From Aquabacterium lacunae (GTDB taxonomy: Bacteria; Pseudomonadota; Gammaproteobacteria; Burkholderiales; Burkholderiaceae_C), in contig NZ_SIXI01000004.1 in NCBI RefSeq assembly GCF_004310865.1, positions 62,001-126,000 of the forward strand: DNA of 64,000 nt. Reading direction: 5' to 3'. A program made the position numbers and the translations under genes. Below the pieces are notes generated by a model. The model worked only from the letters and a program-made list of their open reading frames with translations, was not told where the DNA came from and ran no database searches. Positions 1 to 64,000 of the stretch are shown here, piece by piece (position 1 is the stretch's first letter; every line of letters starts with the position of its first letter).

Positions 1-847
1 GCATGGTGAACACATTGCCCACCACGTCGTCTTCGGTCATGCCGCTGTCGGGCGCTTCCGAGGCCACGATCAAGGCTTCGATCAGGTTGGGTGGCTGGGC
101 GCGGCGGGTGGGGTCGGCCGCCAGCCGGGCCCGGGCCTCGCGCATGAAATGCTCGATGGCCTGCACCACCTCGTGCACGCTGCGTTCGAGCACGCGGTCT
201 TCTTCGGTCTTGAAGTAATGCCACACCGGGAAGATGCTGTTCAGGCGCTTGAACAGCATGGGGAAGATGCGGTCCATGTGCTGCTGGAGGATGTCGCCTT
301 CGGCCTCGATGGTGTTGGTCTCCTGTCCGAAGGCCAGCCCAGTGATCACGTCCACCGTGAAGCGCATCAGGTCGGCCTGCAGCGGCACGGGCTGCCCGCT
401 GGCCACCGCCTTGTCCAGCCGGCCGCGGAAACGCTCGGCCACCCGCTTGAGCTGAGGGAAGTACGCGCGGATGTGGGTGGGTGAAAACGCCGCCATGACC
501 ATGCGACGCTGCCGCTGCCAGTGCTCGCCCTCGGCCACGAACAGGCCTGGCGCCATGCCCAGCTCGCCGATGATGCGCGCCAGCCCCGAGGGGCGGCGAA
601 AGCCTTCGGGCCGGTCGCGCATGGCGTTCGAGATGGCTTCATGGCTGCTGACCACCAGCACCTCGCGCTTGCCCAGCCTCATGCGGAAGGCCTCACCGTA
701 CTGCGCGGCCCAGCGCTCGATGTCGAGGTGGATGCGCGAGCGGTCCAGCTGCAGGGCATTGCCCACCACCGGCCAGGGCCGTGGGCCAGGCAGGTCTTTC
801 AGGTGGCGCACCGAGGCGGCACTTCCGAGGGTCGAGGCTGTGGTCAT
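1..847 (-). CDS. Cytochrome P450, N-terminal part (cut by window edge)
   Basis: The gene reads inward from an ATG at 847 and is still open at base 1, giving about 282 residues. The proline-rich hinge LPGPRPWPVVGN lies at residues 19-30. The C-helix motif W110-x3-R114, which contacts a haem propionate in P450s, is present. The visible end (DDVVGNVFTM) is the start of the I-helix. The oxygen-binding AGxxT and the haem-thiolate Cys loop would lie outside the window, so an intact gene cannot be confirmed. There is no N-terminal membrane anchor, as expected for a soluble bacterial class I enzyme that needs ferredoxin or another redox partner. The substrate cannot be told. It is divergent from dusC, with an inverted repeat between the two genes. 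Confidence 0.88.
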   Translation of the reverse strand, partial: MTTASTLGSAASVRHLKDLPGPRPWPVVGNALQLDRSRIHLDIERWAAQYGEAFRMRLGKREVLVVSSHEAISNAMRDRPEGFRRPSGLARIIGELGMAPGLFVAEGEHWQRQRRMVMAAFSPTHIRAYFPQLKRVAERFRGRLDKAVASGQPVPLQADLMRFTVDVITGLAFGQETNTIEAEGDILQQHMDRIFPMLFKRLNSIFPVWHYFKTEEDRVLERSVHEVVQAIEHFMREARARLAADPTRRAQPPNLIEALIVASEAPDSGMTEDDVVGNVFTM

Positions 848-920
848 GAGGGTTCTCCGCAAGCATTGAATGATCCCACGACACGAAACACCCTCTCGCC
901 AGTGCGCCCCGGGCTTGCGG

Positions 921-944
921 GTCAGGCATTCACCAATGCCCGAC
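921..944. promoter_or_regulatory. Inverted repeat between P450 gene and dusC
   Basis: GTCAGGCATT at 921-930 and AATGCCCGAC at 935-944 form an inverted repeat with 9 of 10 pairs matching around a CACC centre. It lies 74 bp upstream of the P450 start and 42 bp upstream of the dusC start. It could be an operator for a dimeric regulator of the P450 gene or a small hairpin; no T-tract follows. The repeat is seen directly and its role is inferred. Confidence 0.5.
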
Positions 945-985
945 TGAAAGGTGTGCCGGGCCGCAGGCTGGGTACACTGCGCGCC

Positions 986-1999
986 GTGAACATCCTGCTT
1001 GCGCCCATGGAGGGCCTGCTGGACTGCTCGCTCCGCGACGCCCTGACCCGTGTGGGGGGCGTTTCGCGCTGTGTCTCCGAATTCATCCGGATCACCGACA
1101 CCCTGTTGCCTGAGCGGGCATTCAAGCGCATCGTGCCTGAACTGAACCACGGCGGCCGCACCCCGGCCGGCGTGCCTGTGCGCGCCCAGTTGCTGGGCTC
1201 GGACGTGGCCTGCATGGCCGACAACGCGGCCAAGCTGGCCGGCCTGGGCCCCGAGGGCATCGACCTGAACTTCGGCTGTCCGGCCAAGGTGGTGAACCGC
1301 CACGGCGGTGGCGCCGCCCTGCTGCAAACGCCCGAGCTGATCCATGACATCGTGCTGGCCGTGCGCCGCGCCGTGCCGGCCCATGTGCCGGTATCGGCCA
1401 AGATGCGGCTGGGCTTTCACGACGACAGCCTGGCCGAGACCTGCGCCCAGGCCATCGAGGCCGGTGGTGCCAGCGAGCTGGTGGTGCACGCCCGCACCCG
1501 GGCCGATGGCTACCGCCCCCCGGCCTACTGGGACCGCATCGCCGACATCCGCCAGGCCGTGCGCCTGCCCGTGGTGGCCAACGGCGAGATCTGGACCGTG
1601 AGCGACGCCCGCCGCTGCCTGCGCGAAAGTGGCTGCACCGACCTGATGCTGGGGCGCGGCATCGTGGCCGACCCGGGCCTGGCCCTGGCCATCCGTGCGC
1701 AGGCCCTGGCCTTGCCCGGCGATGCGCCCCTGAACGACCAGCCTGCCGTGCCCTGGGGCGAGGTGGTCCCGCTGCTGCAGCTGTACTGGCAGCTGGTGCT
1801 GCCGCGGGTGGTGCCCAAGCACCGGGCTGGCCGCATCAAGCAGTGGCTGAACTACCTGCGCCGCACCTACCCCGAGGCCGAGGCCGCCTACATGGACTGC
1901 CGCACCCTGCGCGACAGCCGGGACATGCAGGTCTGGCTGCAAGGGCTTGGCGGGCTGGACGGGCTGGGCACGGCCGAGCACCCGGCGCAGCTGGCCTGA
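986..1999 (+). CDS. dusC: tRNA-dihydrouridine synthase, DusC type
   Basis: A 337-residue flavoprotein that reduces a uridine of the tRNA D-loop to dihydrouridine using FMN and NADPH. It begins with the signature MNILLAPMEGLLD and carries the active-site motif NFGCPAK with Cys98, the same number as the catalytic Cys of E. coli DusC. GGGAA and HARTRADGY motifs follow. I chose the GTG at 986 because it gives the family's normal N-terminus. The open frame extends back to 521, but that part is antisense to the P450 gene and unrelated to Dus. A TACACT hexamer at 973-978 may be the -10 of a promoter with a very short leader. The next gene, ylqF, starts 53 bp downstream on the same strand. Confidence 0.93.
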   Translation: MNILLAPMEGLLDCSLRDALTRVGGVSRCVSEFIRITDTLLPERAFKRIVPELNHGGRTPAGVPVRAQLLGSDVACMADNAAKLAGLGPEGIDLNFGCPAKVVNRHGGGAALLQTPELIHDIVLAVRRAVPAHVPVSAKMRLGFHDDSLAETCAQAIEAGGASELVVHARTRADGYRPPAYWDRIADIRQAVRLPVVANGEIWTVSDARRCLRESGCTDLMLGRGIVADPGLALAIRAQALALPGDAPLNDQPAVPWGEVVPLLQLYWQLVLPRVVPKHRAGRIKQWLNYLRRTYPEAEAAYMDCRTLRDSRDMQVWLQGLGGLDGLGTAEHPAQLA

Positions 2000-2052
2000 A
2001 AGGCGCAGCTCGCGTACCATGGCGGGTTAGTTTCCAGATTCCCGCACCGCCC

Positions 2053-3069
2053 ATGGCCATCCAGTGGTTCCCCGGTCACATGCACGTGACCCAGAAAGCC
2101 ATCAAAGAACGCATCAAGGACATCGATGTCGTCATTGAATTGCTGGACGCGCGCCTGCCCGGCGCCAGCCGCAACCCCCTGCTCGACCAGATCACGGGCC
2201 ACCGGCTGCGCCTGAAGGTGCTCAACAAGCAGGACCTGGCCGACCCCGAGCGCACCGAGGCCTGGCTGGCCCACTACAACGGCCTGAAAGACACCCGCGC
2301 CATCGCGCTGGACGCCAGCGACAAGGCCCCGGCGCAGCGCCTGATCAAAGCCTGCCGCGAACTCGCGCCGCACCGCAGCGGCATGGACAAGCCCTTGCGC
2401 GTGCTGATCTGCGGCATCCCCAACGTGGGCAAGTCCACCCTGATGAACACGCTGGTGGGCCGCAAGGCCGCCAAGACGGGTGACGAGGCCGGTGTCACGC
2501 GCATGGAGCAGCGCATCAACCTGGCCAGTGACTTCTACCTGTTCGACACCCCGGGCATGCTGTGGCCCAAGCTGACGGTGGAAAAAGGTGGCTACCACCT
2601 GGCCGCCAGTGGCGCCGTGGGCCGCAACGCCTACGACGAAGAAGAGGTGGCCCTGGAGTTGCTGCAATCGCTCAAGGGCCCCTACCCCCACTTGCTGCAG
2701 GCCCGCTACAAGCTCGACCCGAGCCTGGACATTGCACAGGCCCACGAAGACACGCTGCTGGAGGCCATCGGGCGCAAGCGCGGCGCCGTGATCGGTGGCA
2801 ACCGCGTGAACACCACCAAGGCCGCCGAAGTGGTGCTCAATGATTTCAGGCAGAACCTGCTGGGCCGCGTCACGCTGGAAACGCCCGAGCAGTTCGCGCA
2901 GTGGCAGGCCGAGGCCGATGCCCGCGAGGCTGCCCTGCAGAAAGTGCGCGAAGAAAAGGCCAAGGGCCGCAAACGCAGCTTCCGCGGTGAACGCGAAAGC
3001 TGGGAGCAGCCCGGCCAGGGCCCTGAAAGCGCCGACAGTGAAGACGGCACAGACAGCGAGCAGGCCTGA
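2053..3069 (+). CDS. ylqF: Ribosome biogenesis GTPase, YlqF/RbgA type
   Basis: A 338-residue circularly permuted GTPase. The G4 motif NKQD (residues 58-61) precedes G1 GIPNVGKS (121-128) and G3 DTPG (165-168), which is the diagnostic order of the YlqF/RbgA/YjeQ group. In Bacillus the family acts in late 50S subunit assembly. The start MAIQWFPGHM is the usual YlqF N-terminus; the frame upstream of it is open but unrelated. The C-terminal tail is charged and Lys/Arg/Glu-rich, probably for RNA contact. It ends one base from the convergent chemotaxis gene, with no terminator visible. Its position behind dusC makes a small RNA-maturation operon plausible. Confidence 0.93.
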   Translation: MAIQWFPGHMHVTQKAIKERIKDIDVVIELLDARLPGASRNPLLDQITGHRLRLKVLNKQDLADPERTEAWLAHYNGLKDTRAIALDASDKAPAQRLIKACRELAPHRSGMDKPLRVLICGIPNVGKSTLMNTLVGRKAAKTGDEAGVTRMEQRINLASDFYLFDTPGMLWPKLTVEKGGYHLAASGAVGRNAYDEEEVALELLQSLKGPYPHLLQARYKLDPSLDIAQAHEDTLLEAIGRKRGAVIGGNRVNTTKAAEVVLNDFRQNLLGRVTLETPEQFAQWQAEADAREAALQKVREEKAKGRKRSFRGERESWEQPGQGPESADSEDGTDSEQA

Positions 3070-4611
3070 TCAGCCCTCGCCCAGCCTGAAGGCGTGCACC
3101 GAGCTGACCAGCCGGTGCGACTGGCCCTTCAGGCTCTCGGCGGCGGCCGCCGACTGCTCCACCAGCGCCGCGTTCTGCTGCGTGACCTCGTCGAGCTGGC
3201 CCACCGCCTGCGACACCTGCGAAATGCCCGTCGATTGCTCGTGCGTGGAATGGCTGATCTCTTCGATCAGCTCCGAGACACGGCGCACCTGGGTCACGAT
3301 CTCTTCCATGGTGTGCCCCGCATCCGACACCAGGCGCGAGCCGTTGTCCACCTTCTCCACCGAGTTGTGGATCAGCTGCTTGATCTCGCGGGCGGCATCG
3401 GCACTGCGGCGCGCCAGGCTGCGCACTTCGCCTGCCACCACGGCGAATCCACGGCCCTGCTCGCCCGCACGGGCAGCCTCCACTGCCGCGTTCAGCGCCA
3501 GGATGTTGGTCTGAAACGCGATGCCGTCGATCACGCCGATGATGTCGTTGATCTTGCGGCTGGCCTCTGAAATTTCGCCCATGGTGCCCACCACGTGCGA
3601 CACGAGTTCGCCGCCGCGGCTGGCCACGTCACGAGCCTGCGAGGCCAGCTGGTTGGCTTGCAAGGCGGCTTCGGCGTTGTGGTTCACGCTGCTGGTGAGC
3701 TGCTCCATCGACGCGGCGGTCTGCTGCAGGTTGCTGGCCTGGGTTTCGGTGCGGTGACTGAGGTCGGAGTTGCCCAGGGCGATCTCGTCGGCGCCGGTGG
3801 CAATGGCCTCGCCCGCCTGGCGCACATCGCCCACCAGGGTGCGCAGGTGCTCGTTCATGTCACGCAGGGCATTGAGCAGCTCGCCAATCTCATCCTGTCG
3901 CTTCACATCGATGCGCGAGGTCAGGTCTCCTGCGGCCACCGTGCGCGCCACCCGTGTCGCCTCGGCAATCGGCACCAGAATGCCCTGCCGCAAGGCCCGA
4001 GAAAACAGCACCAGCGCCACCACACTGGCCAAGGAGGCCAGCCCGATCAACCACCAGGCTTGACGGGCTGCGGCCATCGATTCTTCGCTGAGGTGCTGGG
4101 CCCGCGTCTCCAGACCTTCCCCCAGGGCCTCCATCGGGTCTTCCAGCTCGGCGTAAGCGCTCTGAAACGCCGGCAACAGCGACGCGACCTGGTCAGGCTG
4201 GCTCAGCGCGGTGTCCAGCACCTTTTGCGCAGCACCCAGATAGGCTTCCAGCCGTGGTTTGACGGCCTCGACCGACTTCAGGTGCTCAGGCGGCAAAGAC
4301 AAGGCCAGCTGCCCTTGGATGGACTCACGGAATGAGGCTGCATGCTCATCGAATTCAGCCCGGATGGCCTTGAACTCTGTGGTCTCCTGCTGAGTGCCGG
4401 CCAGGACGGCCCGCAAGGCATCCCCCCGCACAGCGTCGTGCATCATGTCGGCCTGCATCTGCAGGCGCAAGGCCGTGGTGTTCTCGGCCATCTGGCTGGA
4501 CACGGCCGATTCACGCTGTGCGGCCACCAGCCCCACGGCACCGACAGTCAGCACGAACACGATGGCCATCACGCTGAAGCTCATCAGGCGATGCTTGATG
4601 GAAAGTTGCAT
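3070..4611 (-). CDS. Methyl-accepting chemotaxis protein
   Basis: A 513-residue transmembrane chemoreceptor. Membrane segments lie near residues 10-32 and 186-204 and enclose a helical periplasmic ligand domain of about 150 residues (four-helix-bundle type). A HAMP linker and a long cytoplasmic coiled coil follow, with the conserved CheA/CheW-binding tip ([20 protein letters not shown]). I chose the ATG at 4611 because CGGGAGG lies just upstream; the frame extends back to 4698 without a better start. No C-terminal CheR/CheB tether pentapeptide is visible. The ligand is unknown and no chemotaxis operon is next to it, so it is probably an orphan receptor. The helicase gene is divergent. Confidence 0.93.
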
Positions 4612-4764
4612 GGGCAAGCCTCCCGGTTGATTCGCGCCTGACATGAACCCTGGCAGCACCCCGGCACGATCAATGGCGCTGTGTCGGTGTTTCGGCACTT
4701 CTGCACCGCACTGAAGCCCTTTGCTGCACCAGAGGCGACAATCAGACCTGCGCGCCGATCAACC

Positions 4765-6741
4765 ATGTCAGATTCCACATTCCAGCCCCAGGGCCTGAGC
4801 CCCACCGATGAGCAACTGGCCATCCAGCTGGAGCGACGCCGTCACGTCATCATCGAGGCCAACGCGGGTGCCGCCAAGACCACCACCCTGGCCCTGCGCC
4901 TGGCCCAGGCGCTGCACCGCGGGGCCGATCCGGCCCGCATCCTGGCGCTGACCTACACCGAACCTGCGGTGCTGGCACTGCAGCAGGCCCTGGCCCGCAT
5001 CGGCGTGCCCACGGCCCAGCGGCAGGGTTTGCGCGTGCAGACCTTCGACCGCTTTTGCCGCGACCTGCTGGCCACCTTCGAAGAGCCCGGCACCACCTGG
5101 CTCGACACCCCGGAGGCCCTGCGCCCGCACGTGCTGACGGCCCTGGCCCGCACACTCGACAACCCCGACGAGCGCCACCGCGAGCACTTCGCCCTGGAAG
5201 GCAATGGCGAGGGCAGCGTGGAAGGCCTGCTACTGAGCTTCCGCCAGCTCAAGGGCACGATGGACCTGTTTTTCCAGGCCTCGGAAAGCCCTGTCACCCC
5301 TGCGTTGGCCGAGAGCCTGGGCCACGACTACCTGGCCTTGCGCGTGTACGGGCGCTACGAACTGCTGCGCCGCGGCGGCCACCCCGACCGCCACGCCTTC
5401 CGCGCCCCGCACGACGCCACCTACGACCTGGCGCGCATGCTGCTGACCGACGACGACCGCCTGGCCCTGCCCGTGCACCCCTTGGCCCTGGGCCTGAACC
5501 TGGTGCTGGTCGACGAGATGCACGACACCAACCGGGCCATGTTCACGGTGCTGCAGCACCTGCTGCGCCACAACCCCTGCGCCTTCGTGGGCGTGGGCGA
5601 CCGCGACCAGGTGATCCACTCGGTGGCAGGTGCCGACGCCCGCTTCATGGGCGAATGGTTCGAGCAGGAAGTGGCCGTGCCGCACCGCCCCCCCCTGCAT
5701 GGCACCTGGCGCTTTGGCGCTTCCCTGGCCACGCCGGTGGCCCGCCTGGCTCGCAAGCCCTGCGTGGCCCTGCAACCCCAGGACACCCTGGTGGAGGTGC
5801 TGGCCCTGGACGACACCGCCATGCGCTGGCAGCTGCTTGACAGTGTGCCCGGTCACCCGCGGGCACGGCGCCCCCTGGCCAGCCGACCGGAAGAGCTGGC
5901 CGTGCTGCTGCGCCACCCCAGCCAGTCGGTGGCCCTGGAGGCCAGCCTGCTGCAGCACGGCGTGAACTACCGCACGCTGGGCTTCACCACCTTCCTGTGG
6001 CGGCCCGAGGTGCTGTTCTTGCGAGCCCTGATGGCCCATGCCTTCTCGGCGCTGGACCACAACCCCACCCCCGACACCCGCCAGCGCCTGCTGGGGGCGT
6101 TGCTCACCTTCACCGGCGCGCAGGTAGACACTGGCACCGACGACCTGCCCGGCAGCCCGGCCCATCGGCAGCTCACGGCGCAAGCACTCAAGGCCGTGGC
6201 CCACGAACCGGCCTTGCTGGCCATGTTCATGGACAACCAGGTGCTGCGCACGGCCGACCGCCGCGTGCGCGCCTGGGTGCACGAGGTGGTGGCCCTGATG
6301 CAGCAAGGCACGGTGGCCCCTTTGGTGCAAGCCCTGCAAGGCCCACTGCGCCCCGACTGGCTGGCCCGCCGCGTGATGGTGCGCCAGGAAGACGTGCAGC
6401 AGGTCGAACGCCACCTGCAGGCCCTGCTGGCCCTGGCCACCGAGTTCGACGACCTGCCTGCCTTCATGCGCGGCCTCGACAGTTTCGAGCTGCACCACCT
6501 CACGGGCCGCAAGGCGCAACAAGGCGTGGTGCTGGCCACGCTGGAGGCCACCAAGGGCCTGGAGTTCGAGCATGTCATCATGCCGGGGCTCAACAGCGGC
6601 GAATTCGGCGGCACCGGCCGCCACAGCGACAACCGCAACCTCTTTTACGTGGGCATCACCCGGGCACGCCGGGCGCTCACCCTGGTCCACCGTCCGGACA
6701 AGCCCACGCGATTCCTCAAAGACGCCGGCTGGCTGCCCTGA
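4765..6741 (+). CDS. UvrD/Rep-like superfamily 1 helicase
   Basis: A 658-residue SF1A-like ATPase. Recognisable motifs are a Walker A region EANAGAAKTTT near residue 30, a DEAD-like box VDEMHDTN (motif II), VGDRDQVIH (motif III), TKGLEFEHV (motif V) and FYVGITRARRAL (motif VI). It is shorter than UvrD or Rep and the spacing is loose, so it is a divergent standalone member rather than UvrD itself. The Walker A reads AGAAKT where AGSGKT is usual, so the glycine before the catalytic Lys is Ala; Lys and Thr are kept. It is followed 46 bp later by the NYN-domain gene on the same strand. A role in DNA repair or in unwinding recombination intermediates is inferred from the family only. Confidence 0.8.
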   Translation: MSDSTFQPQGLSPTDEQLAIQLERRRHVIIEANAGAAKTTTLALRLAQALHRGADPARILALTYTEPAVLALQQALARIGVPTAQRQGLRVQTFDRFCRDLLATFEEPGTTWLDTPEALRPHVLTALARTLDNPDERHREHFALEGNGEGSVEGLLLSFRQLKGTMDLFFQASESPVTPALAESLGHDYLALRVYGRYELLRRGGHPDRHAFRAPHDATYDLARMLLTDDDRLALPVHPLALGLNLVLVDEMHDTNRAMFTVLQHLLRHNPCAFVGVGDRDQVIHSVAGADARFMGEWFEQEVAVPHRPPLHGTWRFGASLATPVARLARKPCVALQPQDTLVEVLALDDTAMRWQLLDSVPGHPRARRPLASRPEELAVLLRHPSQSVALEASLLQHGVNYRTLGFTTFLWRPEVLFLRALMAHAFSALDHNPTPDTRQRLLGALLTFTGAQVDTGTDDLPGSPAHRQLTAQALKAVAHEPALLAMFMDNQVLRTADRRVRAWVHEVVALMQQGTVAPLVQALQGPLRPDWLARRVMVRQEDVQQVERHLQALLALATEFDDLPAFMRGLDSFELHHLTGRKAQQGVVLATLEATKGLEFEHVIMPGLNSGEFGGTGRHSDNRNLFYVGITRARRALTLVHRPDKPTRFLKDAGWLP

Positions 6742-6787
6742 GCAGCCCCCACAATCAAGGCTTTTCAGCCTCTGGAAACCCACCTCC

Positions 6788-8209
6788 ATGGCCCACACCC
6801 CCGACCACATCAGCATGGCCCTGTTCTGCGACTTCGAAAACGTCGCATTGGGCGTGCGTGATGCCAACTACGACAAGTTCGACATCAAGAAGGTGCTGGA
6901 GCGCCTGCTGCTCAAGGGCAGCATCGTCGTCAAGAAGTCCTACTGCGACTGGGAGCGCTACAAAGGCTTCAAGGCCGCCATGCACGAGGCCAACTTCGAG
7001 CTGATCGAGATCCCGCACGTGCGTCAGTCGGGCAAGAACTCGGCCGACATCCGCCTGGTGGTCGATGCGCTCGACCTGTGCTACACCAAGAGCCACGTGA
7101 ACACCTTCGTGATCATCTCGGGCGATTCCGATTTCTCGCCGCTGGTCTCGAAGCTGCGCGAGAACGCCAAGCACGTGATCGGCGTGGGCGTGAAGCAGTC
7201 GACCTCCGACCTGCTGATCGCCAACTGCGACGAATTCATCTTCTACGACGACCTGGTGCGCGGCGAAGCCCAGCGCCAGGCCCGCCGCGACAGCCAGAAC
7301 GGCCGCGATTCGGCCAACACGCCGCGCCGCAGCCCCGAAGAAGAAAAGCGCCGCCTGGAAGAGCTCGATGCGCGCCGCACCAAGGGCGTGATCCTGGCGG
7401 CCGAGACCTACGAAGCCCTGGTGACCGACCGCGACGACGGCGGCAAGATCTGGGCCTCGGTGCTCAAGGAAGCGCTCAAGCGCCGCAACCCCGGGTTCAA
7501 CGAGAACTACTACGGGTTCAAGACCTTCGGCAACCTGCTGGAAGACGCGCAAGCCCGCGGCCTGCTGACCTTCGGCCGCGATGAAAAGAGCGGCGCCTTC
7601 GTGTCACGCGGCACGGGCGCACGGGCCGAACTGGCGGCGGACGACCGCACGGCCGAGGAACACGGCACAGAAACGCAGCCCAACGAGGCCGCACACGAAC
7701 GCCAGGAGCGTGGCGATCGCAGCGAACGCCAGGAACGCGGCGACCGCACCGAGCGCGGTCGCCGTGGTGGCCGAGATCGCCGCGGCCGCGGGCGCGACCG
7801 GGACGAAGGCACCGCCCAGGGTGCTCCCGTGCCTGCGGCCTCGGCACCTCAAGGTGCCGCAGAAGCCCCTGCCTCCGCGTCAGCGTCCACGCCAGCACCT
7901 GTGCCCGCCGCGCCGGAGCCCGTGCAGGCTGCAGTGGCCAGCGAACCTGCGCCCACCGAAGGCCAGGGGCAGGCACCACGCAATGCCCGCAGCCGCACAC
8001 GCAAGCCACGCACGGCCGACTTGGCCCCCGCCACCGAAACCCCCGCGGTGCAGCCGGTGGCCGCACCTGTTGTGCCGCCGGCTGCTGCCGAGCCCGCCAC
8101 AGAAGTGGCCCCCAAGGCCACAACCAAGCGACCGGCCAGCAAGCAACCGGCCCGCAAGCGCGCCGCCAGCGCCCCCCGCAAGACCGCCAAGAAAACCGCG
8201 GCCGAGTAA
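6788..8209 (+). CDS. NYN (LabA-like PIN) nuclease with LOTUS/OST-HTH domain and basic tail
   Basis: A 473-residue protein. Residues about 10-160 form a NYN/LabA-type PIN domain with acidic positions in LFCDFENVA, NSADIRLVVDAL and ISGDSDFSPL, which fit metal-dependent RNase catalysis. Residues about 205-275 resemble an OST-HTH/LOTUS RNA-binding domain. The tail is low complexity: two 27-nt tandem units at 7697-7750 encode ERQERGDRS and ERQERGDRT, an Arg/Gly-rich stretch follows, then a Pro/Ala linker and a Lys/Arg/Ala histone-H1-like end. I chose the ATG at 6788 because it begins the NYN domain directly. A role in RNA decay or silencing is inferred from the domains. Confidence 0.88.
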   Translation: MAHTPDHISMALFCDFENVALGVRDANYDKFDIKKVLERLLLKGSIVVKKSYCDWERYKGFKAAMHEANFELIEIPHVRQSGKNSADIRLVVDALDLCYTKSHVNTFVIISGDSDFSPLVSKLRENAKHVIGVGVKQSTSDLLIANCDEFIFYDDLVRGEAQRQARRDSQNGRDSANTPRRSPEEEKRRLEELDARRTKGVILAAETYEALVTDRDDGGKIWASVLKEALKRRNPGFNENYYGFKTFGNLLEDAQARGLLTFGRDEKSGAFVSRGTGARAELAADDRTAEEHGTETQPNEAAHERQERGDRSERQERGDRTERGRRGGRDRRGRGRDRDEGTAQGAPVPAASAPQGAAEAPASASASTPAPVPAAPEPVQAAVASEPAPTEGQGQAPRNARSRTRKPRTADLAPATETPAVQPVAAPVVPPAAAEPATEVAPKATTKRPASKQPARKRAASAPRKTAKKTAAE

Positions 8210-8221
8210 GACTCCGGGCGT

Positions 8222-9328
8222 TCAGCCCTGGGACGCCCCCGGGGCTGACAGCGGTGCGGTTGCAAGCAAGCACTGCGCGGCCAGGGTCCGGCCACTGAGC
8301 CAGGCGCCTTCGACCTTGCCGCTGCCCAGCCAGTCACCGCACAAGCCCAGGCCCGTGCGGGCACAAAACTCGGCCTGACGCCCCAGCGGGGGCGCCGTGT
8401 CGGCATAGCGCCAGCGGTGGATGCTGTGGCTGAGCCCCTTGCTGCCCAGCGGTGCCAGGCTCTGCAGCCCCCGCACCTCCAGCAGCGCACTGAAGGCTTG
8501 CCACAGGGTGTGGGCCACCGCCTCGGGCTCGTCTTCGATGTGGGCTTCGCTCCACTCGGCCTCGCTGTGCAGCAGCCAGCAATTCCCCGTGCCGCCCGGC
8601 TGGGGCCGACCGGGCTTGCTGCTGTCGCAGGCCACCCAGCGCAAAGGCCCTTCGTTCACAAAGGCCGCGTCAAAGGGCACCGCCAAAGGCTGCTCGGTCT
8701 GCACCATCAGGGCCCAGCTGCCGCGCATGCGGGCCTGTGCGGCCAACGCCGCCCACTCGGCGTGCACGGGCAGCAACAAGGGCACAGCCTGCACCGACGG
8801 CACGGCCAGCAGCACGGCATCAAAAGCCTGCGCCAGCTCGCCATGCTCCTGCGTGCGCAAGCGCCATCGGCCATCGGCCTGGGGCAACAGGGCCTGCACC
8901 GTGTGCTGGAGTTGCACGGGCTGCGTCAGTTGCTGGGCCAGCCAGCCTGCCGGCGAGGTCATCCGAGGGGTGCCCACCCAGCGTTGCGGCGCTTCGGCGG
9001 CGAGCCCTGACGCGGCCTGCGGCGAGGTGCCGAACACGCTCAGGCGCGGCTGCCACACAGCCGCCACACCCGCGGCCACCCAGGCCTGCACCTCGGCATG
9101 GAAGGAGGCATCGCGGGCCGTGAAGTACTGCGCACCGTGGTCGCATTGCCAGCCCTCGCCGCGGCGGGTGCTCATGCGGCCCGCAGGCCCACGGCTTTTG
9201 TCGAACACTTGCACAGCCACGCCGGCCTGCTGCAGGGCCTGTGCACAGGCCAGACCGGCCATGCCAGCGCCTACCACCGCCACATTCAGGCCAGCCGCAA
9301 GGCCCACACCCTCAGAAATCTCGCTCAT
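8222..9328 (-). CDS. FAD-dependent amine-oxidase-like flavoprotein (renalase-like)
   Basis: A 368-residue flavoprotein. A dinucleotide-binding fold begins at VAVVGAGMAGLACAQAL (GxGxxG near residue 20), with FDKSRGPAGRMSTRR typical of bacterial renalase-like NAD(P)/FAD oxidoreductases. CDHGAQYFTARD and a C-terminal GLCGDWLGSGKVEGAWLSG, the flavin-binding end of the family, are also present. Known bacterial renalases oxidise off-pathway isomers of reduced nicotinamide nucleotides; whether this one does is inferred. It runs convergent to the NYN gene, with 12 bp between the stops. There is no signal peptide, so it is cytoplasmic. Confidence 0.82.
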   Translation of the reverse strand: MSEISEGVGLAAGLNVAVVGAGMAGLACAQALQQAGVAVQVFDKSRGPAGRMSTRRGEGWQCDHGAQYFTARDASFHAEVQAWVAAGVAAVWQPRLSVFGTSPQAASGLAAEAPQRWVGTPRMTSPAGWLAQQLTQPVQLQHTVQALLPQADGRWRLRTQEHGELAQAFDAVLLAVPSVQAVPLLLPVHAEWAALAAQARMRGSWALMVQTEQPLAVPFDAAFVNEGPLRWVACDSSKPGRPQPGGTGNCWLLHSEAEWSEAHIEDEPEAVAHTLWQAFSALLEVRGLQSLAPLGSKGLSHSIHRWRYADTAPPLGRQAEFCARTGLGLCGDWLGSGKVEGAWLSGRTLAAQCLLATAPLSAPGASQG

Positions 9329-9369
9329 GTCAATGCCCAGGAAACATCAGCAGGCATCGTAACGAGCAC

Positions 9370-9441
9370 GGGCCGCACAGGCGGCCCGAAGGGTTTGACA
9401 AGGCTGGGGCAGCGGCGGGTGCAAGCACCTCGTCACCCGCC
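9370..9441 (-). terminator. Two GC-rich hairpins after the GDPD gene
   Basis: GGCGGGTG (9414-9421) pairs with CACCCGCC (9434-9441), and GGGCCGC (9370-9376) pairs with GCGGCCC (9381-9387) over a 4-nt loop. They lie between the stop of the phosphodiesterase gene and the start of the flavoprotein gene, both on the minus strand. No T-run follows either hairpin, so they may block 3'-end decay or act as weak terminators. Confidence 0.35.
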
Positions 9442-9453
9442 CCGGGGCTCAGC

Positions 9454-10701
9454 TCATTGCAGGCCCATGCAGTTGGCGTAGAACGAGGTGGTGCCCGGCC
9501 AGTCCGAGAACACCCCCATCACGCCCACATCGCGGGCCAGCACATCCAGCACGCGCATCGTGTCGCCTTCACGGCTGACGGCGCTGTCGAAGCTCTGGAA
9601 GTAAAAGCCGTTGTTGCCGTCGGCCAGGATGCCACTGCGCTCCAGGCTCCAGGTGATCAGCTTCAGGCCTGCAGCACGGGCATCGCGAGCGGCTTGCGAG
9701 GGCACGATGCGCCCCTGCGAGTCGGCACCCAGCAGCGCGAAGATGGGCGGCGCCCAGATGTTGATGCCCTGGGCCTTGTAGCCGGCCAGTTCGGCGGCGG
9801 TGGGCAGGTCGGCGGCGGTGTTGGCATCGTCCAGGTACACGGCCTGGCGACCAAATGCGGGCTCTTTCTTGACCCAGTACAGCACATCGTCCTTGTTGAA
9901 CGATTGCGGGAACACGCGCGAGGGATGCACGCCCGCGGCCTTGTACTCATCGATCATCTTCTGGGCGTACTGCTGCTGAGACAAGCCCTCAAAGGGCATG
10001 GTCACCGATGGCGACTTCAGCTCCGGCGTCATCTTCACACCCAGCTGCTTGAACAGGGCGATGCTCTCGGCATGGGTCATCAGCGTGCCGCTGCTAGGGC
10101 CGCTGTACAGGTCGGTGCGCCAGGCAGCGGTGCCGTCCACGTACTCCTGGGCGGTCACGGCATAGGGGTTGAAAGCATCCATCTTGCCGCGCAGGGTCTT
10201 GAACTCGGCCAGGGTGATGTCGCTGGTGCGGCACTCGGCACTGGCGGGCTTGACCAGCTTGCCCGATGCATCGAACTGGGCCGGCACGAAGGGCTGGGTG
10301 CACTTGGCGGCCAGCGGGGTCAGCAGGATGTTGGTGGTGGTGTGCAGGTCGTTCTGTGCATGGCGGCACACCAGCTGCTTGTCTTTGGTGAAGGTGACAT
10401 CGCACTCGACGATGCCAGCGCCCATGCGAGCGGCGGCCGTGTACGACTCGACGGTGTGCTCAGGGAACTGCAGGGCCGCGCCGCGGTGACCGATCGAGAA
10501 GTCGGTGGGGCGCATCACATGGCGGGTGTCGGCGCAATGCTGCAGCTTGCGCTTGAGCATGCTGTCCTTCATGTCCTGCACCAGGAAATAGGGGCGGGGC
10601 CCCACCTGGACCGGGGTCGTCCAGGAAGCCAGGGCCGGCAACGCCGTGGCCGTCAGTGTCGCGGTCAGGGCCAGCAGGCCCGAAAGCTTCATCATGTTCA
10701 T
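9454..10701 (-). CDS. Exported glycerophosphodiester phosphodiesterase
   Basis: A 415-residue GlpQ/GDPD-family hydrolase that splits glycerophosphodiesters into an alcohol and glycerol-3-phosphate. A cleavable Sec signal peptide ([20 protein letters not shown], cut after ALPALA) sends it to the periplasm. The catalytic HRG motif is in [13 protein letters not shown], with ECDVTFTKD and a later MTPELKSP metal site. Family members of this size usually carry an insertion after the metal site, and one is visible here. I chose the ATG at 10701 because of a GGAG seven bases upstream; ATGs at 10695 and 10692 are alternatives. It is likely used for phosphate or glycerol scavenging. Confidence 0.92.
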
Positions 10702-10720
10702 GCAGGGTCTCCACAAAGGT

Positions 10721-10734
10721 CAGGCAAGTGCCTG
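10721..10734. promoter_or_regulatory. Inverted repeat upstream of GDPD gene
   Basis: CAGGCA-AG-TGCCTG is a perfect 6+6 inverted repeat 20 bp upstream of the phosphodiesterase start, in the gap before the second chemoreceptor gene. It may be an operator near the promoter or a small hairpin. No Pho-box-like direct repeat was seen. Confidence 0.3.
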
Positions 10735-10802
10735 CCAATGTGTGAGTCCCCCATGTCCGGGGCGTGACGCGCCCATGAAGGGTGCGTGACAGCCCCTGGC
10801 CC

Positions 10803-12359
10803 TCAAGGCAAGGTCGCGGTGCCTTGCAGCCGGAAAGCCCCCACCACCTGCAGCATGTCGTGGGCCTGGGCGCGCAGACCATCGGCTGCGGCGGCACTCT
10901 GCTCCACCAGGGCCGCGTTCTGCTGCGTGACCTGGTCCATCTCGGACACGGCCTGCTCCACCTGGCCCACCCCCTGACTCTGCACCTGGCTGGAGTCGCT
11001 GATCTCACGCACCAGGTCGGCCACCCGGCGAATGGCCTGCACGGTGTCATCGACCGTGCGCCCCGCCTCATCGACCAGCTCGGTGCCCCGCTCGACCTGC
11101 TCCACGCTGCTCGTGATCAGGCCCTTGATCTCTCGGGCCGCCTCGGCACTGCGCTGCGCCAGCATGCGCACCTCGCCCGCCACCACCGCAAAGCCTCTGC
11201 CCTGCTCACCAGCGCGGGCCGCCTCCACGGCCGCGTTCAGCGCCAGGATGTTGGTCTGAAACGCGATGCTGTCGATCACGCCAATGATGTCGCCGATCTG
11301 TCGGCTGCTGGTGTGGATGCCCTTCATGTTGTCCACCACCTGCTCCATCACGTCACCGCCGCGGCTGGCCGCCTGCGTGGCCGTCTCGGCCAGACCGCGT
11401 GCCTGCTGGGCGCTGTCGGCGTTCAGACGCACGGCCTGGCCCAGGTCCCCCATGGTCGAGGTGGTTTGCTGCAAGGCCCCGGCCTGGCGCTCGGTGCGCT
11501 CCGAGAGGTGCAGGTTGCCCTGCGCGATCTCGCGGCTGGCCACGGCCAGGGATTCGGCATTGTGCTGCGCCGACCGCACCATGTGGCTGAGCGACTGCTG
11601 CAGCTGCACCAGGGCCTGAGACAGCTGCGTGAGCTCGTCTCGTCCCTCAGGACGGATGGCCTCGCACAGGTCGCCATCGGCCATGCGGTTCACCGAGGCG
11701 ACCGAACGGTGCAAGGGCCGCAAGATGGAGCGGATGGTCACGCCGAACAGGCCGATGGACAAGGTGATGGTGCCCAGCAGCACGGCCCCCAGCACCCAGC
11801 GGCTGCCAGTGGCCACCTGTTTGAATCCCGCGGCACTGCGCTCGGCCTGCTGAGACGCCACGGCCACGGTCTGGTCGACAGCCTTGCGCTGAGCCACGTA
11901 CAGCTCGTTGAAGGCTGCCAGTTCCAGGCGGATGTCTTCGCTGCCCATGCGCTGCAGGTCCAGGGCCTTGGCCTTGGCAATGAAGGCCTGTGCCCGCTCG
12001 TGCTGGGCACCCAGCAGGCTGCGCTTGACCGCCTCGGGCACGCTGCTTTCCTGCTCCCAGTACGTCACACGGGTGTCGTACTCGCTGGCCAGCCGCTCGA
12101 TCTCGGCCTTGCCTTGCGCTGCACTCAGGCCGCCCTCGGCCAGTTGCGACAGCACCAGTCGCATTTCGATCAGGTACATCGGGGGGGGCAGGATGTCCGC
12201 CACCGCGTCCTTGCTCAGGCCCAGGTCTTCACTCAGTTCGGTCAGTTTGGCGGCACTGTAAAAGCCGGCGGCCACACACAGCAGCACTGCCAGCACATTG
12301 AACACCGCCAGTCCCAGCAGCCGCGACTGGAAACTGAACTGTCTGAGCCACCGCTCCAT
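10803..12359 (-). CDS. Methyl-accepting chemotaxis protein
   Basis: A 518-residue chemoreceptor. TM1 lies near residues 13-36 and TM2 near 195-217, followed by HAMP and a cytoplasmic signalling coil whose tip is nearly identical to that of the other receptor in this window ([20 protein letters not shown]). The periplasmic domain is a different helical bundle, so the two receptors probably sense different cues. I chose the ATG at 12359 (MERWLRQF) because GGGGA precedes it at proper spacing; in-frame starts at 12371 and 12407 lack a ribosome site. The C-terminus ([10 protein letters not shown]) has no CheR tether. Confidence 0.92.
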
Positions 12360-12464
12360 TGCATTCCCCATAGGTTCTGGGGGCATCTTTGCCCGTGGGG
12401 CCCACACCTGTGTTGGCCCTCAGGAGCGATATCGGCATGGAGCAGCGCGGTTTGACGGGAAACT

Positions 12465-13103
12465 TCAGGGAGCAATGCTCGCTTTTTCGGCCGTTTGGGG
12501 CTGGGCGAAGTACTGGCTCTGGATGACGATGACCATGTCAGGCCCGTCCTGGCTGAGGGTGACGGCCACCGTGCGCTCACCGCCCAACGACTCGGCCTGC
12601 AGCTTCAGTCCTTTGCCGTCATCGCCCGGTCCCTCGGAATAGGTACGCTCGCCCCGCCACAGCCCTCGCACCTGCTCTCGGTAGAAGTTCAGCACCTGGT
12701 CCGGGTGATCGCGCGTGAGCAGCTTGACCATGGCCAGCTGCCCCATGGGGGTCGAGGCCCGCATGCCAAACGAGGGATCCTGACGGGCACCTGGGTAGTA
12801 GGCCACCGACACATCGCTTTCGGTGGTCTGCGCGCCGCCGTAGGCCACCTGGGTGGCCGCACGCCCCTCGCGAGGCGCCTCTTTGACCACGGCGCCGGCC
12901 ATGTTCACCGCCACCGGCGGCAAGGCGCTGCTGGCGCTGCCACCTGGCAGCGAAGCGCCCGCGACAACAGCCGATGCCCCCGATGCCCCAGAGGCTGAGG
13001 TATCGCTCACGGACGGAGAAGGGGACAGGTCACAGCCCTGAATGGCCGCCAGCACACTGAGGGCCAGCACCACCCGCCGGGCGAGCCCGAGCAGAGGGGG
13101 CAT
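12465..13103 (-). CDS. Hypothetical lipoprotein
   Basis: A 212-residue predicted lipoprotein. The signal sequence ends in a lipobox, LAAIQGC, with the lipidated Cys near residue 22; no Asp follows at +2 in a form that clearly marks inner-membrane retention. A Ser/Ala/Gly-rich linker leads to a globular C-terminal half (residues about 90-205) containing VKLLTRDHPDQVLNFYREQ and ending with a beta-rich stretch. I do not recognise a named family. I chose the ATG at 13103 because GAGGT lies five bases upstream and this start gives a clean lipoprotein signal. It follows the PEP-CTERM gene on the same strand. Confidence 0.75.
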   Translation of the reverse strand: MPPLLGLARRVVLALSVLAAIQGCDLSPSPSVSDTSASGASGASAVVAGASLPGGSASSALPPVAVNMAGAVVKEAPREGRAATQVAYGGAQTTESDVSVAYYPGARQDPSFGMRASTPMGQLAMVKLLTRDHPDQVLNFYREQVRGLWRGERTYSEGPGDDGKGLKLQAESLGGERTVAVTLSQDGPDMVIVIQSQYFAQPQTAEKASIAP

Positions 13104-13118
13104 CGACACCTCGTTCAA

Positions 13119-13148
13119 TGGGTCACAAACTGATGGCAGTGTGACCCA
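13119..13148. promoter_or_regulatory. Perfect 9-bp inverted repeat upstream of lipoprotein gene
   Basis: TGGGTCACA (13119-13127) and TGTGACCCA (13140-13148) are perfect inverted arms around 12 nt, 15 bp upstream of the lipoprotein start codon. It could be an operator of the lipoprotein gene, a 5' leader hairpin, or the end of the PEP-CTERM transcript; no T-tract follows on the minus strand. Confidence 0.45.
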
Positions 13149-13208
13149 GCCCCCTGCCAATGCGCCACGGGGCTTGCCCGCTCGGGACTAGCCCCTGGTC
13201 TGGGCCGA

Positions 13209-13949
13209 TCAGACGCCTTGACCACGCCGTCGCCGCCAGCCCGCCACGCCCATGCACAGCGCACCCACAGCCGCCAGGGCCACACTGGAGGGCTCGGGCA
13301 CCGGGGTCACGCTGACCTGCAGGTGGTCCATGCCCCACGATTCGTCGTCCAGGTCCTGCACACCCGGTCCCTCCATCAGGAATGTGAGGGTGGCGGTGCT
13401 GGCCGTGTGGGCCAGGCCCTGCAGGCGCGGCTCCAGAAAAAAGTCGTAGGCACTGTCGGTGTAAAACGGGCCTGACGCGGGGCCCGTGAACCCCAGGCTC
13501 ACCTTGCGGGCCAGTTCGCCCCCGGCCGGTGCCACATAGCTCTGCACCTGGTAGTCGGCCGCATTGGCGAAGCTCTCACGGAACACCAAGGCACCGTCGA
13601 GCGTGATCGACAGGAAGTCTCCCTGCGGGAACGTGCCGGTGCCATCCAGCGAATCGATCGCCGCCATCAGGAAACCCAGGCTGAGCTCGGTGTGGGCTGG
13701 CAGGCCAGCGAGCGTGAGCGTGACCAGGTTGCCCGTGGGCACTCGCAGCATCTGGCCGCTGAACGTCAGGCCCGTGGCGCCCAAGCCGGCAAAACCCTGA
13801 ACACCGGTGGTGGCCGCCACACCCACCGCCAGCCCGGCGGGTATACCCGCTTCGAAATCGGTGCTGAACACCGTGGCGGCCTGGGCACTCTGGCCCAGTG
13901 CACACGCCATCGCCAGGGCCACCGCCCCCGCCTTGTAACGCACAGTCAT
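13209..13949 (-). CDS. PEP-CTERM sorting domain protein
   Basis: A 246-residue exported protein with an N-terminal Sec signal (cut near SAQA-ATVF). Its C-terminal sorting tail has the PEP motif VPEPSSVAL, a hydrophobic helix and the basic end WRRRRGQGV. Such proteins are processed by an exosortase (EpsH/XrtA type) and delivered to the cell surface or exopolysaccharide matrix. The body is beta-rich and of unknown function. No exosortase gene is in the window, but an EpsE-type export gene is at 43 kb. A second PEP-CTERM protein is at 35.4 kb. Confidence 0.9.
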   Translation of the reverse strand: MTVRYKAGAVALAMACALGQSAQAATVFSTDFEAGIPAGLAVGVAATTGVQGFAGLGATGLTFSGQMLRVPTGNLVTLTLAGLPAHTELSLGFLMAAIDSLDGTGTFPQGDFLSITLDGALVFRESFANAADYQVQSYVAPAGGELARKVSLGFTGPASGPFYTDSAYDFFLEPRLQGLAHTASTATLTFLMEGPGVQDLDDESWGMDHLQVSVTPVPEPSSVALAAVGALCMGVAGWRRRRGQGV

Positions 13950-14010
13950 GCTGAAAACCTCCCTGTGAAGGCTTCACGATAGCGGGCGCTGTGCGCGCTT
14001 CACATCCCTA

Positions 14011-14036
14011 AAATGAAAGCGGCCCCGAAGGGCCGC
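14011..14036 (-). terminator. Intrinsic terminator of glnS
   Basis: Read on the minus strand, GCGGCCC-TTCG-GGGCCGC forms a 7-bp stem with a very stable UUCG loop, followed directly by TTTCATTT. It starts seven bases after the glnS stop codon and is the clearest rho-independent terminator in the window. Confidence 0.85.
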
Positions 14037-14042
14037 CTGCCG

Positions 14043-15857
<1,815 letters not shown>

Positions 15858-15968
15858 GGGGGATGTGTGCAAAGGATTGCCTCGATTCTATCGACCAGGG
15901 GACACCCCTCGCACTCGGTCTCCAAGAGGTCGCCACAAGCACCGGATTGCGGGGAGTGCCAACAGCCA

Positions 15969-15979
15969 CCACATTGTGG
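15969..15979. promoter_or_regulatory. CCACA-T-TGTGG palindrome in glnS/oxygenase divergent region
   Basis: A perfect 5+5 palindrome lies in the 209-bp gap between the divergent glnS and DUF2236 genes, 112 bp from the glnS start and 88 bp from the other. The gap is less GC-rich than its neighbours and probably holds both promoters. An operator role is only a guess. Confidence 0.3.
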
Positions 15980-16066
15980 AAAATTCAAGCAAAGCCTCAA
16001 GAGGCATGCTGTAACCATCGCCTCGGCGGTGGTGGTTCAAAAACTTTGGACACGAGGGATGCGCCG

Positions 16067-17380
16067 ATGCGGTTGCGGCGACCACCACGCGAGACCCTGG
16101 GCCCCATCGCGGGCCTGCCTGGGCGCCATGGGGCCAGTCTGCCCTCGGCCCGTCAGGTGACAGCCTTGCTGCGGGTGCTGTTGCGGCACCCGAACCCTGA
16201 GCCCGATGCGCAACAGTGGCGCAGTCTGGCCCAGGCCCTGACCCGCGGTGACCCGCTCGCCGACGCCGTGGCCCGGTGGATGAAAGACGCCGGACTGGCC
16301 CACAGCATGCCGATGCTCGAAGCAGCCCTGGCTCGCGGGGTGGATCAGGTCCCCGCAGCGCCCGAGGTGTTGAAGCGTTTTTTTGCCCAGGTCGACACGC
16401 CCCCGCACTGGCTGGATGTGAACCTGCTTGCACGGGGGGCGCAAGCCTCCAACCTGGCGGGCCTGGCCGGCACCGACATCATGCGTGACCTGGCCCTGAT
16501 GGCCGGCTACCAGTCATCGGCCATCAACCGCACGCTGGTGCTCACAGGGGCTTTGTCGCGCGGGGCTCAGCGTCGCCTGGCAGAAACCACGAAATGGTGG
16601 GTGGACTGCACCACCCCGGGCGGCATGGCGCGCTTTGCACCGGGCTTTCAGGGCACGGTCCGTGTGCGCCTGATGCATGCCCTGGTTCGTCAGCGGGTGC
16701 AGCATCTGCCCGAGTGGGATGCAGGCTGGCTGGGCGTGCCCATCAACCAGCAGGACATGCAGGCCACCTACCTGGGCTTTTGCGTGGTGTACCTGACCGG
16801 CTTGCGTTTTCTGGGCGTGTGGCTGCGCCGGGACGAAGTGCACGCCCTGATGCACCTGTGGCGCTACATCGGCTGGCTGATGGGGGTGGAAGACGAACTG
16901 CTGTTCGACGATTTCACACAGGCCCAGGTGGGGCTGTACCGCAACCTGCTGGCCCAACCGGCGCCCGACGACAGCAGCCGGGCCCTGGGCGCTGCGCTCA
17001 TGAACGAGCCCCTGCACACACCCTATGGCCACCGCTGGACCTGGCTCAACGGCTTGCGCGGCCGCTATGAACGAGCACGGCACCTGAGCATTTCACGGCT
17101 GTTCCTGACCAACCCCAGCATGCGCAGCCTGGGCCTGCCCGGACACGTGCTGCCCTGGTACCCCGCCATGCGCCTGCCCTGGAACCTGCTGGTGCATGAA
17201 ACTGCACGGCGTCTGCCCGGTGGACTGGATTGGCTGCAAGGCCACGGACAGCGCCAGCAGCAGGACCATCTGGCCACCATGTTCGGACGCCAGACTGCGC
17301 GTCTGGGCTCGGTGGATGAAGCAGGCGGCATGCCCGTCATCCCACCACGCCAGGCCGAGCCCCGGAAACGCACAGGCTGA
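16067..17380 (+). CDS. DUF2236 / MpaB-Lcp family haem oxygenase
   Basis: A 437-residue all-helical protein of the DUF2236 family, which includes fungal MpaB and bacterial latex-clearing protein Lcp, b-type cytochromes that cleave isoprenoid or rubber double bonds with O2. Visible family landmarks are RRLAETTKWW (the Arg...Thr segment lining the haem pocket) and RVRLMHALVR, whose His corresponds to the proximal haem ligand of Lcp. There is no Tat or Sec signal, unlike secreted rubber oxygenases, so it should act inside the cell on an unknown substrate. I chose the ATG at 16067, which has GAGGG upstream; the longer open frame back to 15848 overlaps the glnS start. It is convergent with the response regulator gene. 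Confidence 0.82.
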   Translation: MRLRRPPRETLGPIAGLPGRHGASLPSARQVTALLRVLLRHPNPEPDAQQWRSLAQALTRGDPLADAVARWMKDAGLAHSMPMLEAALARGVDQVPAAPEVLKRFFAQVDTPPHWLDVNLLARGAQASNLAGLAGTDIMRDLALMAGYQSSAINRTLVLTGALSRGAQRRLAETTKWWVDCTTPGGMARFAPGFQGTVRVRLMHALVRQRVQHLPEWDAGWLGVPINQQDMQATYLGFCVVYLTGLRFLGVWLRRDEVHALMHLWRYIGWLMGVEDELLFDDFTQAQVGLYRNLLAQPAPDDSSRALGAALMNEPLHTPYGHRWTWLNGLRGRYERARHLSISRLFLTNPSMRSLGLPGHVLPWYPAMRLPWNLLVHETARRLPGGLDWLQGHGQRQQQDHLATMFGRQTARLGSVDEAGGMPVIPPRQAEPRKRTG

Positions 17381-17401
17381 CAGCGCGCGATCCAGAACGC
17401 C

Positions 17402-18349
17402 TCAGGCACCCAAGGTGCGTGAGGCCATCGCGGCGGCGGCCGAACGGGTTTCCACACCCAGCTTCTGGAAGATGTGTTCCAGGTGCTTGTTGACGGTTCG
17501 GTGGCTCATGCCCAGGATCTCGGCAATGTCCCGGTTTGTTTTGCCTTTGGCCAGCCAGGTCAGCACCTCGGTTTCGCGCGGGGTGAGGGCTGGCAGCGGC
17601 TGGCGGCTGAGCTCGCCGCCCTCACTGGCATGGAAAGGCACGGCGCTGGCCGACTGCAAGCTCAGCAAGACCATGGTCTCACCCAGACCCGCAGCCCCCA
17701 GGTTGCGCGCCACCAGCACCTCGTCGGCAGGCCCCGGCGTGCCCAGACCGTGGCGCACCTCGTGCCCGGTCGGGCTGTTGACCAGGGATTGCATCCACTC
17801 GAATGGAAACGGCGCCTCAGCGGGCAGGTCAGGGAAGGCTTGCCGCAGCCACAGCTCGGCCTGTGGCGAGCGCCACGCCACGCGCAGGCGCGCATCGAGC
17901 AACAGCACCCCATGCCCACCGACATCGACGGCGTCGCGGGCCAGGCGCACCACACGGGCATTGCGCAAGTGGGTGCCCAGGCGGGCCAGCACCTCGTCCA
18001 CGCGCAAGGGCTTGACCACATAGTCCACCCCGCCGGACTCGAACCCGGCCACGATGTCGGCCGTCTCGGACAGGCCCGTCATGAAGATGACGGGCACGTG
18101 GGCCCAGGCTCCGCGGGCCTTGATGCGCCGACAAGTCTCGAAGCCATCCAGCCCGGGCATCACGGCATCCAGCAAGATGGCATCGGGCACCACCAGCTCC
18201 AGCCGTTCCAGGGCCTGCGCGCCATCCTGGGCCACCATCACGGTGTAGCCCTCGCTGGCCAGCGCCGTGCAAAGCATGCGCAGGGCATCGGGCGCGTCGT
18301 CCACGACCAGCACCGTGCCCGCATGCCGGTCAATCGCGGGAGACATCAT
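17402..18349 (-). CDS. LuxR-family response regulator of the amide/urea cluster
   Basis: A 315-residue two-component regulator. A receiver domain (residues about 10-125, phospho-acceptor Asp61 in LLDAVMPGLDG, conserved Lys in VKPLR) is followed by a PAS-like middle section (about 140-230). A C-terminal LuxR/FixJ helix-turn-helix (LTPRETEVLTWLAKGKTNRD, recognition helix near HRTVNKHLEH) closes the protein. The start ATGATG at 18349 lies inside the 3' end of the hybrid kinase gene (20-bp overlap, with GAGGA upstream), so the two are translationally coupled partners. I infer that it activates urtA and amiE through the TACGT-N6-ACGTA sites. Confidence 0.92.
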   Translation of the reverse strand: MMSPAIDRHAGTVLVVDDAPDALRMLCTALASEGYTVMVAQDGAQALERLELVVPDAILLDAVMPGLDGFETCRRIKARGAWAHVPVIFMTGLSETADIVAGFESGGVDYVVKPLRVDEVLARLGTHLRNARVVRLARDAVDVGGHGVLLLDARLRVAWRSPQAELWLRQAFPDLPAEAPFPFEWMQSLVNSPTGHEVRHGLGTPGPADEVLVARNLGAAGLGETMVLLSLQSASAVPFHASEGGELSRQPLPALTPRETEVLTWLAKGKTNRDIAEILGMSHRTVNKHLEHIFQKLGVETRSAAAAMASRTLGA

Positions 18350-21300
18350 CGGGGTCCTCTTGGGGGTTGGCATGGGCCAGCGCCTGCTGCAACCCATCGA
18401 AATCCAGGTCATGGGCCAGCCGGCGCCAGTGCGCCAGATGCTCGCGCCAGGCCATGGGACAGGCTGCTTCGTCTTCCAGGCAACGCTGCAGTCCACTGAG
18501 CTCGCCTCGGCGCGCCATCTGGTGCACGTGGCGCCACCAACGCAGTGCACCCGGCTCGACAGCATCGGCGTGTGCAGCCACAGGTGGCGGGGTGCGCACG
18601 GGCAGGGTCAGTGCGGCATCGACCAGCGGGCGTCGGGGCTCACCCCGGATCCACACCAGCTTCAGGTGCCGGGCCAGCACGTCCAGCAGTTCCGACTCGA
18701 TCACGGGCTTGGCCACAAAGGCCTGGCAATTGGCGGCCGTCAGGTTCTCGGGCCTGTTGTCGAACACGTTGGCCGACACCATGATGATGGGGACCTCGCT
18801 CCAACCTGCCGCTCGGGCTTCTCGCGCGGTGCGCCAGCCGTCGAGGTCGTCCATGCTCACGTCCAGCAACAACGCATCGGGGCGAACCTCCGGGAGCCGC
18901 TCCAGGCATTCCTGCCCACTGGCCGCCTCCCGCACCACAAAGCCCAAGGGCATCAGCAATCCCGCCAACAGGTGCCGGTGCATGGGCTGGTCGTCGACCA
19001 CCAGCAGGGTCTTGCGGGGGCCCTCATAACCGGTCACGGGGCGCAGACGCAACTGGCGGCTGGCATCGTCGCGCGTGCCCGAAGCCCCGCTCGGTGCACT
19101 GGCCGACGCAGCGCCCAGGGCCGGGCCCATGGGCGCTGCGGGTGCCGCGATCTCACGCAGGTACAGGCGCGCACTGAAGGTGCTGCCGCCACCCTGCACA
19201 CTGTGCACACTGAGTTCGCCGCCCATCAGTTCGGTGAGCAGGTGGGTGATGGTCAGGCCCAGACCCGTGCCAGGTACCGCGGCACGACGCCCGGCGCTGC
19301 CCCGCTCGAAGGGCAGAAAGATGCGTTCAAGGTCTTGCGGTGCGATGCCGATGCCGGTGTCCACCACCTCGAAGCGCAGCACCTCGCGGCGCGCATCGAC
19401 CCGCAGCGTCACCTGGCCGTGGTCGGTGAACCGCACGGCATTGCTCAGCAGGTTCAGCAGGATCTGGCGCAGGCGGCGCGCATCGGCCTGAACCCAGCGT
19501 GGCACGCGCCCCAGGGTGGCCAGTTCAAAACGCAGGCCTTTCGCTTCGGCCTGGGGTTGCACCATGTGCACCACATCGTCCAGGAACTCGTGCAAGGGCA
19601 GCGGGGCCGGGTCCAGACGCAAACGACCTGCCTCGATGCGGGCCAGGTCCAGCAGGCCATCGATCAGGTCGAGCAGGTGTTCGCCGCTGCGCTCGATGGT
19701 GCGCAAGGCGCTGTGCCGGGTGGTCTCGCTCAAGCCACCCTTCAGCAAGATCTGGGTGTAGCCCAGGATGCTGTTGAGCGGGGTGCGCAGCTCGTGCGTC
19801 ATGCCAGCCACATAGCGGGTCTTGGCCTGGTTGGCCGAATCGGCCTGGTCCTTGGCCTGCTGCAGGGCCAGGTCGGTGCGGCGGTGGGCGTCGATTTCCT
19901 GCTGCAGCAACTGGTTGTGCCGGCTGGATTCATCCTGCGCCATGCGCCGGCTCTCAGAAGCCAGCACGATCCACCACGCACACACGGCGGCCACCATCAG
20001 CAGCAGGGCATACACCTTCACAAACGGGCTGGCCGGCAGCAGGTGCTCGGCCACATGGCCCTGGCGCTCGGCACTGAGCGCCTGCAGAACCCCTTCCTGG
20101 TAGTAGACCACCCCCAGCACCAAGGCGAGCAGCAAGGCAATCGACAGGAACACCACGAGGTAGTGGCCCACGCGCACATTCACCAGGTCGGCCCATCGCG
20201 GCGGCAGGACCGCGGTCAGCCCGCCACTGACCTGCTCGGCTGCCCTCGAACGGCTCTTGCACCGGTCATGGCAGCGCGACTCCAATGTGCAGCACAGCGA
20301 ACAGATGGGGGCGTCATAGGCCGGGCAGCCCGCCATGTCATCGACCTCGAAGGCGTTCTCGCACACACAGCAGCGCAGGGTCTTGCCGGGTGCGCCCATG
20401 GCCTCGGGCGGTCTGGCCAGGTAGTAGCGGCCTTGGGTGTACCAGGCCAGCAGCGGCGACAGCGCCATGGCAATGAACAGGGCGATCAAGGGCGACCAGG
20501 GCACCACCGCAGCGCCCATGAAGCCCGAATGGCAGACCACGGCCACCACCGCGCCGGCCAGCGTGGCACACAGCCCCACCGGGTTCAGGTCGTACAGGTA
20601 GGCGCGCTTGAACTCGATGCCGGCGGGCGACCAGCCCAAGGGTTTGTTGATGACAAGATCGGCCACCAGCGCGCCCACCCAGGCAATGGCCACGTTGCTG
20701 TAAAGGCCCAGCACGCTTTCCAGCGCGCTGAAAACGCCCAACGTCATGAGCAGCACGGCCATCAGCACGTTGAAGACGAGCCACACCACGCGGCCCGGGT
20801 GGCTGTGCGTCAGCCTTGCGAAAAAGTTCGACCACGCGAGAGAGCCCGCATAGGCATTGGTCACATTGATCTTGACCTGCGACACGATCACGAACACCAC
20901 CGTGGCCGCCAGCGCCCAGCCCGACGAAGGAAACACCTCTTCGAAGCCCGCCAGGTACATCTGCGTGGGCTCGATGGCCTTGTCCACGGGCACCTCGTGC
21001 TGCAGGGCCAGGAAGGCCAGGAAGGCGCCGGCCATCATCTTGAGCATGCCGGGAATGATCCAGCCGGGGCCCGCCACCAGCACGGCCGTCCACCACTTCA
21101 CACGGTTCTCGCGGGTCTTTTCGGGCAGGAAACGCAGGAAGTCGACCTGCTCGCCCACCTGCACCACCAGCGAAAAGGCCACCGTGGCGGCCAGCCCGAA
21201 GGCCCCCATGTCGAAGTCGGCATGCCCGGTGCTGCGCCCGGCCAGCGACGTGAACTCGCTGTATGCCTCGGGGCGGTGCCAGGCCACGGCCACGAAAGGG

Positions 21301-21887
21301 CACACCCACAAGGCCAGCCACACCGGCTGCGTCCACGCCTGCAGACGCGAGATCAAGGTCACGCCATACATCACCATCGGGATGATCACCAGCGACGACA
21401 CCACATAACACACAGGCAAGGACCAATCCGTGACCATCTGGATGGCCAGCGCCATGATGGCCGCCTCCAGCGCAAAGAAGATGAAGGTGAAGCTGGCGTA
21501 GATGAGCGAGGTGATGGTGCTGCCCAGGTAACCGAAGCCCGCGCCACGGGTGAGCAGGTCCATGTCGACGCCATAGCGGGCGGCGTACACGCTGATGGGC
21601 AGGGCCGTCAGGAAGATCACCACCCCGACCAGCACGATGGCCCACAGCGCATTGGTGAAGCCGTAGTTCAGCGCAATGGCACCCCCGATGGCCTCCAGGG
21701 CCAGGAAAGACACCGAGCCAAACGCCGTGTTGGCCACACGCAGCTCGCTCCACTTGCGGAACGAGCGCGGCGTGTAGCGCAGCGCGTAGTCCTCCATGGT
21801 CTCGTTGGCGACCCAGGAGTTGTACTCACGGCGGATGCGAAAGATCTGTTGCCGGACCGGGGACACGACGCGCTCAGGTTGCTGCAC
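18330..21887 (-). CDS. NCS1 permease-histidine kinase hybrid sensor
   Basis: An 1185-residue membrane sensor. Residues about 30-480 are a complete NCS1-type (purine/allantoin/hydantoin) permease with LRVANTAFGSVSFLALEAIG and AARYGVDMDLLTRGAGFGY. A module with nine Cys (506, 507, 509, 521, 529, 532, 533, 539, 543) follows, then two more membrane helices near 575-597 and 620-640. Next come a HisKA domain with His698 in MTHELRTPLNS, an HATPase domain (NLLSNAVRF, DTGIGIAP, GTGLGLTI) and a receiver with Asp1009. A C-terminal helical extension of about 110 residues shows no clear Hpt signature. The start is a GTG at 21887 with no strong ribosome site. It is transcribed divergently from urtA and overlaps its response regulator. 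The likely ligand is urea or a short amide (inferred from context). Confidence 0.93.
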   Translation of the reverse strand: MQQPERVVSPVRQQIFRIRREYNSWVANETMEDYALRYTPRSFRKWSELRVANTAFGSVSFLALEAIGGAIALNYGFTNALWAIVLVGVVIFLTALPISVYAARYGVDMDLLTRGAGFGYLGSTITSLIYASFTFIFFALEAAIMALAIQMVTDWSLPVCYVVSSLVIIPMVMYGVTLISRLQAWTQPVWLALWVCPFVAVAWHRPEAYSEFTSLAGRSTGHADFDMGAFGLAATVAFSLVVQVGEQVDFLRFLPEKTRENRVKWWTAVLVAGPGWIIPGMLKMMAGAFLAFLALQHEVPVDKAIEPTQMYLAGFEEVFPSSGWALAATVVFVIVSQVKINVTNAYAGSLAWSNFFARLTHSHPGRVVWLVFNVLMAVLLMTLGVFSALESVLGLYSNVAIAWVGALVADLVINKPLGWSPAGIEFKRAYLYDLNPVGLCATLAGAVVAVVCHSGFMGAAVVPWSPLIALFIAMALSPLLAWYTQGRYYLARPPEAMGAPGKTLRCCVCENAFEVDDMAGCPAYDAPICSLCCTLESRCHDRCKSRSRAAEQVSGGLTAVLPPRWADLVNVRVGHYLVVFLSIALLLALVLGVVYYQEGVLQALSAERQGHVAEHLLPASPFVKVYALLLMVAAVCAWWIVLASESRRMAQDESSRHNQLLQQEIDAHRRTDLALQQAKDQADSANQAKTRYVAGMTHELRTPLNSILGYTQILLKGGLSETTRHSALRTIERSGEHLLDLIDGLLDLARIEAGRLRLDPAPLPLHEFLDDVVHMVQPQAEAKGLRFELATLGRVPRWVQADARRLRQILLNLLSNAVRFTDHGQVTLRVDARREVLRFEVVDTGIGIAPQDLERIFLPFERGSAGRRAAVPGTGLGLTITHLLTELMGGELSVHSVQGGGSTFSARLYLREIAAPAAPMGPALGAASASAPSGASGTRDDASRQLRLRPVTGYEGPRKTLLVVDDQPMHRHLLAGLLMPLGFVVREAASGQECLERLPEVRPDALLLDVSMDDLDGWRTAREARAAGWSEVPIIMVSANVFDNRPENLTAANCQAFVAKPVIESELLDVLARHLKLVWIRGEPRRPLVDAALTLPVRTPPPVAAHADAVEPGALRWWRHVHQMARRGELSGLQRCLEDEAACPMAWREHLAHWRRLAHDLDFDGLQQALAHANPQEDPDDVSRD

Positions 21888-21938
21888 CGGGCCAGGGTGT
21901 CAGCAAGAAGCGATCCAGCCTGGCAATACGCACACCCC

Positions 21939-21960
21939 TACGTTAATTGACGTATTCAGG
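21939..21960 (+). promoter_or_regulatory. Operator and -35 of the urtA promoter
   Basis: TACGTTAATTGACGTATT contains inverted arms TACGT and ACGTA six bases apart. The following TTCAGG (21955-21960) looks like a -35, then 17 bp, then TAAGGT (21978-21983) as a poor -10. The same 18-bp pattern with the same geometry precedes amiE at 30600. This places the palindrome centre near -43, a normal position for a LuxR-type activator. The sequence is seen directly; the binding protein is inferred to be the adjacent response regulator. Confidence 0.75.
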
Positions 21961-22084
21961 GAAACCCTGGCCCTGCCTAAGGTTGCACCCAAGGCCGCGC
22001 CAGGCTCGCTGTTTGAAAAGGCATGCACCGGGACGCGGCACAGATTCCCCGTCTGCAACCCATTTTTGTGCAAGGAGCCTTTCC

Positions 22085-23365
22085 ATGTCGAACCGCGAAG
22101 ATGATCTGTCCCCGAACCGTCGCCGCCTGCTGCAAGGCATGGGCGCCCTGCCCCTGGCCGGCATGGCTGGCACCAGCGGGCTGGGCATGCTGGCCACCTC
22201 GGCCAACGCCCAGTCCTTCCCGACCGCCAAGGTGAACACCACCAAGTTGGCCGTGACCGACACCGAGGTCATCGTCGGTCAACTGCACTCGGCCACCGGC
22301 ACCATGGCCATTTCGGAAACTGGCTCGATCCAGGCCGAACAGCTGGCCATCGACCAGATCAACGCCATGGGCGGCATCCTGGGCCGCAAGATCAAGGTGA
22401 TCAAGGAAGACGGCGCGTCTGACTGGCCCACCTTCGCCGAAAAGTCGAAGAAGCTGCTGGTCAATGACCGCGTGGCCTGCGTGTTCGGCTGCTGGACCTC
22501 CGCCTCGCGCAAGGCCGTGCTGCCGGTGTTCGAAAAGGAAAACGGCCTGCTGTACTACCCCACCTTCTACGAAGGCCTGGAGCAGTCGAAGAACGTGATC
22601 TACACCGGCCAGGAAGCCACGCAGCAGATCATCTACGGGCTGGACTGGGGCTCGAAAGAGAAGAAGGCCAAAACCTTCTTCCTCGTGGGCTCGGACTACA
22701 TCTGGCCGCGCACCTCCATGAAGATCGCACGCAAGCACATCGAGTCGGTGGGCAAGCTGGGCAGCGTGGTGGGTGAAGAGTACTACCCGCTGGGCCACAC
22801 CAACTTCAACTCGCTGATCAACAAGATCAAGGTGGCCAAGCCCGACTGCATCTTCGCCGCCGTGGTGGGTGGCTCGAACGTGGCCTTCTACAAGCAGCTC
22901 AAGGCCGCCGGCATCACGGGTGCCAAGCAGTTCCTGCTGACCCTGTCGGTGACCGAGGACGAAATGCTGGGCGTGGGCGGCGAAAACTTCGCTGGCTTCT
23001 ACAGCTCGATGAAGTACTTCCAGACGCTGGACAACCCCAACAACAAGGCCTTCGTGGCCGCCTTCAAGAAAGCCTACGGGCCCAAGGCCGTGATCGGCGA
23101 CGTGACCCAGGCCGGCTACCTGGGCCCCTGGTTGTGGAAGGCTGCGGTCGAGAAGGCTGGCAGCTTCGACGTGGACAAGGTGGTGGCCGCCTCGCCCGGC
23201 ATCGAACTCAAGACCGCGCCTGAAGGCTATGTGAAGGTTCACCAGAACCACCACCTGTGGAGCAAGTCGCGGATCGCCCAGGGCCTGCCCGACGGCACCT
23301 TCAAGGTGGTGGCCGAGTCGAAAGACCTGATCGAGCCCAACCCCTTCCCCAAGGGCTATCAGTGA
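22085..23365 (+). CDS. urtA: Urea/short-chain amide ABC transporter, binding protein UrtA
   Basis: A 426-residue periplasmic binding protein of the branched-chain amino acid/urea/amide type. The N-terminus carries a twin-arginine signal (NRRRLLQ at residues 11-17, then a hydrophobic stretch ending SANAQ). The family core is present: VGQLHSATGTMAISETG, FGCWTSASRKAVLPVFE and LLYYPTFYEGLE. I chose the ATG at 22085, which has AAGGAG upstream. It is the first gene of the urtABCDE-fmdAB operon, behind a leader of about 95 nt, and is separated from urtB by a hairpin that may lower expression of the downstream genes. The related FmdD protein binds short amides and urea. Confidence 0.95.
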   Translation: MSNREDDLSPNRRRLLQGMGALPLAGMAGTSGLGMLATSANAQSFPTAKVNTTKLAVTDTEVIVGQLHSATGTMAISETGSIQAEQLAIDQINAMGGILGRKIKVIKEDGASDWPTFAEKSKKLLVNDRVACVFGCWTSASRKAVLPVFEKENGLLYYPTFYEGLEQSKNVIYTGQEATQQIIYGLDWGSKEKKAKTFFLVGSDYIWPRTSMKIARKHIESVGKLGSVVGEEYYPLGHTNFNSLINKIKVAKPDCIFAAVVGGSNVAFYKQLKAAGITGAKQFLLTLSVTEDEMLGVGGENFAGFYSSMKYFQTLDNPNNKAFVAAFKKAYGPKAVIGDVTQAGYLGPWLWKAAVEKAGSFDVDKVVAASPGIELKTAPEGYVKVHQNHHLWSKSRIAQGLPDGTFKVVAESKDLIEPNPFPKGYQ

Positions 23366-23412
23366 CCGTCCAGAGAGCGCGCGGGTGGCCTTGAGGTCAT
23401 CTGCTTCCTGCA

Positions 23413-23447
23413 CCGGCGCGGCTCCCGCCGCGTCGGGCAGGTTTTTT
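23413..23447 (+). terminator. Hairpin plus T-run between urtA and urtB
   Basis: CCGGCGCGGC (23413-23422) pairs with GCCGCGTCGG (23427-23436), ten pairs with one G-T, around a TCCC loop. Six T's at 23442-23447 follow after five bases. It has the form of a leaky terminator or 3'-end stabiliser, which would give more urtA mRNA than urtBCDE mRNA, as usual for ABC binding proteins. Confidence 0.6.
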
Positions 23448-23482
23448 CTCCAGCCATCTTTTGACGACGCGGGGTGCCACCC

Positions 23483-24397
23483 ATGACCTTTTCAGAAATG
23501 CTCAACATCGGCCTGATGCAGGGCTTCGCAGGCCTGAGCCTGTTTTCCGTGCTGCTGCTCATGGGCCTGGGCCTGGCCGTGATCTTCGGGCAGATGGGCG
23601 TGATCAACATGGCCCATGGCGAGTTCATGACCATCGGCGCCTACACCGTGTACCTGGGCTCCACGCTGGCCGAAAAGTACGCGCCCGGCTTCGTGCAGAT
23701 GTACTTCCCGGTGGCCATCGTGGCGGCCTTCCTGCTGGCCTTTGGCGCCGGCTGGTTGACCGAGTGGGCCTTGATCCGGCACCTGTACAAACGCCCACTT
23801 GACACGCTGCTGGCCACCTGGGGCCTGAGCCTGGGCCTGCAGCAGGTGTTCCGCTCCACCTTCGGCCCCAAGGAAGTGAGTCCCACCCTGCCCGACTGGC
23901 TGATGGGCTCGTGGGCCCCCAGCGAAGGCCTGGACATTCCCATCAACGGCCTGTTCGTGATGGCCCTGACCCTGACCGTGACCGGCCTGCTGATGCTGGC
24001 CCTCTACAAGGCTCGCTGGGGTTTGCGTGTGCGGGCCACCGTGAGCAACCGCGTCATGGCCAACGCCATCGGCATCAACACGAAACAGACCGACCGGCTG
24101 ACCTTTGCCATCGGCTGCGGCATTGCGGGTGTGGCCGGTGCGGCCTTCACCACCATCGGCTCCACCGGCCCCACCAGTGGCTCGCTCTACATCGTCGATT
24201 CCTTCCTGGTGGTCACCTTCGGTGGCGCCGGCAGCCTGCTGGGCACGGTGGTCTCGGCCTTCGGCATCGCACAGACCCAATCGGTCAGCGAGTTCTTCAT
24301 GACCGGCTCGAACGCCAAGGTGCTGACCCTGCTGCTGGTGGTGTCCATCCTGATGCTGCGCCCGCAAGGTCTGTTCGCCTCGAAGGTGCGCCGCTGA
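23483..24397 (+). CDS. urtB: Urea/amide ABC transporter permease UrtB
   Basis: A 304-residue LivH-type inner-membrane permease with about eight hydrophobic segments. Family landmarks are GLAVIFGQMGVINMAHGEFM near residues 30-50, RATVSNRVMANAIGINTKQTDRLTF, the loop that contacts the ATPase, and FLVVTFGGAGSLLGT. I used the ATG at 23483 (MTFSEMLN), which has GGGG upstream; a GTG nine bases earlier is possible. It pairs with UrtC to form the channel. It lacks the long periplasmic N-terminal domain of some UrtB proteins. Confidence 0.95.
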   Translation: MTFSEMLNIGLMQGFAGLSLFSVLLLMGLGLAVIFGQMGVINMAHGEFMTIGAYTVYLGSTLAEKYAPGFVQMYFPVAIVAAFLLAFGAGWLTEWALIRHLYKRPLDTLLATWGLSLGLQQVFRSTFGPKEVSPTLPDWLMGSWAPSEGLDIPINGLFVMALTLTVTGLLMLALYKARWGLRVRATVSNRVMANAIGINTKQTDRLTFAIGCGIAGVAGAAFTTIGSTGPTSGSLYIVDSFLVVTFGGAGSLLGTVVSAFGIAQTQSVSEFFMTGSNAKVLTLLLVVSILMLRPQGLFASKVRR

Positions 24398-24453
24398 CAC
24401 CTGCGCACTGCCTCATCGAACCCCGATCTCAAGCCGTCTACAGGAGCGTTCAC

Positions 24454-25665
24454 ATGAATCCGATGCAAGCCTGGATCGCCAAGCAGAAGCTCGGCAGCCT
24501 CTTGCTGCTGTCCATCCTGCTGCTGGTGGTCTTCCCCCTGGTGCTGGAGCCCTTCCGGCTCAACATGGTGGGCAAGTACCTGACCTACGCCTTCGTGGCC
24601 CTGGGCCTGGTCATGCTGTGGGGCCACGCCGGCATCCTCAGCCTGGGCCAAGGCGTGTTCTTCGGCCTGGGTGGCTACATGATGGCCATGTTCCTCAAGC
24701 TGGAGGCCTCTGACCCGGTCAGCACCAAGATCCAGTCCACCCCGGGCATCCCGGACTTCATGGACTGGAACCAGCTCACCGAGCTGCCGATGTGGTGGGT
24801 GCCCTTCAAGAGCCTGCCCTTTGCGCTGGCTGCGGTGCTGGTGGTGCCGGTGGTGCTGGCCTTCATCATCAGCTTCGCGATGTTCAAGCGCCGTGTGGGT
24901 GGGGTGTACTTCGCCATCATCACGCAGGCCGTAGCCCTGATCCTGACGGTGCTGATCATTGGCCAGCAGGGCTACACCGGCGGGGTCAACGGCATCACCG
25001 ACCTCAAGACCCTGCTGGGCTGGGACATCCGCACCGACAGCGCGCGCCTGGTGCTGTACTACGTGTGCTGCGGCCTGCTGATCGCCAGCGTGCTGCTGTG
25101 CCGCTGGGTGCAGGCCTCCAAGCTGGGCACCTTGCTGCTGGCCATGCGCGACAAGGAAGACCGCGTGCGCTTCTCAGGCTATGACGTGGCCATGTTCAAG
25201 GTCTTCGCCTTCTGTCTGGCCGCCATGCTGTCGGCCATCGGTGGCGCTCTGTTCACTCTGCAGGTGGGCTTCATGTCGCCCAGCTTCGTGGGCATCGTGC
25301 CTTCGATCGAAATGGTCATCTTTGCCGCGGTGGGTGGGCGCATGAGCCTGGTGGGCAGCATCTACGGCGCCCTGCTGGTGAACTACGGCAAGACCTACTT
25401 CTCTGAAAGCGCGCCCGACCTGTGGCTGTTCCTGATGGCCGCCCTGTTCATCGGCGTGACCATGGCCTTCCCCAACGGCCTGGCCGGTCTGGTCGAAGAA
25501 AAGCTCAAGCCCTGGTGGGCCAAGCGCCAGGCCGATCGCAAGCTGCAGGCCGAACGCATCAAAGCTGCCCACGAGGCCTACCCCCACCCGCTGCCCCCGG
25601 GCAAGCCGAGCACAGCCAGCAACGGCCTGGGCCCCATCAACGGTCTGAGCGGCCACCAGGCCTGA
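24454..25665 (+). CDS. urtC: Urea/amide ABC transporter permease UrtC
   Basis: A 403-residue LivM-type permease. Membrane helices begin at LLLLSILLLVVFPLVL. WGHAGILSLGQGVFFGLGGY is the UrtC/LivM signature, and MRDKEDRVRFSGYDVAMFK is the coupling loop for the ATPases. An insertion around residues 88-115 (STPGIPDFMDWNQL) is typical of UrtC. The C-terminal tail is hydrophilic with a Lys/Arg-rich stretch and a Pro/Gly end. AGGAG precedes the ATG at 24454. urtD starts 20 bp after the stop. Confidence 0.95.
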   Translation: MNPMQAWIAKQKLGSLLLLSILLLVVFPLVLEPFRLNMVGKYLTYAFVALGLVMLWGHAGILSLGQGVFFGLGGYMMAMFLKLEASDPVSTKIQSTPGIPDFMDWNQLTELPMWWVPFKSLPFALAAVLVVPVVLAFIISFAMFKRRVGGVYFAIITQAVALILTVLIIGQQGYTGGVNGITDLKTLLGWDIRTDSARLVLYYVCCGLLIASVLLCRWVQASKLGTLLLAMRDKEDRVRFSGYDVAMFKVFAFCLAAMLSAIGGALFTLQVGFMSPSFVGIVPSIEMVIFAAVGGRMSLVGSIYGALLVNYGKTYFSESAPDLWLFLMAALFIGVTMAFPNGLAGLVEEKLKPWWAKRQADRKLQAERIKAAHEAYPHPLPPGKPSTASNGLGPINGLSGHQA

Positions 25666-25685
25666 ACCCTGCCAGGAGCTGAGTC

Positions 25686-26429
<744 letters not shown>

Positions 26430-26453
26430 CCCCACCACCCCAAGGAGCACGAC

Positions 26454-27143
26454 ATGTTGCAAGTCAATGACCTGTTCGTCAGCTATGGCCAGAGCGAAGC
26501 CCTGCATGGCATCAGCTTTGAAGCCCATAAAAACGAAACCGTGGCCATCATGGGCCGCAACGGCATGGGCAAGACCACGCTGTTCAAGAGCCTGATGGGC
26601 GTGCTGCCCACCAAGTCGGGCGAGATCTGTGTGGCCGGGCAGAGCGTGGTGAAAGACGAGAGCTTTCAGCGCGTGAAGAAGGGCATTGCCTACGTGCCCC
26701 AGGGCCGCATGATCTTCCCCACCCTCACGGTGGAAGAGAACATCCAGACCGGCCTGGAAAACAGCAAGCACAAGCGCATTCCCGACGACATCTATGCGCT
26801 GTTCCCGGTGCTGTTCGACATGAAGCACCGCAAGGGCGGCAACCTGTCGGGTGGCCAGCAACAGCAGCTGGCCATTGCGCGCGCGCTGGTCACCAACCCC
26901 AAGGTGCTGCTGCTGGACGAGCCCACCGAGGGCATCCAGCCTTCGATCATCAAGGACATCGCCAAGGCGCTCAACGAGATCCGCAAGCTGCGCGAAATCA
27001 CCATCGTGGTGAGCGAGCAGGTGCTGAGCTTTGCCATGGACGTGGCCGACCGGCTCTTCGTGATCGAAGGCGGCCGCCTGGTGCACGAGACCACCCGCGC
27101 CGACACCGATGCCGACCGCATCAAAGCCTATTTGTCTGTTTGA
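26454..27143 (+). CDS. urtE: Urea/amide ABC transporter ATPase UrtE
   Basis: A 229-residue LivF-type ATPase. Walker A is GRNGMGKTT, the signature is NLSGGQQQQLAIARAL, Walker B is LLLDEPTEGIQPSI and the switch region is ITIVVSEQ. The Asn-Gly-Met-Gly form of Walker A and the GIQPSII motif are typical of UrtE. AAGGAG precedes the ATG. It completes the five-gene transporter and is followed after 33 bp by the formamidase gene in the same operon. Confidence 0.95.
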   Translation: MLQVNDLFVSYGQSEALHGISFEAHKNETVAIMGRNGMGKTTLFKSLMGVLPTKSGEICVAGQSVVKDESFQRVKKGIAYVPQGRMIFPTLTVEENIQTGLENSKHKRIPDDIYALFPVLFDMKHRKGGNLSGGQQQQLAIARALVTNPKVLLLDEPTEGIQPSIIKDIAKALNEIRKLREITIVVSEQVLSFAMDVADRLFVIEGGRLVHETTRADTDADRIKAYLSV

Positions 27144-27176
27144 TCCCCTCTGTCTTTGATACCGAAGGAGCACTCC

Positions 27177-28409
27177 ATGGCTGACACCCTGATCAAGGTC
27201 GACCTCACCCAGTCGCCCACCCTCAACGAGAACATCCACAACCGCTGGCACCCCGACATCCCGATGGCCTGCTGGGTGAACCCTGGCGACGAGTTCATCC
27301 TCGAGACCTTCGACTGGACGGGTGGCTTCATCAAGAACAACGACAGCGCCGACGACGTGCGCGACATCGACCTCAGCACGGTGCACTACCTGAGCGGCCC
27401 GGTGGGCGTGAAGGGCGCCGAGCCCGGCGACCTGCTGGTGGTCGACCTGCTCGACATCGGCGCCAAGCAGGACAGCCTGTGGGGCTTCAACGGCTTTTTC
27501 AGCAAGCAGAACGGTGGCGGCTTCCTGACCGAGCACTTCCCGTTGGCCCAGAAGTCGATCTGGGACATCCACGGCATGTTCACCAAGAGCCGCCACGTGC
27601 CGGGCGTGAGCTACGCCGGCCTGATCCACCCGGGCCTGATCGGCTGCCTGCCCGACCACAAAATGCTCGAAGCCTGGAACACGCGCGAGCAGGAACTGAT
27701 CGACAGCAACCCCGGCGTGACCGGCCTGGCCAACCCGCCCTTCGCCGGCACCGCCCACATGGGCAAGCTCACGGGCGAAGCCAAAGAGAAAGCCGCCGCC
27801 ACCGCCGCGCGCACCGTGCCCCCGCGTGAACACGGCGGCAACTGCGACATCAAAGACCTGTCGCGCGGCTCCAAGGTGTATTTCCCCGTGTATGTCGATG
27901 GCGCTGGCCTGAGTGTGGGCGACCTGCACTTCAGCCAAGGCGATGGCGAGATCACCTTCTGCGGCGCCATCGAAATGGCCGGTTGGGTGCACATGAAGGT
28001 CACGCTGATCAAGGGCGGCATGGCCAAGTACGGCATCAAGAACCCCATCTTCAAGCCCAGCCCCATCAAGCCGGTCTACAACGACTACCTGATCTTCGAA
28101 GGCATCTCGGTGGACGAGCAAGGCAAGCAGCTCTACCTCGATGTGAACGTGGCCTACCGCCAAGCTTGCCTCAACGCCATCGAATACCTCAAGAAGTTCG
28201 GCTACAGCGGCGCCCAGGCCTATTCCATTTTGGGCACGGCGCCGGTGCAGGGCCACATCAGCGGCGTGGTCGACGTGCCCAATGCCTGCGCCACCTTGTG
28301 GCTGCCCACAGAGATCTTCGACTTCGACATCAACCCCACGGCGGCGGGCCCGGTCACGCACCTCGATGGCAGCGTGCAGATGCCGATCTCGCCCGACATC
28401 GTGAAGTGA
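27177..28409 (+). CDS. fmdA: Formamidase (acetamidase/formamidase family)
   Basis: A 410-residue FmdA_AmdA-family amidohydrolase that converts formamide to formate and ammonia. The sequence follows Methylophilus FmdA closely in character: NRWHPDIPMACWVNPGDEF, LSGPVGVKGAEPGDLLVVD, TKSRHVPGVSYAGLIHPGL and GGNCDIKDLSRGSKVYFPV. It belongs to this family and not to the nitrilase-fold AmiF group. I chose the ATG at 27177 because AAGGAG lies eight bases upstream; the frame opens at 27156 without one. Co-transcription with urtABCDE means that imported amide can be hydrolysed at once. It is cytoplasmic. Confidence 0.95.
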   Translation: MADTLIKVDLTQSPTLNENIHNRWHPDIPMACWVNPGDEFILETFDWTGGFIKNNDSADDVRDIDLSTVHYLSGPVGVKGAEPGDLLVVDLLDIGAKQDSLWGFNGFFSKQNGGGFLTEHFPLAQKSIWDIHGMFTKSRHVPGVSYAGLIHPGLIGCLPDHKMLEAWNTREQELIDSNPGVTGLANPPFAGTAHMGKLTGEAKEKAAATAARTVPPREHGGNCDIKDLSRGSKVYFPVYVDGAGLSVGDLHFSQGDGEITFCGAIEMAGWVHMKVTLIKGGMAKYGIKNPIFKPSPIKPVYNDYLIFEGISVDEQGKQLYLDVNVAYRQACLNAIEYLKKFGYSGAQAYSILGTAPVQGHISGVVDVPNACATLWLPTEIFDFDINPTAAGPVTHLDGSVQMPISPDIVK

Positions 28410-28425
28410 TCCAGGAGCGCCACGC

Positions 28426-28779
28426 ATGCCCACCTACGACTACGCCTGTCCTGCGTGCGGGGGCTTCGACGCCTTCCGCAGCCTCAGCCAGCGCAACGAA
28501 CCGGCGCCCTGCCCTGACTGCGGCACGGCGTCACCGCGGGTCATCGTCAGCGCCCCACGGTTGGCATGCGTGAGTGCGGAAACACGCTTCGCCATGGACA
28601 CCAATGAACGCGCGCGGCACGAGCCACGCTCGTCGAAAGCGCTGGACGGCAGCTACAGCCGCCTCAAGCACCCTGCCGGGTGCGGCTGTTGCTCGACCTC
28701 GCGCAAGGCCACCACGGTGCGTGCCCCCGACGGGGCCAAGAGCTTTCCCAGCAAACGCCCGTGGATGATCAGCCACTGA
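28426..28779 (+). CDS. fmdB: FmdB-family zinc-ribbon protein
   Basis: A 117-residue protein with the FmdB start MPTYDYACPACGGFDAFRSL and a second pair, CPDCG, so that four Cys make a small zinc ribbon at residues 8-36. The rest is basic, with GCGCCSTSRK near residue 88 and no recognised fold. FmdB was described as a regulatory protein of the formamidase operon in Methylophilus. Its mechanism is unclear and many FmdB-like proteins sit by unrelated genes. It lies 16 bp after fmdA and is the last gene of the operon. Confidence 0.9.
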   Translation: MPTYDYACPACGGFDAFRSLSQRNEPAPCPDCGTASPRVIVSAPRLACVSAETRFAMDTNERARHEPRSSKALDGSYSRLKHPAGCGCCSTSRKATTVRAPDGAKSFPSKRPWMISH

Positions 28780-28786
28780 CACGGTG

Positions 28787-28810
28787 CACGCGAGGGGGCA
28801 CGCGAGGGGG
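28787..28810. repeat. Perfect tandem 12-bp duplication
   Basis: CACGCGAGGGGG occurs twice head-to-tail (28787-28798 and 28799-28810) in the 79-bp gap between fmdB and the antiporter gene. It is probably a slippage product. It could affect the promoter of the antiporter gene, whose leader begins here. Confidence 0.85.
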
Positions 28811-28858
28811 ACGCTCGGGTTAACCTAGCGGCTCCCATACCACCCCTCGCACACCGGC

Positions 28859-30562
28859 ATGCCCCATGACGTCAGCCTGATCTCCACCCTGTCGGCCGCC
28901 TTTGCCCTGGCACTGCTCCTGGGCTTTGCGGCCACGCGCTTGCGGCTGCCGCCACTGGTGGGCTACTTGCTGGCGGGGGTCATGATTGGCCCGGCCACGC
29001 CGGGCTTTGTGGCCGATGTGAAGCTCTCGGGGCAGCTGGCCGAGATCGGCGTGATGCTGCTGATGTTTGGGGTGGGCCTGCACTTTTCAGTGGCCGACCT
29101 GATGGCGGTTCGACGCATCGCCGTGCCGGGGGCCATCGTCCAGATCGCGGTGGCCACGGCCCTGGGCATGGTGGCGGCTCACACATGGGAATGGTCGCTG
29201 GGCGCCTCTGTGGTGTTGGGTCTGAGCCTGTCGGTGGCCAGCACCGTCGTCCTGCTCAAGGCCCTCGAAGCACGCGGCGCCGTCGAAACCGGCAATGGGC
29301 GCATTGCCGTGGGCTGGCTGGTGGTCGAAGACCTGGTCATGGTGCTGGTGCTGGTGCTGCTGCCAGTGTTCTCCGGGCTGCTCCTGCACACCGATGGCAG
29401 CGCCGGCACGTCGGCCACCGACCCATGGTGGGTACCTGTGGTCTCGACCCTGGCCAAGGTCTTTGCCTTCATCGCCACCATGCTGATCGTGGGCAAAAGG
29501 CTGCTGCCCAAGGTGCTGTGGTGGGTGGCGCGTTCAGGCTCGCGCGAGTTGTTCACCCTCAGCGTGGTGGCCATCGCGGTGGGGGTGGCCTTTGGCGCGG
29601 CCAAACTCTTCGATGTGTCCTTTGCCCTGGGCGCATTCTTCGCCGGCATGATGATGCAGGAGTCCGAGTTCAGCCACCGCGCCGCCGAAGAGTCTCTGCC
29701 CCTGCGCGATGCGTTCTCGGTGTTGTTCTTCGTGTCGGTGGGCATGCTGTTCGACCCGGCCGTGCTGTGGCAGGCCCCGGGCAAACTGGCAGTGGCCGTG
29801 GCCATTGTGATGCTGGGCAAAACGCTCGCCGCCATGGCCCTGGTGCTGCTGATGCGTTACCCGCTCAACACGGCATTGACGGTGGGGGTGAGCCTGGCCC
29901 AGATCGGCGAGTTTTCCTTCATCCTCGCCAGCCTGGGCGTGGGCCTGGGCCTGCTCCACCCGGAAGGCCAGAACCTGATCCTGGCCACGGCCTTGGTGTC
30001 GATTGCCGCGAACTCGGCCCTCTTTGCCGCGATAGGGCCGGTGCTGAACTGGGCGCGGCAACACTCGGCGCTGGCACGCCGGCTCGAAGCCCGCGACGAC
30101 CCCTTGGCCGAACTGCCCAGCTCCGTGGACCAGAAGCACCTGCACGGCCAGGTCGTGATCGTGGGCCACGACCGGCTGGGGCAGGACATCACCGAGCAAC
30201 TGCTGGCCCAGCACCTCTCGGTGGTGGTGGCCGACGAGCGCCGCGAAGTGGTCGAAGCTTTGCGCGAACGCCAGATCCCGGCCGTGACCGGCGACCTGAA
30301 CGATCCGGCCACCTTGATCCAGGCCCACATCGCGAGGGCCTCGTTACTGGTCATCACCCGACACGACACCCTGCTCACACGCCACCTGGTGGGCATCGCG
30401 CGCGAACTGAATCCCGGCATCCAGGTAGTGGTGCATGCCGCCAACGCCGAAGAAGCCCAGCTGCTGCAAGACAGCCTGAACATCACCGCGTGCTGGCCCG
30501 ATCAGGTCATGGCGTCCGGGTTGTCACAACAGGTGCTCGCCCGGATCCAGCGGGCGCCCTGA
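28859..30562 (+). CDS. YbaL-type monovalent cation:proton antiporter with RCK domain
   Basis: A 567-residue CPA2-family antiporter. The N-terminal 390 residues are membrane helices with LPPLVGYLLAGVMIGPATPGF, LMFGVGLHF and LSVASTVVLLKALE. A cytoplasmic TrkA-N/RCK domain (residues about 425-540) begins HGQVVIVGHDRLGQDITEQL and has a GxDxxG nucleotide loop. The N-terminal sequence matches YbaL more than KefB/KefC. I chose the ATG at 28859; a strong ribosome site is not visible. It sits between fmdB and amiE, so a link with pH or K+/NH4+ balance during ammonia release is possible but inferred. Confidence 0.88.
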   Translation: MPHDVSLISTLSAAFALALLLGFAATRLRLPPLVGYLLAGVMIGPATPGFVADVKLSGQLAEIGVMLLMFGVGLHFSVADLMAVRRIAVPGAIVQIAVATALGMVAAHTWEWSLGASVVLGLSLSVASTVVLLKALEARGAVETGNGRIAVGWLVVEDLVMVLVLVLLPVFSGLLLHTDGSAGTSATDPWWVPVVSTLAKVFAFIATMLIVGKRLLPKVLWWVARSGSRELFTLSVVAIAVGVAFGAAKLFDVSFALGAFFAGMMMQESEFSHRAAEESLPLRDAFSVLFFVSVGMLFDPAVLWQAPGKLAVAVAIVMLGKTLAAMALVLLMRYPLNTALTVGVSLAQIGEFSFILASLGVGLGLLHPEGQNLILATALVSIAANSALFAAIGPVLNWARQHSALARRLEARDDPLAELPSSVDQKHLHGQVVIVGHDRLGQDITEQLLAQHLSVVVADERREVVEALRERQIPAVTGDLNDPATLIQAHIARASLLVITRHDTLLTRHLVGIARELNPGIQVVVHAANAEEAQLLQDSLNITACWPDQVMASGLSQQVLARIQRAP

Positions 30563-30599
30563 CCGCGGGGAGCGCGGCGCCACATCGGCGCGCGCGGCG

Positions 30600-30621
30600 T
30601 ACGTCAAAGAACGTATTGGCC
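30600..30621 (+). promoter_or_regulatory. Operator and -35 of the amiE promoter
   Basis: TACGTCAAAGAACGTATT matches the urtA operator at 14 of 18 positions and keeps both arms (TACGT, ACGTA) and the trailing TT. TTGGCC (30616-30621) serves as a -35, followed after 17 bp by CAGACT (30639-30644) as a weak -10. The geometry is the same as at urtA. The leader to the amiE ATG would be about 45 nt. Confidence 0.75.
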
Positions 30622-30695
30622 AAGCCATGGCGGGCTTTCAGACTCGGTCACCGTGACGCGCTCATCGCGTCTCACCTTTGACAAGGAGCCCCGCC

Positions 30696-31736
30696 ATGCT
30701 TCACGGTGACATTTCCAGCAGCAGCGACACCGTCGGTGTCGCCGTGGTCAACTACAAGATGCCGCGCCTGCACACCACGGCCGAGGTGATTGCAAACGCG
30801 CACAAGATCCGCCAGATGGTCGAAGGCATGAAGCTGGGCCTGCCCGGCCTCGACCTGGTCATCTTCCCGGAGTACAGCACCCACGGGATCATGTACGACC
30901 CGGCCGAAATGATGGACACCGCCGTGGACATCCCGGGCGATGTGACCGAAGTGTTCGCACAGGCCTGCCGCAATGCCAAGGTCTGGGGCGTGTTCTCCCT
31001 GACCGGCGAGCGGCACGAAGAGCACCCGCACAAGGTGCCCTACAACACCCTGATCCTGATGAACGACCAGGGCGAGATTGTTCAGAAGTACCGCAAGATC
31101 GTGCCCTGGACGCCCATCGAAGGCTGGTACCCGGGCGACAAGACCTATGTGTCGGATGGCCCCAAGGGCCTGAAGATCAGCCTGATCATCTGCGACGACG
31201 GCAACTACCCCGAGATCTGGCGCGACTGCGCCATGAAGGGGGCCGAACTCATCGTGCGCTGCCAGGGCTACATGTACCCAGCCAAGGACCAGCAGGTGAT
31301 GATGGCCAAGGCGATGGCCTGGGCCAACAACTGCTACGTGGCGGTGGCCAATGCCGCAGGCTTCGACGGGGTGTACAGCTACTTCGGCCACAGCGCCATC
31401 ATCGGCTTTGACGGCCGCACGCTGGGCGAATGCGGTGAAGAGGAGTACGGCATCCAGTACGCCCAGCTCAGCAAACGCCTGATCCGAGATGCGCGCAGCA
31501 CCGGGCAATCACAGAACCACCTGTTCAAGCTGCTGCACCGCGGCTACACCGGCAAGATCAATTCGGGCGAAGGCGACAAGGGGGTGGCCGACTGCCCCTA
31601 CGACTTCTACCGCGAATGGGTGGCCGACCCGGCCGCCACGCAGGCCAAGGTGGAGGCCATCACGCGCAGCACCGTGGGCACGGCCGAATGCCCGATCGAA
31701 GGCATCCCGAACGATGCGCGCCTGAAGTACGAATGA
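30696..31736 (+). CDS. amiE: Aliphatic amidase
   Basis: A 346-residue nitrilase-superfamily amidase that hydrolyses short aliphatic amides (acetamide, propionamide) to the acid and ammonia. The catalytic triad Glu59 (FPEYS), Lys134 (YRKIV) and Cys166 ([12 protein letters not shown]) is intact and numbered as in Pseudomonas AmiE, which has the same length; the start [19 protein letters not shown] corresponds too. Long stretches around residues 160-240 look almost unchanged from that enzyme. I chose the ATG at 30696 with AAGGAG upstream. No AmiC/AmiR/AmiB/AmiS genes surround it; instead it carries the operator shared with urtA. Confidence 0.97.
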
Positions 31737-31809
31737 GCCTGCCCATGGGGCTCGGTGGGCGGTCAGTCTGGGCTAAGCTCGCGGCTGCCCACCCACCCCA
31801 AGGAACCCC

Positions 31810-32091
31810 ATGAAAGCCATCTGGAACGGCGTGACCATTGCCCAGAGCGACGCCACCATCGTGCTCGAAGGCAACCACTACTTCCCGCCCGAATCGGTCG
31901 ATCGCAACTGCCTGCTGAGCAGCAACCACCGCACCATGTGCTCGCTCAAGGGCCAGGCCAGCTACCACGACCTCTTCGTCGATGGCAACGTGAACCCCAA
32001 TGCCGCCTGGTTCTACCCCGAGCCCCGCGACGGCTACGAGCACATCAAAGGCCACATCGCCTTCTTCAAGGGTGTTCAGGTCGTCGAATGA
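31810..32091 (+). CDS. DUF427 domain protein
   Basis: A 93-residue protein of the DUF427 (NTP_transf_9-like) family, with MKAIWNGVTIAQSD, ESVDRNCLLSSNHRTMCSLKG and AAWFYPEPRDGYEHIKGHIAF. Small beta-barrel proteins of this kind are widespread and have no firm function. AAGGAA precedes the ATG. Its last codon overlaps the ATG of the GST-like gene (ATGA), so the two are coupled. Confidence 0.88.
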   Translation: MKAIWNGVTIAQSDATIVLEGNHYFPPESVDRNCLLSSNHRTMCSLKGQASYHDLFVDGNVNPNAAWFYPEPRDGYEHIKGHIAFFKGVQVVE

Positions 32092-32726
32092 CCTGGCCGG
32101 TGCTGTATTCGTTCAGGCGCTGCCCTTATGCCATCCGGGCCCGGCTGGCCTTGAAGGCCTCGGGCACCCCAGTGGCCTTGCGCGAGGTGGTGCTGCGCAG
32201 CAAGCCCGCCGAGCTGCTGGCGGCCTCGCCCAAAGGCACGGTGCCCGTGCTGCAACTGCCCGATGGCACCGTGATCGACCAGAGCCTGGACATCATGCGC
32301 TGGGCGTTGAGCCAGCATGACCCGCACGGGTGGTTGCAGGCCGCAGCAGCCCCTGAGGCGCTGCGCTGGATCACCCTGAACGACGAGGCTTTCAAGCCCC
32401 TGCTCGACCGCTACAAGTACCCTGAACGGCACCCTGAGCGCTCCGCCGCCCAGTGGCGTGATCAGGGCATCGAGACGTTGCTGGGCCCCATGAACGACCG
32501 CCTGGTGCAAAGCACCCAGTTGCTGGGTGAGCGCGTCAGCCTGGCCGACATGGCGCTGCTGCCCTTTGTGCGGCAGTTTGCGCAGGTCGATGCCGACTGG
32601 TTCGCCCAGGCGCCCTTGCCCGGGCTGCAACGCTGGCTGCAGGCGCACCTGGCCACGCCATTGTTCGAGTCGGTCATGGCCAAGCACAGCCCCTGGGTGT
32701 CGGGAGCCCCCGAGGTGCTGTGCTGA
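32088..32726 (+). CDS. Glutathione S-transferase-like protein
   Basis: A 212-residue protein with a thioredoxin-fold N-terminal GST domain: LYSFRRCPYAIRARLALKAS carries a CPY motif, and GTVPVLQLPDG with DQSLDIMRWAL is the glutathione-binding part. A helical C-terminal domain follows (RVSLADMALLPFVRQFAQVD). It is close in design to omega/YfcG-like or YecN-type GSTs; the substrate is unknown. The ATG at 32088 overlaps the stop of the DUF427 gene by four bases. Confidence 0.88.
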   Translation: MTWPVLYSFRRCPYAIRARLALKASGTPVALREVVLRSKPAELLAASPKGTVPVLQLPDGTVIDQSLDIMRWALSQHDPHGWLQAAAAPEALRWITLNDEAFKPLLDRYKYPERHPERSAAQWRDQGIETLLGPMNDRLVQSTQLLGERVSLADMALLPFVRQFAQVDADWFAQAPLPGLQRWLQAHLATPLFESVMAKHSPWVSGAPEVLC

Positions 32727-32738
32727 ATCTGCGCTGAA

Positions 32739-33167
32739 TCAGCCCTGCGGGCTTCCCGGCTGGCCCTCGCGCGCGCGCTCGGCGTAGCGGTTGAAGCGCC
32801 AGGCTGAAGCCTCCAGCGAAATGCGCCGCCAGGTGCTTCGCTTTTCACCGGGGCTCATCTCGGGCCACAGCTGCACCTCGTCGAAGGTGCGGCCACAGCC
32901 CTTGCACAGGTCGTCGCCCTGGCTGGTCGAGCAAATCGCGATGCAGGGCGTGTCGGGCGTGGTGTCGTACCAGGCCATCCAGGCGGCCTTGGCGGCCGCA
33001 GGCATGCTGTCTTCGTCGCACTCGGTCTCGTGGTAGTACACCATCAGGGCATACACCTCGGCCAGCGCGCGCACTTCAGGGCCCAGGCTCACGCCATCGG
33101 GCGACGGCGTGCGGTCGCGCCACCAGTTGATGGCCGATTCGATGTCGGTGATGTGGATGCCTGCCAT
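32739..33167 (-). CDS. DUF3717-DUF1289 fusion protein
   Basis: A 142-residue protein. Residues about 1-70 match the DUF3717 form (ITDIESAINWWRDRTPSPDG). Residues about 78-125 are a DUF1289 domain with its Cys pattern TPCIAIC...LCKGCGRTFDE, probably a small metal site, followed by WPEMSPGEKRSTWRRI. In many genomes these domains are separate proteins. The function of both is unknown. The start at 33167 opens exactly on the DUF3717 domain. It lies 22 bp downstream of trpS on the same strand. Confidence 0.82.
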   Translation of the reverse strand: MAGIHITDIESAINWWRDRTPSPDGVSLGPEVRALAEVYALMVYYHETECDEDSMPAAAKAAWMAWYDTTPDTPCIAICSTSQGDDLCKGCGRTFDEVQLWPEMSPGEKRSTWRRISLEASAWRFNRYAERAREGQPGSPQG

Positions 33168-33189
33168 GGGGGTGCTCAGAAGATCCTGC

Positions 33190-34533
33190 TCAGGCCTGGC
33201 GGGCAGCCTTGGCCTGCGCCTCGGCTTCGGTGGCGGCCACCAGCGCCTGCAAGGCGGCATGCAGCTCGGCTTCGGCCACGCCTTCACCCAGGGCCACCGG
33301 CGCACCACTCAAGGCAGCCGCGCCTTCCTGCTTGAAGCGCTTGACCCAGTTGCCGGCCTCGCGGCCATCGGCGAAGGCGCTGCTTTGCAGCAGCACCTGG
33401 CCCGCAGGGGTGGTCACCTTGAAGTAGAACTGACCGTCGGCCTCCCGGTATTGCTTGACCAGCGGCGCGGCAGGCTTGTCAGCCACCGCCCCCGCCTGGG
33501 CCTGCACGGTGCCTGAGGCCACCATGCGGCGCAGGCCCACGGCATGGCGCAGCTCTTTCAGGAAGGGCGTGGCGCGGGCACGGGCCTTGTCGGCGCCGGC
33601 TTGCAGCACCGCTTCAATGCGCTCGGGGTGGGCCACCAGCTCGGCGTACTGCGCGCGCATGGGGCCCAGGTGGTCGTCGATCAGCTGCACCAGCTGCTGC
33701 TTGGCGTCGCCCCAGGCCAGGCCGGCGCGCAGGTCGGCACGGAACTGCTGGCGCTGGGCCTCGGTGGCAAAGGCGTCGTACAGCGTCACCAGGTGGGCAC
33801 CTTCGGGGTCTTTGGGTTCGCCTGGCAGCTTCGAGTCGGTCACCACGCGGGCGATGGCTTCTTTCAGCGCCTTGGCGCCCCCTTCGAACAGGGGCACGGT
33901 GTTGTCGTAGCTCTTGCTCATCTTGCGGCCGTCCAGGCCGGGCAAGGTGGCCACGCTTTCTTCGATCTCGGCCTCGGGCAGCACGAACAGCTCTTTGCCA
34001 CCGCCGTACAGGTGGTTGAAGCGCTGGGCCACGTCGCGCGCCATCTCGATGTGCTGCACCTGGTCGCGGCCCACGGGCACGCGGTGGGCGTTGAACATCA
34101 AAATGTCGGCCGCCATCAGCACGGGGTAGCAGAACAGGCCCATGGTCACGCCGTCATCCGGCTCGGCGCCCTTGGCTTCGTTGGCATCGACCGAGGCCTT
34201 GTAGGCGTGGGCCCGGTTCATCTGGCCCTTGGCGGTCACGCAGGTCAGCAGCCAGTTCAGCTCGGTGATCTCGGGGATGTCGCTTTGCGCGTAGAAGGTC
34301 ACGCGCGAGGTGTCCAGGCCGGCCGCCAGCCAGGTGGCGGCGATCTCCAGGCGCGAGCGGGCGATGCGGGCCGGGTCGTCGCACTTGATGAGGGCGTGGT
34401 AGTCGGCCAGGAAAAAGAAGCTCTCGACCCCGGGCTCGCGGCTGGCGGCAATGGCCGGCCGGATGGCGCCCACATAGTTGCCCAGGTGGGGCGTGCCCGT
34501 GGTGGTGATGCCGGTGAGGACTCGTTGCGTCAT
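33190..34533 (-). CDS. trpS: Tryptophanyl-tRNA synthetase with C-terminal extension
   Basis: A 447-residue class I synthetase. The HIGH-type motif is GTPHLGNYVGAI and the KMSKS motif is intact in GLDGRKMSKSYDN, so the catalytic core (residues 1-340) should charge tRNA-Trp. E. coli TrpRS has 334 residues; here about 100 extra C-terminal residues follow. They include a DUF1508/YegP-like segment (QFYFKVTTPAGQVLLQSSAF, then ADGREAGNWVKRFKQEG) and an Ala-rich helical end. The start is the normal MTQRVLTGITTTGTPHLGNY. Confidence 0.94.
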   Translation of the reverse strand: MTQRVLTGITTTGTPHLGNYVGAIRPAIAASREPGVESFFFLADYHALIKCDDPARIARSRLEIAATWLAAGLDTSRVTFYAQSDIPEITELNWLLTCVTAKGQMNRAHAYKASVDANEAKGAEPDDGVTMGLFCYPVLMAADILMFNAHRVPVGRDQVQHIEMARDVAQRFNHLYGGGKELFVLPEAEIEESVATLPGLDGRKMSKSYDNTVPLFEGGAKALKEAIARVVTDSKLPGEPKDPEGAHLVTLYDAFATEAQRQQFRADLRAGLAWGDAKQQLVQLIDDHLGPMRAQYAELVAHPERIEAVLQAGADKARARATPFLKELRHAVGLRRMVASGTVQAQAGAVADKPAAPLVKQYREADGQFYFKVTTPAGQVLLQSSAFADGREAGNWVKRFKQEGAAALSGAPVALGEGVAEAELHAALQALVAATEAEAQAKAARQA

Positions 34534-34662
34534 GGGAAATCTGGGGGCTGCGCCAGGGCGTGGAAAGCACCCGGGCGGTTCAATCGGATCGAAGCGGCAT
34601 TGTAGGGCGCCCCCTTCCCCGGTGTGGCGGGCAGCGCCGAGCGGCCCTACACTTCAGCCCGC

Positions 34663-35304
34663 ATGAAAAACATCGTCATCCTGATTTCCGGGCGCGGCTC
34701 CAACATGGAGGCCATTGTCAAAGCCTGCGCGCAAGAACAGTGGCCTGCACGGGTGGCCGCCGTGGTCAGCAACAAGGCCAGCGCCAGCGGCCTGCAGTTC
34801 GCGGCCGAGCATGGCATTGCCACGGCCGTGGTCGACCACAAGGCCTTCGACAGCCGCGAGGCGTTTGACACCGAACTGGCCCGGGTGATCGATGGTTTCC
34901 AGCCCGATGTGGTGGTGCTGGCCGGCTTCATGCGCATCCTGACCGAAGGCTTCGTGCGCCACTACGACGGCCGCCTGCTGAACATCCACCCCTCGCTGCT
35001 GCCGGCTTTTCCGGGCCTGCACACGCACCAGCGCGCCATCGAGGCCGGCTGTCAGGTGGCCGGGGCCACGGTGCACCTGGTCACGCCCGAGCTGGACCAT
35101 GGGCCCATCATTGCGCAGGCTGTGGTGCCCGTACTGCCCGGCGACAGCGACAGCAGCCTGGCGGCGCGCGTGCTGGTGCAGGAGCACCGCATGTACCCGC
35201 AGGCCGTGCGATGGTTCGTGGAAGGGGCGGTGCGGGTGGGCGCAGACGGCCGCGTGCACGTGGCTGAGCCCGCGGCACGCGTGTTCAGCGGCCTGGGCGA
35301 CTGA
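34663..35304 (+). CDS. purN: Phosphoribosylglycinamide formyltransferase
   Basis: A 213-residue GAR transformylase that transfers the formyl group of 10-formyl-THF in the third step of purine synthesis. Landmarks are ILISGRGSNMEAIV at the start, the catalytic Asn and His in NIHPSLLPAFPGLHTHQRA and the catalytic Asp in TPELDHGPIIAQ. I chose the ATG at 34663. A TACACT at 34648-34653 is a likely -10 with a leader of only a few bases. It is divergent from trpS and convergent with the PEP-CTERM gene. Confidence 0.95.
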   Translation: MKNIVILISGRGSNMEAIVKACAQEQWPARVAAVVSNKASASGLQFAAEHGIATAVVDHKAFDSREAFDTELARVIDGFQPDVVVLAGFMRILTEGFVRHYDGRLLNIHPSLLPAFPGLHTHQRAIEAGCQVAGATVHLVTPELDHGPIIAQAVVPVLPGDSDSSLAARVLVQEHRMYPQAVRWFVEGAVRVGADGRVHVAEPAARVFSGLGD

Positions 35305-35360
35305 GCCGGGCGGCCAAGCACCTCGGCACGGCCCGCCTGTCGCGTACAGGGCGCCTGGGC

Positions 35361-36002
35361 TCAGGCCGCTCGCTGCCGACGACGGGCCATGCCCGCCACC
35401 AGCGCCACGCCCACCAGGCCCAGGGCCCAGGCCTGAGGCTCTGGCACCGCGCTCACGCGCACGTTGTCCAGGCCGTTGAGCTCGTAACCGCTGGTGCTGT
35501 CCCAACCGATGTGCGATTCGAGCATCAGGGTCACACGGGTGACATTGCCCAGCACGCTGGCCCATGTGGCGCCATCGAGCGTGGTGCGGTAGGTGGTCCA
35601 TTGCGCTGCAGGCGCCGCCTGGGGCACGACATCGCGCTCGACCACTGTGCTGCCCGATTCGATGCGCAAAGTGCCAAAGGTTCCCCAGTCGGTGGCTGCG
35701 CCATTCAGGTTGATGGCGTCAAAGGCGAAAGTGCCGTCGACGAAACGCGACCAGTCACCCAGATCGGCGGCTGGCAAGACCACCACCATGTCGCTGTCGT
35801 CGATGTCGCGCAGGCTCAGGAAACCAGGTTGATGCACCAGCGTCGCGCCATTGGCCACAAAGCCTTGTGCGCCAGAATCGAAGGTGTAAAGCAGATCGGC
35901 GGCTTGAACCTGGCATGAGGCCAGCACAAGCGCCGTCATGGCTGCATGGCGATGAAAGAGTCGCCCAGCAGGACGACAGACTCGCGCGCAGGTGTGAAGC
36001 AT
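35361..36002 (-). CDS. PEP-CTERM sorting domain protein (laminin-B-like body)
   Basis: A 213-residue exported protein. The signal sequence ends near SCQVQA-ADLLY, and the C-terminal sorting tail has AVPEPQAWAL, a hydrophobic segment and MARRRQRAA. The beta-rich body (GFVANGATLVHQPGFLSLRD, later SYVAP-like strands) resembles laminin B/domain IV repeats found in secreted bacterial proteins; this match is tentative. AGGAGG lies six bases before the ATG at 36002. It is divergent from the DUF6502 gene. Confidence 0.88.
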   Translation of the reverse strand: MLHTCARVCRPAGRLFHRHAAMTALVLASCQVQAADLLYTFDSGAQGFVANGATLVHQPGFLSLRDIDDSDMVVVLPAADLGDWSRFVDGTFAFDAINLNGAATDWGTFGTLRIESGSTVVERDVVPQAAPAAQWTTYRTTLDGATWASVLGNVTRVTLMLESHIGWDSTSGYELNGLDNVRVSAVPEPQAWALGLVGVALVAGMARRRQRAA

Positions 36003-36102
36003 GGGGAACCTCCTGTTTGATGATGGGATGAGTTTAGAGCCTGGCGCCGCGCGTGACCAGTGCACCAAAGCACCGCCGCCCGGGGTTCACCTCACCCAAT
36101 GA

Positions 36103-36119
36103 ATGCGCAATTTGCGCAT
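36103..36119. promoter_or_regulatory. ATGCGCAA-T-TTGCGCAT palindrome at the DUF6502 start
   Basis: A perfect 8+8 palindrome ends nine bases before the ATG at 36129. Its right end runs into CATAAT (36117-36122), which looks like a -10, so a protein bound here would block the promoter. An autoregulatory operator is a reasonable guess because the first gene product has a helix-turn-helix-like N-terminus. Confidence 0.55.
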
Positions 36120-36128
36120 AATTCAGTC

Positions 36129-37010
36129 ATGTCCGCCCCACAAGACTCAGGCTCACCAGGCACACCCGTGTCCAGAGTGGCCCATGCACTGGCCGTGCCG
36201 CTGGCACGCCTGGCGCTGGCCCGAGGCGTGCCCTGTGACGCGCTTCGCCAGGTGATCGAACAAGCATTTGTTGAAGCCGCACAGGAACACCTCAAGGACA
36301 GCGGCGTGTTGCCCCACCGGCAGACCAGCCGCATCGCTGCCGCCACTGGCCTGGGTCGACGGGAAGTCGACCGCGTGCTTCAACAACAGCGGGCCGGACA
36401 AGCGCCTGAACAACGCCCGACCTGGGCCAACGAAGTGTTCACACGCTGGGTCAGCGACCGCAGCCTGCGCAATGGGCGTGGCCAGCTCAAGCCTCTGCCC
36501 CGCATCGGTCATGCACCCAGCTTCGAAAGCCTGGCCCGCAGCGTGACGCTGCACGTGCACCCGCGCAGCCTGCTGGATGACCTGTGTCGGCTGGGCCTGG
36601 CACGCCACGACGCCCTGCGTGACACTGTGGAGTTGCTGCAGGAGCATTTCGTGCCGCAGGGCGATGAGGCTCAATTGCTGGCCCTGCTGCAAGACAACGT
36701 AGGGGCCCACCTGACTGGTGCCGTGCACAACGTGCTGCATGGGCAGATTCCGGGCGCTGTTCAACACCACGATCAGTCGGTGATGGGCGACGAGCTGTCT
36801 GACGAGTCTATCGCCTTGCTCAGAGCTCATGTGGAGCAGGCCTGGCAACAGCTGCTGGAAAGCACCACCAACCTGATGACCCGCTGCATGGCCGATGACC
36901 GAGAAGCGGGTCGACCGGTCCGCAGACGCATCCGCATTGGGCTGTACAGCCTGGACGACGACATGCCACCGAGCGCCCCGCCAGCGCCGTCAACGCCCCC
37001 TCCCGGCTGA
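36129..37010 (+). CDS. DUF6502 family protein
   Basis: A 293-residue mostly helical protein. The N-terminal 90 residues (VAHALAVPLARLALARGVPC, then VLPHRQTSRIAAATGLGRRE) are the DUF6502 signature and look like a winged or helix-turn-helix DNA-binding unit. The C-terminal tail is Pro-rich. The function is unknown. It is regularly found next to DUF5666 lipoprotein genes, as here. I chose the ATG at 36129 because a palindrome and -10 lie just before it; an ATG at 36099 is also in frame but would place the palindrome inside the gene. Confidence 0.8.
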   Translation: MSAPQDSGSPGTPVSRVAHALAVPLARLALARGVPCDALRQVIEQAFVEAAQEHLKDSGVLPHRQTSRIAAATGLGRREVDRVLQQQRAGQAPEQRPTWANEVFTRWVSDRSLRNGRGQLKPLPRIGHAPSFESLARSVTLHVHPRSLLDDLCRLGLARHDALRDTVELLQEHFVPQGDEAQLLALLQDNVGAHLTGAVHNVLHGQIPGAVQHHDQSVMGDELSDESIALLRAHVEQAWQQLLESTTNLMTRCMADDREAGRPVRRRIRIGLYSLDDDMPPSAPPAPSTPPPG

Positions 37011-37076
37011 TCCAGTCGTCGCCTGCCAAGGGCGAAACACGGGCCCCAAACATCAAAAGACTCAGGAAGAAACACC

Positions 37077-38129
37077 ATGCAGGAGACCTGCCCGACGCGC
37101 TCGCCGAGCGCCCCATGTATCAAATCCTCCGTTCGCCAACATGGCGTGGCCCTGGCTGTGATGCTTGTCCTGAGCGCTTGTGGTGGGGGTACACCGTCCG
37201 ACCTGCAAACCGCAGCGATCACCAGCGGCGGCACCGGCAGCACAGGCCTGGGCGGGGGCAAGCCAGCAGCGCTGATCGGCCCGCTGTTGAAACAAGGCAC
37301 ACAGTGGTCGGTCAACGGCGTGCAGGTGAACACCAGCAGCAACACCGCGGTGAGCGACGACGAAGGGCAGCCCTTGGACACCGCAGTGCTGGCCGAAGGC
37401 ATGACCGTGGCAATCGACGGCGACACAGTGTCCACACAAGGCGATGCATTGTCCACACAAGCCCTGCGAGTACGCCTGGAACCCGTGCTGTACGGACCGG
37501 TGCAGGCGATGGATCTGGCTCGGCGCGAACTGACCGTGATGGACCACGTGGTGCAGTGGAGCGACAGCACGGTGCTGTCAGACGCCTGGCCCCAGGGGCT
37601 TGGCAATGTGCAAGTGGGTGACCTGGTGGAGGTACACGGCTGGCAAGACCTGGCCCAAACCCGTTACGTGGCCACACGGCTGGCACCGCGCACCGTCGGC
37701 ATGCACCTGGGTGAGTACACCGTTCAGGGTGTCCTGGCTGATCTGGATCTGGCGCGCGGGCAATGCCGGGTGGGCACTCAACGCATTGCTTACGCCTGGC
37801 CCGAGGCCTCCAGTGATCTGCGAAACGGCCAGTGGACACGCGGCAGTCTGTACACAACCCCACCAGTCAGCCCAGGGAGCACATGGAGTGCGGTGACCAT
37901 GCGTGTCGACGCGCCTTGGTTGACTGACAAGGCTCAGATCAGCGTGCAAGGCCTTGTCACTGCGGTTCAATCGGGCGGCCAGAGCTTCACTGTGCAGTCG
38001 TGGCCGGTCAACGCCTCGGCGGCTGCCTGCAGCGTTTGCCCTCAACTGACGCCGGGGCAGCGCGTTCGGGTGGAAGGCACGCTGACACAAGGGGTGGTCA
38101 GTGCCAGTCTCGTGAAACTGCAGCCATGA
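37077..38129 (+). CDS. DUF5666 lipoprotein
   Basis: A 350-residue predicted lipoprotein with the lipobox LVLSACGGG, Cys near residue 35, and a Gly/Thr-rich linker. At least three repeated small beta-barrel units follow (for example VLYGPVQAMDLARRELTVMD, GVLADLDLARGQCRVG and GLVTAVQSGGQSFTVQSW), the OB-like DUF5666 pattern. Gly after the Cys suggests outer-membrane sorting. It lies 66 bp after the DUF6502 gene and the two form a conserved pair of unknown role in the envelope. Confidence 0.85.
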   Translation: MQETCPTRSPSAPCIKSSVRQHGVALAVMLVLSACGGGTPSDLQTAAITSGGTGSTGLGGGKPAALIGPLLKQGTQWSVNGVQVNTSSNTAVSDDEGQPLDTAVLAEGMTVAIDGDTVSTQGDALSTQALRVRLEPVLYGPVQAMDLARRELTVMDHVVQWSDSTVLSDAWPQGLGNVQVGDLVEVHGWQDLAQTRYVATRLAPRTVGMHLGEYTVQGVLADLDLARGQCRVGTQRIAYAWPEASSDLRNGQWTRGSLYTTPPVSPGSTWSAVTMRVDAPWLTDKAQISVQGLVTAVQSGGQSFTVQSWPVNASAAACSVCPQLTPGQRVRVEGTLTQGVVSASLVKLQP

Positions 38130-38159
38130 ACCTGACCTGAGCGTGGCGCCCGTCCCTGC

Positions 38160-39233
38160 TCAAGGCACCAGTGTCAGGAACAGGTAGGCCGCGAACACCA
38201 CCAGGTGCACCGCCCCTTGCATGATGGTGGTGCGCCCGTGGGTCATGGTCAGGGTGCCCACACCGAAGGTCAGCACCAGCAGCACCAGGTCTTTGCCATC
38301 GATGCCCAGGTGCAGTGGCAGGCCCAGCCACACCGACAACGCCGCCACCACCGGGATGCTCAGACCGATCGAGGCCATGGCCGAGCCGATGGCCAGGTTC
38401 AGGCTGGTCTGCAGGCGGTTGGCATGCGCCGCCCGGATGGCGGCCAGGGTTTCGGGCAGCAGCACCAGCAGCGCAATCACCACACCGATCACGGCCTTGG
38501 GTGCACGGGCCGCATCCACCACGGCCTCGATGGTGGGGGACAGCACCTTGGCCAGGCCGATCACGGCCACCAGGGCCACCACCAGCAAGCCCACAGACAC
38601 GGCCGTCTGCATGCCGGAAGGCGGTTGGGCATGGACCTCGTCGTCGTGCGCCGCCCCCACGGGCAGGAAGTAATCACGGTGGCGCACGGTCTGCACGAAC
38701 ACATAAGCCAGCCACAGCGCCAGCGAGGCCAGCCCGGCGAAAGCCAGCTGCGAGTTCGAGTAGGTGCCACCTGGGGTGGTGGTGGTGTAGGTGGGCAGCA
38801 CCAGGGTCAGGCCCGCCAGGGCCATCAGTGCGGCCCAGCCGGCATTGGCGCCTTCGGCCCGGAAGGTCTGTTCGCGGTGACGCCATCCCCCGACCAGCAG
38901 GCACAGGCCCACCACCCCGGTGCCGATGACCATGATGGCGGCATACACCGTGTCGCGTGCCACATAGGCCGCCTTGTCGCCACCGGCCAGCATCAGGGTG
39001 ACGATCAGGGCCACTTCGATCACGGTCACGGCCAGTGCCAGCACCAGCGTACCCAGGGGCTCGCCCACCTTGTGGGCCACCACCTCGGCATGGTGCACCG
39101 AGGCTAGCACGGCGGCCATGAGGCCCACGCCGCAGGCCACCAGCAAGCCGGTGGAGGGCACCGTGCCCCAGGTCAGGGCCAGCACGGCCATGGCCAGCAC
39201 AGGAGAGGCCAGGGGGGCCAGGCGCATCAGCAT
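38160..39233 (-). CDS. chaA: Calcium/proton exchanger, ChaA type
   Basis: A 357-residue CaCA-superfamily exchanger with about eleven membrane helices. Both alpha repeats are visible: KVGEPLGTLVLALAVTVIEV near residues 55-75, with the conserved acidic residues, and VIALLVLLPETLAAIRAAHA near 250-270. HAEVVAHKVGEP is typical of ChaA, which expels Ca2+ (and Na+/K+ at high pH) in exchange for H+. The start follows the stop of the upstream small gene by one base, so the two are translated together. Confidence 0.92.
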   Translation of the reverse strand: MLMRLAPLASPVLAMAVLALTWGTVPSTGLLVACGVGLMAAVLASVHHAEVVAHKVGEPLGTLVLALAVTVIEVALIVTLMLAGGDKAAYVARDTVYAAIMVIGTGVVGLCLLVGGWRHREQTFRAEGANAGWAALMALAGLTLVLPTYTTTTPGGTYSNSQLAFAGLASLALWLAYVFVQTVRHRDYFLPVGAAHDDEVHAQPPSGMQTAVSVGLLVVALVAVIGLAKVLSPTIEAVVDAARAPKAVIGVVIALLVLLPETLAAIRAAHANRLQTSLNLAIGSAMASIGLSIPVVAALSVWLGLPLHLGIDGKDLVLLVLTFGVGTLTMTHGRTTIMQGAVHLVVFAAYLFLTLVP

Positions 39234-39234
39234 C

Positions 39235-39561
39235 TCAACTCCCTTCGGGCAATGGCAGGAACTCGGGCCAGGGCCAGTTCAGCAACTCGGCCAGGCGGGT
39301 GACGACCCAGCCAGCTTCGGCTTCGCTCACGCCGGCATCAGGGCTGCACAGACCCAGGTGGCATCGCCGCAGAACCTCCTGCTCGTCCACCCCGATCTCG
39401 ACATGCAGCCCCTGGCAATGCTGTACCAGGTGGTTGGCCAGGTCTTCGCACACCTCGTAGCGGTCGCGCAGCAAGGCCTGGGACACGGTCAGCCTGCCGC
39501 GGGCGTCACGGTACAGGGCAAGGAAGGAGTCTGGGATGAGGATCTGGCAATCGTCGGACAT
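39235..39561 (-). CDS. Hypothetical small protein upstream of chaA
   Basis: A 108-residue acidic soluble protein, ILIPDSFLALYRDARGRLTV near its start and LNWPWPEFLPLPEGS at its end. I do not recognise a family. It has no signal peptide or membrane helix, and three Cys (CEDLANHLVQHC, RRCHLGLC region) are scattered. The start ATG is at 39561; the frame opens further back without a ribosome site. Tight coupling to chaA suggests a shared role, possibly in regulation of the exchanger. Confidence 0.7.
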   Translation of the reverse strand: MSDDCQILIPDSFLALYRDARGRLTVSQALLRDRYEVCEDLANHLVQHCQGLHVEIGVDEQEVLRRCHLGLCSPDAGVSEAEAGWVVTRLAELLNWPWPEFLPLPEGS

Positions 39562-39600
39562 GAAGGGCCTGCGTGGGTCAGGCCCCATGGTAACGGCCCT

Positions 39601-40596
<996 letters not shown>

Positions 40597-40699
40597 GGTC
40601 TCGAATCTCAGCACAGCGATGATGCCGTGCGTGCGCTCGCCGCGCATTCGGACAAGCCTGCCGAGACAAATCACCGAAGTGGCGCGAAACGTCAAGATC

Positions 40700-41710
40700 A
40701 TGACCGCGCGTGTCAAGCCAGCACACGGCTTGGCGGCCGACCATGCCGCCATGCTGCACGACACCTTGATCTCCCTGGGTCTGGACTGGCGCGACACCCT
40801 GCTGGTGCTGCTGACCCCTCTGTTCCTGGCCTTTGTGGCCGCCGAGTGGTGGCACTTCCGGCGCCAGCCGGGGGTGTACGCACTGGGCGACAGCCTGGCA
40901 AGCCTGAACCTGGGCGGCGTGTACACGCTGGTCGACATCGCCCTGGTGCTGACCGTGGTCTTGCCCGTGATGGACTGGGTGCACACGCACCGCCTGTTCA
41001 CGCTCGACGTGACGGTCTGGACATTCCCGCTGCTGTACCTGATGGTGGAGCTTTGCTACTACACCTTCCACCGCGCCAGCCACCGCATCCGCTGGCTCTG
41101 GTGCGCGCACGTGGTGCACCACGGCTCGGAGCACATGAACTTCACCACGGCCATGCGCCAGAGCTGGCTGTACGGCGTGGCCGGCAACTGGCTGTTCTAC
41201 ACGCCCCTGGTGTGGCTGGGCTTCGAGCCCCGCTGGGTGCTGGGTACGCTGTCGATCAACCTGGCGTACCAGTTCTTCATCCACACGCAGTGGGTGGGGC
41301 GCCTGCCCGACTGGGTGGAGGCCGTGTTCAACACCCCTTCGCACCACCGGGCGCACCATGGCCGCAACCCGCGCTACATCGACCGCAACTATGGCGGCTC
41401 CCTGATCGTGTTCGACCGCCTGTTCGGCACCTTCACGCCAGAAACCGAGCCCGTGGACTATGGCCTGGTGCGCCCGGTGCAGTCCACGAACCCGCTGTGG
41501 CTGACGCTGCACGAGTGGGTGGCCATGGGACGAGACATGGCCCGCCCCGGCCCGTGGGCGCAACGCCTGAAGCACCTGTGGGGCCCACCGGAGTGGACGC
41601 GTGAAACCGAGCGATCGGCCATGTCGCCACCCGAAACGGGCCGCAACAGGGATAATCCCGCCCATGCACCCGAATGCCCTCCTCGATCTCGCGACGCAGC
41701 TCGTCCGTGA
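40700..41710 (+). CDS. Sterol desaturase/fatty acid hydroxylase family membrane protein
   Basis: A 336-residue integral membrane di-iron hydroxylase. Several helices (residues about 18-110) are followed by the histidine clusters FHRASH, HVVHHGSEH and SHHRAHH, the eight-His signature of the family that includes alkylglycerol monooxygenase and sterol desaturases. The substrate is unknown. I used the ATG at 40700; MLHDTLISL at 40751 is a good alternative. The last 47 bp overlap the start of the rsmB-like gene, so the hydrophilic C-terminal end is translated in both frames. Confidence 0.9.
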   Translation: MTARVKPAHGLAADHAAMLHDTLISLGLDWRDTLLVLLTPLFLAFVAAEWWHFRRQPGVYALGDSLASLNLGGVYTLVDIALVLTVVLPVMDWVHTHRLFTLDVTVWTFPLLYLMVELCYYTFHRASHRIRWLWCAHVVHHGSEHMNFTTAMRQSWLYGVAGNWLFYTPLVWLGFEPRWVLGTLSINLAYQFFIHTQWVGRLPDWVEAVFNTPSHHRAHHGRNPRYIDRNYGGSLIVFDRLFGTFTPETEPVDYGLVRPVQSTNPLWLTLHEWVAMGRDMARPGPWAQRLKHLWGPPEWTRETERSAMSPPETGRNRDNPAHAPECPPRSRDAARP

Positions 41711-42929
41711 GGTTCAAAAACTCGATGCCCCGGCCGACGGCCTGGTGTCCCTGTTCTTCCGCAAAAACAAGCTGCTGGGCCCGCGCGAGCGCCACGCCCT
41801 GGCCGAGACCACCTACGCCGTGCTGCGCCAGCGACTGCTGTGGCAGCACCTGGCCCAGTCGGGCCATGGCCCGATGGAGCGCCGCCTGGTGGCCCTGGCC
41901 TGGCAGGGCCAGCCCCATGTGCTGGCCGTGGGCCTGAGCACCGATGAATCGGCCTGGCTGGAACGCACCCGCCAGATCGACTTCAACACCCTGCCCGACA
42001 AGCTGCGCCACAACCTGCCCGACTGGCTGAGCAACGCCCTGCGCGCCCAGCTGCCCGACGAAGAGTTCTGGGCCCTGGTCAAGAGCTACTCGGAAGGCGC
42101 GCCGCTGGACCTGCGCGTGAACACGCTCAAGGACAAGCGCGAAGCCGTGCTGCAGGCCCTGCTCGATGCGGGCCAGCAGGCCGAAGCCACACCGTATTCG
42201 CCCCAAGGCATTCGTGTGCACGGCAAGCCCGCCCTGCAGAAGATGCCGCTGTACACCAATGGCCATGTGGAGGTGCAGGACGAAGGCAGCCAGCTGCTGG
42301 CCCTGCTGACCGGCGCCAAGCGCGGCGACATGGTCGTGGACTTCTGTGCCGGCGCGGGTGGCAAGACCCTGGCCCTGGGCGCCATGATGCGCAACACCGG
42401 TCGCCTGTATGCCTTTGACGTGTCGGGCCACCGCCTGGACAACCTCAAGCCCCGCCTGGCCCGCAGCGGCCTGTCGAACGTGTACCCCGCCCAGATCGCG
42501 CACGAGCGCGACGAGCGCATCAAGCGCCTGAGCGGCAAGATCGACCGCGTGCTGGTCGATGCACCATGCTCGGGCCTGGGCACCTTGCGGCGCAACCCTG
42601 ACCTGAAGTGGCGCCAGAGCCCCAAGGCCGTGGCCGAACTGCAGGCCAAGCAACTGGCCATCCTGAACAGCGCCGCGCGCCTGCTCAAACCGGGTGGCCG
42701 TCTGGTGTATGCCACCTGCAGCGTGATGCCCGCTGAAAACGAGACCGTGGCCGAGCAGTTCACCCAGGAGCACCAGGATTTTGTGCCGGTCTCCAGCGCC
42801 GACCTGCTGACCCAGGCCGGCGTGGCCAACGCCGAAGGCCTGTGCAACGCCCAGGGCCAGTTGCGCCTGTGGCCGCACCGCCATGCCACCGACGGCTTCT
42901 ATGCCGCCGTGTGGGAAAAGAAGGACTGA
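41664..42929 (+). CDS. rsmB: RsmB/NSUN-family 16S rRNA (cytosine-C5) methyltransferase
   Basis: A 421-residue methyltransferase. The N-terminal region is RNA-binding and NusB-like in position, though poorly conserved. The catalytic domain has the SAM loop VVDFCAGAGGKTLALGAMM, motif IV DAPCSGLGTLRRNPDLKW with one Cys, and motif VI YATCSVMPAENE with the catalytic Cys. It uses SAM to make m5C in rRNA. The symbol is my best guess; RsmF is the other option. GATAAT at 41651-41656, seven bases before the ATG, may be the -10 of a leaderless transcript. It ends in a shared terminator. Confidence 0.88.
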   Translation: MHPNALLDLATQLVREVQKLDAPADGLVSLFFRKNKLLGPRERHALAETTYAVLRQRLLWQHLAQSGHGPMERRLVALAWQGQPHVLAVGLSTDESAWLERTRQIDFNTLPDKLRHNLPDWLSNALRAQLPDEEFWALVKSYSEGAPLDLRVNTLKDKREAVLQALLDAGQQAEATPYSPQGIRVHGKPALQKMPLYTNGHVEVQDEGSQLLALLTGAKRGDMVVDFCAGAGGKTLALGAMMRNTGRLYAFDVSGHRLDNLKPRLARSGLSNVYPAQIAHERDERIKRLSGKIDRVLVDAPCSGLGTLRRNPDLKWRQSPKAVAELQAKQLAILNSAARLLKPGGRLVYATCSVMPAENETVAEQFTQEHQDFVPVSSADLLTQAGVANAEGLCNAQGQLRLWPHRHATDGFYAAVWEKKD

Positions 42930-42950
42930 GGCTTCGGCCCACGCCCATGA

Positions 42951-42978
42951 AAAAAGGCCTGCAGCAGCAGGCCTTTTT
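42951..42978. terminator. Bidirectional intrinsic terminator
   Basis: AAAAAGGCCTGC (42951-42962) and GCAGGCCTTTTT (42967-42978) form a perfect 12-bp stem with an AGCA loop. T-runs on both strands let it serve both the rRNA methyltransferase gene (plus) and the convergent polysaccharide export gene (minus). Confidence 0.88.
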
Positions 42979-43020
42979 CGTGTGGGGAGGCAGCCGAACC
43001 GGCCACCCGAACCCGATCGA

Positions 43021-43830
43021 TCAGAACAGGCTTTCGCGCACGTAGACCACGTCGTCCTTTTGCAGCTTGTCCTGCATGCCCAGCGTCAGCACCTGCACCT
43101 TGCCGCTGGCGTCGCGGCGGTTCACGCGAATGCCCTTTTCAGTGCCGCGCTGGTTGATACCGCCCGAAGCTGCCAGGGCTTGCATCAGGGTCATGTCACG
43201 TTCCAGGCGCATGGCACCGGGGCGCTGTACTTCACCGTAAAAGTAAATGATGGGCGCACGGTCAACATACACGATGTCCTCGTTCTGCAGCACCGGGTCA
43301 TCCACGTTGGCGTTGGACTCGAAGATGGCGGCGAAGTCGATTTCCTTGCGGAAGGGCTTGCCGTCACGCGCTCCCATCAACACCACGGTGTCAGAGGCTG
43401 AGCCCGTGACCATGCCACCGGCTTGCGCAATGATTTCGCTGAGCTTGATGTTGGCTTGGTCAAGCGGATAACGGCCAGGACGGCCGACCAGTCCAAGCAC
43501 GGACACCAGGTTACCCCGAATCTGGGTGACCAGAACGGACACCTGGGGCTGCTTCAGGAAGTTGCCGTCACGCAGGGCGTCGGCCAGCTTCTTCTCGGCC
43601 TGGCTGACCGTCAGACCTGCCACTTTCACAGTGCCCAACAGAGGATACGAAAACCCGCCACCTTCAAGGATGCGCGTTTCCAGAGACAGGTCTGGATTCT
43701 GGTACACCTGGATCTTGATGATGTCGCCAGAGCCCAGCACGTATTCACCTTGCGGTGCAGCATGGGCCAGACCGGCCGTGAACATCCACAGGGCCAGCAG
43801 ACCCTGGGCCAAAGAACGCATCCATTTCAT
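43021..43830 (-). CDS. epsE: Polysaccharide export protein, EpsE type
   Basis: A 269-residue periplasmic/outer-membrane export protein of the Wza superfamily. A Sec signal ends near GLAHAAPQG. The polysaccharide export domain starts at YVLGSGDIIKIQVYQNPDLS, and two SLBB repeats follow (NLVSVLGLVGRPGRYPLDQA and IIYFYGEVQRPGAMRLERDM). There is no lipobox, which separates it from Wza and fits EpsE of PEP-CTERM/methanolan-type gene clusters. No synthase or glycosyltransferase genes are next to it. GAGGA lies upstream of the ATG. The symbol reflects my recognition of this subfamily. Confidence 0.87.
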   Translation of the reverse strand: MKWMRSLAQGLLALWMFTAGLAHAAPQGEYVLGSGDIIKIQVYQNPDLSLETRILEGGGFSYPLLGTVKVAGLTVSQAEKKLADALRDGNFLKQPQVSVLVTQIRGNLVSVLGLVGRPGRYPLDQANIKLSEIIAQAGGMVTGSASDTVVLMGARDGKPFRKEIDFAAIFESNANVDDPVLQNEDIVYVDRAPIIYFYGEVQRPGAMRLERDMTLMQALAASGGINQRGTEKGIRVNRRDASGKVQVLTLGMQDKLQKDDVVYVRESLF

Positions 43831-43951
43831 CTCGACTGATCCTCACATTTGAACCGTTGGAGCCCCCTGAAGGCCGGTGCGCCGGGGGCCATGGGCTGTC
43901 TGATCCGACTGTACCACCGAGGTTCCGTGCCCTCGGTGACACCCCCCGCAC

Positions 43952-46363
43952 TCAGCGGGCGCCGTGGTGCATCACGGACATCAGGTTTTCCCTGCCCAGG
44001 AACTCGGGCACCTGCCCGGCATGCAAGGGTCGGGCCATGAGATAGCCCTGGATGTCGTCGCAGCCCAGGGCGCGCAGCAACTCCAGCTGTTCGGCGGTTT
44101 CAACGCACTCGGCGGTGGTGGTCAGACGCAAGGCCTTGGCCAGGCTGATGATGGCCGTGACGACGGCCTGGGCGTCCATGTCGGTGGCCAGGTGGCGCAC
44201 GAACATGCCGTCGATCTTGAGCTTGTCCATGCTGAATCGGCGCAGGTAGGCCAGCGACGAATAGCCGGTGCCGAAGTCGTCCAGGGCCACGCGCACGCCA
44301 CGCTCGCGCAGGGCCATCAGCGTGGCCTGGGCGCCGTCGTGGTCGTCGATCAGGGCGCTTTCGGTGATTTCGAGTTCCAGCCGGCTGGCGGGCAAGCCAG
44401 AGTCGGCCAGGGCCTGCTCGACCAGGTCCACCACCGAGGTGCTGCGGAACTGCACGGCCGACAGGTTGACGGCCACCTTCAGGTGGGCGGGCCAGCGGGT
44501 GGCCTCCATGCACGACTGTCGCAGCACCCAGGTGCCCAGGGGCACGATCTGGCCGGTTTCCTCGGCCACCGGGATGAAATCGCCCGGGCTGATCAGGCCG
44601 CGCTCGGCGTGCTGCCAGCGCACCAGGGCCTCGAAGCCTGACACCTGGCCGGTTCGCACATTCACCTGGGGCTGGTACATCACCTCGAACTGTTCCTTGG
44701 CCAGGGCCACACCCAGTTCCTGCTGCAGTCGCACGCGGGTGTTGGCGCTCTCTTCCAGCACAGGGTCGAAGAAACGGCTGGTGTTGCGGCCAGCGGCCTT
44801 GGCGGCATACAGGGCCAGGTCGGCTCGCTTGAGCAGGTGGTCGGGGTCGCGGCCGTCACGCGGGAAACAGGCAATGCCCACGCTGGTCTTGGCCGACACC
44901 TGCACCTCGTCGAGCTGGAAGGGCTCGGAGATGGCCGTCAGGATCTTGCGGGCCAGGTCGTCCACCCAGAGGTCATCGCCCCCCTTGGGCACCAGCAGCG
45001 CGAATTCGTCCCCGCCCAGCCGCGCCAGCACCGAGCCGGTCGGGCCCAGCGTCTTCAGGCGCGCGCCCACGTGCCTGAGCAGCTTGTCGCCAATGGCATG
45101 GCCCAGCGAATCGTTGATGGTCTTGAAGTTGTCCAGGTCGATGAACAGCAGCGCGTATTCGCGCGCCTCTTCGCGGGCACGCAGCAAGGCATCCTGCAAC
45201 TCGCGACCAAAGCAGTACCGGTTGGCCAGGCCGGTGAGCGAGTCGACATTGGCCAGGCGGGCCAGCTCTTCGCGGGCGCGGTGGGCCAAGGTGATATCGG
45301 AACCGACACCGCGCCAGCCCACGTGCTGGCCTTGCTCATCGTGCAGGGGCTTGGCCGTGAGCGAACACCAGCGCACCTCGTGGCCCACCTGCAAAGGCAG
45401 TTCCAGCTCCTTGAACGACACAGGGCGCTTGAGGCAGCGGGCCAGCAGTTCATGCGCGTCAGCGGCGTCTGCCAGTTGCAACGGCATGCGCTGGCGCAGG
45501 AAATCGGCAAACGGCAGTCGCTGCAGTTCGCGGTCGGTGGTCTGCAGGGAATGGGCAAGGCGAGCAGACACGTGACGCAAGCGCCCGTCGGCCCCCACCT
45601 CCCACAGCCAGTCGCTGGCATGCTCTTCGAAATCCTTGAGCAGCAGGTCGACCAGCTGGGCCTGGCGCTCGGCCTCGGCGTCGGCGCGCACGCGGCTCAT
45701 GAACACCCGCGCGCTGCTGACGACCATGGCCAGCATGGTGGCCGCGTAAATGAACAGCACGCCCCAGATGGCGAAATAGGTGGCGTACTGCGAACGCCAC
45801 AGACCGATGCCGGCTGCCACCGCGATCATCAGCACGTAAGTGCCTGCGGCTTCGACATGCGGGCTGAGGATGAACCCCCCGGCGCACAGCATGCCCACCA
45901 CCACCGTGGCGATCAGCATCTGCGAGGGGTGATCGGCCACCTGGAACAGGCCCACCGGCATGGAGGCCCAGGCGACGGCGTACAGCGACACCTGCAAGGT
46001 CAGCACATTGAGTGCCTTGCGCGAGGCCCAGGGGCGCCCGCCGCCGCGCAGCATGCCGCGCCAGATGGTGCTGCCCAGCGAGAGCCCGCCGATCACGAAA
46101 ATGCCCCAGGCCACCAGCCAGTAAGGCTGCACCTGCTCCCAGAACAGGGCGATGATGGCCACGCAATTGACCGCATTGCCCAGCAGCACCAGCGGCAGCA
46201 GGCGCAACACGGACTGGATCTGCCGCGCACGGAAGTACCGGGCTTGCGGACCGTCGAAGGCTTCGCTGGTGTGCACCAGGTCGTAGGCCGCCTTCAGACG
46301 CTCCAACCAGCTCGTGGGGGCGGGGGCGACGCTCAGGTCGCGTGGCGTGGAGGACAATGGCAT
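43952..46363 (-). CDS. Membrane GGDEF-EAL cyclic-di-GMP protein with PAS domain
   Basis: An 803-residue signalling protein. About six membrane helices (residues 50-230) are followed by a PAS domain (about 250-370). A GGDEF domain (ARLGGDEFALLV, intact, no RxxD inhibitory site at the usual place) and an EAL domain follow. The EAL domain has EALVRWQH, ELEITES, DDFGTGYSSL, KIDG and QGYLMARP, so the phosphodiesterase residues look complete. Both making and breaking of c-di-GMP are possible; many such proteins act mainly as phosphodiesterases. It lies near epsE, which fits control of matrix export (inferred). Confidence 0.93.
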   Translation of the reverse strand: MPLSSTPRDLSVAPAPTSWLERLKAAYDLVHTSEAFDGPQARYFRARQIQSVLRLLPLVLLGNAVNCVAIIALFWEQVQPYWLVAWGIFVIGGLSLGSTIWRGMLRGGGRPWASRKALNVLTLQVSLYAVAWASMPVGLFQVADHPSQMLIATVVVGMLCAGGFILSPHVEAAGTYVLMIAVAAGIGLWRSQYATYFAIWGVLFIYAATMLAMVVSSARVFMSRVRADAEAERQAQLVDLLLKDFEEHASDWLWEVGADGRLRHVSARLAHSLQTTDRELQRLPFADFLRQRMPLQLADAADAHELLARCLKRPVSFKELELPLQVGHEVRWCSLTAKPLHDEQGQHVGWRGVGSDITLAHRAREELARLANVDSLTGLANRYCFGRELQDALLRAREEAREYALLFIDLDNFKTINDSLGHAIGDKLLRHVGARLKTLGPTGSVLARLGGDEFALLVPKGGDDLWVDDLARKILTAISEPFQLDEVQVSAKTSVGIACFPRDGRDPDHLLKRADLALYAAKAAGRNTSRFFDPVLEESANTRVRLQQELGVALAKEQFEVMYQPQVNVRTGQVSGFEALVRWQHAERGLISPGDFIPVAEETGQIVPLGTWVLRQSCMEATRWPAHLKVAVNLSAVQFRSTSVVDLVEQALADSGLPASRLELEITESALIDDHDGAQATLMALRERGVRVALDDFGTGYSSLAYLRRFSMDKLKIDGMFVRHLATDMDAQAVVTAIISLAKALRLTTTAECVETAEQLELLRALGCDDIQGYLMARPLHAGQVPEFLGRENLMSVMHHGAR

Positions 46364-46508
46364 GTGCCCACAGATTCTGTCATGGGGTGCTTATCGGCAC
46401 CGCGGGGGGGACCCTTGAAGCGGGGGTAACCCTGGGGACTTCGGTCACGAACCGTGTCCCACCACCTCCCCTCATGCGACAGGGCCCTCCCCTGAAACCC
46501 TGATGCCC

Positions 46509-46520
46509 TGCCCCGGGGCA
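46509..46520. promoter_or_regulatory. TGCCCCGGGGCA palindrome upstream of maeB
   Basis: A perfect 12-bp palindrome lies 70 bp upstream of maeB in the 227-bp divergent gap to the GGDEF-EAL gene. TACCAT at 46549-46554 could be the -10 of maeB. A second small inverted repeat, GGTGC/GCACC, is at 46386-46401. Roles are unknown. Confidence 0.3.
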
Positions 46521-46590
46521 GTGAAAAGCGCGCGCCCGTCGATTGGCGTACCATCGCTGCCCCGCAGGACGTTTTCCCCGCCAGAAGAAC

Positions 46591-48900
<2,310 letters not shown>

Positions 48901-48927
48901 TCGCCTGAACCGGCAGGCTGAGCCCGG

Positions 48928-49863
48928 GTGACACGCTTGAGCGGTGAGGCCGCATCCGGCTCTGCAGAGGCCACGGCCTCTGCGGGCACCCCGCTGCAAG
49001 GCTACCTGGCGGCCCTGGCCACCGTGGCCATCTGGGCGGGCTTCATCCTGCTGTCCCGCCTGGGCGGCAAGACGGGCCTGACCTCGTGGGACATCGTGGC
49101 CCTGCGCCTGGGCGTGGGCGGCGGCCTGCTGCTGCCCCTGTGCTGGGGCATCCGCCACCACTGGCGTGATCTGCGCCTGTGGGCCATGGCCGGCATCGGT
49201 GGGCTGCTGTTCCTGGTGCTGGTGTATGCCGGCTTCAAGCGGGCCCCGGCGGCGCATGGCGCCATCTTGCTGCCTGGCATGCAGCCCTTCCTGGTGGCCG
49301 CGCTGGCCTGGTGGCTGCTGGGCAGCCGCCCCACGCGACAGCGCCTGTGGGGCCTGGTGCCCATCGCGCTGGGGGTGGGCTGCGTGGCGGTGCCCGTGCT
49401 GGCCGGCCAGCACAGCGGGCCCTCCACCCTGTTCGGTGACGCGCTGCTGTTCGCTGGCTCCCTGGCCTGGGCGCTGTACAGCGTGCTGGTCAAGCGCTGG
49501 GCCTTCGACCCCTGGCTGCTGACCCGCTTCGTGGCCGTCACCTCGGCGGCGCTGTTCCTGCCCGTGTACCTGCTGTGGCTGCCCAAGGGCCTGGACACCG
49601 TGCCCCTGGGCATGCTGGTGCTGCAGGGCCTGTACCAGGGCATCGGCCCCACCATCGTGGCCATGGTGCTGTTTTTGCGGGCTGTGGCCATTCTGGGTGC
49701 CGAACGCACGGGGGCCCTGGTGGGCCTGGTGCCGGTGATCGCGGGGCTGGGGGCCGTGCCCCTGCTCGACGAGCCGCTGACCGGCTGGCTGGTGGCCGGA
49801 CTCGTGCTGGTCTCCACGGGGGCGTGGTTGTCTTCACGGCCGGCACTGGCAAAAAAATACTGA
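48928..49863 (+). CDS. EamA/DMT-family transporter
   Basis: A 311-residue membrane protein with ten helices in two EamA repeats: residues about 25-150 (FKRAPAAHGAILLPGMQPFL) and 165-300 (FGDALLFAGSLAWALYSVLV, LGAERTGALVGLVPVIAGLG). The family exports metabolites, but the substrate is not predictable. The start is a GTG at 48928, 27 bp after maeB, so it probably reads through from that gene. An extra hydrophilic Ser/Ala-rich N-terminus of about 20 residues is present. Confidence 0.88.
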   Translation: MTRLSGEAASGSAEATASAGTPLQGYLAALATVAIWAGFILLSRLGGKTGLTSWDIVALRLGVGGGLLLPLCWGIRHHWRDLRLWAMAGIGGLLFLVLVYAGFKRAPAAHGAILLPGMQPFLVAALAWWLLGSRPTRQRLWGLVPIALGVGCVAVPVLAGQHSGPSTLFGDALLFAGSLAWALYSVLVKRWAFDPWLLTRFVAVTSAALFLPVYLLWLPKGLDTVPLGMLVLQGLYQGIGPTIVAMVLFLRAVAILGAERTGALVGLVPVIAGLGAVPLLDEPLTGWLVAGLVLVSTGAWLSSRPALAKKY

Positions 49864-49905
49864 TCAGTCTATATTTGGAACATTGCGTTCAACGCCGTGT
49901 TTCAG

Positions 49906-50685
49906 ATGCCTGTTTTGCATGCCGTGGCCCTGGCGGCCGTTTTCCTGTTTCTGGCCAAGGCCCTGGCCTGGGGCATCCAGCGTGTGCGCGGCAACGCGGG
50001 CATCGTCGACGGCATCTGGGCCTGGGCTCTTGGGCTGCTGGCACTGGGCTTTGCGGCCGTGGGCCCGGCCCCCGAGCCTGCGCGCTGGCTGATGGGCCTG
50101 ATGGGCCTGGCCTGGGGCGCCCGACTGGGCACCTACCTGTGGCGCCGCAACTGGGCCAGCGCCGAAGACTGGCGCTATGCCCAGTTCCGAGCCGAGTGGG
50201 GCCCACAGGCCCAGTTCAAGATGTTCTGGTTCTTCCAGTTCCAGAACATCTTCACACTGCTGCTGGCCGGCAGCGCCTTCCTGCCCGCGGCCTACCGCGA
50301 AGGCCAGCCCCCTGTGTGGGCCCTGGTGCTGGCCGCCGTGATCTGGCTGGTGGCCGTGCTGGGTGAGGGCCTGGCCGACGCCCAGCTCAAGGCCTTCAAG
50401 GCCAACCCGGCCCACCGGGGCAAGGTGTGTGACGTGGGCCTGTGGCGTCATTCGCGCCACCCCAACTACTTTTTCGAATGCGTGCACTGGCTGGCCTACC
50501 TGCCACTGGCCTGGGGCAGCCCCTTGTGGGTGTACAGCCTGATCGCCCCCGCGGTGATGTGGCTGCTGATCACCAAGATGTCGGGCGTGCCCCTGCTGGA
50601 GCGCGAAATGGCCCAGCGCAAGCCGGGCTATGCCGAGTACATGCGACGCACCAACCAGCTCATCCCCGGGCCCGTGAAGGCCTGA
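49906..50685 (+). CDS. DUF1295 family membrane protein (steroid-5-alpha-reductase-like)
   Basis: A 259-residue integral membrane protein. Landmarks of DUF1295 are RLGTYLWRRNW, FFQFQNIF, LADAQLKAFKANPAHRGKVC and GLWRHSRHPNYFFECVHWLA, the last resembling the NADPH-binding end of isoprenylcysteine methyltransferase and 5-alpha-reductase proteins. Bacterial members often sit with cyclopropane-synthase-like genes, as here, so lipid modification is likely. I used the ATG at 49906; a GTG at 49897 is in frame. Confidence 0.85.
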   Translation: MPVLHAVALAAVFLFLAKALAWGIQRVRGNAGIVDGIWAWALGLLALGFAAVGPAPEPARWLMGLMGLAWGARLGTYLWRRNWASAEDWRYAQFRAEWGPQAQFKMFWFFQFQNIFTLLLAGSAFLPAAYREGQPPVWALVLAAVIWLVAVLGEGLADAQLKAFKANPAHRGKVCDVGLWRHSRHPNYFFECVHWLAYLPLAWGSPLWVYSLIAPAVMWLLITKMSGVPLLEREMAQRKPGYAEYMRRTNQLIPGPVKA

Positions 50686-50715
50686 ACCACCGCGCACCAC
50701 CACAGGAGTGCTTGA

Positions 50716-51768
50716 ATGATCGATGCCATCAACTGGGCCGAACAGGGCCTGCTGCCCGACGGCCTGATCCGAACCGGCATGCGCCGCCTGATGGCGCAGC
50801 GCCTCGCAGAACACCACGCCAAACCGGTGTCGCAGCGCACGGCCGAGTTCCGCCAGTTCCTGGCCGAAATGCGCGCCAGCCCGATCGCCATCAACACGCA
50901 CGACGCCAACGAGCAGCACTACGAAGTGCCGGCCGAGTTCTTCGACCTGCACCTGGGCCCGCGCCGCAAGTACTCGTGCTGCTGGTACGACACCGGCCGC
51001 GAAAGCCTGGCCCAGGCCGAAACCGCCATGCTGCGCCTGTATGCCCAGCGAGCCCGCCTCGACGAATTGCCCGCCGGCGCGCGCGTGCTCGACCTGGGCT
51101 GCGGCTGGGGCTCGCTGTCGCTGTGGCTGGCCGAGCACTATCCGCACCTGGAGGTGGTGGGCCTGAGCAACTCGAACGGCCAGCGCGAGTTCATCCAGCG
51201 CGAAGCCAAGCGCCTGGGCCTGGCCAACCTGCGCATCTGCACCGGCAACGTGGCCGAGTTCGAGTTCCCGGCCGACGTGCTGCTGGCCGGCTTCGACCGC
51301 GTGATGTCGATCGAGATGTTCGAGCACATGCGCAACCACGAGGCCCTGCTGGCCAAGGTGCGCCGCTGGATGACGCCCGAGGCCCTGCTGTTTGTGCACA
51401 TCTTCGCGCACCCCACCCTGTGCTACCCCTACGAGGTGAAAGACCGCAGCGACTGGATGACGCAGTACTTCTTCCTGGGCGGCATCATGCCCAACGAGCA
51501 CCTGCTGACCCAGCACCAGAACGACGTGCAGCTGGTGGACCAGTGGTGGGTCGATGGCACCCACTACCAGCAGACGGCCGAGCACTGGCTGGACGGCATG
51601 GACCAGAAGAAGGCGGCCATCATGCCGATCTTCCGCGATGCCTACGGGCACGACGCCGAACGCTGGTTCCAGCGCTGGCGCATGTTCTACATGGCCGTGG
51701 CCGAGTTCTTCGGCTACGACAAGGGTCGTGAGTGGGGCGTGGCGCACTACCTGTTCAAGGCACGGTGA
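50716..51768 (+). CDS. Cyclopropane-fatty-acyl-phospholipid synthase-like methyltransferase
   Basis: A 350-residue SAM-dependent methyltransferase of the CmaA/Cfa family. The SAM loop is VLDLGCGWGSLSLWLAEHYP. HYEVPAEFFDLHLGP and KYSCCWYDTGRESL are the substrate-side motifs of Cfa, and SIEMFEHMRNHEALL follows. It is shorter than E. coli Cfa (382 residues) because its N-terminal domain is reduced. It probably acts on unsaturated acyl chains of phospholipids, alone or with the DUF1295 protein. AGGAG is upstream and the stop overlaps a possible GTG of the next gene. Confidence 0.88.
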   Translation: MIDAINWAEQGLLPDGLIRTGMRRLMAQRLAEHHAKPVSQRTAEFRQFLAEMRASPIAINTHDANEQHYEVPAEFFDLHLGPRRKYSCCWYDTGRESLAQAETAMLRLYAQRARLDELPAGARVLDLGCGWGSLSLWLAEHYPHLEVVGLSNSNGQREFIQREAKRLGLANLRICTGNVAEFEFPADVLLAGFDRVMSIEMFEHMRNHEALLAKVRRWMTPEALLFVHIFAHPTLCYPYEVKDRSDWMTQYFFLGGIMPNEHLLTQHQNDVQLVDQWWVDGTHYQQTAEHWLDGMDQKKAAIMPIFRDAYGHDAERWFQRWRMFYMAVAEFFGYDKGREWGVAHYLFKAR

Positions 51769-51773
51769 GCACC

Positions 51774-52577
51774 ATGGCACCGATGCACCCGCAGTGGCGA
51801 TTCGACGGGCTGAGCCGCCGCGAGTGGCTGGGCAGCGTGGCAGCGTTGGGCCTGCTGCCGGGTGGGCTGATGGCCCAGGCTGCGCCACGCAGCCAGCGGG
51901 TGGTGGGTGTGGCCCAGGAACTGGGCAATGGCCGCTTCCTGTACACCGAGGTGCACGACCAGGTGCTGGCCGCTGACGGCGCCGTGGTCACCGCCTTGAC
52001 CACCTACCACGCGGCCGATGGGCGCGAATTCGCCCGCAAGACGCTCGACTACCGTCAGAACCGCAGCGTGCCGGCCTTCCGGCTGGATCAGCCCCTGCAC
52101 CGCTACAGCGAAGGGCTGCGCCTGATGGGTGATCAGGCCGAGGTGTTCAAGGTGGACCAGGGCAAGGAAAAACGCTCGCAGATCCAGTTGGGCGGCGGCG
52201 CTGTGGCGGCCGACTCCGGCTTCAACCAGCTGCTGATCGACGCCATGCCCCGTCTGCGCCAGGGTGAGACCTTGAGCTTCCGCCTGATCGTGGCCGGACA
52301 AACCGACCAGTTCAGGTTCCGTGCCAAAGCCATCGGCGAAGGCCGCGTGGAAGATGAACCTGCACTGCGCCTGAAGGTGGAGCCCGACTCGCTGCTGCGC
52401 TGGCTGGTGGACCCGCTGGAGCTGGCCTATGGCCTGCAACCGCCGCGCCTGCTGGATTACCGCGGGGTGTCGAACATCCTCAACCCCGACACCGGCGAGG
52501 TGTACCGCAAGGTGCGGGTGTCTTACCCCAAGGAACTGCCCGTCGAGGCCCGGGCGGCCCTCAAGGCCAAGGGCTGA
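51774..52577 (+). CDS. Hypothetical Tat-exported protein
   Basis: A 267-residue protein with a twin-arginine signal (LSRREWLGS near residue 14, hydrophobic stretch, cut near MAQA-APRS). The mature part is beta-rich (VVGVAQELGNGRFLYTEVHD; FRLIVAGQTDQFRFRAKAIG). I do not recognise its family; a DUF3108-like lipid-binding fold is possible. It is the third gene of the DUF1295/Cfa-like group, starting 5 bp after the methyltransferase stop (or at an overlapping GTG, 51765). A role in envelope lipid handling is inferred. Confidence 0.75.
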   Translation: MAPMHPQWRFDGLSRREWLGSVAALGLLPGGLMAQAAPRSQRVVGVAQELGNGRFLYTEVHDQVLAADGAVVTALTTYHAADGREFARKTLDYRQNRSVPAFRLDQPLHRYSEGLRLMGDQAEVFKVDQGKEKRSQIQLGGGAVAADSGFNQLLIDAMPRLRQGETLSFRLIVAGQTDQFRFRAKAIGEGRVEDEPALRLKVEPDSLLRWLVDPLELAYGLQPPRLLDYRGVSNILNPDTGEVYRKVRVSYPKELPVEARAALKAKG

Positions 52578-52596
52578 CGCCCATGCCGAGGCTGAG

Positions 52597-52614
52597 GCGG
52601 GTGCCGCCACCCGC
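52597..52614. terminator. Hairpin between convergent genes
   Basis: GCGGGTG (52597-52603) pairs with CACCCGC (52608-52614) over a CCGC loop, in the 51-bp gap between the Tat-exported protein gene (plus) and slyX (minus). No T-run follows on either strand, so termination would be weak. Confidence 0.4.
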
Positions 52615-52628
52615 GCTTGGCTGTAGGC

Positions 52629-52859
52629 TCAGTAGTGCGGCGGGATCTCGTCTCGCAAGCTGCGAAACACGGGCTGTTGCTGGTCGGCGCCCTGGTCGCG
52701 CAAGCGCAGCACCTCCTGCACCAGCAGGTCGATGGCCTGCTGCTGTGACGCCACCTGCTGGTTCAGGTGCTCGACCAGGTCTTCCATGAAGCCCACCTTG
52801 ATCTCCAGCTCGATCAGGCGGTTTTCTTGCGGGGTGTTGGGGGGGTCTTGGTCGGCCAT
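52629..52859 (-). CDS. slyX: SlyX family protein
   Basis: A 76-residue coiled-coil protein. ENRLIELEIKVGFMEDLVEH and LNQQVASQQQAIDLLVQEV form the heptad coil, and the end RDEIPPHY is the conserved SlyX C-terminus (PPHY). Its function is not established. I chose the ATG at 52859. It is divergent from the CidA-family gene, with only 52 bp between the starts. Confidence 0.9.
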   Translation of the reverse strand: MADQDPPNTPQENRLIELEIKVGFMEDLVEHLNQQVASQQQAIDLLVQEVLRLRDQGADQQQPVFRSLRDEIPPHY

Positions 52860-52911
52860 GCGCGATTGAACCACGACAATGTCGGGCTGGATGGTTTGAC
52901 GAGTTTCCGAG

Positions 52912-53319
52912 ATGACGCCCGCTGGCAAGATTCACCCCCTGCTCCGCCCGGCCGTGCTGCTGGAAGTGGCCTTGATCGTGGCCACCTGGTGGCTGGCCGA
53001 CCTGGCCGTGAAGGCCTGGCACCTGCCCGTGCCCGCTGGCGTGCTGGGCCTGCTGGCCCTCAGTGCGCTGCTGTTGTCGGGCCTGCTGCCGCACCAGCGC
53101 ATTGCCCAGGGCGCGCAAGCCCTGCTGGGCGACATGCTGCTGCTGTTCATTCCGCCCCTGATGGCCCTGGTGAACCACCCTGAGCTGCTGAGTGACCTGG
53201 GCGTGCGCTTGGCGGTGGCCGTGGTGGTGGGCACGCTGTGCGTGATGGCCTGCGTGGGCTGGGTGGTGCAGCAGTGCGTGCGGCTGGAAGCCCGCCGCCA
53301 CGAAAGGCGCGCACCATGA
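52912..53319 (+). CDS. CidA/LrgA family membrane protein
   Basis: A 135-residue protein with four membrane helices and the family motifs LPVPAGVLGLLALSALLLSG and LLFIPPLMALVN. CidA/LrgA proteins act with LrgB/CidB partners in holin-like membrane permeability or in transport of pyruvate-like acids. The stop overlaps the next start (ATGA at 53316-53319), so the pair is made together. Confidence 0.9.
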   Translation: MTPAGKIHPLLRPAVLLEVALIVATWWLADLAVKAWHLPVPAGVLGLLALSALLLSGLLPHQRIAQGAQALLGDMLLLFIPPLMALVNHPELLSDLGVRLAVAVVVGTLCVMACVGWVVQQCVRLEARRHERRAP

Positions 53320-54038
53320 TGCCCCTGCCGACGCCAGCGGCCCTGAGCCCCTGGCAACAGGCCGAGGCCTGGGGCTTTCTGGTGCTCACCATTGCGCTGT
53401 ACTTCGGGGCCAAACGCCTGTACCTGAAGCGCCCGGTGCTGTGGCTGTCGCCCATTCTGGTCACCCCGGGGGTGATGCTGACCCTGCTGGTGCTGCTGCA
53501 GGTGCCGTATGCGCTTTACTACCACCACACCCAATGGCTGACCTGGCTGCTGGGCCCGGCCACGGTGGCTTTTGCCCTGCCCATTTACCAGCAGCGCGAC
53601 CTGATCCGCCGCTACCCCTTGAGCATCGCGCTGGGCGTGGTCACCGGCGTGGTGGTGGGCATGGCCAGCTCGTGGGCCTTGTCCTGGCTGCTGAACTTTC
53701 CCGACGGGCTGATGCGCAGCCTCATGGCCCGTTCGGTGTCCTCGCCCTTTGCCATCCCGGCCACCCTCACCTTCGAGGGCCAGCCTGAAATGGCCGTGAT
53801 GTGCGTGCTGGTCACGGGTGTGTTCGGCATGCTGGTGGGCCAGGGCTGGCTGGGTTGGTTGCAGGTGCGCGAGCACGTGGCCGTGGGCTCGGCCTTTGGT
53901 GCGGCCACGCACGGCGTGGGAACGGCCAAAGCCTACCAGCTGGGCCAGGTGCAGGGAGCGGTGTCCAGCCTGACCATGATCTTTTCCGGCATCGTGCTGG
54001 TGCTGGTGGCACCCTGGGTGGCGCCCTGGCTGGGCTGA
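53316..54038 (+). CDS. LrgB/CidB family membrane protein
   Basis: A 240-residue partner protein with about seven helices. Landmarks are LGPATVAFALPIYQQRDLIR, SVSSPFAIPATLTFEGQPEM and AATHGVGTAKAYQLGQVQGA, which together define LrgB. The first ATG (53316) overlaps the CidA stop; the second ATG directly follows. It ends ten bases from the convergent CLC gene. Confidence 0.92.
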   Translation: MMPLPTPAALSPWQQAEAWGFLVLTIALYFGAKRLYLKRPVLWLSPILVTPGVMLTLLVLLQVPYALYYHHTQWLTWLLGPATVAFALPIYQQRDLIRRYPLSIALGVVTGVVVGMASSWALSWLLNFPDGLMRSLMARSVSSPFAIPATLTFEGQPEMAVMCVLVTGVFGMLVGQGWLGWLQVREHVAVGSAFGAATHGVGTAKAYQLGQVQGAVSSLTMIFSGIVLVLVAPWVAPWLG

Positions 54039-54047
54039 CCGCCTGGC

Positions 54048-55277
54048 TCAGCCCTGCAGGGGCTCGGCCTGGGCCTTGTAGATGCCCACCGGCCCCACCA
54101 CGCGCGCACTGACGTGGCACACCAGCAGCGCCGGGCCCAGGACAGGCCAGCCAAACAACTCAACCGCCATCACGGTGCAGGCCCAGGGCGTGCGTGCGGC
54201 ACCCGCAAACACGGCCACCAGGCCGAGTGCTGCCAGCCAGGGCACAGGCACCGGGGCCACGGCGCCCCAGGCACTGCCCAGCAAGGCGCCCATGGCAAAC
54301 AGCGGCGTCACTTCACCGCCCTTGAAGCCAGCGCCCACGCTCCAGGCCGTGAAGCCAGCTTTCAACAGGCTTTCCCACCAGGGCATGGCCTGCTCAAAGG
54401 CCTGATCGATCAGGTTCAGGCCCAAGCCGGCATGGCGCTCCAGGCCCAGGCCCAGCCAGGCCGCCACGATCAGCCAGCCGCCCAGGAAGGGCCGTGCCGG
54501 GGCCCAGGGCACATGGCGCTTGAACGCATCGGCCACGCCATGGCTGGCCCACACGAACAGACGGGCCAGCGCACCGGCCGAGACCGCCAGCACCAGCCAC
54601 CAGGGCAAGGCCGCCCAGAAACCCGGCGAGGCCTCCAGCACCTGGTGCGTGTGCACCGTGCCCCAGGCCAGGGCCACCTGGTGCGCCAGCCAGGCGCAGG
54701 CCAGCACCGGGGCCACAAAACGCCAGCGGAGGCGCCGCCCCATGGCCACCACTTCGATGGCGAACACGGCCGCAGCCCAGGGCGTGCCAAACAGGGCGGC
54801 AAAGCCTGCGGCCATGCCGCAGCACAGCAGCAGGCGGCGCTCACCCGGGTGCAGACCGACATGTGGTGCCCACAGATCGGCCAGGGCCGCGCCCATCTGA
54901 ACGGCGGTGCCCTCTCGTCCCACCGACGCACCAAACAATTGCGACACCAGCGTGCCCAGCACGATGAAGGGCGCCATCACCCAGGGCAAGGGTGCCGTGG
55001 GCTGGCGCACCTGCCGGATCAGCAGGTTGTTGCCGCCCTCGGCCTCGTTGCCCCAGCGGGCATACACCCAGGCCACCGCCAGGCCTGCCCAAGGCAGGCC
55101 CCACACCCACTGCGGGTGCGCAGCAAAAGCCTGCGTGACACGGGCCAATGCCCAGGCAAAACCGGCACAGGCCGACCCCACCGTGGCCGCCACCACGGCG
55201 ATCAGGGCCAGCCACTGCCAGGTGGGCCGGCGCAGGTTCAGGCCAGGCCCACGGCCTGGTAGATCAGCGGCTTGCAC
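54048..55277 (-). CDS. CLC-family anion transporter, fluoride-clade-like
   Basis: A 409-residue CLC protein with 10-12 helices. The gating-Glu motif reads GASVGREGTAVQMG (GREGT in place of GREGP). The GSGIP selectivity position reads EGGNNLLI, and the third filter element is GFKGGEVTPLFAMG. These changes resemble the CLC-F fluoride/proton antiporters rather than chloride channels. The start is uncertain: the frame is open to 55385 inside the serine hydrolase gene, with GTG at 55277 the best in-frame start before the first helix. It is coupled to that gene by overlap. No fluoride riboswitch was seen nearby. Confidence 0.82.
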   Translation of the reverse strand: MQAADLPGRGPGLNLRRPTWQWLALIAVVAATVGSACAGFAWALARVTQAFAAHPQWVWGLPWAGLAVAWVYARWGNEAEGGNNLLIRQVRQPTAPLPWVMAPFIVLGTLVSQLFGASVGREGTAVQMGAALADLWAPHVGLHPGERRLLLCCGMAAGFAALFGTPWAAAVFAIEVVAMGRRLRWRFVAPVLACAWLAHQVALAWGTVHTHQVLEASPGFWAALPWWLVLAVSAGALARLFVWASHGVADAFKRHVPWAPARPFLGGWLIVAAWLGLGLERHAGLGLNLIDQAFEQAMPWWESLLKAGFTAWSVGAGFKGGEVTPLFAMGALLGSAWGAVAPVPVPWLAALGLVAVFAGAARTPWACTVMAVELFGWPVLGPALLVCHVSARVVGPVGIYKAQAEPLQG

Positions 55278-56440
55278 TCGAAGTAATAGGGGTGCCAGAA
55301 AGCGAAGTGGCGTTGGGTCTGGAAGATGCCGGCCAGCCCCGCCTTGGGCGAGATCCACCAGTGCGTGCCCGCCAGCCCGCCCCACTGGAACTCGGCCACC
55401 GAGGCCGGCGTGTCGCCCCAGCCGGGCGCGAAGGTGACCGCGCCGCCCAGGCCAAAGCCCTTGCCCGGGATCTGGCCCATGTTGGCGAACTTGATGGTGC
55501 GCCCCTCAGGCAACTGGTTGCTCATCATCAGCGCGATGGTTTCGGGCTTGAGCAAGGCGGGCCCACCCGGCAGCATCGAGCGCAGCAGCGCCAGCATGTC
55601 GGGCAGTGTCGAGACCAGGCCGCCACCGCCCGACTGCCAGGGCACGTCCATCAGGTAGGCGTTGGGGTAAGGCGCGTGCTCTTTGTGGGTCAGGCCGGGC
55701 TTCATGGGGTTGAACACGTCAGCGCCCACGTAGTAAGAGGCAAAGCGTGCCTTGTGCTCTTCACGCAGCATGAAGCCGGTGTCGGCCATGCCCAGCGGCT
55801 CAAAAATGCGGGCGCGCAGGAAATCACCAAAGCGCTGGCCGCTCACCACCTCCACCAGCCGGCCCAGCACGTCGGTGGCAATCGAGTATTCCCAGCCCTC
55901 GCCGGGGTGGAACAGCAGGGGCAGCTCGCCCAGCTTGTCGACCATCTGCTCCAGCGTGTTCAGCGGGTGCAGCACGGCCTTTTGCTTGTAGGCCTCGAAG
56001 ATCATGGTGCCCGGGTCGAGCAGGCCGTAGCTCAGGCCCGACGTGTGGGTCAGCAGGTGCCGCACCGTGATCGGGCCCTTGGCCGGCTCGGTGTCGGTGA
56101 GCGAGGTGGCGCCTGGGCGCAGCACCTGGCGGTTGCCCAGGGCAGGCAGGCAACGCTCGACCGGATCGTCCAGGCCCAGCTGGCCGCCTTCCACCAGCAG
56201 CATCACCGCGATCGAGGTGATCAGCTTGGTGTCGGAATACGAGCGCACCACATGGTGGGGTGTGAGCGGCTCCTGGCGCTCTTTGCTGGCCCAGCCCACG
56301 CTGTGCACGTCGACCAGGTCACGCCCTTGCAGCACGGCACAGTTCAGGCCGGCCAGGATGTCCTGATCCACATAACGCTGCATGGCGGCATGCAGGGCCG
56401 AGAAATCATGGCCACGGTCGACAACGTCCAGCTTTGCCAT
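55238..56440 (-). CDS. Serine hydrolase, class C beta-lactamase/esterase fold
   Basis: A 400-residue enzyme of the EstB/beta-lactamase-fold family. The nucleophile motif is SDTK (Ser69, Lys72) and the tyrosine motif is EYSIAT, where lactamases have YxN. The C-terminal HWWISPKAGLAGIF stands where KTG-like motifs lie. There is no signal peptide, so a cytoplasmic esterase or transacylase is more likely than a resistance enzyme. AAGGAG lies ahead of the ATG at 56440. It is divergent from the SDR gene, with TACAAT as a likely -10 on its strand. Confidence 0.88.
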   Translation of the reverse strand: MAKLDVVDRGHDFSALHAAMQRYVDQDILAGLNCAVLQGRDLVDVHSVGWASKERQEPLTPHHVVRSYSDTKLITSIAVMLLVEGGQLGLDDPVERCLPALGNRQVLRPGATSLTDTEPAKGPITVRHLLTHTSGLSYGLLDPGTMIFEAYKQKAVLHPLNTLEQMVDKLGELPLLFHPGEGWEYSIATDVLGRLVEVVSGQRFGDFLRARIFEPLGMADTGFMLREEHKARFASYYVGADVFNPMKPGLTHKEHAPYPNAYLMDVPWQSGGGGLVSTLPDMLALLRSMLPGGPALLKPETIALMMSNQLPEGRTIKFANMGQIPGKGFGLGGAVTFAPGWGDTPASVAEFQWGGLAGTHWWISPKAGLAGIFQTQRHFAFWHPYYFECKPLIYQAVGLA

Positions 56441-56477
56441 CGGGGCACTCCTTCACAAGGCGGCTGAGGTGGCAACG

Positions 56478-56496
56478 ATTGTAGGTGTCGTACAGT
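56478..56496. promoter_or_regulatory. Back-to-back -10 elements between serine hydrolase and SDR genes
   Basis: TACAAT on the minus strand (56483-56478) and TACAGT on the plus strand (56491-56496) lie eight bases apart in the 62-bp divergent gap. The plus element is only six bases from the SDR start codon. The -35 regions are weak. The two promoters should interfere with each other. Confidence 0.35.
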
Positions 56497-56502
56497 GACT
56501 GA

Positions 56503-57312
56503 ATGACAGCGCTTGCAGCACCCCCGGGCACCGTGGCTGTGGTCACGGGCCACAGCCGAGGCCTGGGCCTGGCCCTGGCGCACGCCTTGCTGGCCTTGGG
56601 CGTGCCCGTGCTGGGTCTGGCCCGCCAGGCCTGCCCCGAACACGTCACGCTGCACGCTCCCGGTGCCCCCAATGTCCCCGGTGCCACAGGTGCCCAGGTT
56701 GCCCGCCTGCAGCAGGAAGCCCTTGACCTGGCCGACCCCAACGCACTGGCCGACTGGCTGGCCACTGGCACCCTGGTCCGCTTCATGGCCGGGGCCTCGC
56801 AGGTGCTGCTGCTGAACAACGCCGGCACCGTGCAGCCCATGGGCGCACCGGGCCTGCAAGGCGCCGAGGCCATTGCGCAGGCCGTGGCCCTGAACGTGAG
56901 CGCACCCTTGATGCTGTGCGACGCCCTGCTGCAGCACCGCGCCCCGGGCCAGCCCGTGCGCGTGGTGCACATCGGCAGCGGGGCCGGCCGCACGGCCTAT
57001 GCCGGCTGGTCGGTGTATGGCGCCACCAAGGCCGCGCTGGACCACCACGCCCGCTGCGTGCAGGCCGACGCCCTGCCCGGCGTGCGCGCCGAAAGCCTGG
57101 CCCCCGGTGTGCTGGACACCGACATGCAGGCCGACATCCGCGCCACCCGCACCGAACGCTTCCCCTTGCGGGCCCGCTTCGACCAGCTGCACGCCAGTGG
57201 TGCCCTGGTGCCGCCCGAACAGGCGGCCCGGCACTTGCTGGCGCATGTGCTGTCCGAGGCCTTTGGCCAGCACCCCTGCACCGACCTGCGCAACCTGCCC
57301 GCCCCGACATGA
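56503..57312 (+). CDS. Short-chain dehydrogenase/reductase
   Basis: A 269-residue Rossmann-fold oxidoreductase. The nucleotide motif is [12 protein letters not shown], with NNAG at [11 protein letters not shown] and the catalytic Ser/Tyr/Lys in [21 protein letters not shown], so all key residues are present. The sequence is closest in style to sepiapterin-reductase-like SDRs; the substrate is unknown. Its stop overlaps the ATG of the next gene, so it probably works with it in a degradation pathway. Confidence 0.9.
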
Positions 57313-58832
57313 GCACCACCTTGCCCACCTTTTACACCGACACCACTGACGTGGGCCACCACATTGGCGGCCAGGCACTGCACACCGCCACCCGCCACGC
57401 CCCGGTGCACAACCCCACCACCGGCGCCGTGGCCCGGCGCGTGTGCCTGGCCGATGCGGCCACCGTGCACCAGGCCGTGGCCACGGCCCGCGCAGCTTTT
57501 CCGGCCTGGGCCGACACCCCGCCCATTCAGCGCGCCCGCGTGATGTTCCGCTTCCTGGCGCTGCTGAACCAGCACCGCGACACCCTGGCGGCCATGGTCA
57601 CCAGCGAACACGGCAAGGTGTTCACCGACGCGCAAGGCGAGGTCACGCGCGGCATCGAGATCGTGGAATTTGCCTGTGGCATCCCGCAGCTGCTCAAAGG
57701 CGATCACACCGAGCAGGCCTCTACCGGCATCGACAACTGGACGGTGCGCCAGCCCCTGGGCGTGGTGGCCGGTGTCACGCCCTTCAACTTCCCCGTGATG
57801 GTGCCGTGCTGGATGTTCCCACTGGCCATTGCGACGGGCAACACCTTCGTGCTCAAGCCCAGCCCGCTCGACCCCTCGCCCTCGCTGTTCATGGCCCGGC
57901 TGCTGGAAGAAGCTGGCCTGCCGCCCGGCGTGTTCAATGTGGTGCAAGGCGACAAGGACGCGGTCGACGCCCTGATCGAGCACCCTGATGTGGCCGCCCT
58001 GAGCTTTGTGGGCTCGACCCCGATTGCGCGCAGCCTGTACGAGCGCGGTGCCCACCACGGCAAGCGCGTGCAGGCCCTGGGCGGCGCCAAGAACCACATG
58101 GTGGTGCTGCCCGATGCCGACCTGGACAAGGCCGCCGAGGCCTTGATCGGCGCGGCCTATGGCTCAGCCGGTGAACGCTGCATGGCCATTTCAGTGGCAG
58201 TGCTGGTGGGCGACGTGGCCGAGCGCCTGATGCCGCTGCTGGAAGCGCGCACGCGTGCCCTGAAGGTGACGAGCGGCCTGCATGCCGATGCCGAAATGGG
58301 CCCCATCATCAGCCAGGCGGCGCGCCAGCGCATAGTGGGCTGCATCGATGCGGGCGTGGCCGAAGGCGCCACCTTGCGTGTGGACGGCCGCCAGCACAGC
58401 AGCGCCGAACACCCCGATGGCTTCTGGCTGGGCGGCACGCTGTTCGACCACGTGCAGCCGCACATGAAGCTGTACCAGGACGAGATTTTCGGGCCGGTGC
58501 TGAGCTGCGTGCGCGTGGCCGATGCCGGGCAGGCCCTGGCCCTGGTGAACGGCCATGCCTTTGGCAACGGCGTGGCCCTGTTCACCCGCAGCGGCCAGGC
58601 CGCCCGCGAATTTGCCCGCCGCGTGCAGGTGGGCATGGTGGGCATCAATGTGCCCATTCCCGTGCCCATGGCCTGGCAAGGCTTTGGTGGCTGGAAGCAA
58701 AGCCTGTTTGGCGACATGCACGTGTACGGCGAAGAAGGCGTGCGCTTTTACACCCGTCAGAAATCCATCATGCAGCGTTGGCCCGACGAGGTGGACACGG
58801 GCAATGCGTTTGTGATGCCGACGGCCCGGTGA
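57309..58832 (+). CDS. mmsA: Methylmalonate-semialdehyde dehydrogenase (CoA-acylating)
   Basis: A 507-residue aldehyde dehydrogenase of the MmsA type, converting methylmalonate or malonate semialdehyde to propionyl- or acetyl-CoA with NAD and CoA, for valine, beta-alanine and inositol breakdown. Motifs are [33 protein letters not shown] and the catalytic Cys291 in [10 protein letters not shown]. MmsA lacks the general-base Glu of hydrolytic ALDHs, and Asn is at that place in AKNH. I chose the ATG at 57309, which overlaps the SDR stop (ATGA). Confidence 0.93.
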
Positions 58833-58894
58833 AGGACGGAAGGCCGAGCAGGTCAACACCACGGCCGTGGCTGTCATCTGTCAGGTCAACCGCA

Positions 58895-59887
58895 TCAGGA
58901 AGACTCGGCAACAGCGGGCTGCCCCCGGGTCTTCCACAGCGACACCAGCACACCGCCAGCGATCAGACCGAAAGTCACACTCAGAGAGATCACCGCCGGG
59001 ATCTTGCCGATGATGCCCACCAGGAAGATCTTGCTGCCGATGAACACCAGCACGAGGGCCAGGGCGTACTTCAGGTACTTGAAGCGGTGGATCATCGCAG
59101 CCAGCGCAAAGTAAAGCGCACGCAGGCCCAGGATCGCGAAGATGTTGCTGGTGTAGACAATGAACGGGTCGGTGGTGATCGCAAAGATGGCGGGCACCGA
59201 GTCGACCGCGAAGATCAGGTCCACGAACTCCACCAGCACCAGCGCCAGGAACAGAGGCGTTGCGAAGCGCTCCAGGCGCCCCGTCCGAGGGTCGGTCTCG
59301 CGCACCCAGAAGGCATTGCCACGCAGCCCGTCGGTCACGCGCATGTGCCGCTTGAGGAACTTCAGGAGCGGGTTGTTGGCGATGTCGGGCATGTGGTCGG
59401 CAATGACCCACATCTTGATGCCGGTGAAGATGAGGAAAGCACCGAACAGGTAAAGGATCCAGCTGAACTGGCTGACCAGGGTGGCACCCAGGCCAATCAT
59501 GATCGCGCGCAGCACGATCACGCCCAGGATGCCCCAGAACAGCACACGGTGCTGGTACTGCCGTGGAATGGCGAAGAAGCTGAAGATCAAGGCGATGACA
59601 AAGACGTTGTCCATCGACAATGATTTTTCGATCATGAAGCCGGTGTAGTAGTCCATGCCGCTCTGTGCACCGAGGTACCACCAGACCCAGGCGCCGAACA
59701 ACAAGGCCACACTGATGTAGCCGGCAGACAGCAGCAGGCTCTCGCGAACCCCGATCTCCTTGTCATCTTTGTGCAGAACGCCAAGGTCGAAGGCCAGCAA
59801 GGTGACGACGATGCCGACGAACGTGAGCCAGACCCAGGCAGGCTTGCCCAGGAAGTCTGTCGCGAAAAAATGAAGCAGGGTGTCCAT
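58895..59887 (-). CDS. TerC family membrane protein
   Basis: A 330-residue membrane protein with nine helices. Family motifs are LLAFDLGVLHKDDKEI, GFMIEKSLSMDNVFV and LVEFVDLIFAVDSVPAIFAI, which carry the conserved acidic residues. TerC/Alx proteins export manganese or help metalate secreted proteins. I chose the ATG at 59887 (MDTLLHFF). The leader on the minus strand shows no yybP-ykoY manganese riboswitch pattern. It is divergent from the NhaR-like gene. Confidence 0.92.
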   Translation of the reverse strand: MDTLLHFFATDFLGKPAWVWLTFVGIVVTLLAFDLGVLHKDDKEIGVRESLLLSAGYISVALLFGAWVWWYLGAQSGMDYYTGFMIEKSLSMDNVFVIALIFSFFAIPRQYQHRVLFWGILGVIVLRAIMIGLGATLVSQFSWILYLFGAFLIFTGIKMWVIADHMPDIANNPLLKFLKRHMRVTDGLRGNAFWVRETDPRTGRLERFATPLFLALVLVEFVDLIFAVDSVPAIFAITTDPFIVYTSNIFAILGLRALYFALAAMIHRFKYLKYALALVLVFIGSKIFLVGIIGKIPAVISLSVTFGLIAGGVLVSLWKTRGQPAVAESS

Positions 59888-59915
59888 GTGTGTTCGGTGG
59901 ATGAAAAGGTGGGGG

Positions 59916-59965
59916 ATTCGACCTTCTCGGGTCTGCGAATGCTGTGCAGTGTGTGGATGAATCCA
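59916..59965. promoter_or_regulatory. Inverted repeats in terC/nhaR divergent region
   Basis: The 137-bp gap holds ATTCG (59916-59920)/CGAAT (59936-59940) and TGGAT-GA-ATCCA (59954-59965). LysR-type regulators bind such partly dyadic sites between their own gene and a divergent target. Which of these is used cannot be told from sequence. Confidence 0.4.
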
Positions 59966-60024
59966 TCTCGAAAAAACCATCTTGAAACGCACCTAAACTT
60001 CGGTTTTTCCGCACTGGAGGGCAC

Positions 60025-60906
60025 ATGCTGAACTACCGTCATCTGCACTACTTCTGGGTCGTCACCAAAGAGGGCGGCTTTGCCCGGGCGGCCGAACGGC
60101 TGGACATGGCGGTACAGACCATCAGTGCACAGGTGCGAGAGCTGGAGAAGGCTTTGGGCCACCAGCTCCTCAAGCCCGCGGGCCGTGGCGTGGCACTGAC
60201 CGAGGCGGGCCAGGCCGCCTTCGCGCGTGCGGAAGAGATCTTTCAGCTGGGCCAGGGCATCCCCGACGAGGTACGGGAAGCCGCCAGTGGCAAGGTGGCT
60301 CGCCTGGCGGTCGGGCTGTCCGACGGCATTTCCAAACTGGCCGCCCATGCGCTGCTGGCGCCCGTCTTGAACACACCCCATCTTCGGCTTGTCTGCCACG
60401 AGGGCGAGTTCGAGCAACTGCTCGGCGAGCTGGCGCTGCATCACCTGGACCTGGTGCTTGCCGGTCAGGCGGCCCCGCGCAACCCGAACCTGCGCCTGAC
60501 CAGCGAGCGACTGGTCGACTCACCGGTCGAGTGGTATGGCCCTGCCCGGATGGTCGGCAAAACCGAGCGCGACCGTTTCCCGCAATGCCTGAATGACCTG
60601 CCCGTGCTGCTGCCCACAGGCCACTCGGCACTGCGCCCCACCCTGGACCACTGGTTCGACACGCAGGGGCTGCGGCCTCGCATCGTCGGGGAGTTCGAAG
60701 ACAGTGCGCTGCTCGCGGTCTTTGCGGCCCGCGGGCTGGGCGTGTTCCCGGTCAGTCGGCTCGGAGCGGACGATGTCGGGTTGATGCGCGGGCTGCGATT
60801 GCTGGGCTGCAGCGAAGGCGTGAAAGAGGAGATCCATGCCATCCGCTCGCGTCGAGGCCAGCACCACCCCCTGGTGATGCAGGTGGTGGCGGCGAATCGA
60901 TCTTGA
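60025..60906 (+). CDS. nhaR: NhaR-like LysR-family activator
   Basis: A 293-residue LysR-type regulator. The start MLNYRHLHYFWVVTKEGGFA and the helix-turn-helix AAERLDMAVQTISAQVRELE match NhaR. The C-terminal half keeps the NhaR pattern (LDLVLAGQAAP, HWFDTQGLRPRIVGEFEDSA and EEIHAIRSRRGQHHP). NhaR activates the Na+/H+ antiporter gene nhaA in E. coli; here the divergent neighbour is terC, so the target is likely that gene. GGAGG is upstream of the ATG. Confidence 0.88.
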   Translation: MLNYRHLHYFWVVTKEGGFARAAERLDMAVQTISAQVRELEKALGHQLLKPAGRGVALTEAGQAAFARAEEIFQLGQGIPDEVREAASGKVARLAVGLSDGISKLAAHALLAPVLNTPHLRLVCHEGEFEQLLGELALHHLDLVLAGQAAPRNPNLRLTSERLVDSPVEWYGPARMVGKTERDRFPQCLNDLPVLLPTGHSALRPTLDHWFDTQGLRPRIVGEFEDSALLAVFAARGLGVFPVSRLGADDVGLMRGLRLLGCSEGVKEEIHAIRSRRGQHHPLVMQVVAANRS

Positions 60907-60929
60907 ACAGGTCTGTTGCGGTGTCCTGA

Positions 60930-61364
60930 TCAGGCCAGCTGCCGTCGGTCCAGTCTCGAGGCGATCGGCGCCTGGGCATCGGCCAGCGGCCAATGACGTC
61001 GCACGGCTTCCAGCACCATGGTTTCTCCATCGGCCAGATGGCCATCGGCCCGGGCTGCCGCCAGCGCGAGGCGCAGCACCGTCCGTTGCAACACAGGGTC
61101 CGATATCTCGGCCATCAGTGCAGCCAAGGTGCCATCGTCGACGTTGTCAATGAGTGACCCACTCGCGTAGCCGGACGCCATCAGTTCTTCGCACAGGGTG
61201 TGAACGATGTGTGGCAAAAGTTGGGGCTCCAGCCCGAGTTCGTGTTCCGCCCCCAACTGCTTGAGGATGTCGAACTCGGAACTGCACACGTGGCCGTCAG
61301 AGATCAACACCAACGCGACGATGCGCGCGGCGGCTTCGGGGCTGTTGTGAGGGTAGCTTCGCAC
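60930..61364 (-). CDS. TerB-like helical protein
   Basis: A 144-residue helical protein with two halves of the tellurite-resistance TerB fold: ARIVALVLISDGHVCSSEFD and RLALAAARADGHLADGETMV, each holding an Asp-Gly-His that could bind metal. The start is GTG at 61364 with GGAG upstream. It is convergent with the NhaR-like gene and fits the TerC neighbourhood. Confidence 0.78.
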   Translation of the reverse strand: MRSYPHNSPEAAARIVALVLISDGHVCSSEFDILKQLGAEHELGLEPQLLPHIVHTLCEELMASGYASGSLIDNVDDGTLAALMAEISDPVLQRTVLRLALAAARADGHLADGETMVLEAVRRHWPLADAQAPIASRLDRRQLA

Positions 61365-61417
61365 GGCAATTCTCCATTGAGGTGGGTCGGTCTGAAGTGA
61401 CGATCAGGTGGGCAGGC

Positions 61418-61600
61418 TCAATCGCCCTGGCCACCATGGCGCCGGGTCAACTGACGTGTCCGGGGTCGGGCCTGGATCGGAATGGGCACGAGCACGGGGG
61501 CCTGCCGTGGCGCCCATGCCCTGAGGGCCGTCTTCAGGAAGTGAATCGCTTGTCCGAGCGGGGTCAGCAGACGAGAGAGGAGCAGCAGCAAGATCTTCAT
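61418..61600 (-). CDS. Possible small membrane-associated protein
   Basis: A 60-codon frame reading MKILLLLLSRLLTPLGQAIH and then a basic tail rich in Pro, Arg and Gln. The hydrophobic start and Arg-rich end look like a small membrane protein, but there is no ribosome site and no known homologue comes to mind. The 517-bp stretch 61365-61881 has no other credible gene. It is less GC-rich than its surroundings and holds the leader of the HPF-family gene, with TTGATT (61646-61651) and TTACAG (61669-61674) 17 bp apart as a possible weak promoter. Confidence 0.25.
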   Translation of the reverse strand: MKILLLLLSRLLTPLGQAIHFLKTALRAWAPRQAPVLVPIPIQARPRTRQLTRRHGGQGD

Positions 61601-61881
61601 GGCGAGTGGCTGGGAAAGTGTCAACAAGCCAAACTGTGCGCCCGATTGATTTTCGAAAGAAGCGATGTTTACAGCACATCAATTCAGGAAAATCCGAACC
61701 AGCCGTCCACTCACACGCCCCGTCGACCAGCACCCCGACGCGAAGAAAAAACAGGAAGTCTGCGGCCAAAACTCGGGCCTGTGTTCAGGTTTATCCGATG
61801 TTCTGGTTCTCGAAATGCTGCTTTTCCAACGCTGTCACGGGCTCCACATTCCGTCTGTCACTCAACCGATGGAGACCCGCG

Positions 61882-62223
61882 ATGCAAGTGCTCTTCAAAT
61901 CCCGCCACCCCCAAGCCACCGACTTGCGCGATCTGGCCGAGCGCCGTGTGCGCTTCGTGCTGCGACGCCTGGTCTGGCTGGTACCGCGCGCCGAGGTGCA
62001 GATGTCCGATGTGAACGGCCCCCGTGGCGGCATCGACAAACGTTGCCAGGTGGAGCTCCGCACAGATGGTGGAGGGTCGGTGGTCGTGACCTCGATCGCT
62101 GGCGATTGGCGCACCGCACTGGACCAAGCACTGGCCCGCGCCGCCCGGTATGTCATGCGGCAGTGGCGTCGTGGCCATGACACCCGGCGGCTGCGCCAGC
62201 GCCTTGCCGGCCTCGAACCGTGA
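61882..62223 (+). CDS. HPF/RaiA-family ribosome-associated protein
   Basis: A 113-residue basic protein with the S30AE/HPF beta-alpha-beta pattern (MQVLFKSRHPQATDLRDLAE; RAEVQMSDVNGPRGGIDKRC; DWRTALDQALARAARYVMRQ). Such proteins bind the 30S A-site region and hibernate or protect ribosomes. It is shorter than long HPF and ends in an Arg-rich helix. GGAG lies seven bases ahead of the ATG. Confidence 0.82.
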   Translation: MQVLFKSRHPQATDLRDLAERRVRFVLRRLVWLVPRAEVQMSDVNGPRGGIDKRCQVELRTDGGGSVVVTSIAGDWRTALDQALARAARYVMRQWRRGHDTRRLRQRLAGLEP

Positions 62224-62284
62224 GCGCCAGCCCCCCGACTGTGCGCTGGTGGCACGAGGGCCGGGCGCAGGGCTCGGCAAGCCC

Positions 62285-62704
62285 TCACCCACCCGACCAC
62301 CAAGGCTGGATGAAGGCAAACCAGCTGCCCACAGCAAACAGCAGCACCGACACCCCGTAAATGCGCACCGAGCGCCGTCGCTGGGCCATGCACGCCTGGC
62401 GCAGCCCTGGATCGAGCGGGCAAGGCGCATGGCGTTGCTGCCACTGCGCAGCCCCCCCGAGCAGCAGCATCACGGCACCGATGCAAAACACCCAGGCGCT
62501 GTGCTCGCTCAGCCAGACGATCTGCGGGAACACCGACACCAGGGTGGCCAGGCTAGCGCCTGCACCCAGCGTCACCAGCATGGCGGGCAAGGCGCAGCAC
62601 AGCAGGGTGGACGTGCCCGCAAACAGCGCCAGCCACGAAGTGGCCGCGCTCCGCTTCTGTTCAATCTGCCCGTCCAGCGGGGCATTCGAAAGGGGCGGCG
62701 CCAT
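62285..62704 (-). CDS. MerT-like small membrane transporter
   Basis: A 139-residue protein with about three helices. LLCCALPAMLVTLGAGASLA carries the Cys pair found in the first helix of mercuric transport proteins such as MerT. The rest (VWLSEHSAWVFCIGAVMLLL; GVSVLLFAVGSWFAFIQPW) is hydrophobic. It starts one base after the stop of the HMA-domain gene, the usual merP/merT-type arrangement. The metal is unknown. Confidence 0.8.
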   Translation of the reverse strand: MAPPLSNAPLDGQIEQKRSAATSWLALFAGTSTLLCCALPAMLVTLGAGASLATLVSVFPQIVWLSEHSAWVFCIGAVMLLLGGAAQWQQRHAPCPLDPGLRQACMAQRRRSVRIYGVSVLLFAVGSWFAFIQPWWSGG

Positions 62705-62705
62705 G

Positions 62706-63086
62706 TCAACGCCCCGGGTTCGCCGCGCGGGTCTCGGTTCGAATCTGCGCCACGGTCGCCGCCACCGCTTCGGTGGCCACCACCTCGTAGCCTGATTCGC
62801 GGACCTCGTTGGCCACGCGCTCGGCATCCAGCGTCTGACCGGGCCGCTGCTCGATGGCGACCACCTTGTTGCGCAGGTCAATGAAGATCGGGCCGGCAGC
62901 AGGCAATGCCTTCAGGCGCTTCTCGATGCCCTGGGCGCAGAACGCGCAGACCATGCCGTTGACCTGCAACTTCACGCTGCGAGCGGCCTCAGCGGCAGAG
63001 GCCGTGACGGGCAAAGCAGCCACGACAGACACGGTCAGCACGCCGATCAGGCGGCGGGCGATGGAGGTGAACTGGAAAGGAGTCAT
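62706..63086 (-). CDS. Periplasmic heavy-metal-binding (HMA) protein, MerP-like
   Basis: A 126-residue protein with a signal peptide (cut near ASA-AEAA) and a single heavy-metal-associated domain with the metal motif MVCAFCAQGIEKRL (CxxC). It has a C-terminal Glu/Arg/Ala-rich tail longer than that of MerP. It should bind a soft metal ion in the periplasm and pass it to the membrane protein coded just downstream. It overlaps in context with an upstream exported protein gene on the same strand. Confidence 0.85.
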   Translation of the reverse strand: MTPFQFTSIARRLIGVLTVSVVAALPVTASAAEAARSVKLQVNGMVCAFCAQGIEKRLKALPAAGPIFIDLRNKVVAIEQRPGQTLDAERVANEVRESGYEVVATEAVAATVAQIRTETRAANPGR

Positions 63087-63142
63087 GGTGAGTCTCAGGT
63101 GAATGTATTTGGAACGTGGTCCGACCCGTGGGCCAGCCAGGC

Positions 63143-63844
63143 TCAGTAGGACCACATCAGGTTGAGTTGGGCGCCGTCGCGGTTGCGCCCCACTTCGACG
63201 AACAGGCCGCGGTGGATGAACCGGAGCAAGGGCGTGAGCTCGTTTCGTGTGACGCTGCCATAGCGCACGCGCTTGCTCTCGACGATGAGCCAGGGTTGCA
63301 CCTGCTCATAGTCCACCTCGTAAAACGAGAAGCCCGCGCGCAGCCAGGCGCTGTCATGCCGCACCAGGCCATCGCTGCGCTTGGGCTCGAACCCCGCCCC
63401 CAGGTAAAGACGCGTGGTCTCGTAGTCGGCCATCACCGCGGGAGACCAGAAGGTTTGCGCGCCCTGCCAGCCCTGCCCACGCACGCTGCCTGCCGCCCCC
63501 ACGAACCACAGGTTGGCCTGCGCATGCGGCAGGTTCCAGCGGTGCAGAAGACGGGTGTAGGTGAGCCCCACGGCCTCACGGTGAAGGTGTCGATCGGCGT
63601 GTGCCGCGTGGGACATCGGCTCCTTCCACCGCGTGGTCATGGCGCCAATGGCGTCATGACCGGTGACGGCGAAATTGACCGCCAGGTCGCGCTCACCACC
63701 ACGGCTGAAGTCAGCCATCGTCATCCAGCTGCCTTCGCTGGCCATGGGCAAAGCAAAAGCCGAAGTGGAGCAGCCCCAAAGGGCCGCCCAGCACGCATGA
63801 CGGCCAAGGCGACGCAACGCGCCAAGTTCAAGGAAATGGATCAT
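63143..63844 (-). CDS. Hypothetical exported protein of metal operon
   Basis: A 233-residue protein with a signal sequence ending near TSAFA-LPMAS. Alternating strands (AVNFAVTGHDAIGAMTTRWK; FSFYEVDYEQVQPWLIVESK; GLFVEVGRNRDGAQLNLMWSY with a terminal aromatic) suggest an outer-membrane beta-barrel. His-rich stretches (HAAHADRHLHRE) could touch metal. I do not recognise a named family. It is followed 56 bp later by the HMA-domain gene. Confidence 0.72.
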   Translation of the reverse strand: MIHFLELGALRRLGRHACWAALWGCSTSAFALPMASEGSWMTMADFSRGGERDLAVNFAVTGHDAIGAMTTRWKEPMSHAAHADRHLHREAVGLTYTRLLHRWNLPHAQANLWFVGAAGSVRGQGWQGAQTFWSPAVMADYETTRLYLGAGFEPKRSDGLVRHDSAWLRAGFSFYEVDYEQVQPWLIVESKRVRYGSVTRNELTPLLRFIHRGLFVEVGRNRDGAQLNLMWSY

Positions 63845-63927
63845 GTTCGAGGCGGGCCACAAGGGCCTCAGACTGAGAAGGGCAGACAGCGTCACGCGCG
63901 ACGCATCGCGCCGCGCTGGCAGAGCCT

Positions 63928-64000
63928 TCAGCCTCGAGGGGGTCTGAACAGCGACTCGAGCGCCCCCACCGTCGCGCGGCCAAGATCGGCAGCTGGTGGC
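63928..64000 (-). CDS. C-terminal end of an unidentified gene (cut by window edge)
   Basis: A frame entering from the right edge ends at a TGA (63930-63928) after the residues AADLGRATVGALESLFRPPRG. The composition is protein-like and it lies just upstream of the exported-protein gene on the same strand, so it may be the first gene of the metal operon. Too short to identify. Confidence 0.35.
   Translation of the reverse strand, partial: PPAADLGRATVGALESLFRPPRG

What the first reader, a model, noticed from the sequence alone, without database searches (positions are those of the whole stretch)
21939..30621. One operator, TACGT-N6-ACGTATT, at both urtA and amiE promoters
Seen directly: 21939-21956 and 30600-30617 agree at 14 of 18 positions, with identical arms and trailing TT. 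In both, that TT starts a -35-like hexamer, 17 bp follow, and the -10 is poor. Elsewhere I noticed no copy between genes. Two promoters 8.7 kb apart with the same geometry and only these two nitrogen operons point to one dedicated activator. The LuxR-type regulator coded at 17402-18349 is the best candidate. This would define a small amide/urea regulon.
Basis: partly seen in the sequence, partly recalled or inferred. Interest (0 to 1): 0.8.

Follow-up and report, generated by a model that had tools for sequence, protein, structure and literature searches.

The report
Shared amide-gene operator of two-component regulator
Two near-identical DNA switches, in front of an amide-uptake operon and of an amide-splitting enzyme gene, are very probably the binding sites of the neighbouring two-component regulator, and a sister regulator beside the urea-splitting genes seems to use a slightly changed version of the same switch.

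Summary
TACGT-N6-ACGTA occurs exactly twice in the 3.9-Mb genome, at the two reported promoters. It lies between sensor kinase and urtA in 76 of 81 loci with that arrangement (30 of 30 in the genus, 46 of 51 outside); 59 permuted arms match none. In the genus it precedes 20 of 31 amiE genes exactly, 4 more with one mismatch, 7 not. TAnnnT sits 24 bases past the site in 52 of 76, placing the operator at -51 to -36, an activator position.

The LuxR-type regulator at 17402-18349 is the likely binder: urtA genes with the kinase beside them have the site (3 of 4), those without do not (0 of 10), and recognition-helix changes track operator changes (only two independent pairs).

Correction: this looks like a short-chain amide regulon. 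The urease-linked urt cluster has a paralogous kinase/regulator and its own operator, TACGCC-N4-GGCGTA, once in this genome. It works like CrbS/CrbR, with a transporter-like sensor domain that Pfam does not name. Binding and induction are untested.

The parts
21939..21954 (.). Operator 1, TACGTTAATTGACGTA, between the kinase gene and urtA
   Evidence: exact pattern in 76 of 81 kinase-urtA gaps
21955..21983 (+). Predicted urtA promoter core: -35-like TTCAGG, 17 bp, -10 TAAGGT; operator would lie at -51 to -36
   Evidence: TAnnnT at offset 24 in 52 of 76 loci
30600..30615 (.). Operator 2, TACGTCAAAGAACGTA, before amiE
   Evidence: before 20 of 31 amiE genes of the genus exactly, 4 more with one mismatch
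30616..30644 (+). Predicted amiE promoter core: TTGGCC, 17 bp, CAGACT
   Evidence: xAnnnT at offset 24 in 28 of 32 amiE sites with at most one mismatch
17402..18349 (-). LuxR/NarL-type response regulator, receiver 13-124, GerE helix-turn-helix 254-309; predicted binder of both operators
   Evidence: Pfam; helix/operator covariation
18330..21887 (-). Hybrid sensor kinase: transporter-like membrane domain (about residues 1-490), eight conserved cysteines (506-543), HisKA, HATPase_c, receiver
   Evidence: Pfam; alignment A1; profile comparison
22085..23365 (+). urtA-like substrate-binding protein; probable amide carrier
   Evidence: TIGR03407 519.1 bits, cut-off 492.75
23474..27143 (+). urtB, urtC, urtD, urtE of the ABC transporter
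   Evidence: ORFs; UrtD equivalog TIGR03411; B, C and E named from order and sequence, not scanned
27177..28409 (+). fmdA, formamidase
   Evidence: NF045496 746.5 bits, cut-off 500
28426..28779 (+). fmdB, zinc-ribbon protein
   Evidence: TIGR02605 and NF053663 over cut-off
30696..31736 (+). amiE, aliphatic amidase
   Evidence: NF009802 705.4 bits, cut-off 427

Best explanation
The two palindromes are operators of the LuxR-type response regulator at 17402-18349, partner of the hybrid, transporter-like sensor kinase at 18330-21887. When the kinase senses short-chain amides (or the need for them), phosphate passes to the regulator, which dimerises, binds TACGT-N6-ACGTA with one recognition helix per arm, and recruits sigma-70 RNA polymerase from -51 to -36, making up for a poor -35. 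This switches on amide uptake and hydrolysis (urtABCDE-fmdAB) and the aliphatic amidase AmiE together. Shown by sequence: the sites, their conservation, the promoter geometry, the link to kinase and regulator, and covariation with the recognition helix. Inferred: phosphotransfer, binding, activation, and amides as the signal.
For: Exactly two copies in the genome, both here. 76 of 81 kinase-urtA gaps carry it; other spacer lengths from 0 to 12 give 3 matches in all and 59 permuted arms give 0 each. Of the 20 exact amiE sites in the genus, 9 lie on another contig than urtA and 5 at 16-32 kb from it (my reading). In three genomes where urtB and urtC lie apart (L043, L047, L084) another operator with TAnnnT at offset 24 precedes urtC. 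Class level: site in 3 of 4 urtA genes with a divergent kinase, 0 of 10 without one within about 1.5 kb (Fisher p 0.011). The 8 of 42 genus genomes without this kinase/regulator have no such site before urt or ami genes. Recognition-helix residue after T-V: N, S or D with T in both arms in 72 loci; K, H or T with a C in at least one arm in 14 of 14; D with a purine at position 6 in 6 of 6 half-sites.
Against: No binding, phosphotransfer or expression data. On the tree the covariation rests on two independent pairs (both in the expected direction, sign test p 0.5), so the Fisher p of 5e-10 is inflated by kinship. Five of 81 gaps lack the exact site (L230, L244, L246, L251, L283); one class-level urtA with the kinase (L328) has only a two-mismatch site. 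Thirteen loci with N or S in the helix have a C in at least one arm of the site nearest urtA; 7 of the 13 have a second site with T in both arms, 6 do not; two more loci (L246, L251) have other bases there. Seven amiE genes of 78-83% identity (L106-L112) have no site within two mismatches although their genomes have the system. The -10 hexamers are weak. Whether the ten class-level genomes hold the kinase elsewhere was not tested.
Confidence: 0.86

Rival explanations
1. The sites belong to another regulator (for example a general nitrogen-control protein) that acts on both promoters, and the neighbouring LuxR-type regulator controls something else.
For: Binding has not been shown; general nitrogen control of amide genes is common (recalled). 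A 49%-identical paralogue of the regulator exists in the same genome.
Against: A general regulator would be expected to have many sites; there are two. The site follows presence of this kinase/regulator. The paralogue's cluster has its own, different operator. Helix/operator covariation.
Confidence: 0.07
2. The regulator binds these sites but represses the promoters until the signal removes it.
For: The operator touches the -35 region, where a bound protein could block polymerase.
Against: -51 to -36 with a poor -35 and a conserved -10 is a classic activator position (recalled), and close to that reported for the CrbR motif, -52 to -36 (passages of PMC5715377).
Confidence: 0.07
3. The signal and transported compound is urea; this is simply a urea regulon.
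For: UrtA passes the curated urea model (519.1 over 492.75 bits); [quoted passage not shown]
Against: The operon carries formamidase and its partner promoter an aliphatic amidase; a urease-linked urt cluster elsewhere in the genome has its own kinase, regulator and operator. PMC3098086 (passages) argues that a urt-like transporter beside fmdA and amiE carries some other amide.
Confidence: 0.2
4. Chance resemblance of two palindromes.
For: With two mismatches allowed, the window has no more matches than shuffles.
Confidence: 0.005

Closest known systems
CrbS/CrbR (SLC5/STAC hybrid kinase with LuxR-family activator of acetate-use genes; PMC5715377, PMC9100948, passages seen)
   Same: Transporter-like membrane domain fused to a hybrid kinase, separate LuxR-family activator, inverted repeat ending at -36 before a sigma-70 promoter, small metabolic regulon
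   Different: Membrane domain has no SSF (SLC5) match in Pfam and aligns better with NCS1 carriers; a conserved eight-cysteine block follows it; operator sequence and target genes differ
Methylophilus fmdCABDEF formamidase cluster (review PMC10781810, passages seen)
   Same: Formamidase, FmdB and an amide/urea ABC transporter; in four relatives here a porin gene bears the same site
   Different: Regulation there is ascribed to a putative positive regulator encoded in the cluster; here a two-component pair and a defined operator are proposed
AmiC/AmiR control of amiE (PMC13209695, passages seen)
   Same: Amide-dependent control of an aliphatic amidase
   Different: AmiR is described as an RNA-binding antiterminator held by AmiC; here a DNA-binding response regulator is proposed
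NarL/FixJ-type response regulators (Pfam Response_reg plus GerE)
   Same: Domain layout; spaced palindromic sites are usual for the family (recalled)
   Different: Long linker between receiver and helix-turn-helix in this genome; the solved structures listed match one domain or the other, not the whole protein (best 60 of 184 seen)

Membership tests
NarL/FixJ (LuxR-type) response regulators | Receiver domain followed by GerE helix-turn-helix | tested here: met
   Response_reg E 1.3e-26, GerE E 4.4e-20
NarL/FixJ (LuxR-type) response regulators | Binds a palindromic DNA site as a dimer | not testable with these tools
   Conserved palindrome and helix/operator covariation only
SLC5/STAC two-component systems (CrbS/R, CbrA/B) | SLC5 (SSF) transporter domain | tested here: not met
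   No SSF match among the families listed for 47 members at E up to 1; profile alignment to SSF 17% probability, to NCS1 75%
SLC5/STAC two-component systems (CrbS/R, CbrA/B) | STAC domain between transporter and kinase | not tested
   No STAC model was compared as such; the stretch holds eight conserved cysteines
SLC5/STAC two-component systems (CrbS/R, CbrA/B) | Hybrid kinase with C-terminal receiver and LuxR-family partner (as in CrbS/R) | tested here: met
NCS1 (cytosine-purine permease) carriers | Pfam PF02133 match of the membrane domain | tested here: inconclusive
   No direct match (PF02133 finds nothing in this genome); remote profile match over 361 columns, probability 75%, from only five NCS1 proteins; the NCS1-SSF control pair itself gives 45%
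Urea ABC transporter (UrtA) | Score over the curated cut-off of TIGR03407 | tested here: met
   519.1 over 492.75; the urease-linked paralogue of relative G062 scores 592.8
Urea ABC transporter (UrtA) | Carries urea | not testable with these tools
   Gene context points to amides
AmiC/AmiR antitermination | AmiR-type RNA-binding regulator controlling amiE | not tested
   No search for it was run

The most novel reading that the evidence does not exclude
A widespread family of two-component systems with an undescribed transporter-like, cysteine-bearing sensor exists as paralogous amide and urea branches. In the lineage where both branches live in one cell, the urea branch has moved its operator from TACGT to TACGC arms, with matching recognition-helix changes (N to K or H), so that two nearly identical circuits do not cross-activate. 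Nature thus provides a ready series of regulator/operator pairs for studying how duplicated regulators become insulated.
Probability: 0.45. Interest if true: 0.72.

Novelty: new variant of a known kind. Interest (0 to 1): 0.58.

Why it matters
It proposes a regulator, operator and regulon for amide-use genes in many Burkholderiales and in Rhodobacteraceae, suggests that many genes annotated as urea transporters sit in amide regulons, and offers a paired amide/urea system in which operator specificity can be swapped and measured.

Tried and rejected
Structure prediction of the sensor domain was not available. A profile of the sensor's first 670 residues found no solved structure at E up to 1. 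A one-mismatch scan of this genome with the degenerate form TACGTYRNNYRACGTA gave the two known sites and one more (C61:37144, TACGTCGTGCAACGCA), fewer than the backward control (3 against 11), so no further target is claimed. The eight genus-wide sites in L067, L072, L073, L074, L077, L089, L090 and L092 have none of my query genes directly behind them and are taken as background (their own genes were not identified). That the urease cluster shares the same operator was rejected for this genome: it has TACGCC-N4-GGCGTA. Nine literature searches listed nothing that I recognised as this kinase/regulator or operator; I saw listings only (of up to 20 papers a search), and the library holds open-licence papers. 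Passages only were seen of PMC10781810, PMC5715377, PMC3098086, PMC9100948, PMC13022988 and PMC13209695.

Rows dropped before counts: L226 and L227 were not in the set; L237, L247, L249, L266, L269, L272 and L285 were taken out (with L226 and L227; also L068) as duplicates of genomes already held, judged from contig lengths and gene layout. One search also leaves out loci whose helix did not fit its search expression (for example L169).

On checking against the calls I lowered two odds slightly: main explanation 0.87 to 0.86 (only 7 of 13 mixed-arm loci have a second T-armed site, not most of them), novel case 0.5 to 0.45 (C arms also occur where only the urea-type kinase was seen).
Full report
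Observation. The exact pattern TACGT-N6-ACGTA occurs twice in the 3,896,784-base genome, at these places only.

Surroundings. Between the sites run urtABCDE, fmdA (formamidase, 746.5 bits over a cut-off of 500) and fmdB, then a YbaL-like cation transporter gene (under that model's own cut-off); amiE (aliphatic amidase) follows the second site. Divergent from urtA lie a hybrid histidine kinase (18330-21887) and, overlapping it by 20 bases, a LuxR-type response regulator (17402-18349). The kinase's first 490 residues or so look like a membrane carrier. The window's own copy (670 residues) has no Pfam match at E up to 1; among 47 relatives only scattered hits appear (best 5.5e-5, at most 7 members for any family, none a carrier family), and no solved structure matches by sequence. 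A profile comparison gives 75% probability to NCS1 carriers over 361 columns and 17% to SSF carriers; the NCS1-SSF control pair gives 45%. This is suggestive only, as the NCS1 side had five proteins.

Conservation in the genus (42 genomes; sorting and counts mine, from the calls named). 34 genomes have the amide-type kinase or regulator, counting G010 and G012 with a more distant kinase and G009 and G015 whose loci are cut by contig ends. In the 32 that can be judged, 31 have the exact site before urtA and one (G012) a one-mismatch site. The 31 amiE genes of 78% identity or more split into 20 with the exact site, 4 with one mismatch (G009, G011, G012, G026) and 7 without (G004, G014, G016, G022, G025, G034, G063), the last all of 78-83% identity. 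Of the 20, 6 lie within about 11 kb of the urtA site, 5 at 16-32 kb and 9 on another contig. G022, G025 and G015 have the site before an AmiE-like paralogue, about 55% identical where it aligns. G009, G011, G024 and G026 have it about 94-109 bases before a porin gene next to recQ; two of the four were scanned and match Porin_4, a third matches a porin model below its cut-off. In G003, G004 and G012 urtB and urtC lie 0.8 to 4.8 kb apart and the site reappears before urtC; in G003 a gene on the opposite strand lies between them. So 61 of 69 sites fall into these classes. The eight genomes without the amide-type system (G002, G006, G018, G030, G031, G032, G035, G036) have no exact site, except one each in G002 and G031 away from such genes.

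Conservation beyond. The kinase's membrane domain was found in 65 of 399 genomes of the order, 44 of 159 genera, and in named genomes including Pseudorhodoferax, Polaromonas, Bordetella sp., Achromobacter, Alkanindiges, Rhodovulum, Roseobacter and Roseovarius (80 loci kept of 194). Taking the loci with urtA divergent from the kinase, 81 distinct gaps, 76 hold the exact site: 30 of 30 in the genus, 46 of 51 outside, including 10 of 11 of the group with Rhodovulum and Roseobacter. None of 59 permuted arms matches any gap, and spacers of 0-12 other than 6 give 3 matches in all. The five without are L230, L244, L246, L251 and L283; L230, L246 and L251 have near matches with one changed arm, and none of TACG-N8-CGTA form was found in the other two. 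In L228, L229 and L242 urtA and amiE are divergent and share a single site. Of 57 distinct amiE upstream stretches examined in and outside the genus, 25 have the exact site, 7 one mismatch and 25 neither. Of those 25, 7 are the genus genes named above, and the 18 outside the genus all lie just behind fmdB or urtE on the same strand (gaps of 13 to 468 bases; my reading), so they may share the urt promoter.

Control without the kinase. In 369 genomes of the class, 14 others carried a close urtA. Of the four with the kinase beside it, three have the exact site and one (L328) only a two-mismatch site; of the ten without it within about 1.5 kb, none has the exact site, though two have two-mismatch matches (Fisher p 0.011). 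Whether those ten hold the kinase elsewhere was not tested. The three order-level genomes with urt-fmd upstream of a kinase on the same strand (L163-L165) have only a two-mismatch match before urtA, and a fourth such locus (L206) none within three.

Promoter geometry. Past the site, TAnnnT occurs at offset 24 in 52 of 76 loci and at any other offset up to 39 at most once; before amiE the looser xAnnnT occurs at offset 24 in 28 of 32, next best 4. If that is the -10, the 16-bp operator spans -51 to -36. The CrbR motif is reported at -52 to -36 (passages of PMC5715377).

The sister system. The same genome has a second kinase/regulator pair (kinase 61% identical in the membrane domain, regulator 49%) beside another urt set and a urease accessory gene, ureG (333.9 bits over 204.2); in relative G062 the same cluster holds urease alpha. 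TACGCC-N4-GGCGTA occurs once in this genome and 33 times in 31 of the 42 genus genomes. 32 genomes have the second, 42-48% identical urtA; 28 of them have this operator within about 300 bases before it. The four others are G008 and G012, which show only one kinase of this type; G010, with the variant TACGCCACCTTGCGTA; and G022, where urtA and operator lie at contig ends (my comparison of coordinates). Five of the 33 operators are not beside a detected urtA (G018, G022, G029, G031, G061). Outside the family, urease-type loci have TACGT-like or mixed arms in most cases seen (L173, L197, L198, L200, L202, L203, L255, L268), but L278 and L279 have C arms. Against a simple insulation story, C arms also occur where only the urea-type kinase was seen (G364, L176; and genus genomes G018, G030, G035, G036), and in G245 and G391, which have both kinases, the urea-type operator was not in the stretch fetched.

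Who binds. Of 113 loci with both a readable regulator helix and urtA, 101 have a TACG-N8-CGTA site within 700 bases before urtA. With N, S or D after T-V the arms are T on both sides in 72 and hold a C in 13; with K, H or T they hold a C in all 14 (11 K, 2 H, 1 T); two loci (L246, L251) have other bases. With T arms, D has a purine at position 6 in 6 of 6 half-sites, N or S in 1 of 138. Of the 13 exceptions 7 have a second site with T in both arms. On a quick tree built without the helix residues, only two independent pairs separate K/H from the rest; both agree with the arms, which cannot reach significance.

Mechanism. I conclude that the regulator binds these operators as a dimer and activates both promoters when its transporter-like kinase is stimulated, most likely by short-chain amides. 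Presence, conservation, geometry and association are shown; binding, phosphotransfer, activation and the signal are inferred. PMC3098086 (passages) already argued that such a urt-like transporter beside fmdA and amiE carries some other amide rather than urea; PMC13209695 (passages) suggests formamide uptake for such a cluster in Pseudomonas.

Comparison. It works like CrbS/CrbR but fails the SLC5 test and so is not filed there. Nine searches of an open-licence library listed nothing that I recognised as this regulator or operator; subscription journals are mostly not covered. The genus is probably that of an Aquabacterium record: the contig of G008 has the same length, 388,486 bases, as the named record behind L227; this is an inference.

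Noticed in passing
window 18330-21887 (kinase residues 506-543): Eight conserved cysteines between the carrier-like domain and the kinase: 506, 509, 521, 529, 532 and 533 invariant in 47 aligned relatives, 539 and 543 in at least 90%, as in a metal-binding block.
   Followed up: partly
window 17402-18349; L033, L034, L057, L058: The regulator has a long linker here and in G008, G015, G022 and G025; in the other genus orthologues receiver and helix-turn-helix lie much closer together.
   Followed up: no
window 27177-28409; L037, L039, L041, L043, L045: fmdA is 96-98% identical to the window's in these five loci and 82-88% in other genus loci, while the urt genes of the five are 82-95% identical, which may mean exchange of fmdA between species.
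   Followed up: no
L043 7178-7864: A gene on the opposite strand, PEP-CTERM-like by its C-terminus (my reading), sits between urtB and urtC, with a fresh operator and TAnnnT before urtC behind it.
   Followed up: partly
L062, L087, L091, L093: The same operator before a porin gene beside recQ in four relatives; possibly an amide porin.
   Followed up: partly
L066 4752-5885; also L063, L094: The AmiE-like paralogue behind the operator in G025 lacks the CDDGNYPE stretch that the window's AmiE has, so it may not be an active amidase (by eye).
   Followed up: partly
window 28859-30562: A YbaL-like cation/proton antiporter gene lies between fmdB and the amiE promoter; role in amide use unknown.
   Followed up: no
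L168, L169, L170, L171: Relatives with D in the recognition helix have TACGTGAATSTACGTA, a third operator type.
   Followed up: partly
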